In this document: positions 1 to 32,221 of the stretch, one piece after another
Position numbering within the stretch: the stretch's first letter is position 1
Layout of the letters: every line of letters begins with the position of its first letter
DNA from: Chlorobiota bacterium
GTDB taxonomy: Bacteria; Bacteroidota; Ignavibacteria; Tepidaquicellales; OLB5
Direction: 5' to 3'
DNA: 32,221 bases
NCBI GenBank assembly: GCA_022616535.1
Contig: JAKEEM010000032.1
Coordinates: 1-32,221, forward strand
Notes under the pieces: generated by a model
Told to the model about the DNA's origin: nothing
Databases searched by the model: none
What the model saw: only the letters and a program-made list of their open reading frames with translations
Made by a program: the position numbers and the translations under genes

Positions 1-872
1 CAATACGCCTGCGTAATTTCCCGAGCCTTTTCCCTGTTTAATATCACCGGCTTGGGAGAAAAAAAACCAAATACTTCTGAGAAGAAAGCCGTTGTCTTCA
101 CCGCAAAATGGGGAATTACAACCCTAATGGTTTTTTTGCCCAAAAGGCGCTGTGTCATTTCACCGACGTCGCGCCAGTTGTAAAATTTATCGGACGAAAT
201 AAAATAAATGTTCGATGAAGAAATATCGGATTCGCCTGCTAAGATAAACCCGTTTACTAAATCAAGAACGTGAATTAAGCTCACAAGTTTATTATCAAAC
301 CCTATCAGCGGCTGCAAGCCGCGGTTCATTGACTTAAAGTATTCAAATATCGCGTAGTCTCTCGGCCCGTAAACGGCGGGCGGTCTTACAATAGTGCAGT
401 TCAATTTATCAAAAAACGATATCGAGGCTTTCTCAGCTTCGACTTTGGAGCGTCCGTATGTTGTCAGCGGGTGATAATCCCTTGTCTCATCAATCGGCTT
501 GCCGTCAAACGAAGGTCCAACAGCAGCTTGAGAGCTTACGTGAATGAATTTTTTTAATAAAGGATTAAACTTATAACAAGCGTTTAAAAGACTCTTTGTT
601 GAGTCAACATTGCCTCTGTAAAACTCCTCTTTCTTTTTAGCAAATGTAACTCCCCCGACGTGATAAACGTAGTCAACATCTTTTATCGCTTTCTCAAGAA
701 TATCAATTGAAAATAAATCGCCGTAAATGTATTCAACCGGTTTTCCTTCAAGCCATTTAGTGCTGCTTGATTTTCTTACCAGTGCTTTAACTTCATAACC
801 TTTTTTTAAAAGTTCATCTATTAAATGCGAGCCGATGAATCCTGTTCCGCCGGTTACAAATACCTTAGCCAA
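1..872 (-). CDS. NAD-dependent epimerase/dehydratase, partial; candidate ceramide/3-ketosphinganine reductase
   Basis: An extended short-chain dehydrogenase, open to the window edge, so the C-terminus is missing (290 codons visible). I translated it by hand from a TTG start at 872, preceded by AAGGA about 9 nt upstream; the product begins MAKVFVTGGTGFIGSH. The Rossmann GGTGFIG lies at residues 8-14, an HVSSQAAVG strand with the catalytic Ser at about 111-119, and the YGRSK catalytic Tyr139/Lys143. This tells the fold and cofactor class but not the substrate. It is divergent, 109 nt away, from a serine palmitoyltransferase-like gene. Bacterial sphingolipid loci (Caulobacter CerR) carry an enzyme of this class that reduces the keto group made by Spt, so I infer that role. 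A dihydroflavonol-reductase-like or sugar epimerase activity is the alternative. Confidence 0.8.
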   Translation of the reverse strand, partial: MAKVFVTGGTGFIGSHLIDELLKKGYEVKALVRKSSSTKWLEGKPVEYIYGDLFSIDILEKAIKDVDYVYHVGGVTFAKKKEEFYRGNVDSTKSLLNACYKFNPLLKKFIHVSSQAAVGPSFDGKPIDETRDYHPLTTYGRSKVEAEKASISFFDKLNCTIVRPPAVYGPRDYAIFEYFKSMNRGLQPLIGFDNKLVSLIHVLDLVNGFILAGESDISSSNIYFISSDKFYNWRDVGEMTQRLLGKKTIRVVIPHFAVKTTAFFSEVFGFFSPKPVILNREKAREITQAY

Positions 873-882
873 GTAATTTTCC

Positions 883-913
883 TTGTTATAGATTTATAAA
901 TAAAGTAAATTTG
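883..913 (+). promoter_or_regulatory. Bacteroidetes-type promoter candidate for the spt-like gene
   Basis: TTG at 883-885 and TAAATTTG at 906-913 are separated by 20 nt. This fits the -33/-7 (TTTG...TAnnTTTG) pattern known for Bacteroidetes primary sigma factor. A start of transcription near 917 would leave a leader of about 65 nt before the GTG at 982. The match is by eye only. Confidence 0.45.
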
Positions 914-981
914 CTTCTCAATAATATTCATTAAATACCGAAATATCAATTAATATCATCAATTAATATTAAGGAGCAGGT

Positions 982-2175
982 GTGGATTTATTTCAAAAAT
1001 GTTTCGATTTCACAAGAGCAGATGAGGTAAAGGAATCGGGTTTATACCCATATTTCAGGCCGATTGAGGAAAATGAGGGTCCCGTTGTGCAGATTGAGGG
1101 AAAAAAAATGATAATGGCGGGCTCAAACAATTATCTCGGCTTAACCGCACACCCTAAAGTGAAGGAAGCTGCGATTAAGGCCGTTGAAAAGTACGGAACA
1201 GGCTGCAGCGGCTCGAGATATTTAACCGGTACGCTTGACCTGCATATTGAGCTTGAAAAACGGATGGCAAAGTTTTTTGAAACCGAGTCAGTTCTGCTCT
1301 TCTCAACAGGCTATCAGACTGCACAGGGTATAATCCCGACGCTTGTTCAAAAGGGGGAGTATGTCATCTCGGATAAAGATAACCATGCCTGCATAGTTGC
1401 TGCTGATTTAATGGCAAAGGGCGCTTTTGCTGAGTTTAAGCGTTACAAGCACAATGATATGGACGACCTTGAAGCTGTGCTTAGCAGAATCCCTAAAGAT
1501 AAAGGCAAGCTTATTGTTACAGACGGGGTTTTTTCAACAACAGGTGAGATTGTTAACCTTCCGAGGATGGTTGAGCTGGCGAAGCAGTTTCAGGCACGAG
1601 TGCTTGTTGATGACGCTCATGCCGTAGGTGTAATAGGCAAAGGGGGACGCGGGACCGGCTCGCATTTCGGAATTATGGACCAAGTTGATATTACAATGGG
1701 GACATTTTCCAAAACATTTGCATCTCTCGGAGGTTTTGTCGCAGCTTCGGAAAGAGTGAACAACTACATTAAGCACCACGCTCCCGCATTAATATTCAGT
1801 GCATCGCCGACGCCTGCCTCGGTTGCGGCAGCAATGGCGGCTCTTGAACTGCTTGAAGCTGAGCCTTGGAGAGCAGAAAGACTCGTAAGCAATGCAGACC
1901 ATATGCGTGAAGGATTTAAAAAGCTTGGCTTTACAATTATTGAGGGACAAACGGGAATAGTTCCAGTGATAATCGGCGATGACGAAAGAACATTTATCTT
2001 CTGGCGTAAGCTTTTTGATGCAGGTGTGTTTACAAATGCATTCATCTCGCCCGGTGTTCCGCCCGGTATGGCAATGCTTAGAACATCATATATGTCAACC
2101 CATGAAATGGAACACCTTGACAGGATTCTAGAACTCTTTGGTGAAATAGGAAAAGAATTAAAAATAATTAATTGA
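982..2175 (+). CDS. spt: serine palmitoyltransferase-like alpha-oxoamine synthase
   Basis: A PLP-dependent alpha-oxoamine synthase of 397 residues, the usual length. Spt condenses L-serine with an acyl-thioester to give 3-ketosphinganine, the first step of sphingolipid synthesis. The PLP lysine is K244 in [11 protein letters not shown], the cofactor-ring Asp/His pair is D210/H213 in VDDAHAVG, and the stacking His is H135 in DNHACI. The N-terminal [10 protein letters not shown] stretch is the pattern I associate with Bacteroidetes Spt rather than with glycine acetyltransferase (Kbl) or BioF. The start is GTG at 982, with AAGGAG at 971-976. The divergent reductase-like gene supports the sphingolipid reading. 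No acyl carrier protein gene lies in view. Kbl or BioF activity remains possible but is less likely. Confidence 0.85.
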
Positions 2176-2194
2176 AAAGATATCTATATCTTTT
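2175..2194. terminator. shared AT-rich hairpin between convergent genes
   Basis: A 20-nt inverted repeat (AAAAGATAT, CT, ATATCTTTT) sits between the spt stop and the stop of the minus-strand UPF0316 gene. It starts on the last base of the spt stop codon. It could end transcription from both sides, although the stem is AT-rich and weak. Confidence 0.45.
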
Positions 2195-2197
2195 GGT

Positions 2198-2713
2198 TCA
2201 CTTTCGTGAATGAATAAATCCCCTGTACGGCACCGCTGTTTGTACGGAAATGAATGACTGGGAGTCGATTTTTTCAATGAGTTTTATAACCTCATCTTTC
2301 CTTCTCACATTTACTAATATTACCAAAATTGCCACACCTCCCCTGACGCCTTCGCCGGGCAGTATTGTAACCCCAACTTTTGACGACCTCAATGAATTTG
2401 CTATTTTATCAGTATAATGTTTAGAGACAACATACATCTGAACATATCCTTTGCCGAATTTGTTTTCAATAGTGATACCAAGTATTGTGCCAAGTGAAAA
2501 GCCGAGTGAATAACCGAGAATGTTCCAAAGATTGTCCAGATTAAGCATGATATGCCTTATTGCAACAACCCAAATTGTAACTTCTATAAATCCCAGAATA
2601 GCCGCTGTGTATTTGTGACCTTTGACGACCATCAGGGTTCTCACAGTACCAAAGGATACATCAAGAACCCTGCACGACATTATGAATAACATGCTTACAA
2701 GTATGATAATCAT
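2198..2713 (-). CDS. UPF0316 family membrane protein (DUF5698 + DUF2179)
   Basis: A 171-residue protein with about three hydrophobic segments in the first 90 residues, followed by a soluble C-terminal domain of about 75 residues. The membrane part contains the conserved-looking SCRVLDVSFGTVRTLMVVKG stretch and a GYSLGFSLGTILG helix. The C-terminal part (LPGEGVRGGVAILVILVNVRRKDEV) matches the DUF2179 fold, a ferredoxin-like domain thought to bind small ligands in related YitT-type proteins. The function of the family is unknown. The start is 10 nt downstream of the asparagine synthetase stop, so the two are probably co-transcribed. An internal ATG at residue 13 is a possible alternative start, but it would delete most of the first helix. 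Confidence 0.8.
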   Translation of the reverse strand: MIIILVSMLFIMSCRVLDVSFGTVRTLMVVKGHKYTAAILGFIEVTIWVVAIRHIMLNLDNLWNILGYSLGFSLGTILGITIENKFGKGYVQMYVVSKHYTDKIANSLRSSKVGVTILPGEGVRGGVAILVILVNVRRKDEVIKLIEKIDSQSFISVQTAVPYRGFIHSRK

Positions 2714-2723
2714 GGCTTAAGCT

Positions 2724-4202
2724 TTAAAAATCAAGAGTAACTCCGCTTAATTTAAAATCCTCAAGGTAGGAAAACAATTTATGATATATCTTGTAAAAGA
2801 AAAGCTCGTCTTTGCCTCTTATATTCATGTTTGTTTTCCTTTTCTCGGTTAAAAACTCAGAATCACTGATTCTTTTTTCGGATATTTTTTTAAACAACCC
2901 TTCAAAACCGGTCCCTTCAGAAAATTTAAGTTTTTCTCTCCATATAATTTCATCCGGAAGATAGCTTTCAAATGCCTTTCGAAGAATATATTTTTCGATT
3001 CTGCTGCTGTTTGTTTTTTTTAAACGCATGGGTATTTTTAAGGCAAATTCAACAAATTCATGGTCTAAAAAAGGTACCCTTGCCTCAATTGAATGTGCCA
3101 TCGTCATTCTGTCGGTCCGCTGTAAATTAATATTATGAAGAGAGCCGATTAATCTTAAAATCTCTCTTTTAAGCTGTTTATCTTCTTTTATTTTCTTAAG
3201 ATAATTGTATCCGCAAAAAAGCTCATCCGCACCTTCACCTGTAAGAACGACCTTTACGTATTTTTTTGCCAGCTTTGCTACAAAATAATTCGGAATAGAG
3301 CTTCTGACAAGCGGTGCATCAAAAGACTCAAGGTAGTAAATTACCTCGTCTATTATATCAATCATTTCACTCTCGGAAAAAACATATTCGTAATGCTCGG
3401 TTTTCAGATACTGCGCAACAATTCTGGCAGCTTTCAGGTCTTCGGAGTCTTTTATCCCGACAGAAAATGAATAAAGCCTGTCTGTATTTTCCTTCATCAG
3501 CGCTGCAATAATGCTGCTGTCTATTCCTCCGCTTAAAAAAACACCAATAGGAACATCTGACATCATTCTTTTTTTAACGGATTCAGAAAGTTTCTCCCTT
3601 AACATTCTGCAGAGGTCTTCTTCATCAAAGTACTCTTCATTGGCACCGCAAATTTTGTAGTAGCTTTCAAATCCTTTTTTTGAAATGTAATAATGCCCCG
3701 GGGGGAACTCATATATTCTTAAGCACATCTTTAATGATTTTAACTCCGAAGCAAAAACAATGCTGTTATCAATATATCCGTAATATAAGGGTTTAATCCC
3801 CAGCCTGTCCCTCGCAATGAATAGGCTCCCGTTATCGTAAATTGCAAATGCAAACATTCCGTTTAGGTTTTCAAGGCAGGCGGAGCCGAAATCCTCATAA
3901 AGATGAAGAATTATTTCAGTATCAGAATTTGTTGAAAACCTGTGTTTATTTTTTAGTTCACTTTTCAGCTCTGAATAATTATATATTTCACCGTTGCATA
4001 TTATGCACTTATCGCCCTTTTCGTTAAATATTGGCTGTTTCCCACCGGCTAAATCTATGATTGACAGTCTTGTGTGAAGCATCACCGCTTTTTCATCGAA
4101 AAAGCTTCCAAAATCATCCGGTCCCCTGTGAACCAGGGATTTGCATGATTTATCGTACGGTAAATGCCCATGTTTCCCGTCTATAACAAATATTCCGCAC
4201 AT
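2724..4202 (-). CDS. asnB: asparagine synthase (glutamine-hydrolysing)
   Basis: A two-domain amidotransferase that transfers glutamine-derived ammonia to aspartate using ATP. The nucleophile Cys2 is in MCGIF, and the N-terminal class II glutaminase domain runs to about residue 175, with HRGPDD at 25-30 and NGEIYN at 70-75. The synthetase domain has the PP-loop SGGIDSS at 224-230, then GEGADELFCGYNYL and SIEARVPFLDHEF. At 492 residues it is shorter than the roughly 550-630 residues of many AsnB proteins. The C-terminus ends soon after the core helical domain. Close relatives can modify peptides, cell-wall precursors or O-antigen sugars, so free asparagine as the product is likely but not certain. 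Confidence 0.88.
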   Translation of the reverse strand: MCGIFVIDGKHGHLPYDKSCKSLVHRGPDDFGSFFDEKAVMLHTRLSIIDLAGGKQPIFNEKGDKCIICNGEIYNYSELKSELKNKHRFSTNSDTEIILHLYEDFGSACLENLNGMFAFAIYDNGSLFIARDRLGIKPLYYGYIDNSIVFASELKSLKMCLRIYEFPPGHYYISKKGFESYYKICGANEEYFDEEDLCRMLREKLSESVKKRMMSDVPIGVFLSGGIDSSIIAALMKENTDRLYSFSVGIKDSEDLKAARIVAQYLKTEHYEYVFSESEMIDIIDEVIYYLESFDAPLVRSSIPNYFVAKLAKKYVKVVLTGEGADELFCGYNYLKKIKEDKQLKREILRLIGSLHNINLQRTDRMTMAHSIEARVPFLDHEFVEFALKIPMRLKKTNSSRIEKYILRKAFESYLPDEIIWREKLKFSEGTGFEGLFKKISEKRISDSEFLTEKRKTNMNIRGKDELFFYKIYHKLFSYLEDFKLSGVTLDF

Positions 4203-4360
4203 GTGTGTTAATAATATTTTAAAGCATTCATTTAATTATTAAAAAAAAGTTAATGACGAAATCTTAGATTTGATTCCTCTTAACATAAATTCCTATTATT
4301 GGGATTATATACGTTATGAATGACTGAAAAACTTGCAGGGTGTTTTCATAAAAGTTATTG

Positions 4361-4391
4361 CAAATTTAAAAAATTATTAATATGTCTTCAA
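4361..4391 (-). promoter_or_regulatory. Bacteroidetes-type promoter candidate for asnB
   Basis: On the minus strand, TTG (4391-4389) and TAAATTTG (4368-4361) are 20 nt apart, the same spacing as in front of the spt gene. Transcription would begin near 4357, giving a leader of about 155 nt ahead of asnB. I saw no clear riboswitch or attenuator in that leader. Confidence 0.4.
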
Positions 4392-4453
4392 GCCAATTGT
4401 TAACGGAGTTGGTATTTTTTTTCCTAAAGTACTGAAAATTGTTCCCATAAATT

Positions 4454-4855
4454 TTATAATTTTGTATGTTCAACCATTATGCACCTGTTTTGAACTACCT
4501 TGATTCCTTTTTCCTTAAGTATTTTGGCTGCTTCATCATTATATATGCCAAGCTGGAACCAGACATATTTAGGCAATGAATCCATTTGCAGAATTTCTTT
4601 TGCGTGGCTAATTAAATATTCAGGTTTTCTGAATATGTTAACCACATCGATTTTATCTTTTATTTCGGTTACAATATTATAGGAATTTTCACCAAGTACT
4701 TTTTTCCCTTCAAGCTTGGGATTTACGGGATAAATCTTATATCCGTGTTTTTGCATGTAATACGGCACTTTGTAGGCAGGGACTGATTCGTCATTTTTAA
4801 GTCCGATTACTGCAATTGATTTCGAATTTTCAAGTATTTCCCTGGTTAGATCCAT
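4454..4855 (-). CDS. CoA-binding domain protein (YccU type)
   Basis: A 133-residue single-domain Rossmann protein of the CoA_binding_2 family. The nucleotide-binding strand and loop SIAVIGLKNDES lies at about residues 13-24. The family-typical YPVNPKLEGKKVLGE, DVVNIFRKPEY and WFQLGIYNDEA segments follow, and NRCIMVEH closes the domain. Members bind CoA in the same fold as succinyl-CoA synthetase alpha subunits, but no enzymatic role is established for the stand-alone form. It stands alone on its strand, 251 nt upstream of asnB and divergent from the region holding the small-RNA candidate. Confidence 0.85.
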   Translation of the reverse strand: MDLTREILENSKSIAVIGLKNDESVPAYKVPYYMQKHGYKIYPVNPKLEGKKVLGENSYNIVTEIKDKIDVVNIFRKPEYLISHAKEILQMDSLPKYVWFQLGIYNDEAAKILKEKGIKVVQNRCIMVEHTKL

Positions 4856-4874
4856 AAACCGCGGTTATTTTGCA

Positions 4875-4905
4875 TTGAATTTTAAAGCACTTAAAATTAT
4901 TTTTG
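4875..4905 (+). promoter_or_regulatory. Bacteroidetes-type promoter candidate with no adjacent gene
   Basis: TTG at 4875-4877 and TATTTTTG at 4898-4905 are 20 nt apart, and the second box is identical to the one in front of RNase P RNA. Transcription would begin near 4910. The first well-supported gene on this strand starts only at 5083, and an intrinsic terminator lies between. Confidence 0.45.
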
Positions 4906-4909
4906 CTGA

Positions 4910-5017
4910 AATATGAAATGTAATTTACTTAAATTTCTTATATCATTTAAGCTCAAGAACGAGTACTGCAAAAAAAACCAAAGATGTCCCGACTTAAAAA
5001 ATCGGGACATTTTTTTT
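4910..5017 (+). ncRNA. candidate ~105-nt small RNA or terminated leader
   Basis: This stretch is bounded by a promoter-like pair (4875-4905) and a strong hairpin plus T-tract (4984-5017). It carries no convincing gene. A 61-codon open frame from 4913 runs straight through the terminator stem and has low-complexity composition. The RNA could be a free small RNA or an attenuated leader for the gene at 5083. I recognise no known RNA family in it. Confidence 0.35.
4984..5017 (+). terminator. intrinsic terminator
   Basis: A 9-bp perfect stem, ATGTCCCGA (4984-4992) with TCGGGACAT (5002-5010), has a 9-nt loop and is followed directly by a run of eight T residues. It is oriented to stop plus-strand transcription although no plus-strand gene lies just upstream. 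Confidence 0.7.
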
Positions 5018-5082
5018 ATCACCCTAAGCGATAAAAACATGATTCTTTTCTTCTTCAGTTTCGAAACACAAAATTATAAAAA

Positions 5083-5454
5083 ATGTTACATCGAATGAGC
5101 CCCTCTTATATTAAAAAGTATAAAATTGTCGTATTCGTTCCCCCCGATAAAGCGGACAGCATATCCTTTGCAATGGCCTCAGCGGGAGCGGGTGTAATAG
5201 GCAATTACACGGTTTGCTCGTTCAGGACCAAAGGCACGGGTACTTTTAAGGGCGGTGAGGACTCAAGTCCGTCAGTTGGAAAAAAAGGAAGATTTGAAAA
5301 GGTTAGTGAAATCAGATTAGAGATGATTTGCTCAAAGGAGAAGCTCGATTCTGCTATCGGTGAAATGCTTAAAGTGCATCCTTACGAAGAACCCGCTTAT
5401 GAAATTTATGAAGTTATCGTTTGGAAAAGAAAACGGGTTAAAAAAGCAAAGTAA
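5083..5454 (+). CDS. stand-alone NIF3/YqfO PII-like insertion domain protein
   Basis: A 123-residue protein matching the PII/CutA-like domain usually inserted inside NIF3 (YqfO/YbgI-type) metal proteins. The match rests on KIVVFVPPDKADSI near the start, AGAGVIGNYTVCSF, GTGTFKGGEDSSPSVG and the end motif VHPYEEPAYEIYEV. The two NIF3 catalytic lobes are absent. The ATG at 5083 gives MLHRMSPSYIKKYKIVV; the ATG at 5095 is equally possible, and neither has a Shine-Dalgarno. In related genomes a full NIF3 gene often precedes the zinc-ribbon gene that follows here, so this looks like a reduced version of that pair. The function is unknown; small-molecule sensing is an inference from the fold. Confidence 0.75.
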   Translation: MLHRMSPSYIKKYKIVVFVPPDKADSISFAMASAGAGVIGNYTVCSFRTKGTGTFKGGEDSSPSVGKKGRFEKVSEIRLEMICSKEKLDSAIGEMLKVHPYEEPAYEIYEVIVWKRKRVKKAK

Positions 5455-5529
5455 AAAGCAAATAATAATAATAATAAAATTAGCAGTTTTCAAATTGCTA
5501 ACTATTAAATACTAACATTAACTAATTAT

Positions 5530-6261
5530 ATGAGTGTGAAAGAAAGATTACTGCTTCTTTACAAACTGAATAAAGTTGATAAGGAACTGAATGAACTTTA
5601 CAGCTTAAGAGGTGATATCCCAAAAAAAATAGAAGAATTAAACGAAAAGAAAGGGGAGCTCGAAGAGAGGATCAATGATATTCAGACTGGGCTTGACCAG
5701 ATTGAAGGGGTTGAGAAAGAAATTCAGAACGATAACGACGCTCTTCTTGAGAGAATAGAGAAAAATGACGAACTTTTACGCTCAGGCTCTGTGAAAACAA
5801 ATAAAGAATATGACGCTCTTGCCAAGGAGATAGAGGATGCGAAAACAAAAATTTCATACAATGAGAAAATGCTGAAGGAAGAATACCTTGGAAAAAAAGA
5901 GCAGCTAACGGCGGAGATGGAGAGTCTGAATAAAGAGCTTGCTGATATACTTTCAGAACTTGAGCTGAACCAGAAAGAGCTTGTTGAGCTCAGCAAGCAG
6001 ACCGAGGAAGAAGAAAAAGAGCTGAAAAACCAAAGAGAGGAAATCATCAGTAAGATTGAGCCGGAAGATATTGAGCATTATGAGCGAAAAAATAAAGTCT
6101 TTTACGGCGAAGCGGTCGCAGTTGTCAGGAAAGGCTCGTGCCTCGGCTGTTACAGCTCAATACCTCCTCAGAAATCAATAGAAATTAGAATGGCTGAGAG
6201 AGTATTTACCTGCGAATCATGCGGCAGAATTCTGATAGCCGAAGAATTAATAACCGCGTAA
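5530..6261 (+). CDS. coiled-coil zinc-ribbon protein (DUF164, zf-RING_7)
   Basis: A 243-residue protein with a long Glu/Lys-rich antiparallel coiled coil (about residues 10-180) followed by a C4 zinc ribbon. The ligands are C204 and C207 (CLGC), then C228 and C231 (CESC). Proteins of this family are widespread in bacteria. Nucleic-acid or secretion-related adaptor roles have been proposed, but none is firmly established. It lies 75 nt downstream of the PII-like gene, with a short AAT repeat (about 5461-5475) in the gap. Its stop is 4 nt before the RNase H-like start, so translation of the next gene is probably coupled. Confidence 0.85.
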   Translation: MSVKERLLLLYKLNKVDKELNELYSLRGDIPKKIEELNEKKGELEERINDIQTGLDQIEGVEKEIQNDNDALLERIEKNDELLRSGSVKTNKEYDALAKEIEDAKTKISYNEKMLKEEYLGKKEQLTAEMESLNKELADILSELELNQKELVELSKQTEEEEKELKNQREEIISKIEPEDIEHYERKNKVFYGEAVAVVRKGSCLGCYSSIPPQKSIEIRMAERVFTCESCGRILIAEELITA

Positions 6262-6265
6262 GCTC

Positions 6266-6751
6266 TTGCGTAAAATCAAAGTATTTACCGACGGTGCCTC
6301 AAGAGGAAACCCCGGTGAAGCCGGAATCGGAATTATAATCTACGACGAAAACGACTTTATAATAGAAAGCCATAAGGAATACTTGGGCAAATCAACAAAC
6401 AACCAGGCTGAATATAAAGCGCTGATTAAATCTCTGGATTTAATTAAGAAAATTTTAGAAAATGAAGGTAATATTAATACGGTGGAGTTTTATTCAGATA
6501 GTGAGCTGATGGTTAACCAAATAAATTTCGATTACCTGGTTAAAGAACCTGAGCTTGCCATATTGAATAATAAATTCCATGTAAAAGCTAAAAAAATGGG
6601 GTTAAAATATGTAATTCAGCACGTTGACAGGTATTTAAACAAGGCTGCAGATAGACTTGCAAACAAGGCAATAGACGGCAAAAAAAAAATAAGACCTCAA
6701 TCATTCACTACTCAAACGACTTACACCTTCGGTAATTTTTTGCTATTTTAG
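6266..6751 (+). CDS. RNase HI-like protein
   Basis: A 161-residue RNase H-fold protein starting at TTG, 4 nt after the preceding stop. The four acidic metal ligands are present: D9 in FTDGASRGNPG, E49 in NNQAEYKAL, D78 in YSDSELM, and D129 in KAADRLAN. It therefore looks catalytically intact and should cleave RNA in RNA-DNA hybrids. The GNPG and NNQAEY motifs fit the shorter, archaeal/RVT_3-like branch rather than E. coli RnhA. Coupling to the zinc-ribbon gene is common in this bacterial group and hints at a shared nucleic-acid task, which is inference. Confidence 0.85.
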   Translation: MRKIKVFTDGASRGNPGEAGIGIIIYDENDFIIESHKEYLGKSTNNQAEYKALIKSLDLIKKILENEGNINTVEFYSDSELMVNQINFDYLVKEPELAILNNKFHVKAKKMGLKYVIQHVDRYLNKAADRLANKAIDGKKKIRPQSFTTQTTYTFGNFLLF

Positions 6752-6768
6752 AAAAAAGTCATACGGAT

Positions 6769-8622
6769 ATGAAAAAGCTTGCACTTTTTCCCCTGATTTC
6801 ATTAATTGCAGCCCTACTGTATTCATTTGCAGCTGTATTTCAAAACGATTACTTAATCACATACGTTGAGTCTTCCTCCGGATTGCAGACAATGAATCTC
6901 GACGGCGGCAGAACGGAAATTGAAATTGCCGATGTTAATCTGGACGGGCACATTGATTTTTTGTCAATCGGCGACCATGGAAGTCCTTTCGTAAATACTC
7001 AGGAGCACGGAATAATGGTATGGTTTGGCAACGGAAGCGGTAGCAACTGGAGTTTATTCCAGAATGGCAACTTTGGCTATGGGGGAATTGCAATCGGAGA
7101 TGTAAATAATGACGGGTTTCCCGATGCGGGGTACGGAATGCACCATGACTATTCAACAAATGATTTTGGCGACCAGCTTATTGAAGCGGCACTAGGTGAT
7201 GGAACCGGAATGAGCTGGACACCATGGGATGACAGTCTCGGAACCCAGGGTGAAACATACGGAATGTTTTCAACTGATTTTGGCGATATTGATAACGACG
7301 GATTTCTTGATATTGGTGTTGTTTCATTTGGCTGCTGCAATGGACTGCGTGTATATAAGAACATGGAAGTAGGCAGGTGGCGAAGCTCTTTCACCGTTAC
7401 AGGCGGAAATACAGCAATGGATTTTGTCTTTGGTGATATGGATAATGACGGCAATCTTGACTTTGCAGTCGCACATAATGCAGGAACACCGTATTTAGGA
7501 AACGGCACGGGAGGTTTTGTTTTAAAGCATAACAACCTTCCTGTCACGGGAAACTCTGGCTTCAAAGGCGTTTCGCTTGGAGATGTGAATAATGACGGAG
7601 CAAAAGACCTTGCATTTATTGAGTCAGCCAGCCCAAACAATGGCAAGCTGAACGTGTGGAAATGGAATGTAGGAACACAGTCGTGGGATAATTTATCATC
7701 AAACTTGCCGACATCATCAAACTATGCAGCAACTGCGTTATATGATATGAATATGGACGGATTTGCTGACCTTGTTGTTTTCGGGGCTGGACTGTTAACC
7801 ATATGGGCGGGAAACGGAGGGACAAGCTGGAATCAAATTGGCACGTTTTCGGGATTCAATTCGCCGGGCGGTTATTCGGATATGACAATTGGTGATGCTG
7901 ACCATAACGGTTTTGCAGATATTGTTGTAGAAGCATCACAAAGCTGCGGAACGTTCTGCGACAGAAACATTATCAAGCTTTTTAAAGAAACAACAGAATT
8001 TACAACTCTTTCAATTACCCCGATGTTTCCGCGAGGGTATGAAAGATTCAAAAATAATTCAGTTAAGTTCATCGAGTGGGTCAGTGCTGCACCCCAGGGT
8101 CAGACAACGAAAGTTAAATTGGAGTTTTCACAATCAGGAAGCAGCGGACCGTGGACGTTAATTGCTGACAGTCTGCCAAATAACGGGAGGTATCAGTGGA
8201 AAGTTCCTGCGTCTGTCAACTCAGCCAATTGTTTTATTAGATACACTGCATTTGTCGTAGGCGGTACAACAGCAATTGGAATGAATCCGAATCCATTTAT
8301 TGTGGGGGATTTAGTCGGAATAAATTCTAGTGGCGAAATACCGAAAAATTTTAAACTACTGCAAAATTATCCCAATCCGTTCAATCCAATGACAAATTTC
8401 AAATTCCAATTGCCAAGCGGAGGATTTGTAAGACTGGTAGTTTATGATATTACCGGACGTGAAGTTGAAGCCCTTGTAAATGAACAGCTAACCCACGGCA
8501 CCTACGAAATTCAGTGGGATGCAACAAACTACCCAAGCGGGGTATATTTTTATCAGCTAAAAGTTAATAATGGACAGTTAACCGTTTATTCTGACGCAAA
8601 GAGGGTGGTGCTGGTTAAGTAG
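6769..8622 (+). CDS. secreted FG-GAP/VCBS repeat protein with T9SS sorting domain
   Basis: A 617-residue exported protein. An N-terminal Sec signal (hydrophobic residues about 5-24) leads into a beta-propeller built from seven FG-GAP-like calcium loops of the D-x-N-x-D-G-x-x-D type, starting near residues 55, 111, 173, 223, 272, 326 and 376. A short beta-sandwich linker follows. The C-terminal T9SS type A sorting domain begins at about 525 and contains LLQNYPNPFNP, YDITGREV and PSGVYFYQL. It should cross the outer membrane through T9SS and be retained at the surface or released. The ligand is unknown. It begins 17 nt after the RNase H-like gene but is functionally unrelated. Confidence 0.88.
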   Translation: MKKLALFPLISLIAALLYSFAAVFQNDYLITYVESSSGLQTMNLDGGRTEIEIADVNLDGHIDFLSIGDHGSPFVNTQEHGIMVWFGNGSGSNWSLFQNGNFGYGGIAIGDVNNDGFPDAGYGMHHDYSTNDFGDQLIEAALGDGTGMSWTPWDDSLGTQGETYGMFSTDFGDIDNDGFLDIGVVSFGCCNGLRVYKNMEVGRWRSSFTVTGGNTAMDFVFGDMDNDGNLDFAVAHNAGTPYLGNGTGGFVLKHNNLPVTGNSGFKGVSLGDVNNDGAKDLAFIESASPNNGKLNVWKWNVGTQSWDNLSSNLPTSSNYAATALYDMNMDGFADLVVFGAGLLTIWAGNGGTSWNQIGTFSGFNSPGGYSDMTIGDADHNGFADIVVEASQSCGTFCDRNIIKLFKETTEFTTLSITPMFPRGYERFKNNSVKFIEWVSAAPQGQTTKVKLEFSQSGSSGPWTLIADSLPNNGRYQWKVPASVNSANCFIRYTAFVVGGTTAIGMNPNPFIVGDLVGINSSGEIPKNFKLLQNYPNPFNPMTNFKFQLPSGGFVRLVVYDITGREVEALVNEQLTHGTYEIQWDATNYPSGVYFYQLKVNNGQLTVYSDAKRVVLVK

Positions 8623-8670
8623 ATTATAATTACCCTTATTTAGTTTATTTAATTAAAACCAAAATTTTGC

Positions 8671-8678
8671 TATTTTTG
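8671..8678 (+). promoter_or_regulatory. -7 box candidate for RNase P RNA
   Basis: TATTTTTG matches the Bacteroidetes TAnnTTTG -7 box and lies 13 nt before the predicted P1 stem. A good -33 TTG is not visible at the expected distance, so the call rests on one box and its position. Confidence 0.35.
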
Positions 8679-8691
8679 TTTATATAAAAGA

Positions 8692-9055
8692 GGAAAGCTC
8701 AGGCAGCCGCTCCAATTATTTTTGGGGAGGAAAGTCCGAACACTCAAGAGCATGGTGCCCTGAGAAATCAGGGGTGCCCCCGATGAAAAGACGGGGCAAC
8801 GGAAAGTGTCACAGAAAATAAACTACCTTGAGCAATCAGGGGAAAGGTGAAAAGGCGGTGTAAGAGACCACCGGTTCATGCAGTAATGCGTGAATGCAAG
8901 ACAAACCCCGCCGGAGTGCAATGCCGCGTATAGTAACGACGTTTCGCTTTGCGAAGCAAGAGGGCTGCTCGTCCGATGTTACAGGGTTGGCAGCGTCAGA
9001 TAAATGGCTGCAGGCCTGCTTCCGCAGGTTACAGAATTCGGCTTATGGGCTTTCC
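8692..9055 (+). ncRNA. rnpB: RNase P RNA, bacterial type A
   Basis: The catalytic RNA that matures tRNA 5' ends. The ends were set from the P1 helix: GGAAAGCTCA at 8692-8701 pairs with TGGGCTTTCC at 9046-9055. Conserved landmarks appear in order: GAGGAAAGTCCGAAC near 8736, ACAGAAAATAAACT near 8811, AAGGTGAAAAGGCGGTG near 8846 with AAGAGACCACCGG after it, GCAAGACAAACCCCG near 8897, AAATGGCTGC near 9002, and ACAGAATTCGGCTTA just before P1 closes. The P1 3' strand is followed by GTTTTTATTT, which probably acts as the terminator. The gene is convergent with the DUF6265 gene. Confidence 0.96.
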
Positions 9056-9080
9056 GTTTTTATTTAACTTTATTACTTAA

Positions 9081-9560
9081 TCACCTCATTCTGTTCATGA
9101 AAAAATCAACCTTCCTCCAGCCGTTTTTCCCGGGTCCTTCGATTGTAGCATGTAAATTGCCTTCAACATTTCTATAAGTAATTTTTTGGGGAAAGTCATG
9201 CTCAGGATTTTCAAAAACCGCTTCGGTTTCGCTTAATGATGTAAGCTTAAATTTTACAGAGGCAGGGTTATGCTTAACATCTGCAATATAAAATATTTCA
9301 CTTCCCTCTTTGACAAGCTTAAGTTTTTCGCTGGAGACGGTATCTCCGTTTTTCACAGTTTCAGAGCCGCCTGTATAAAGCGTATCACTTGCTTTTTCCC
9401 AATGCTCGTATGAAGTGGTCTCTCCGTCTGCACTTATCCACCTGTCAGCAATCCACAAAAGCTTTTCAAAATCGGTTTGTGAGTACGTCATATGCCCGAT
9501 AAATAAAAAAATTACAAGCAGATTTCTGCACTTTAAAACTCTTTTCACATCCAATTTCAA
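9081..9560 (-). CDS. DUF6265 family exported protein
   Basis: A 159-residue protein starting at TTG. The start overlaps the stop of the upstream methylmalonyl-CoA epimerase gene (TTGA overlap). A hydrophobic signal (LLVIFLFIGHMTYSQ) precedes a lipocalin-like beta domain. Its marks are LWIADRW near residue 35, EHWEKASDTLYTGGSE, VSSEKLKLVKEG and the family-typical FENPEHDFPQKITYR. The family has no known function, and a small-ligand barrel is likely from the fold. It is last in a six-gene operon, immediately before RNase P RNA on the other strand. Confidence 0.75.
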   Translation of the reverse strand: MKLDVKRVLKCRNLLVIFLFIGHMTYSQTDFEKLLWIADRWISADGETTSYEHWEKASDTLYTGGSETVKNGDTVSSEKLKLVKEGSEIFYIADVKHNPASVKFKLTSLSETEAVFENPEHDFPQKITYRNVEGNLHATIEGPGKNGWRKVDFFMNRMR

Positions 9561-9955
9561 TGTTTGCAGATTTCACTTAATACGCCGCCGATGGATTTAG
9601 GATTTATAAACGCTATCAGCATATTGTCAGAGCCTGCGACAGGTTCTTTATTAATCAGCTCAAATCCGTTTTCACCCAGACTCTTCAGGTCGGCGCGAAT
9701 ATCGTTTGATTCATAAGCAATATGATGGATGCCTTCTCCTCTTTTTTCTATAAACTTACTGATTGGAGAGTCCGCTGATGTTCCCTCCAGAAGCTCGATT
9801 GTCGATTCACCGATTTTAAATTTAACTACATTAACTTTTTGCTCTGCAACATATTCCGGCTTTGAAGGCTCTGATTGAAGGAGCTTACTGTATATTTCTG
9901 CTGCGGATTTTAAATTTTTAACTGCTATTCCAAGATGTGATATTTTAGTTATCAT
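9557..9955 (-). CDS. mce: methylmalonyl-CoA epimerase
   Basis: A 132-residue vicinal-oxygen-chelate enzyme that interconverts the R and S forms of methylmalonyl-CoA, linking propionyl-CoA or succinyl-CoA metabolism to the B12 mutase. Expected metal ligands are present: H7 in ISHLGIAV, Q39 in AEQKVNV, H78 in GIHHIAY, and E128 in LSEIC. ELLEGTSADSPISKFIEKRGEGIHH is interrupted only conservatively relative to the family. The start overlaps the mannose-1-phosphate guanylyltransferase stop by 4 nt (9952-9955), and its own stop overlaps the next start. No mutase gene is in the window. Confidence 0.88.
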   Translation of the reverse strand: MITKISHLGIAVKNLKSAAEIYSKLLQSEPSKPEYVAEQKVNVVKFKIGESTIELLEGTSADSPISKFIEKRGEGIHHIAYESNDIRADLKSLGENGFELINKEPVAGSDNMLIAFINPKSIGGVLSEICKH

Positions 9956-11040
9956 ATATAATCACTGAGCCCCTTTCTTTTCAGATAATCAACGATTTCT
10001 TTTACTTCCTGCGTCCGGTCTTTTTTACAGACTAACAGACCGTCTTTTGTATTAATAATCACAAGGTTATCGGCTCCAATTACACCTACAAACCCTTTTT
10101 GAGACATTATAAGATTATTTTGCGAATCCTTTATATAAGTATCCCCCATTATTACGTTATTATTTTTATCTTTTGTTTTAAGCCTATAGACTTCGTCCCA
10201 GCTTCCGAGGTCGCTCCACTTAAAATCCGCTTTGATTACATAAACGTTTTTCGCCTTTTCCATAATTCCGTAATCAATCGATATTCCTTTAATCTCCCCA
10301 AAAACCTGTTCCAGCGTCTTCTGGTATTTAGCTGTATGTATGGCTTTTTCAATTTTTTTCATTGCATGATAAAGGTCGGGGAGATATTTCTCCATTTGAT
10401 TAAGTATAACATCGGCTCTGAAGATAAACATTCCGCTGTTCCACAAAAAATCACCGCTTTCAAGAAAAACTTTAGCTACGTCAAGAGAAGGCTTTTCGGC
10501 AAATGTTTTAACGCGAAAAATATCGATGTCGCTCTCAGGAACTTTATAATGCGTGTCTTCAATAAATTGTATGTAGCCGTAACCTGTTTCAGGGTGCGAT
10601 GGTATTATGCCGAGAGTAACAATAGCGTCGTTTTGTTCTATGAATTTAAGTCCGGTGTTAACAACCGTAGTAAACTTATCAACATTTTCAATCAGGTGGT
10701 CAGCGGGAAGTACAAACATCTTCGCGTGTTCATCAAACTGTTTCAGTATAGTTGAGGCAAGTCCGATGCAGGGGGCTGTGTTCCGTCCCACCGGCTCGCC
10801 GATTATGTTTTCTTTTGGAATTTTGGGAAGCTGTTTTTTAACCAGATTAACATACTGCTTGTTCGTAATTACAAAGACCTGTTCCAGAGGCACAATGCTT
10901 TTTAAGCGCTTAATTGTAAGCTGGAACATGGTTTCAGAATTGTCTGAAATCGGAAGAAACTGCTTCGGAAGTTTGGAGGTTCCGTAAGGCCAGAACCTTG
11001 CTCCCACTCCGCCCGCCATAACTATTGCGTATGATTTCAT
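9952..11040 (-). CDS. manC: mannose-1-phosphate guanylyltransferase
   Basis: A 362-residue nucleotidyltransferase that makes GDP-mannose from GTP and mannose 1-phosphate for glycan synthesis. The GGVGARFWP signature is at residues 10-18, followed by KLPKQFLP, GEPVGRNTAPCIGLA, VLPADHLI, HPETGYGYI, FAEKPS and LWNSGMF. The length fits the monofunctional form without a C-terminal phosphomannose isomerase domain. It starts 14 nt after the stop of the acidic protein. A predicted dTDP-sugar gene sits at the far right of the window, but it is not part of this operon. Confidence 0.9.
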   Translation of the reverse strand: MKSYAIVMAGGVGARFWPYGTSKLPKQFLPISDNSETMFQLTIKRLKSIVPLEQVFVITNKQYVNLVKKQLPKIPKENIIGEPVGRNTAPCIGLASTILKQFDEHAKMFVLPADHLIENVDKFTTVVNTGLKFIEQNDAIVTLGIIPSHPETGYGYIQFIEDTHYKVPESDIDIFRVKTFAEKPSLDVAKVFLESGDFLWNSGMFIFRADVILNQMEKYLPDLYHAMKKIEKAIHTAKYQKTLEQVFGEIKGISIDYGIMEKAKNVYVIKADFKWSDLGSWDEVYRLKTKDKNNNVIMGDTYIKDSQNNLIMSQKGFVGVIGADNLVIINTKDGLLVCKKDRTQEVKEIVDYLKRKGLSDYI

Positions 11041-11054
11041 CTGGTAAATTAAAA

Positions 11055-12854
11055 TTATGAATCAGTAAAAATCTTAACCGGGTTATTTAAATACTGCACA
11101 AGAACATTAAAATCATCTGGTTTTTTGCCCGTTAAAATCATTTTAAATGTGAATATAATATATTTGATAATCTGCTGTATTTCCGAATCAAGCAAATCCA
11201 TTCTGTAATCCTTAACATATTTTAAAAAAACATATGTGACTTCGGAAAGTTTTATAAGGTCCATTATTTTAACCGAAAATGCAATCCTTGCAATCATTCT
11301 GAGAGTGTTATTGAGGTCGTTTATTTTTTCAATTGCTTCAAATTTCTTGTATTCACCTTTTAATTCATTTATTTCCAAAAAAGTTTTCTCAAATTCTTTG
11401 ACCAGGTATTTCAGCTTAAATAATACTGAAGAATCCTGCATTACAGTGGAAACATCCGTTTCGGTTATTTCCGCTTCATGAGCTGGTTCAGCTTGTTTTT
11501 TCCCCTGCTCCTGAACAGGTTCTTCCATATCCGGTCCGGACTTCACTGATACTTCAACTTCTTTAATATATTCTTCCTCAGGAGTTCCCATAACTTCCGA
11601 TTTAAGCTTTTCCATTCTGTCTACAATTGTATCGTAGTTTAGATAATCTTCTCCTTTTATCAGGCTGTTTACCATTGCAAGCGAAGAATCAAGGAGCCTT
11701 ATTCTTTCGCTTATTAAAATCACAGGTGAATTGATTGCTTTAGTGAAATATAAATTCATTGTGAGAAAAATATCAGCAATCAAATCAAATGACAACTGGC
11801 GTGAAAGGTTTCCAAGTTCGCTTGTTATTTCAATAATTTCACTTATGGACTTCAGGCATTTTTCGCTTTTCATTCCTCCTTCGCCTTTCCTGCAGTCTTT
11901 ATCAATGTATGCAAAAAGCTTTTCAAGGATTTTTACCTCTTCAAAGAACTTGTTTTCAAACTTATTATAAGCTTCGTTTGTAACAGTTTCTTCCTTAATA
12001 ACATCTTTCTCGGCTGAAAATGAGTCGGCTGATTCAGACTTTTTAACTTCTATTTCAATTTCCGGAAGCTCTTCCTTTACAATTTCGGCTTCTTTACTAT
12101 CCAAAGTTTTATCGGCAACGGGTTCAATCTCTTCTTCCTCAATTTCCATCTCCCTGCCTGCAGTTAAGTCTTCGGGTTTTGTTTCTCTGACTGCTTCAAT
12201 TTCCTCTTCGGGGTTATCTTCGGGAATTTTTTCTTCGCCGGCAAAATCCTTTTCCGCGTCCTCTTCGGAGACTGATTCTGTATTTTCAACTGAGTCGGTT
12301 ATGCTTTCAAGCTCAAAGACCTCGGTATCTTTGTCCAAAGTTTCTGGGTTTTCAATTATACTTAGCTTACTATCTTCCGATTCCTCAGTAATTTCTTCCA
12401 ATTCCTGAACACTGGTTATATTTGATAAGTTTGCTTCTTCTTCAACGCCAATTTTAATAGTGTCCTTTGATATTTCCTGCGTTTCCCCTTCATCGGTCTG
12501 CTCGATGGTTTCTTCCGCTATACTATCTATTGCCTCGCTTACACTTTGGCTTTTAAACTTAGCTATTTCAGTGCATATTTTCGAAAGGTTTTTAATATCA
12601 TACTCAAAGTTATCCTTTACATTAAAAATGGTTACCTGCGATTTATCGATTTTATCGGAAATATAAAGCATATATTTAAAAAGTGCATCAAGTCCCGCGG
12701 TTTTGCCTATACGGTAAGTTAATTCAACGATTTCGTCCGTTGCGATAATTCTGTTGACAAGTTTTCTAAGGCGCAGGTTATCCATAAACTCACTACCGCC
12801 TGAATTAACGACAGTATATAAAAGATAATTTATATAATCTTTTTTGAATGTCAT
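11055..12854 (-). CDS. unrecognised acidic protein with helical modules
   Basis: A 599-residue protein I do not recognise. It has no signal peptide or membrane segment. Three predicted all-helical modules stand out: about residues 25-105, 335-435 and 500-595. They are separated by long Glu/Asp/Ser/Thr-rich, low-complexity linkers (about 110-310 and 440-485). The second and third modules share a pattern of amphipathic helices that resembles HPt/CheA-type four-helix bundles, but I see no phosphorylatable His in the expected place, so any HPt relationship would be degenerate. It sits directly between alanine racemase (no intervening base) and mannose-1-phosphate guanylyltransferase. A scaffold or signalling adaptor is the best guess. 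Confidence 0.75.
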   Translation of the reverse strand: MTFKKDYINYLLYTVVNSGGSEFMDNLRLRKLVNRIIATDEIVELTYRIGKTAGLDALFKYMLYISDKIDKSQVTIFNVKDNFEYDIKNLSKICTEIAKFKSQSVSEAIDSIAEETIEQTDEGETQEISKDTIKIGVEEEANLSNITSVQELEEITEESEDSKLSIIENPETLDKDTEVFELESITDSVENTESVSEEDAEKDFAGEEKIPEDNPEEEIEAVRETKPEDLTAGREMEIEEEEIEPVADKTLDSKEAEIVKEELPEIEIEVKKSESADSFSAEKDVIKEETVTNEAYNKFENKFFEEVKILEKLFAYIDKDCRKGEGGMKSEKCLKSISEIIEITSELGNLSRQLSFDLIADIFLTMNLYFTKAINSPVILISERIRLLDSSLAMVNSLIKGEDYLNYDTIVDRMEKLKSEVMGTPEEEYIKEVEVSVKSGPDMEEPVQEQGKKQAEPAHEAEITETDVSTVMQDSSVLFKLKYLVKEFEKTFLEINELKGEYKKFEAIEKINDLNNTLRMIARIAFSVKIMDLIKLSEVTYVFLKYVKDYRMDLLDSEIQQIIKYIIFTFKMILTGKKPDDFNVLVQYLNNPVKIFTDS

Positions 12855-14003
12855 TTACGCGTTTAAATAGACCCTTTCAACTCTATCGGCAACAGCACAA
12901 AGCACTTCGTAGGGAATGGTTCCCGTAAGCTTTGCAAGCTTATCCGCTCCGATACCATACCCGTTTTCCTCACCCATTAATAAAACATCATCTCCGATTT
13001 TAACTCTGTACCGAGGACCCAGGCTAACCATAATCCAGTCCATTGTAACAGCACCGACCTGCGGGTAAAATCTTTTGTTTATCAGAACTTTCGATTTATT
13101 TGAGAGCAGCTTCCAGTATCCGTCACCGTATCCTGCCGGAATCGAACCGATAAAAACGGCACTCTTGGTAAAATATTTCCTGCCGTAAGAAATGCTCTCT
13201 CTTGGACCGACTTTCTTAATGTAAGTTATTTTAGATTTAAAATTCATTATCGGTTTCAGCTGAATTTTATTGCGAATACTGCTTGAAGGATAGTAACCAT
13301 ATAACAGAATCCCCGGACGCACCATGTTAAAATAAGAATTCTTTAAATCAAGCACCGCACCACTGTTAGCCGCATGAATAATCGGAAATTCCAAGCCTTT
13401 CTTTTTCAATTCATGAAGCAAATCATTAAACCTGTTAAGCTGAAGATTTGCAAAACTTTTATTCTTCTCTTCCGATGCTGCAAAATGCGTAAAAATTCCT
13501 TCAAGCTCCAGATTTTTAAGCGAGGCAATTTGTAAAATATTGCGGAATGCTCTTTTATAATCAAACCCTATTCTTCTCATGCCGGTATCTATCTTAATGT
13601 GAACTTTAAACCTGCTTCGGAATCTTCTGCTGTAATCATTTAAAAATTTTGCCGTATCAAGCGAAGCTACGGTTGCCGTTAAGTTATGTCTGTGAAGTAT
13701 CGAAACATATTTTGCCGGCTCGAGTTTTGAATGAATCAAAGTTCCGAAAACGAGTATCGGCGTCGACTGAATTAACCTTCTCAGCCGGATTGCCTCATCG
13801 TAATTGGCTACGCCTAAAAAATCAATGCCGTAATCTACAAGCTTTTTGCTTATTTCCTCGATTCCGTGCCCGTACGCGTTCGCTTTAACTACTCCGCATA
13901 TTTTAATTCTCCTGCGCGGGTACTCCCTGTGTATATGACGCTTTATTTGTTCAACATTGAATGCAAGCTTTTTAAAATCTATTTCTGCACGGGTTGGGTT
14001 CAA
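12855..14003 (-). CDS. alr: alanine racemase
   Basis: A 382-residue PLP enzyme making D-alanine for peptidoglycan. The PLP lysine is K40 in VVKANAYGHG, the opposite-face catalytic tyrosine is Y273 in SISYGRKY, and RPGILLYG and IPAGYGDGY are in place. The usual CMD motif near the active site of the partner subunit reads TMDW here. The start is TTG, giving MNPTRAEIDF, which aligns with the family N-terminus (AEID). It is 6 nt downstream of the aspartase-family gene and abuts the acidic-protein gene. Confidence 0.9.
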   Translation of the reverse strand: MNPTRAEIDFKKLAFNVEQIKRHIHREYPRRRIKICGVVKANAYGHGIEEISKKLVDYGIDFLGVANYDEAIRLRRLIQSTPILVFGTLIHSKLEPAKYVSILHRHNLTATVASLDTAKFLNDYSRRFRSRFKVHIKIDTGMRRIGFDYKRAFRNILQIASLKNLELEGIFTHFAASEEKNKSFANLQLNRFNDLLHELKKKGLEFPIIHAANSGAVLDLKNSYFNMVRPGILLYGYYPSSSIRNKIQLKPIMNFKSKITYIKKVGPRESISYGRKYFTKSAVFIGSIPAGYGDGYWKLLSNKSKVLINKRFYPQVGAVTMDWIMVSLGPRYRVKIGDDVLLMGEENGYGIGADKLAKLTGTIPYEVLCAVADRVERVYLNA

Positions 14004-14009
14004 TTAAAG

Positions 14010-15419
14010 TTATAATCCGGGTTTGGTTAACTTCATCAAATCTAAAACTTTATTGAGCTTTTTTTCAGGCATTATTTTCTTTTCCCTTATAACATCCATA
14101 ATCGACCTGCCTGATTTAACCGCTTCCTTTGCAATTTCTGCCGCCCTTGAGTAGCCAATTATTGGATTAAGCGCCGTAACAATGCTTATTGATTTCTCAG
14201 CATACTCTCGGCATTTTTTTTCATCGGCTTTCAGTCCCGCAATGCACTTTTCATCAAATGCCTTCAAGCCGTTTTTTAGAATTTCAATCATCCACACAAT
14301 GTTGAAAATCATTACAGACATCATTACATTAAGCTCAAGCTGGCCAGCCTGTGAGCACATCATCACTGTGTGGTGATTCCCCATTACTTGATACAGGACC
14401 TGGTTAAACATCTCCGCCATCGAGGGATTTACCTTCCCCGGCATTATCGAAGAGCCCGGCTGAACGGCAGGCATTATTAACTCTCCAAAGCCTGTTGTCG
14501 GACCCGATGCAAGAAGCCTCAAATCATTAGTTATCTTTGTCATATCTGCTGCGAAATTGTTTATTGCAGATGAAAGCTCCATAATCGGAAGCATGCTTTG
14601 CATTGCTTCAAAATAATTTCGCGTTGGTCTTAGCTTAAGTCCTGTTACCTTGGAAAGATTTTTTGCCATCAGTGTTCTGTATTTTACATGTGTGTTAAGT
14701 CCAGTTCCGACTGCTGTGCCGCCAATGCCCAGCTCGGAAAGATGCTTTTGCGTTGCAGCAATCAAATCAAAATGCTTTCTAACTATTTCTTCGTATCCTG
14801 AAAATTCCTGCCCGAGAGTTATAGGTGCGGCATCCTGCAGGTGAGTTCTTCCCGATTTGATTACTTTTGAAAACTGCTTTGCCTTTTTCGCAAACGTATT
14901 TTGTATATGCTTAATTACAGGCAGAAGTTTCTTAACCATAATAAGTGAGGCAATTCTCATTGCAGTAGGGAAGGTATCGTTTGTCGATTGAGCCATATTA
15001 ACATGGTCGTTGGGGTTGATTAACTTATAATTTCCTCTTTTTCCGCCAAGGATTTCAATTCCCCTGTTTGCAAGAACTTCATTTGTATTCATGTTGTGGG
15101 AGGTTCCTGCTCCCGCCTGATACACGTCCACTACAAAATGCTCTCTGTGTTTTCCTTTGAGAACTTCATCGGCTGCTTTTACGATTGCACCAGCAATTTT
15201 TTTGTCAAGAATACCCAAATGACTGTTTGTAATAGCTGCGGCTTTTTTTATGTAAACATATGAGTCAATCATTACAGGGTGAGCCTTCCAGCCGCTTACG
15301 GGAAAATTCTGAACCGCTCTTTGAGTCTGGACTCCGTAATAAGCTTCAAATGGAATTTTGATTTCACCCAGTGAATCTTTTTCCATTCTTGTTTTTTTTG
15401 ATTTTTTGCGCGAAATCAT
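14010..15419 (-). CDS. aspA: aspartate ammonia-lyase (aspartase/fumarase family)
   Basis: A 469-residue lyase of the aspartase/fumarase superfamily. The signature GSSIMPGKVNP is present, as are SGRTHLQDA, QSTNDTFPTA and DVYQAGAGTSHNMNTNEVLAN. The last of these fits aspartase (DVYQ.GAGTS.NMN) better than class II fumarase (W.TGSGTQSNMN). The catalytic loop has PGK, as in fumarases, instead of the PAK of classical aspartases, so a fumarase or mixed activity cannot be excluded. The start at 15419 has AAGGACAGG upstream, and the internal Met at residue 12 aligns inside the family N-terminus. It is the first gene of the minus-strand operon. Confidence 0.82.
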   Translation of the reverse strand: MISRKKSKKTRMEKDSLGEIKIPFEAYYGVQTQRAVQNFPVSGWKAHPVMIDSYVYIKKAAAITNSHLGILDKKIAGAIVKAADEVLKGKHREHFVVDVYQAGAGTSHNMNTNEVLANRGIEILGGKRGNYKLINPNDHVNMAQSTNDTFPTAMRIASLIMVKKLLPVIKHIQNTFAKKAKQFSKVIKSGRTHLQDAAPITLGQEFSGYEEIVRKHFDLIAATQKHLSELGIGGTAVGTGLNTHVKYRTLMAKNLSKVTGLKLRPTRNYFEAMQSMLPIMELSSAINNFAADMTKITNDLRLLASGPTTGFGELIMPAVQPGSSIMPGKVNPSMAEMFNQVLYQVMGNHHTVMMCSQAGQLELNVMMSVMIFNIVWMIEILKNGLKAFDEKCIAGLKADEKKCREYAEKSISIVTALNPIIGYSRAAEIAKEAVKSGRSIMDVIREKKIMPEKKLNKVLDLMKLTKPGL

Positions 15420-15531
15420 TATTTTTACCTGTCCTTGCCTGAAAAATTTAATACTCTAATAACGTGATAAAATTTTAGTAAATTGCTAAGTAATTTAACA
15501 ATTAATTATTATTAGTTATAGTTAAAATTTT

Positions 15532-16317
15532 ATGAAAAAATTTGCTAGTTTCACTTTCATCCTGCTGTTAATATCGCTGAGCATTAATGCTCAGGAGGAT
15601 ACAGTTCAGACTGAGGAAATTGACCCTGTTAAAGCCGAGATATCCAAAATCATCAAGGAGGTAAATAAACGCTCTGCCGAAGTTGATAATATTCTTTCCG
15701 AAGGTGAAATTAAAATAAAAACACCTAAGCTTGACGAATCAGGCTCGATTGAAATTCATGTAAAAAAGAAAGATGACGTTTGGTTCAAAATTGAAGGACC
15801 CCTTGGAATAGACGCTGCAACCGGACATTTTAACCGCAAGAGGTTTGTATTTTTTGATGACCTGAACGATGTTGTAACAACCGGCACGCCCACAATTTTA
15901 AATATAGGAACGTTGACAAGAATAAGATGCACATTCGACGATATGCTTAATGCTTTTTCGGGAACCGTAAGAATACCCAAAGGAAAAAAAGATGAGCTTT
16001 CGATGAGCGAAGAAGGTTCTCAGTATGTTCTTTCGCTTAAGCGAGGAACTATAACCAGAAAATACTGGGTCGATAAAAATAATTATTCGGTCTATAAATA
16101 TTTATACCTGAATAAAAGCGGACAAACACTAATCTCATTCGAATTTTCTAATTTCTCAAATTACGGGACAAGCTCTTATGCAAGAAAAGTTGAAATTAGA
16201 AGACCGAAACAAAGAGAGTATTTTAAAATTACGATGGAAGAAGTTAACTTGAACCAAAGCTATCTGGATTTCAAGGTCGATTACCCAAGTGATGTAAGAA
16301 TGAGAGCATGGAAATAA
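15532..16317 (+). CDS. DUF4292 family exported protein
   Basis: A 261-residue protein with a clear Sec signal (MKKFASFTFILLLISLSINAQ). The mature part is a LolA/LppX-like open beta-barrel, with the characteristic start KAEISKIIKEVNKRSAEVDNI, then WFKIEGPLGIDAATGHF and the C-terminal FKVDYPSDVRMRAW. There is no lipobox Cys at the predicted cleavage site, so a periplasmic protein is more likely than a lipoprotein. The family is common in Bacteroidetes and its function is not established; handling of lipids or lipoproteins is an inference from the fold. It is divergent from the aspartase operon. Confidence 0.8.
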   Translation: MKKFASFTFILLLISLSINAQEDTVQTEEIDPVKAEISKIIKEVNKRSAEVDNILSEGEIKIKTPKLDESGSIEIHVKKKDDVWFKIEGPLGIDAATGHFNRKRFVFFDDLNDVVTTGTPTILNIGTLTRIRCTFDDMLNAFSGTVRIPKGKKDELSMSEEGSQYVLSLKRGTITRKYWVDKNNYSVYKYLYLNKSGQTLISFEFSNFSNYGTSSYARKVEIRRPKQREYFKITMEEVNLNQSYLDFKVDYPSDVRMRAWK

Positions 16318-16435
16318 CTTACACAGAATATTTTAAAATTTGATATTTTTTCCTAAAATATAAAATTATTTATTCAATTTTTTCTTATCAAGTTGGTATT
16401 GCCTGAAAGAATAATTCATATTATTTTTACACAGA

Positions 16436-16690
16436 TTGGATAATGTAAGAAAAACATATTGCAGCTGCGGTGAGTGGCACGATTTCGACGAAGGCACCGT
16501 CAAAAAGCTTCGATGGAACGAAATTCCCGAGTACATTGAATGCCACGATTGCCCGGAGTGTAATCCCGACGTGCTGGACAATATGGAAGACCATGAGGAC
16601 GAAGCTTATAATGAAAACGTAAATATTGAAGATTTAAACGGAAATATGAATATTGAAGATTTTGAAGACGATTTTGCCGAGGAGTATTAA
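16436..16690 (+). CDS. small acidic Cys-rich protein, putative zinc knuckle
   Basis: An 84-residue protein that I do not recognise, with a TTG start. Five cysteines lie in two clusters: C9 and C11 (YCSCGEWH), then C36, C39 and C42 (ECHDCPEC). His15 and His37 are nearby. This can bind one zinc or a small metal site. The last 40 residues are strongly acidic and contain a partial repeat (NVNIED / NMNIED). It has no signal peptide. Its reading frame is intact and has its own gap on both sides, so I treat it as real, but there is no ATG alternative near the N-terminus. Confidence 0.55.
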   Translation: MDNVRKTYCSCGEWHDFDEGTVKKLRWNEIPEYIECHDCPECNPDVLDNMEDHEDEAYNENVNIEDLNGNMNIEDFEDDFAEEY

Positions 16691-16759
16691 TAATTTACTA
16701 TTGCTTTTTATTTAAAAATTAACTTACTTTCCCTTAATTAATTCGTAACTTTTCGTAAA

Positions 16760-17701
16760 ATGAAAAAGCTGGCGGCAATAGCCGCGTTAATGCTTTTTGT
16801 TTCTATGGAATCATATTCCCAGAGAATATTATTCCAGACCGATTTTGAAACAATCCCCCTTGTCTTCCCCGACAGCCTTCCCGCCGGATGGAAGAAACTG
16901 GATGTTGACCAGAACAATCCTGTTTTAGGATGGGCTGTGAATGATACTAACCAGCATTTCGGTGGTGATACTTCTGTCTTTAAGCCAAGAGCGCACAGCG
17001 GAAAAAAATGTTTGTTCATATTCTGGCTTGCGGGACTCGGAAACAATAATCTGAACGACGACTGGGTTTGGACAGACAGCTTGAGAATTCAAACCGGTGA
17101 CAGTTTGATTTTCTGGTGCCTGCTCGGCAGCACACCGAACATTGCTCCATATCCCGATTCCGTTCAGGTTCATATATGCACAGCACAAACGCCATCATCA
17201 ACAATACTAAAGCTTCAGACAATCAAAAGCAACGATTCAGCCGGCAATCCATTAAATAATAATATTTGGAAGGAGTTCAAATACAGCTTAAGCCAGTTTG
17301 CCGGGCAGACGGTTTATGTTGCGTGGCGTTATTATATGGTTGTCAGCCAGTCTTCAGGTCTTTGGATAAATATTGACGATTTATTTATCGGAAATCATAG
17401 TGCTATTGGTATTAAGCAAATCAGCGGCGAAATCCCCAGAAATTATGAATTGAACCAAAATTATCCGAATCCCTTTAACCCGTCTACAAAAATAAATTTC
17501 AGTATTCCGAAATCATCATTAGTTAAAATAACTGTTTTTGACCCTCTTGGCAGAGTAGTTGAAACAATAGTTAATCAAAATTTAAAGGCAGGGTATTATT
17601 CAGCCACTTGGAATGCCGGAAACCTTCCGAGCGGTGTTTATTTTTACAAAATCTTGGCAAATGAATTTACTCAAACTAAAAAAATGATTCTTGTAAAATA
17701 A
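16760..17701 (+). CDS. choice-of-anchor J domain protein with T9SS sorting domain
   Basis: A 313-residue secreted protein. The Sec signal MKKLAAIAALMLFVSMESYSQ is followed by a jelly-roll domain (about 22-215). It matches the cleaved-adhesin/choice-of-anchor J type: FQTDFETIPLVFPDSLPAGW, NDDWVWTDSL, VAWRYYMVV and WINIDDLFIG. The C-terminal T9SS tail begins near residue 222, with YELNQNYPNPFNPSTK and SGVYFYKI. Related domains in gingipain-associated adhesins bind host or surface ligands, but nothing shows the ligand here. The next T9SS cargo gene starts 10 nt after the stop, so the two are probably co-transcribed. Confidence 0.85.
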   Translation: MKKLAAIAALMLFVSMESYSQRILFQTDFETIPLVFPDSLPAGWKKLDVDQNNPVLGWAVNDTNQHFGGDTSVFKPRAHSGKKCLFIFWLAGLGNNNLNDDWVWTDSLRIQTGDSLIFWCLLGSTPNIAPYPDSVQVHICTAQTPSSTILKLQTIKSNDSAGNPLNNNIWKEFKYSLSQFAGQTVYVAWRYYMVVSQSSGLWINIDDLFIGNHSAIGIKQISGEIPRNYELNQNYPNPFNPSTKINFSIPKSSLVKITVFDPLGRVVETIVNQNLKAGYYSATWNAGNLPSGVYFYKILANEFTQTKKMILVK

Positions 17702-17711
17702 AATTTCATTT

Positions 17712-19934
17712 ATGGAGAAACTTCTACTAATTTTATGTTTTACGGTTTTAACAAATTTATATTCACAGTATTATTACAACCAATATGCAAATTTTGACGG
17801 TGTAAATGACCTCCTCATCGCCCCGCCTAATCCTGATTTTAATCTGGACTCAGCCTTTACAATTGAAGGATGGATTTTCGTACAGGATACAATAGGAACG
17901 AATAAAACTATAATAAGCACAGTAAACAGCAGCTTAAGCTCAGGCTATGCATTGTTAGTGCAGGGCTCAAGCTCAAACCCGGGAAATGCGGGTAAGCTAC
18001 AGCTTAATTTAAACGGAGGCAACAATAATTTTGTTCAAACTGCGGCAACACGCCTCGCTTTGAACGGATGGTCGCATTTTTCGGTATCCTTCCGTAACGC
18101 GGCACCAAATAATGATACTATCAGATTTTATATTAACGGAACGCTTATCCAATCCTTTACCTCAAATGTTCCGCCGCTTTCTAACAGCAGTGATTCTGTA
18201 AGAATTGGAAACTGGTATACTCCCGTCAATTTTGCCAATGCCTTAAGAGGCAGGCTGGATGACTTGAGAATTTATAAAACCGTGAAAACTTCGGCTATAA
18301 TTCCGACAGACAGGGGCATCCCCCTGGGCATGGATTTATTTTTTAACGTAAGTCTACTAAGCGGTTCTAACTATTACAGATTTCTTGTCTCAGCGTGGAA
18401 TTTTAACGGAAACGGCAATGACAGAGTAGGCAGTTATAATAACCTTTCGGCATTTGGAGGTGCATTTTACGGCGGTAACGGATTTAACCCCGATAATTAC
18501 AGAACGCAGGGTAATTACTATATGCGTTTCCCGGGCAGCAGCTGGCTTTCTGCAGATGACGGCACAAACAGTATATATGACCTCGATACTGCGTGTACAA
18601 TAGAAGCATGGGTATATATAGATGCGTACCGAACCCAGCCCCAAACAATAGTTAGTAAAGGGACGTCCGGCTATAGTTACATTCTGGCAATCGGCAGCTC
18701 ACCGTCCAATTCCCCGATTTTTATTTTAAATTCAGGAACAAAACTCATTCAAAGCTCAAAAGCAATTTTGCGGAGAGTGTGGACTCATATTGCAGCAACA
18801 TATGTTTCATCGACGGGGCAGATGTCTTTATTTGTAAACGGCGTATTGGATACTAATAGAACTTTTTCCGCCGGCAACATTAATTTAACAAATGATTCTT
18901 TTTATGTTGGCCGAAGCCTGTTTGGCGAATATATGTACGGCTCAATCGATGCGATAAAAATCAGCAAATATGCAAAATCACAGCTGGGGATTCAGAGCTT
19001 TCTTCACACAAGCGTAGATAACCTAAATTATTCCGGCGGGGCGGGACTTCAATCAAGCTATAATTTTGAGGGCAATACAATTGACAACATAAGCAATGGT
19101 AATATTCTTATCCCAAGAATCAACGTTTACTTTGAAAGGCTGAATAACACCGGAGGTGCAGGTGGCGCTGCGCAAGCTCCGCTTTTAAGAACATCGAATA
19201 GCGATGCCGGTTTCCAAAGCACAGCTTACTTTATAAGCAATAATAGACTTCACATTGGCAACGGAACTACAATAAGAGACTCTGTTTTAATCAACAATAT
19301 ATCCGGAACAAACCGCTTGTCGGTAGTGCTTCTTATGAATCATACAAACGCTGCTGATGTAACGGTGAATTTAAGAGCTCCAAATGGAACAAATATTAAT
19401 TTAATTGCCTCTCTCGGCGGAACAAACAACGATATAATGACCGTCTTTGATGACTTAGCAGATAGTCTTGCCAACACTTCACTTGTCCCGTTTTCCATGA
19501 GAGTTCGTCCGGTTATTCCGCTGTCATCACTTCCCCAATCAAACCAAAACGGATATTGGAGGATTTCTGTCACCGATAATGCCTCGACTGCGGATTCAGG
19601 CAGAGTTTACATGTGGGGATTAAAATTTATTTCAACCGTTGGAGTTCAAAACGGTAACGGTAATTTGCCGGATAAATTTGCCATGTATCAAAATTATCCC
19701 AACCCTTTCAATCCAGTGACAAATTTCAAATTCCAAATACCAAAAACTTCATTTGTAAAATTAATAATATACGACTTGTTTGGCAGGGAAGTTACAACGC
19801 TGGTTAATGAAAAATTAAATGCCGGAACGTATGAGTTTAAGTGGGATGGATCAAACTATGCAAGCGGGGTGTACTTTTATAGATTTCAGACAGATGAATT
19901 TAAAGAGTCAAGGAAAATGCTGTTTATTAAATAA
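17712..19934 (+). CDS. LamG-LamG-P-domain adhesin-like protein with T9SS sorting domain
   Basis: A 740-residue secreted protein. A short signal (LLLILCFTVLTNLYSQ) leads to two laminin-G/concanavalin-like domains. The first runs about 25-200, with NLDSAFTIEGWIFV and RGRLDDLRIYK. The second runs about 265-430, with DLDTACTIEAWVYI and GSIDAIKIS. Next comes a proprotein-convertase P-domain-like sandwich (about 495-650, with HTNAADVTVNLRAPNG and NGYWRISVTDNA), and finally the T9SS tail (MYQNYPNPFNPVTNF and ASGVYFYRF). No catalytic protease domain is present, so this is a carbohydrate- or protein-binding surface protein rather than an enzyme. Its T9SS tail is very similar at DNA level to that of the 6769-8622 gene. 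Confidence 0.85.
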   Translation: MEKLLLILCFTVLTNLYSQYYYNQYANFDGVNDLLIAPPNPDFNLDSAFTIEGWIFVQDTIGTNKTIISTVNSSLSSGYALLVQGSSSNPGNAGKLQLNLNGGNNNFVQTAATRLALNGWSHFSVSFRNAAPNNDTIRFYINGTLIQSFTSNVPPLSNSSDSVRIGNWYTPVNFANALRGRLDDLRIYKTVKTSAIIPTDRGIPLGMDLFFNVSLLSGSNYYRFLVSAWNFNGNGNDRVGSYNNLSAFGGAFYGGNGFNPDNYRTQGNYYMRFPGSSWLSADDGTNSIYDLDTACTIEAWVYIDAYRTQPQTIVSKGTSGYSYILAIGSSPSNSPIFILNSGTKLIQSSKAILRRVWTHIAATYVSSTGQMSLFVNGVLDTNRTFSAGNINLTNDSFYVGRSLFGEYMYGSIDAIKISKYAKSQLGIQSFLHTSVDNLNYSGGAGLQSSYNFEGNTIDNISNGNILIPRINVYFERLNNTGGAGGAAQAPLLRTSNSDAGFQSTAYFISNNRLHIGNGTTIRDSVLINNISGTNRLSVVLLMNHTNAADVTVNLRAPNGTNINLIASLGGTNNDIMTVFDDLADSLANTSLVPFSMRVRPVIPLSSLPQSNQNGYWRISVTDNASTADSGRVYMWGLKFISTVGVQNGNGNLPDKFAMYQNYPNPFNPVTNFKFQIPKTSFVKLIIYDLFGREVTTLVNEKLNAGTYEFKWDGSNYASGVYFYRFQTDEFKESRKMLFIK

Positions 19935-19969
19935 AATTGAGGAATTTTAAATCCCAGTTTTTCTACATA

Positions 19970-20000
19970 TTTGAATATCAATAATTTTATATTATATTTG
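19970..20000 (+). promoter_or_regulatory. Bacteroidetes-type promoter for the DUF1800-DUF1501 pair
   Basis: TTTG at 19970-19973 and TATATTTG at 19993-20000 are separated by 19 nt, the best consensus match I found in the window. Transcription would start near 20005, leaving a leader of about 27 nt before the ATG at 20032. Confidence 0.6.
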
Positions 20001-20031
20001 CTGGCATTTTTAAAATTTAAAACATAAGCGT

Positions 20032-21462
20032 ATGAAGACATCCAAAACCGGGCTGTTAGATCCTTATGTTCCCTCGCCAACCAAACCTTGGAATAAAAAC
20101 CTCGTAACACATTTGCTCAACAGAACGATGTTCGGAGCAAAAGTATCGCAGGTAAATACGGTCTTAGGCTTGACGCCTTCGGAGGCTGTTGACCTTTTAT
20201 TTCAAACTGAATCTCCTCCGCAACCGCCGGGAAGCTGGGTGACAGAAGCCCCTGATTTTAATTCGTCTTACAATGCACAAAGAAGGAATGAGCTTAGAAC
20301 CTGGTGGATGCGCCTTATGTATGAACAGCCAATTTCCATTCGGGAAAAAATGACTTTGTTCTGGCACAATCATTTTGTGTCCGAAGGTGCTACCGTTATT
20401 ATTCCCCAATATTTGTATATACAAAACGTTTTGTTGAGGCAGAATTGTGCCGGAAATTTTAAAGAATTGACAAAGCAGGTAACGCGAGACCCTGCCATGC
20501 TTATTTACCTTGACGGAAGGTATAATGTTGTTGGAAACCCGAATGAAAACTATGCGCGGGAGCTATTAGAGCTCTTTACAATGGGAATCGGAAATTATAC
20601 GGAATTTGAGGTAAGAGAAGCGGCTCGTGCCTTAACAGGATGGGTTCTTTCGGGCTTAGGTTCGGTTTTCGTTCCATCCAGACACGATTACGGGAATAAA
20701 ACATTCCTTGGTCAAACTGGGAATTTTGATGACAATGACATTATAAATATTGTCTTTAGTCAGTCCGTCACTGCAAAATTTATATGCGCAAAACTGTACA
20801 GAAACTTTGTAAATGAATCGTCTAACATGGCATATGCTCAACCGGTTATTGATGAAATGGCTAATATGTTGAGAGGCAATAATTACGAATTGATGCCGCT
20901 TTTAAAAACATTGTTTAAAAGCAAGCTCTTTTATTCGGATAATGTAATGAGTTCAGTGATTAAAAGTCCAATCGATTTAATGCTCGGTGCAATCAAAATG
21001 TTAAATATAATTTTCGATGCCTCAACCATTAATACCCGATTGAATTTTGTAATTTCACAGGCTTCAAGCGCAGGCCAGTATTTACTAGACCCGCCTAATG
21101 TTCAAGGTTGGGTTGGTTACAGACAGTGGCTCAGCACGATTGCAATGCCCATTAGAACATCCTTCTCCGAAAGTATAATTACAGGGCTCCAAAAAAACGG
21201 ACAGCCTACAGGCTTCTCAGTTGATGCTTATGCGTTCGGAACATCTTTTCCCGACCCCAATGATGCATATAAGCTCACTAAGGATATGACCGAGCACCTG
21301 GTTAGACTCCCATTAACTCCTAACCAGATTAACTTTCTGCTTGAGGTGCTGCTTGATGGTACAGTAATAAATAACTGGAACATCAATGACCCGCTGGCCC
21401 CGTCGAGAATCAAAAAATATTTAAAAGCTTTGGTTTATCTGGCTGAATTTCAGCTAATATAA
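20032..21462 (+). CDS. DUF1800 family protein
   Basis: A 476-residue DUF1800 protein. Marks are HLLNRTMFGAKVSQV at the N-terminus, REKMTLFWHNHFVSEG, YLDGRYNVVGNPNENYARELLELFTMGIG, REAARALTGW, and VQGWVGYRQWLS near residue 360. There is no visible signal peptide or T9SS tail, unlike its partner. The family usually sits beside DUF1501, as here (20 nt gap), and the two are assumed to work together. The biochemical role is unknown. Confidence 0.85.
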   Translation: MKTSKTGLLDPYVPSPTKPWNKNLVTHLLNRTMFGAKVSQVNTVLGLTPSEAVDLLFQTESPPQPPGSWVTEAPDFNSSYNAQRRNELRTWWMRLMYEQPISIREKMTLFWHNHFVSEGATVIIPQYLYIQNVLLRQNCAGNFKELTKQVTRDPAMLIYLDGRYNVVGNPNENYARELLELFTMGIGNYTEFEVREAARALTGWVLSGLGSVFVPSRHDYGNKTFLGQTGNFDDNDIINIVFSQSVTAKFICAKLYRNFVNESSNMAYAQPVIDEMANMLRGNNYELMPLLKTLFKSKLFYSDNVMSSVIKSPIDLMLGAIKMLNIIFDASTINTRLNFVISQASSAGQYLLDPPNVQGWVGYRQWLSTIAMPIRTSFSESIITGLQKNGQPTGFSVDAYAFGTSFPDPNDAYKLTKDMTEHLVRLPLTPNQINFLLEVLLDGTVINNWNINDPLAPSRIKKYLKALVYLAEFQLI

Positions 21463-21482
21463 AACTTTGGGGGTATCATAAA

Positions 21483-23030
21483 ATGAAAAGAAGAGACTTC
21501 ATCAAAACACTGGCAGTATCAGGCGCAGGCGCCGCATTGAGCTTTAACTCGATACCAGTTAAGGCACTTGGTTTCAATTCAGTGTTAAGCAAAGTGCTTA
21601 ACCCGTTTATCGAAACGGATAAGGTTTTGGTCGTAATTCAGCTCCTGGGGGGAAATGACGGTTTGAATACTGTAATACCTTACCAGGACAGCATGTATTA
21701 CACAAGAAGACCCGTGCTTGCAATTCCCCAGAGCAGTGTGCTGAGCTTGCCTAATACTGCTATGGGACTTCACCCTGCACTTACCGATATGAAAAACCTG
21801 TTTGTTGACAGCAAGATTGCAATTGTTCAAAATGTCGGCTACGCCAGCCCGAACTTTTCGCATTTTAGGGCTACGGATATCTGGCACACAGCTTCCAATT
21901 CAAACCAATATTTTACAACTGGCTGGCTGGGAAGATATTTAAGGGAAGAGTATCCGAATTATCCCAATACCATACCCCCCGACCCGATGGCTATACAAAT
22001 AGGCTTAAGCGCATCTTTATCGCTAATGTCTCAGGTTGGCGATATGTCGCTAACGTTTCAGGACCCTAACCAGTTTTATCAGTTAGTTCAGGGACCGAAC
22101 TATAACGGCTACGAGAAAGTTAAAACACTTGCCGGACCTGAGCTTGATTTTGCAAGAAGAGTTGCAGCTGATTCTTTGCAGTATGCAACCAAAGTGCGGG
22201 ACGCCTCAAATAACGGGCAAAATCTTGCAACTTACCCAACAAATAATTCGCTTGCCGATCAGCTTAAAATTGTCGCCCGCTTAATCGACGGCGGGCTTGA
22301 GACAAGGTTATATGTTGTTACAATAACGGGATTTGACACACACACACAGCAGCTAATTCCGCACAACACATTGCTTACAAGGGTAAACGGGGCCATTAAT
22401 GCCTTTTATACCGATTTATTTTTAAACAATATCTCAGGCCGAGTAGTTGGGCTGACACTCTCGGAGTTCGGAAGAAGAGTATTGGAAAACGGCAGCGCCG
22501 GAACCGACCATGGGACAGCGGCACCAATGATTTTATTCGGCGACCTTGTTAACGGAGGTATTTACGGAAATAACCCTGACCTTGTTAATCTTACCAACGG
22601 CAACTTAAGCTACCAGTATGATTACAGGCAGATTTATGCCTCGGCTTTGCAGCAGCTTTTTGCTGCATCGAATCAGGAACTTCTCAATGTATTATACCAG
22701 AATTTCCAGACCCTGCCGCTGATTGTTCCCCAGCAGGCGAAAATCAAACAGGGAAGGCAGACATTTTCATTAGGGCAGAATTATCCCAATCCCTTTAACC
22801 CGTCAACGGAAATTTCGTATACCCTTTTGAAAGACAGCCACGTAGCAATAAGAATTTTCGATGTATCCGGCCGGGAGGTGCAGACAATTGTTAACGAGTT
22901 TCAATCAGCCGGAACGCACAAGGTTGTATTCGATGTTTCGGGAAGAAGGAATTTATCAAGCGGAGTTTACTTCTACAAGCTTCAGGCAGGCGATTTCATT
23001 GATGTAAAAAAGATGATTCTGGTGAAGTAA
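21483..23030 (+). CDS. DUF1501 family protein with Tat-like signal and T9SS sorting domain
   Basis: A 515-residue DUF1501 protein, a member of the sulfatase/alkaline-phosphatase-like superfamily. The N-terminus MKRRDFIKTLAVSGAGAALSF carries a twin-arginine pattern (RRDFIK). The core has VVIQLLGGNDGLNTVIPY, HPALTDMKNLF, NFSHFRATDIWHTAS, TGFDTHTQQ and TLSEFGRR with GTDHGTAAPMILFG, so the family's His and Asp positions look intact. The C-terminal T9SS tail starts near residue 425 (LGQNYPNPFNPSTE, SSGVYFYKL). Most T9SS cargo use Sec signals, so the Tat-like start is notable. Partner of the DUF1800 gene upstream. Confidence 0.87.
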   Translation: MKRRDFIKTLAVSGAGAALSFNSIPVKALGFNSVLSKVLNPFIETDKVLVVIQLLGGNDGLNTVIPYQDSMYYTRRPVLAIPQSSVLSLPNTAMGLHPALTDMKNLFVDSKIAIVQNVGYASPNFSHFRATDIWHTASNSNQYFTTGWLGRYLREEYPNYPNTIPPDPMAIQIGLSASLSLMSQVGDMSLTFQDPNQFYQLVQGPNYNGYEKVKTLAGPELDFARRVAADSLQYATKVRDASNNGQNLATYPTNNSLADQLKIVARLIDGGLETRLYVVTITGFDTHTQQLIPHNTLLTRVNGAINAFYTDLFLNNISGRVVGLTLSEFGRRVLENGSAGTDHGTAAPMILFGDLVNGGIYGNNPDLVNLTNGNLSYQYDYRQIYASALQQLFAASNQELLNVLYQNFQTLPLIVPQQAKIKQGRQTFSLGQNYPNPFNPSTEISYTLLKDSHVAIRIFDVSGREVQTIVNEFQSAGTHKVVFDVSGRRNLSSGVYFYKLQAGDFIDVKKMILVK

Positions 23031-23051
23031 TAAATTCTAAAATTAATAAAA

Positions 23052-23075
23052 AAAGCGAGTCATGAGGCTCGCTTT
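23052..23075. terminator. bidirectional intrinsic terminator
   Basis: The 8-bp stem AAAGCGAG/CTCGCTTT with an 8-nt loop has T-rich flanks on both strands. It lies 22 nt after the DUF1501 stop and 14 nt beyond the 3' end of the minus-strand tRNA, so it serves both converging units. Confidence 0.75.
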
Positions 23076-23088
23076 CTTTATTATATAG

Positions 23089-23171
23089 TGCGGGAGGCGG
23101 GACTTGAACCCGCACGCCTTGTGAGCGCCACCCCCTCAAGATGGTGTGTCTGCCAGTTCCACCACTCCCGC
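23089..23171 (-). tRNA. tRNA-Leu (GAG)
   Basis: An 83-nt class II tRNA. The acceptor GCGGGAG pairs with CTCCCGC and the discriminator is A. The anticodon stem CCATC/GGTGG encloses the loop TTGAGGG, with GAG at positions 34-36, which reads CUC and CUU leucine codons. A short variable arm (GCGCTCACAAGGCGT region) and a T arm with GGTTCAAGTCC follow. The 3' CCA is not encoded. A 16-nt palindrome (23184-23199) lies just upstream of its 5' end. Confidence 0.95.
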
Positions 23172-23183
23172 AATTGAATTAGT

Positions 23184-23199
23184 AAAAATGTACATTTTT
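23184..23199. repeat. 16-nt perfect palindrome upstream of tRNA-Leu
   Basis: AAAAATGTACATTTTT is a perfect inverted repeat located 13-28 nt upstream of the tRNA 5' end, where promoter elements would lie. It may be a protein binding site or a chance AT-rich palindrome. Confidence 0.35.
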
Positions 23200-23285
23200 A
23201 AAAGAACTCCGCCTGTATCTTTCTAGGTAACCTTTCCCGCTAAATCTGGATTTCCTCGACTTCGTCTCGCTCAACCAGTATGGCC

Positions 23286-23316
23286 AGTGGAATTTATCCG
23301 CCTCAGGCGGACCACT
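23286..23316. repeat. nested palindromic repeat, copy 1
   Basis: The core TCCGCCTCAGGCGGA (23297-23311) is enclosed by AGTGG (23286-23290) and CCACT (23312-23316). The identical 15-nt core recurs at 26886-26900 with different outer arms, so it is a dispersed element and not a chance hairpin. Confidence 0.6.
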
Positions 23317-23452
23317 TCCGCAATCAGACCTAATTCTTTTCGATTTACAGTCTGAGTTTACAAATTTAACAATTCCTGCTTTTAGTTTAAAGATAAATCA
23401 CTCTGGTGAGATAACTTATTTACGCTGACTTTTTACTTCCCCAATTTTTTAG

Positions 23453-23460
23453 TAAATTTG
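23453..23460 (+). promoter_or_regulatory. -7 box candidate for the amidoligase cluster
   Basis: TAAATTTG fits TAnnTTTG, about 87 nt upstream of the ATG at 23547. I see no TTG at the -33 distance, so it is a partial match only. Confidence 0.25.
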
Positions 23461-23546
23461 TTAAATCCTTCAGTTTTAATCCCCAAAATATCATTTTTTA
23501 AGGCAGAATTTGTAAATTTATTTATATAAGGAGTAAAATTAATTAA

Positions 23547-24551
23547 ATGAAAAGAATCGGAATATTATTCGGACAGGAAAACACTTTTCCCCCCGCCTTT
23601 ATTGAAAGAGTTAATTTGAAAGCGAAGGAATTAAATGCTGATATAATTGCCGAGCCGGTTTCAATCGATAAGGTTGTTCAGGGCGAGGCGATGAAATACC
23701 AAGTTATAATAGACAGGATTTCACAGGACGTTCCTTTTTACCGGGCGTATCTAAAGAATGCGGCAATAAGCGGAACAGCGGTTATAAATAACCCATTCTG
23801 GTGGAGCGCCGATGAAAAGTTTTTTAACAATTCGCTAATGACAAAAATCGGTGTGCCTGTGCCAAAGACAGTTATACTGCCTTCCAACCAGCTGCCGACT
23901 GATACAAAAGCCGACTCATTCAGAAATTTATCGTTTCCGTTGGACTGGGATGCTATATTCGCTTACATTGGATTCCCTGCTTACTTTAAGCCTCACGCAG
24001 GCGGCGGGTGGAAGAGCGTCTATAAAGTAAATAATTCCGAAGAGCTTTACCGCGCGTATAATGAAACGGGACAGCTTGTAATGATGCTTCAGGAAGAAAT
24101 TAAATTCGAAGCATATTACAGGTGCTACTGCCTTGATAGAAAGGACGTTTGGCTCATGCCTTATGAGCCGCGCAATCCCCACCACTTGAGATACATTCAG
24201 GACGGAAGTGAGATTGACCCTGCAAAGCATAAAATGCTTGCTGACACTGTTTTAAAAATTAACCGCGCACTCGGGTATGACTTCAACACTGTTGAGCTTG
24301 CCGTAAGGGACGGCGTTCCGTATGCAATTGATTTCTGCAATCCCGCGCCGGATGCTGATGTTAATTCCATTGGGAAAGTAAACTTCGAGTGGATAGTCGA
24401 AGCCGCTGCTAATATGGCAATACGCAGGGCGTTAAATCACCGCGAGGGGCTCAACAACTTAACATGGGGTGATTTTGTCTACGCTTTTGCTAATAATGAA
24501 AAAATTGAAGAAGGAATGTATGATAAGTCGTTAATGCCAAATGCAAAATGA
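23547..24551 (+). CDS. RimK-like ATP-grasp ligase
   Basis: A 334-residue protein of the ATP-grasp superfamily, which joins a carboxylate to an amine or thiol through an acyl-phosphate. The pre-ATP-grasp part (about 1-100) includes NNPFWWSADEKFFNNSLMTKIGVPVPKTV. The ATP-binding K148 is in GFPAYFKPHAGGGWKSV, with the glycine-rich loop at 152-156, and LQEEI near 183 follows. Metal ligands E250, D262 and N265 are in TVELAVRDGVPYAIDFCNP. The substrate cannot be told from sequence. Downstream neighbours on the same strand are a GCS2-type ligase, an M29 aminopeptidase and another ATP-grasp protein, which points to a peptide-like product. AAGGAG lies 13 nt before the start. Confidence 0.8.
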   Translation: MKRIGILFGQENTFPPAFIERVNLKAKELNADIIAEPVSIDKVVQGEAMKYQVIIDRISQDVPFYRAYLKNAAISGTAVINNPFWWSADEKFFNNSLMTKIGVPVPKTVILPSNQLPTDTKADSFRNLSFPLDWDAIFAYIGFPAYFKPHAGGGWKSVYKVNNSEELYRAYNETGQLVMMLQEEIKFEAYYRCYCLDRKDVWLMPYEPRNPHHLRYIQDGSEIDPAKHKMLADTVLKINRALGYDFNTVELAVRDGVPYAIDFCNPAPDADVNSIGKVNFEWIVEAAANMAIRRALNHREGLNNLTWGDFVYAFANNEKIEEGMYDKSLMPNAK

Positions 24552-24601
24552 CAAATGTCAATTTGGCAGTAGAGTAGTTTTAACATTTTGGCTTGGACAT
24601 T

Positions 24602-24622
24602 TCCTGCCTGCTGCAGGCAGGA
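24602..24622. repeat. palindromic hairpin downstream of the ATP-grasp gene
   Basis: TCCTGCCTG and CAGGCAGGA form a 9-bp perfect stem with a CTG loop. A T-run follows about 8 nt later (GCGTTTTTC), so it might act as a weak terminator. It resembles in style, but not in sequence, the CCGCCTCAGGCGG repeats nearby. Confidence 0.5.
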
Positions 24623-24691
24623 CATTGCGTTTTTCTGTATATTGTTTTATTAATCAATAATATATAGATTGTGTGATTATTTAAATCATTA

Positions 24692-25801
24692 ATGTATAAG
24701 AGCGTATTTACTTTAGGAATTGAGGAAGAGTTTCAGATTGTAGACCCTGAGACGCGCCGGCTTGTATCCCATATGCAGCAGATAGTTGATTCAGGGAAAG
24801 TGTTTTTAAAAGAACAAATTAAACCCGAAATGCACGCATCGGTTGTTGAAGTCGGCACTAAAGTATGCGCCGATATACATGAAGCAAGGGCGGAGGTTAC
24901 TAATCTCAGGGCAAATCTTTCAGCGCTTGCAAAAGAAAGCGGGCTAAGGATTGCAGCAGCGGGGACTCATCCTTTTACGCACTGGAATGAAGTTAATATA
25001 ACAGACCATCCGAGATACCATGAAATTGTAAGCGAAATGCAGGAGACAGCACGGGCTAACCTGATATTCGGGCTTCATGTTCACGTTGGCGTGCCGAACA
25101 GGGAAGTCGGTATCCAGATAATGAATGCAGCGAGGTATTTTATACCTCACATTTTTGCCCTGTCTACAAACTCACCTTTTTGGCTCGGAAGAAATACGGG
25201 TTTTAAATCTTACCGTGTAAAAGTTTTTGATAAGTTTCCAAGAACGGGCATACCAGATTATTACGACAGCGTTTCTGAATTTGATAATTACGTTAATCTT
25301 CTGGTTAAAACCAACTGCATAGATAACGGAAAAAAAATCTGGTACGATATCCGTCTTCATCCGTATTTTAACACGCTGGAGTTCCGAATGTGCGATATAC
25401 CGATGCGCGTTGATGAAACAATCTGCCTTGCCGCTATAATGCAGGCAGTTGTCGTAAAGCTTTACAAGCTCATGAGGCAAAACCTCGGCTTCAGGATTTA
25501 CCGGCGCGCATTGATAAATGAAAACAAGTGGCGCGCAGCCAGGTACGGAATTGACGGCAAGCTGATTGATTTCGGAAAGCAGGAGGAAGTTGATTTCAAA
25601 ATACTCATAATGGAGCTGCTCTCATTTGTAAGCGATGTTATGGATGATTTAAACAGCTGGGACGAGGTTAACTATGTCCTGCAAATACTTCAGAACGGAA
25701 CCGGCGCGGACAGGCAGCTCACTCAGTGGGACGGCACCCAGGAAGGGTTTAAAAAAGTTGTTGATTACATTATCGAAGAAACTCATATTGGTATAACCTA
25801 A
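24692..25801 (+). CDS. carboxylate-amine ligase, GCS2/YbdK family
   Basis: A 369-residue glutamate-cysteine-ligase-like enzyme of the glutamine-synthetase fold. The metal-binding strand FTLGIEEEFQIVDPETRRL is at 7-24. Then come EMHASVVEVGT (46-56), GTHPFTHW (91-98), the HVHVGV motif (129-134), and YDIRLHPYFNTLEFRMCD near 230. These match the YbdK branch, which has weak or unknown ligase activity in E. coli, rather than the plant/proteobacterial GshA branch. It should form an amide bond using ATP; glutamate as substrate is an assumption. It sits 140 nt after the ATP-grasp gene and 27 nt before the M29 peptidase gene, so the latter two are probably one transcript. Confidence 0.87.
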   Translation: MYKSVFTLGIEEEFQIVDPETRRLVSHMQQIVDSGKVFLKEQIKPEMHASVVEVGTKVCADIHEARAEVTNLRANLSALAKESGLRIAAAGTHPFTHWNEVNITDHPRYHEIVSEMQETARANLIFGLHVHVGVPNREVGIQIMNAARYFIPHIFALSTNSPFWLGRNTGFKSYRVKVFDKFPRTGIPDYYDSVSEFDNYVNLLVKTNCIDNGKKIWYDIRLHPYFNTLEFRMCDIPMRVDETICLAAIMQAVVVKLYKLMRQNLGFRIYRRALINENKWRAARYGIDGKLIDFGKQEEVDFKILIMELLSFVSDVMDDLNSWDEVNYVLQILQNGTGADRQLTQWDGTQEGFKKVVDYIIEETHIGIT

Positions 25802-25828
25802 ACAAGTCAATAACATAATCTAATTTTA

Positions 25829-26842
25829 ATGGAGAAAACAATTACTGATTTCGACAGAGAGCTTTCCGAAGGCGCAGGCAATGCAATCAACGTCTGCTTA
25901 AAGCTTAAGCCGGAGGAAAGAGTTACAATCATTTCGGATAACGAAAATCTTGAAATAGCTTCTTCTCTTGCGGCGGAGATAAGAAAAATCGGCTCTGACT
26001 ACAGTCTAATGGTTATCGAAGATTATGCACCGCGCCCGATTAAAAGTATGCCCGCTCCGATACTTGAAGACCTTGCAATGTCACAGGTGAGCATTTTTTG
26101 TGCCTCCGCTCATGAAGGCGAGCTCGGCTCAAGAATCCAGATGACGGAGGTAATCGACAGGCATAAAATCCGCCACGCACATATGGTAAATATAGAAAAG
26201 CAAATAATGAAGGAAGGTATGAGGGCAGATTTTATTAAAATAGATGAGATCAGCAGAAGGTTAATCGAAAAAGCGCGCAAAACCAAGATCATAGCAGTAA
26301 AATCGAATGCAGGAACGGATTTAACTGCTGAGTTTTCTCCAAAGCTGAAATGGATTAAAACAAGCGGGTTGATCTCTGCGGAGAAGTGGGGCAATCTGCC
26401 AGGGGGAGAGATATTCACCTCGCCGCTAAATGTTAACGGTGTATTTGCGGTGGACGGAGTCGTAGGCGACTACCTTTGCAAAAAATACGGCGATTTGAAG
26501 GATAATCCGATTATAATAGAGATTAAAGATTCCCGGATTACGAATATGAGCTGTGAGAATAAAACGCTGCTTGAAGAATTTACAAGGTATACTATGACGG
26601 ATGAAAACTCAAACCGTGTGGGTGAGTTTGCAATCGGCACGAACATTTGCCTTAAACACGTTATAGGTAACATTCTGCAGGATGAAAAGCTTCCCACAGT
26701 GCACATGGCTTTCGGTCACCCCTATACTAAATACACAGGCGCTGATTGGGAATCTACGACTCATATTGACTGCGTAAGCGTCAAGTGCAGTGCTTGGTTC
26801 GACGGCGCGCTTGTTATGGAAAAAGGAAAGTTCCTAATTTGA
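25829..26842 (+). CDS. M29-family metallo-aminopeptidase
   Basis: A 337-residue protein related to the thermophilic aminopeptidases AmpS/aminopeptidase T (MEROPS M29). Two-metal ligands are recognisable: E194 in NLPGGEIFTSP, E266 in NRVGEFAIGTN, H292 in VHMAFGH, and H312 and D314 in THIDCV. Tyr299 or Tyr302 in HPYTKY fits the catalytic tyrosine. It is about 70 residues shorter than the roughly 410-residue classic enzymes, mostly in the N-terminal half, which suggests a narrowed substrate range. Placement between two ligase genes suggests it trims or hydrolyses their product, or processes a precursor. General peptide turnover is the simpler alternative. Confidence 0.82.
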   Translation: MEKTITDFDRELSEGAGNAINVCLKLKPEERVTIISDNENLEIASSLAAEIRKIGSDYSLMVIEDYAPRPIKSMPAPILEDLAMSQVSIFCASAHEGELGSRIQMTEVIDRHKIRHAHMVNIEKQIMKEGMRADFIKIDEISRRLIEKARKTKIIAVKSNAGTDLTAEFSPKLKWIKTSGLISAEKWGNLPGGEIFTSPLNVNGVFAVDGVVGDYLCKKYGDLKDNPIIIEIKDSRITNMSCENKTLLEEFTRYTMTDENSNRVGEFAIGTNICLKHVIGNILQDEKLPTVHMAFGHPYTKYTGADWESTTHIDCVSVKCSAWFDGALVMEKGKFLI

Positions 26843-26871
26843 ATTTTTTTTGTTTTTGTTTTCATAGCATG

Positions 26872-26910
26872 GACAGAACGACTCGTCCGCCTCAGGCGGA
26901 ATGTTCTGTC
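26872..26910. repeat. nested palindromic repeat, copy 2
   Basis: GACAGAAC (26872-26879) and GTTCTGTC (26903-26910) enclose the same TCCGCCTCAGGCGGA core (26886-26900) found at 23297. It starts 30 nt after the M29 stop and could fold as a long hairpin in RNA. There is no T-tract, so a terminator role is doubtful. Confidence 0.65.
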
Positions 26911-26977
26911 ACTGCTTGTAATAAATATTTACCCTGCTTTTGATTTTTATATCGATAAAGAATCAATCCGAGGAAGC

Positions 26978-27084
26978 TTGTCTTACCCATGAAAACGGGT
27001 ATCCAGGGAAGACCATCGCTCAAAGCCTGAATTTTCCCTGCTCTTAAAGTTTGTCTCTGGATTCCGCCTTTGCGGGAATGACAA
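26978..27084. mobile_element. MITE-like inverted-repeat element, 107 bp
   Basis: The left arm 26978-27009 starts TTGTCTTACCCATG and ends TATCCAGGGA. The right arm 27054-27084, read on the other strand, starts TTGTCATTCCCGCA and ends AATCCAGAGA. The two arms match over about 31 nt with scattered differences. Each arm has its own small hairpin (CCCATGAAAACGGG; CCGCCTTTGCGGG). The 44-nt centre encodes nothing. The right end resembles the GGATTCCGC...GCGGGAATGAC type of intergenic repeat known from many genomes. No transposase is in the window, and target duplications are not obvious. Confidence 0.55.
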
Positions 27085-27221
27085 AATGTGTTTACTCTAA
27101 TAGATAATTTCGTATCGGCAATTTTCAGATGCCGTTTAATAGCGAAATAATACAGTTTGATATTAAAAACTCCCTTAGCTTTTACCTTTTTACTTTTGCA
27201 TTTTTACTGTTTACTTGCAAT

Positions 27222-28409
27222 ATGGTTCCTGAAATACGAAAAAAATATAACTCAGAGTTTACTGATGAAAAATTCCTTGCGTTTCTCGATGATTTAAATT
27301 CTTCCTTTGGCTTTAAAATTGATTTCAGGATTGCCGAGACCCCGATTTTCATTGGCAAAGAATTCAAAAACGAAATTCTTAAGGCAGTCGGTGAAATTAC
27401 GGGGTATTTAACAAGCGATGACTACAAAAAGCTTTCGCTGAACGCAATTCCCCAAGGAAACCAAGTGCCAAATGACCCCGGCTACACGGATATGATTGCC
27501 CTTGATTTTGCAATCTGCAAAGATGAAAAAGGTAATTTTATTCCGCAGCTGATTGAGCTGCAAGGGTTTTCATCGCTCTTTTTTTACGAGCTGCTGCAAA
27601 ACGCAATGTACAGGAAGCACTTCGATATTCCTGAAAGATTCGGTGGACTGTTTGGAATCCATAAGCCCGAGGAATATATTGAAGTGCTTAGGAGCGTTAT
27701 CGTAGGAGACTCAAATCCCGAGAATGTGATACTGCTTGAGATAGAGCCGGAGAAACAGAAAACAAGAATTGATTTTGAGTGCTGTTACAAATTTATCGGC
27801 GTTAAGCCCGTTTGCCTGACCAAAGTTAAAAAAGAGGGTAAGGATTTATTTTATGAATCCAACGGCAGGAAAATTAAAATTGAGCGTATATACAACCGTG
27901 TAATCTTCGATGAGCTTAACAGGCGAGAGGATTTGAATTTTAATTTCAGTTTTTTTGATGAGCTGAATATTAAATGGATACCCCACCCGAACTGGTTTTT
28001 CAGAATCAGCAAATATACACTTCCGTTTTTAAAGAGCAAATATGTGCCCGATACGAATTTCCTCAGTGATTTCGATTCATTTCCCGATGATTTGGAAAAC
28101 TACGTCTTAAAGCCGCTGTTTTCATTTGCGGGTGTCGGAGTGCAGTATGATGTAACAAAGGAAGTGCTGGATAAAATCAATGACAGGCAGAATTACATAC
28201 TTCAGCGGAAAATCATTTACGAGCCGGTGATTGAAACTCCCGACGTTCCTGCAAAAGCTGAGCTTCGCCTGCTCTTTGTCCACAATGACGGCAAGCCGTA
28301 TCTTATTAACAACCTTGTCCGCCTCAGCAAAGGCAAGATGATGGGGGTTGACTTCAACAAGGAAAAAACCTGGGTCGGCTCAAGCTTAGCGTACTTTGAG
28401 CATTTGTAA
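27222..28409 (+). CDS. divergent ATP-grasp-like protein
   Basis: A 395-residue protein with an ATP-grasp-like C-terminal half. The nucleotide-binding lysine is in YVLKPLFSFAGVGVQY (about residues 294-309 from this start), then YILQRKIIYEP, a conserved-looking Glu in AKAELRLLFV, and INNLVRLSKG. The N-terminal half has NDPGYTDMIALDFAICKDEKG and QLIELQGFSSLFFYE, which resemble the substrate-binding part of glutathionylspermidine-synthase-like ligases. No family name is certain. I prefer the ATG at 27222 (MVPEIRKKYN). An ATG at 27129 would add 31 residues ending in a hydrophobic FYLFTFAFLLFTC run that does not suit a cytosolic ligase. Fourth gene of the candidate amide-ligation block. Confidence 0.65.
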   Translation: MVPEIRKKYNSEFTDEKFLAFLDDLNSSFGFKIDFRIAETPIFIGKEFKNEILKAVGEITGYLTSDDYKKLSLNAIPQGNQVPNDPGYTDMIALDFAICKDEKGNFIPQLIELQGFSSLFFYELLQNAMYRKHFDIPERFGGLFGIHKPEEYIEVLRSVIVGDSNPENVILLEIEPEKQKTRIDFECCYKFIGVKPVCLTKVKKEGKDLFYESNGRKIKIERIYNRVIFDELNRREDLNFNFSFFDELNIKWIPHPNWFFRISKYTLPFLKSKYVPDTNFLSDFDSFPDDLENYVLKPLFSFAGVGVQYDVTKEVLDKINDRQNYILQRKIIYEPVIETPDVPAKAELRLLFVHNDGKPYLINNLVRLSKGKMMGVDFNKEKTWVGSSLAYFEHL

Positions 28410-28454
28410 AATTCAGTTGATTACCTGTGGCTTTTTTAAATTATTATAAATGAT

Positions 28455-28462
28455 TAATTTTG
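28455..28462 (+). promoter_or_regulatory. -7 box candidate for the restriction-modification genes
   Basis: TAATTTTG matches TAnnTTTG, 26 nt before the TTG start of the methylase. No good -33 TTG is visible, so confidence is low. Confidence 0.25.
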
Positions 28463-28487
28463 TTAAAATTATAAAATTGGTTTAAGT

Positions 28488-30062
28488 TTGGATTTATTGA
28501 CTATAAAGCAAGCTAGCAAATGGGCAAGTTCATTCTTAAATAAGAATGTAACGGAGTCAAATATTGCATATTTGATTAATTACGGAAGAGTACCTAAAAA
28601 AGGGGAAAACGGTAACGTTTATGTTTCTAAGAAGGATTTAGAGAAATACTATAGTTCTTATAATGGGAATAAGGAAATTGATTGGAAAAGCAAGCTTGGA
28701 GATGATTTAAACTGGCATCTTTCATTTGAGCAGTATAAAGAAGCTGAAACAACAAAACATGTCCACCGTTTACATCCTTACAAAGGTAAGTTCATTCCTC
28801 AGCTTGTTGAATATTTTTTAGATAGCCATACTGATGAATTTAAAAAGGAAGTTTATTTTAATAAAGGGGATATAATATTAGACCCGTTTTGCGGAAGCGG
28901 AACAGCTTTAGTTCAGGCAAACGAACTTGGAATTCATGCAATTGGAATAGATATTTCAGAGTTTAACAGTCTTATTTCAAATGTTAAGATAAAAAAATAC
29001 AATATTACAGATGTTCAAATGGAAATAAAAAGAATAACAAATTCGTTGAGTAAATATTTGCTAGATTCTCATGTTATTGAGTTTGATGATGAGTTAGCTA
29101 ACGAGCTGTATAAATTTAATACTAAATATTTTCCAAGTCCTGAATATAGGTACAAAGTAAATAATGACTTAATAAATGAGTTTAAATACTCTGAGGAAAA
29201 AGTTAAAATATTTCTTCCCGTTTACGAGAGGCTTGTTAAACAATACAGAATAAAACTAAAGCAAAGTGACAAGGAAAGGTTTTTGGATCAATGGTATTTA
29301 ACCCCTGTTAGACATGAGATTGAAAAAGTATTTGAAGAAGTTAAAAAAATAAAAAATCCTGACACGAAAAAGATTATTACGGTTATACTAAGCAGAACGA
29401 TTCGCTCTTGCAGAGCTACAACACATTCGGATTTAGCAACATTAAAAGAACCCGTGAGTTCAGTTTATTATTGCTCAAAGCACAACAAAATTTGCAAACC
29501 GTTATTTTCAATAAAAAAAATGTGGGATAGATATTCTAAAGATTCAGCAAGCCGTTTGGTTCAATTTAATAAGCTTAGAACTGATACATACCAAATTTGC
29601 CTGTCGGATGATTCAGAAACTATTGATATAATTGAAAAGCTAAATAAAAAAAATAAAATACTGGCAATGTTTGTAAAAAAGCAGAAAATAGCAGGAATAT
29701 TTTCAAGCCCGCCTTATGTTGGTTTAATTGATTATCATGAACAGCATGCTTACGCTTACGACTTATTCGGATTTAAGCGCAGGGATGAGTTGGAAATCGG
29801 ACCTTTAAGCAAAGGACAGAGCAAGGAGGCAAGAAACAGTTATGTTGAATCAATAGCTAAAGTTTTAAATAACTGCAAGAAATATTTTAATGAAGATTAT
29901 AATGTATTTTTGGTTGCAAATGATAAATACAATTTGTACCCTGCAATTGCAGAAAAAGCTGGAATGAAGATTGTAAATCAATTCAAGCGCCCTGTCTTAA
30001 ACAGAACAGAGAAAGATAAAGGGGCATATTCAGAAATAATTTTTCATTTTAAAAATAAATAG
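28488..30062 (+). CDS. type II DNA methyltransferase (N4/N6 amino type) with N-terminal HTH
   Basis: A 524-residue SAM-dependent DNA amino-methylase. The N-terminal 60 residues (LTIKQASKWASSFLNKN, then NIAYLINYGRVPKKGENGN and YVSKKDLEKYY) look like an excisionase/MerR-type winged helix. HRLHPYKGKFIPQL is at 93-106, SAM-binding DPFCGSGTALVQA at 132-144, and catalytic SSPPY at 406-410. SPPY is common in N4-cytosine methylases. A long middle region (about 180-400) probably carries target recognition. The start is TTG. The endonuclease gene begins on the next base after its stop. DNA is visibly more AT-rich than upstream genes, as expected for a transferred restriction-modification locus. Confidence 0.88.
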   Translation: MDLLTIKQASKWASSFLNKNVTESNIAYLINYGRVPKKGENGNVYVSKKDLEKYYSSYNGNKEIDWKSKLGDDLNWHLSFEQYKEAETTKHVHRLHPYKGKFIPQLVEYFLDSHTDEFKKEVYFNKGDIILDPFCGSGTALVQANELGIHAIGIDISEFNSLISNVKIKKYNITDVQMEIKRITNSLSKYLLDSHVIEFDDELANELYKFNTKYFPSPEYRYKVNNDLINEFKYSEEKVKIFLPVYERLVKQYRIKLKQSDKERFLDQWYLTPVRHEIEKVFEEVKKIKNPDTKKIITVILSRTIRSCRATTHSDLATLKEPVSSVYYCSKHNKICKPLFSIKKMWDRYSKDSASRLVQFNKLRTDTYQICLSDDSETIDIIEKLNKKNKILAMFVKKQKIAGIFSSPPYVGLIDYHEQHAYAYDLFGFKRRDELEIGPLSKGQSKEARNSYVESIAKVLNNCKKYFNEDYNVFLVANDKYNLYPAIAEKAGMKIVNQFKRPVLNRTEKDKGAYSEIIFHFKNK

Positions 30063-30842
30063 TTGACTCTTACAAAATTAAAAATAAAGAAAATTGAAAA
30101 CGTTTTAATTAACAGTTTAAGAAACAAATTCCTTAACTATAAACCTGAACCTGCTTCAATGCCTTTTCATACAAGATTGCTGGGAAAAGATAGATTAGCT
30201 TTATATTCATTTATACATTCGTTAAGTACAAACTTTGGCACAGCTATTTTTGAGCCAGTTGCAATTACATTGGCTGAAGACCGATTTAAAAAAGCATTAA
30301 AACAGCAAACAGCGGGGCAGCAAATAAGCACGGAAGCTCACCGTGTTATTCAGGAAATAATGAACGGTTTGGAAACGGCAACTGCCCAACCAAATAAGGT
30401 TAATGAATTAGAAAGATTAAGGAAAGTTTGCCAAAAAGGAAAACTGAATAATGTACGAATGACCAAAGTAGATATTTGGTTAGAAAGTAAAACTGGTGAA
30501 CTGCACCTTTTTGATTTAAAAACGGCAAAACCGAATGCAGGAGGTTTTCGAGAATTCAAAAGAACTCTACTTGAATGGGCTGCCGCAGTACTATTAGTAA
30601 ATCCAAATTCAAAAATTAATACTTTAATTGCAATCCCGTACAATCCTTACGAACCAGAACCATACAAAAGGTGGACAATGAGAGGAATGCTCGATTTAGA
30701 AAGAGAGCTTAAAGTAGGAAAAGAATTTTGGGACTTCGTTGGTGGCAAAGGGGCATATGAAGAATTGCTTGATTGCTTTGAAAGAGTTGGAATAGAACTT
30801 AGACCTGAAATAGACAATTATTTTAAGAAATTTAATCGTTGA
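30063..30842 (+). CDS. type II restriction endonuclease, TdeIII/MjaII family
   Basis: A 259-residue endonuclease with a TTG start, abutting the methylase stop. It matches my memory of the TdeIII family: MPFHTRLLGKDRLALYSFIHSL at 33-54, NFGTAIFEPVAITLAEDRFKKA, LLEWAAAVLLVNP, and TLIAIPYNPYEPEPYKRWTMRGMLDL. The PD-(D/E)xK-type site is D137 in TKVDIW with D151-x-K153 in FDLKT. Characterised relatives cut GGNCC, so that is the likely target, although specificity can drift. The protein is full length and looks active. The ready pairing with a methylase supports a working type II system. Confidence 0.85.
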   Translation: MTLTKLKIKKIENVLINSLRNKFLNYKPEPASMPFHTRLLGKDRLALYSFIHSLSTNFGTAIFEPVAITLAEDRFKKALKQQTAGQQISTEAHRVIQEIMNGLETATAQPNKVNELERLRKVCQKGKLNNVRMTKVDIWLESKTGELHLFDLKTAKPNAGGFREFKRTLLEWAAAVLLVNPNSKINTLIAIPYNPYEPEPYKRWTMRGMLDLERELKVGKEFWDFVGGKGAYEELLDCFERVGIELRPEIDNYFKKFNR

Positions 30843-30863
30843 AATATTCTGATTAATATAGCC

Positions 30864-30881
30864 CCCTCGCTACGCTCAGGG
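30864..30881. repeat. short inverted repeat after the restriction gene
   Basis: CCCT (30864-30867) and AGGG (30878-30881) flank CGCTACGCTC. The sequence CCCTCGCTACGCTCAGGG has the look of short dispersed intergenic repeats, but only one copy is in the window. Confidence 0.3.
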
Positions 30882-31018
30882 ATAGATTAGTACCCCGCCT
30901 TACCTACACCATAAATTTTTAAATTGTTTTTAAAAACCCTTATTTATAGGTTTGTGTTCTTAATTTTTGTTTTTTTAAAAAAACGCCTGTTCTTAATGAG
31001 GCAAATCAAACCGAAAAA

Positions 31019-31762
31019 ATGACCCGCAAAATAATATTTTTCTCTCTTTTTTTACTAATATCGGGATTATTTTCTCTTTCGCACAGCCAGTTTCTGCCGA
31101 GTCTTGCCCTTGCAGGGGGACCCTCTGCAGGGTGGCATTTTAATGACACAAAGGATTTAAACTTAGAACTTAAAAACGCCGGCTTTCCTGAAATGTCTGA
31201 AAACGGTTTTTTTACTTTAGGCGGCGGAGGATTTATTGACCTGCCGATGCAGAAGAAAAATTTCATTAGAATAAGCGGGTTTGGAAGCGGTTTTACATCT
31301 AAGCAGAGCAAAAGAATTAATGATACACTGACTAAAGCCACGAATTATTCATTAGGTCAGGGGGGAATAGGGCTGGAATATATTATCCCTCTTGGAAACA
31401 TGCTTGATATAACCATTGGCGCATTGTTTTCAACAGGAACACTAAAGCTCGAGCTTTATCAGTACGGGAACGATTACGGAAGCTACAATACTATATTCGG
31501 GGAACTTACATCAAACGGCACGTCATCAAATCTTTCAAGGGTTTTCCGTTCAAGGTTTTATTCCGTTCAGCCGCAAGTTGGATTGGGTTTAATGCTAAGA
31601 AAATTCTTGTATCTCAAAATCGATGTCGGCTATCAATTGAGTTCACAAGGGACGTGGAGAGTTGATAATGACGTGGAGGTCGAAAATTTCCCTGAAACAA
31701 TAAAATCAAACGGGCTAATTATAAACGCAGGATTAAACTTCGGAATATTTTTCAGAGATTAA
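31019..31762 (+). CDS. outer-membrane beta-barrel-like protein
   Basis: A 247-residue exported protein. The Sec signal is MTRKIIFFSLFLLISGLFSLSHS. The mature part alternates polar and hydrophobic residues with Gly/aromatic-rich strands (FFTLGGGGFIDL, RISGFGSGFTS, GGIGLEYIIPLGNMLDITIGALF, VQPQVGLGLMLRKFLYLKIDVGYQL) and ends in LNFGIFF, a terminal-strand pattern ending in an aromatic, apart from the last two residues. About eight strands fit an OmpA/OmpW-size barrel. No specific family is recognised. It follows the restriction gene by 176 nt and ends before a clear terminator, so it is probably its own unit. Confidence 0.65.
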   Translation: MTRKIIFFSLFLLISGLFSLSHSQFLPSLALAGGPSAGWHFNDTKDLNLELKNAGFPEMSENGFFTLGGGGFIDLPMQKKNFIRISGFGSGFTSKQSKRINDTLTKATNYSLGQGGIGLEYIIPLGNMLDITIGALFSTGTLKLELYQYGNDYGSYNTIFGELTSNGTSSNLSRVFRSRFYSVQPQVGLGLMLRKFLYLKIDVGYQLSSQGTWRVDNDVEVENFPETIKSNGLIINAGLNFGIFFRD

Positions 31763-31797
31763 CCCTGTGAGATAAATTCAAACAATCAAGGTTAATT

Positions 31798-31821
31798 CTT
31801 AATTTTATAAATTAAGTTTTT
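31798..31821 (+). terminator. intrinsic terminator
   Basis: CTTAATTT and AAATTAAG form an 8-bp stem with a TAT loop, followed by TTTTT, 36 nt after the stop of the beta-barrel-like gene. The stem is AT-rich but position and T-run fit. Confidence 0.6.
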
Positions 31822-31865
31822 CAAGAAATAATGATTAATAAACGGATACATATCTAACAGGGTAA

Positions 31866-32221
31866 ATGAAGAGAATTTTAGTAACAGGCGGAGCGGGATT
31901 TATCGGAACAAACTTTGTCTATTTTATGTCAGGGAAAGACTATGATATAACCGTCCTTGACAAGCTTACATATGCAGGCGGCGAGGATAATCTAAAAACA
32001 CTTGGAAGCAAAATTAATCTAATTGTAGGGGATATATGTGATGCTGAGTTAGTAAAACATTCGCTTGAAAACATCGATGCAGTTGTTCATTTTGCCGCTG
32101 AGAGCCATAACACACGAAGTGAAACCGAACCCGAGCTTTTTTACAAAACCAATGTCGAAGGCACGCGCGTGATGCTCGAAGGGTCAATGCGGGCGGGGAT
32201 TAAGAAGTTTATTCACATTTC
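31866..32221 (+). CDS. rfbB: dTDP-glucose 4,6-dehydratase-like protein, partial
   Basis: The first 118 codons of an extended short-chain dehydrogenase, cut by the window edge and translated by hand from the ATG at 31866. The N-terminus MKRILVTGGAGFIGTNFVYF holds the NAD-binding GGAGFIG. Then VLDKLTYAGGEDNLKTL, GDICD, and VVHFAAESHNTRS follow. The first two and FAAESH are typical of RmlB/RfbB, which forms the 4-keto-6-deoxy sugar in dTDP-rhamnose synthesis. The usual SHVDRS reads SHNTRS here, so a related 4,6-dehydratase with another nucleotide sugar is possible. The catalytic YxxxK lies beyond the edge. Confidence 0.8.
   Translation, partial: MKRILVTGGAGFIGTNFVYFMSGKDYDITVLDKLTYAGGEDNLKTLGSKINLIVGDICDAELVKHSLENIDAVVHFAAESHNTRSETEPELFYKTNVEGTRVMLEGSMRAGIKKFIHI

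Follow-up and report, generated by a model that had tools for sequence, protein, structure and literature searches.

A candidate amide-ligation pathway of three predicted ligases and an exchangeable hydrolase in Bacteroidota and Verrucomicrobia

RimK attaches glutamate to ribosomal protein S6, and in PuuA/PuuD and butirosin-type schemes a gamma-glutamyl group added by a ligase is later removed again, with PuuD being a hydrolase of the class-I glutamine amidotransferase (GATase) fold. The nearest precedent for the locus considered here is provided by the predicted amidoligase gene neighbourhoods of Iyer et al. 2008 (PMC2588565). That work also relates GCS2 to the Pup ligase PafA, and cites Lehmann 2004 for the gamma-glutamyl-cysteine ligase activity of YbdK.

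The four genes and their products

The window, i.e. the whole 32,221-nucleotide stretch of Chlorobiota DNA analysed, contains four consecutive genes on one strand which had been proposed to form an amide-ligation pathway: an ATP-grasp protein (AG1), a GCS2-type ligase, an M29-like metallopeptidase and a second ATP-grasp protein (AG2). The four reading frames are intact and in the places originally given for them (Table 1). The stem-loop upstream is terminator-like and would close the preceding DUF1501 unit, setting the ligase block apart from it.

Table 1. Features of the ligase block and its upstream border, in window coordinates
Feature	Position	Strand	Basis
Terminator-like stem-loop	23052..23075	+	10-pair stem, pattern match only; such sites slightly commoner than in shuffles
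AG1, predicted RimK-like ATP-grasp ligase, 334 aa	23547..24551	+	TIGR00768 matches, invariant residues
GCS2, predicted YbdK-type carboxylate-amine ligase, 369 aa	24692..25801	+	PF04107, NF010039, YbdK 1r8g
Predicted M29-like metallopeptidase, 337 aa, hydrolase slot	25829..26842	+	PF02073, dimetal ligands, fold
AG2, predicted divergent ATP-grasp, 395 aa	27222..28409	+	relatives' starts, AlphaFold model, Foldseek

By its sequence, AG1 is predicted to be a RimK-like ATP-grasp protein. It has profile matches to several ATP-grasp families, and 25 of 26 family sequences match TIGR00768 (rimK_fam) at E <0.001, the best at 4.9e-12, with AG1 scoring below the curated cut-off of that model (27.2 versus 143.4 bits). 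K148, E250, D262 and N265, singled out originally as key residues and matching the ATP-binding Lys and the Mg-binding Glu, Asp and Asn of ATP-grasp proteins, are invariant in all 26 aligned sequences. Membership of the R2K clade was considered and set aside, the match being sub-threshold only and the CDC123/R2K paper describing no GCS2 context. One AG1 homologue, at L053:7687-8673 of genome G038, has lost the glycine-rich loop in a genome without GCS2 and AG2 partners, and is altered or repurposed.

GCS2 can be assigned to the YbdK-type carboxylate-amine ligases, which it is predicted to join on passing the cut-offs of PF04107 (219.6 bits versus 21, E 7.6e-65), NCBIfam NF010039 (536.7 versus 371, E 2.2e-161) and TIGR02050 (293.4 versus 176.4). 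YbdK itself (1r8g) matches at E 2.7e-43, and in the HVHVGV motif noted at the outset H129 and H131 are invariant among the relatives aligned.

The third product is a predicted M29-like metallopeptidase, passing PF02073 with 66.4 bits against a cut-off of 27. Its two-metal ligands (E194, E266, H292, H312 and D314), originally pointed out as key residues, are unchanged in all 19 aligned sequences; in the alignment E194, E266 and H292 fall on ligands of AmpS (1zjc), whereas H312 and D314 fall on His318 and Asp320 of NicX, positions which we take to be metal ligands in those enzymes. By TM-score the model (pLDDT 76) lies nearest to NicX (7cup, TM 0.70), and it also resembles AmpT, AmpS and PepS. 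Despite that likeness of fold, a NicX-like dioxygenase was rejected as an identity because the first Glu of the ligand set, absent from NicX in the alignment, is kept in 19 of 19 M29 sequences.

AG2 is a divergent protein. Its open reading frame begins at 27129, yet none of 21 aligned relatives starts earlier than M32 and, in the genome from which the window comes, the profile matches over 27222-28403, so that the start is most likely at 27222, giving 395 aa. Sequence matches are weak: PF03738 at E 0.21, 11.1 bits against a curated cut-off of 29.3 (E 0.002 in the best relative), and YgiC at E 0.2-0.4. The AlphaFold model (pLDDT 87.8, pTM 0.88) gave the fold check that the original prediction had called for. 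With Foldseek it matched the glutathionylspermidine-synthase-like 3n6x (E 6.2e-14, TM 0.60/0.54), YgiC (E 3.5e-12), eukaryotic glutathione synthetase (E 4.5e-12) and the fungal amide ligase Cp1B, all of these at E 6e-14 to 9e-10. As modelled, AG2 is clearly a divergent ATP-grasp protein with a fold of the glutathione-synthetase, glutathionylspermidine-synthetase and YgiC kind.

Other features of the window need only brief mention. The gap between the M29 gene and AG2 has at 27059-27082 a palindrome, GGATTCCGCCTTTGCGGGAATGAC, which resembles dispersed intergenic repeats and occurs once in the window; no remnant was found in that gap of the lipoprotein-like gene that several relatives have inserted there. 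After AG2, 28488-30842 encodes a Type II methyltransferase (PDLC03249, E 1e-230) and a TdeIII-like restriction endonuclease (PF09520, E 9e-90), which are a separate restriction system and look inserted, since relatives have a homologue of the gene at 31019-31762 soon after AG2. An Rfam scan of the window had as its sole match an RNase P class A RNA (8691-9060, E 1.3e-61), unrelated to the block.

Ligases that keep company and a hydrolase that changes

Across 119 genomes of relatives AG1, GCS2 and AG2 are present in 54, 53 and 55 respectively, and these are largely the same genomes: AG1 and GCS2 have 52 in common, AG1 and AG2 52, and GCS2 and AG2 51 (Fisher p 1e-26 to 1e-30, with genomes taken as independent and shared descent ignored). 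On the same footing, AG1 is in 134 and AG2 in 114 of 395 genomes of the phylum, with 110 having both (p 7e-68); the 24 with AG1 and no AG2 are from some Bacteroidota families. A further 26 genomes, where in most the locus as fetched shows AG1 and GCS2 only, yielded AG2 in 25, one of these being a C-terminal fragment only. Most departures from this co-occurrence involve an incomplete genome or the end of a contig, or, in G038, the altered AG1. In three families (f5, f11 and f14) some of the ligase genes are far apart or on different contigs and still share genomes, which speaks against the independent scattering that would have refuted the original proposal.

Gene order tells a similar story. 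The arrangement AG1-GCS2-M29-AG2 recurs in many Ignavibacteria families and in Verrucomicrobia, with mostly short gaps and, in five loci, a 4-nt overlap of the GCS2 stop with the M29 start. Dyadobacter, Cryomorpha, Emticicia and other Bacteroidota have the order AG1-GCS2-GAT-AG2, GAT being a protein of the class-I GATase-like kind. The named genomes with the block also include Arcicella, Cyclobacteriaceae, Verrucomicrobia and one Cloacimonetes record. Rearranged but kept together across several phyla, the block is conserved far above chance, and the neighbourhood comparison originally suggested thus gave no sign of independent scattering. Its repeated rearrangement indicates that something other than linkage maintains the ligase set.

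The fullest form, EST-AG1-GCS2-GAT-AG2, has in addition a divergent esterase, an alpha/beta hydrolase, which also belongs to the wider operon. EST-like genes are in 51 of the 54 AG1 genomes (p 3e-18), many of them being paralogues, and the window's genome has an EST homologue elsewhere (L178, G000:C55:1821-2543).

Some neighbours have a narrower distribution and were named by eye. Seven genomes of family f14 have a histidine ammonia-lyase-like gene after AG1 (L039, L042, L043, L044, L047, L048 and L050). In Dyadobacter and close kin (L095, L101, L109, L120, L121, L124, L139, L141 and L142) a class III aminotransferase-like gene follows AG2, and its product may make an amine substrate.

What then of the hydrolase? 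The M29 subfamily, counted at E <1e-140, is in 33 of the 119 genomes and AG1 is in 32 of these; the one M29 genome lacking AG1 is 75% complete and there AG2 adjoins M29. GAT, which matches PF00117 above its cut-off and retains the Cys-His-Glu triad (C107, H209 and E211), is in seven of the 119, each of which has the ligases and lacks M29, and was seen only with AG1. Of the further 26 genomes, 22 carry GAT, 3 carry M29 and none carries both, and 34 M29 genomes set against 29 GAT genomes share none (P 3e-11, kinship ignored). A quick AG1 tree (LG+G4) calls for at least five exchanges between M29 and GAT, at least three of them forced by supported branches. In genome G016 GAT is just upstream of AG1, where its relatives in the same taxonomic order have M29 downstream of GCS2.

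M29 is therefore an interchangeable accessory and not a core component, with GAT filling the slot in most Bacteroidota. The original interpretation of the four genes is supported, with M29 refined from a fixed part to a replaceable one, GAT standing in for it in most relatives. Since neither hydrolase was found in 13 of 51 genomes with the three ligases, the slot may be optional or otherwise filled. A possible third occupant, named by eye as amidohydrolase-like and about 490 aa long, is encoded next to AG2 on the same strand in six genomes that have neither M29 nor GAT (L168-L173; five from f14, one from f15).

Replacement of one enzyme by an unrelated one around the same ligases provides a sharp handle on the chemistry: M29 and GAT probably cut the same bond. 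We infer that this bond is an amide beside an amino acid whose alpha-amino group is free, for instance a gamma-glutamyl or N-terminal aminoacyl bond.

A proposed pathway and its rivals

We consider it likely that the block is a dedicated biosynthetic pathway in which three ATP-dependent ligases from different families, working one after another, and a trimming or deprotecting hydrolase make a small peptide-like metabolite, probably a gamma-glutamyl or isopeptide one. GCS2 most likely would form an amide between an amine and the gamma-carboxylate of glutamate, the reaction type of YbdK and glutamate-cysteine ligases. AG2, whose modelled fold is that of glutathionylspermidine synthetase and the eukaryote-type glutathione synthetases, most likely would add an amino acid or amine at the other, carboxylate, end, and the RimK-like AG1 most likely a further residue. 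The hydrolase would then trim or deprotect by cutting the amide beside the amino acid with the free alpha-amino group, a step falling to the M29-like metallopeptidase in the window and to GAT, an unrelated cysteine hydrolase, in most other Bacteroidota. More tentatively, and with rather less confidence than in a pathway as such, we envisage a peptide-type metabolite, so far undescribed, that would occur in more than a quarter of the sampled genomes of the phylum and in Verrucomicrobia; three ligases working by a logic like that of glutathione synthesis would make it, and M29 or GAT would relieve it of a gamma-glutamyl or aminoacyl protecting group.

Might the acceptor instead be a protein? The GCS2-fold and RimK-like ligases would then add and extend an amino-acid or peptide tag that the peptidase removes, as with PafA/Dop and RimK. 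The relatedness of GCS2 to PafA (PMC2588565) is in keeping with this. So is the glutamylation of S6 by RimK, the enzyme nearest to AG1. However, the short reading frames of the neighbourhoods include none that is conserved beyond pieces of a lipoprotein gene and secretion-tail debris, which leaves no tag-like small gene and makes protein tagging less likely; no target protein is linked, and members of the AG2 fold group mostly make small molecules. We regard protein modification as unlikely. The absence from the neighbourhoods of a conserved precursor, as the original prediction had it, also disposes of a graspetide (RiPP) cluster, with no conserved precursor reading frame beside the ATP-grasp gene. 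A defence role was likewise rejected: PADLOC had no match for AG1, GCS2 or M29, and for AG2 only a weak one to Csx19 (E 0.0073).

A second alternative takes GAT at face value, as a true glutamine amidotransferase feeding ammonia to a ligase for a product with a terminal amide, the M29 genomes making something different from free ammonia or another amine. The PF00117 match, the intact catalytic triad and the position of the gene next to AG2 all agree with this, but a metallopeptidase cannot yield ammonia from glutamine, and yet M29 swaps repeatedly with GAT around the same ligases. That the two would act on a common bond tells against GAT as ammonia donor, and PuuD and plant GGP1 are class-I GATase-fold enzymes that do cut gamma-glutamyl bonds. 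Ammonia donation by GAT is in our judgement distinctly improbable, and hydrolysis by it the better reading.

It is a long shot that the product is a glutathione-like main cellular thiol, with gamma-Glu-Cys from GCS2 being extended by AG2. This can draw on the activity of YbdK (Lehmann 2004, cited in PMC2588565), on the eukaryote-type glutathione synthetase fold of AG2, and on the presence of the three ligases in 4 of 4 BshC-less genomes of at least 92% completeness (G096, G103, G106 and G115), too few for a test. Against it, glutathione synthesis has no third ligase and no peptidase, and almost all of the genomes, 112 of the 119, have BshC of bacillithiol synthesis, with or without the three ligases. 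The latter disfavours replacement of bacillithiol, a point which concerns a replacement thiol and not thiols as such. Finally, that unrelated house-keeping ligases are merely neighbours, sharing one locus by descent as related genomes share gene order, can scarcely be right when unlinked ligases still share genomes in f5, f11 and f14, the block is rearranged yet together in several phyla, and the hydrolases swap repeatedly.

That AG1 and AG2, a pair with no function found for it, accompany each other in 110 of the 395 genomes sampled from the phylum is of some consequence. So widespread a three-ligase set suggests a general metabolite or cofactor.

Comparison with described systems

Like the block, the neighbourhoods described by Iyer and colleagues combine peptidases with several ligases of the ATP-grasp and glutamine-synthetase (GCS2) folds. 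A 2009 survey of such neighbourhoods by Iyer may reportedly list the set of RimK-like, YbdK-like, glutathione-synthetase-like, M29/GATase-like and esterase genes. That survey aside, exchange of M29 and GATase was not found in the papers examined, and full-text searches on YbdK, COG2170, M29 and GSP-synthase neighbourhoods brought up nothing closer than PMC2588565.

The synthesis of glutathione and glutathionylspermidine shares with the block a GCS2 step and a ligase of the glutathione-synthetase, GSP-synthetase and YgiC fold. The block differs in its extra RimK-like ligase and peptidase and in having an AG2 that is under the PF03738 cut-off; in addition, bacillithiol is the likely main thiol of genomes with the block. 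PuuA/PuuD and butirosin-type protection involve other ligase families, and the block is without their oxidation genes. In fungal E-64 synthesis, as described in PMC12568646, a small peptide-like product is made with the ligase Cp1B (9cjn) and without an NRPS. Cp1B is an amide ligase that, judging by the AG2 model, shares its fold, though it is fungal, distant (13% identity) and has different partner enzymes. The system is widespread among bacteria and uncharacterised, a variant of the predicted amidoligase neighbourhoods in which the exchange of M29 and GAT is the new element.
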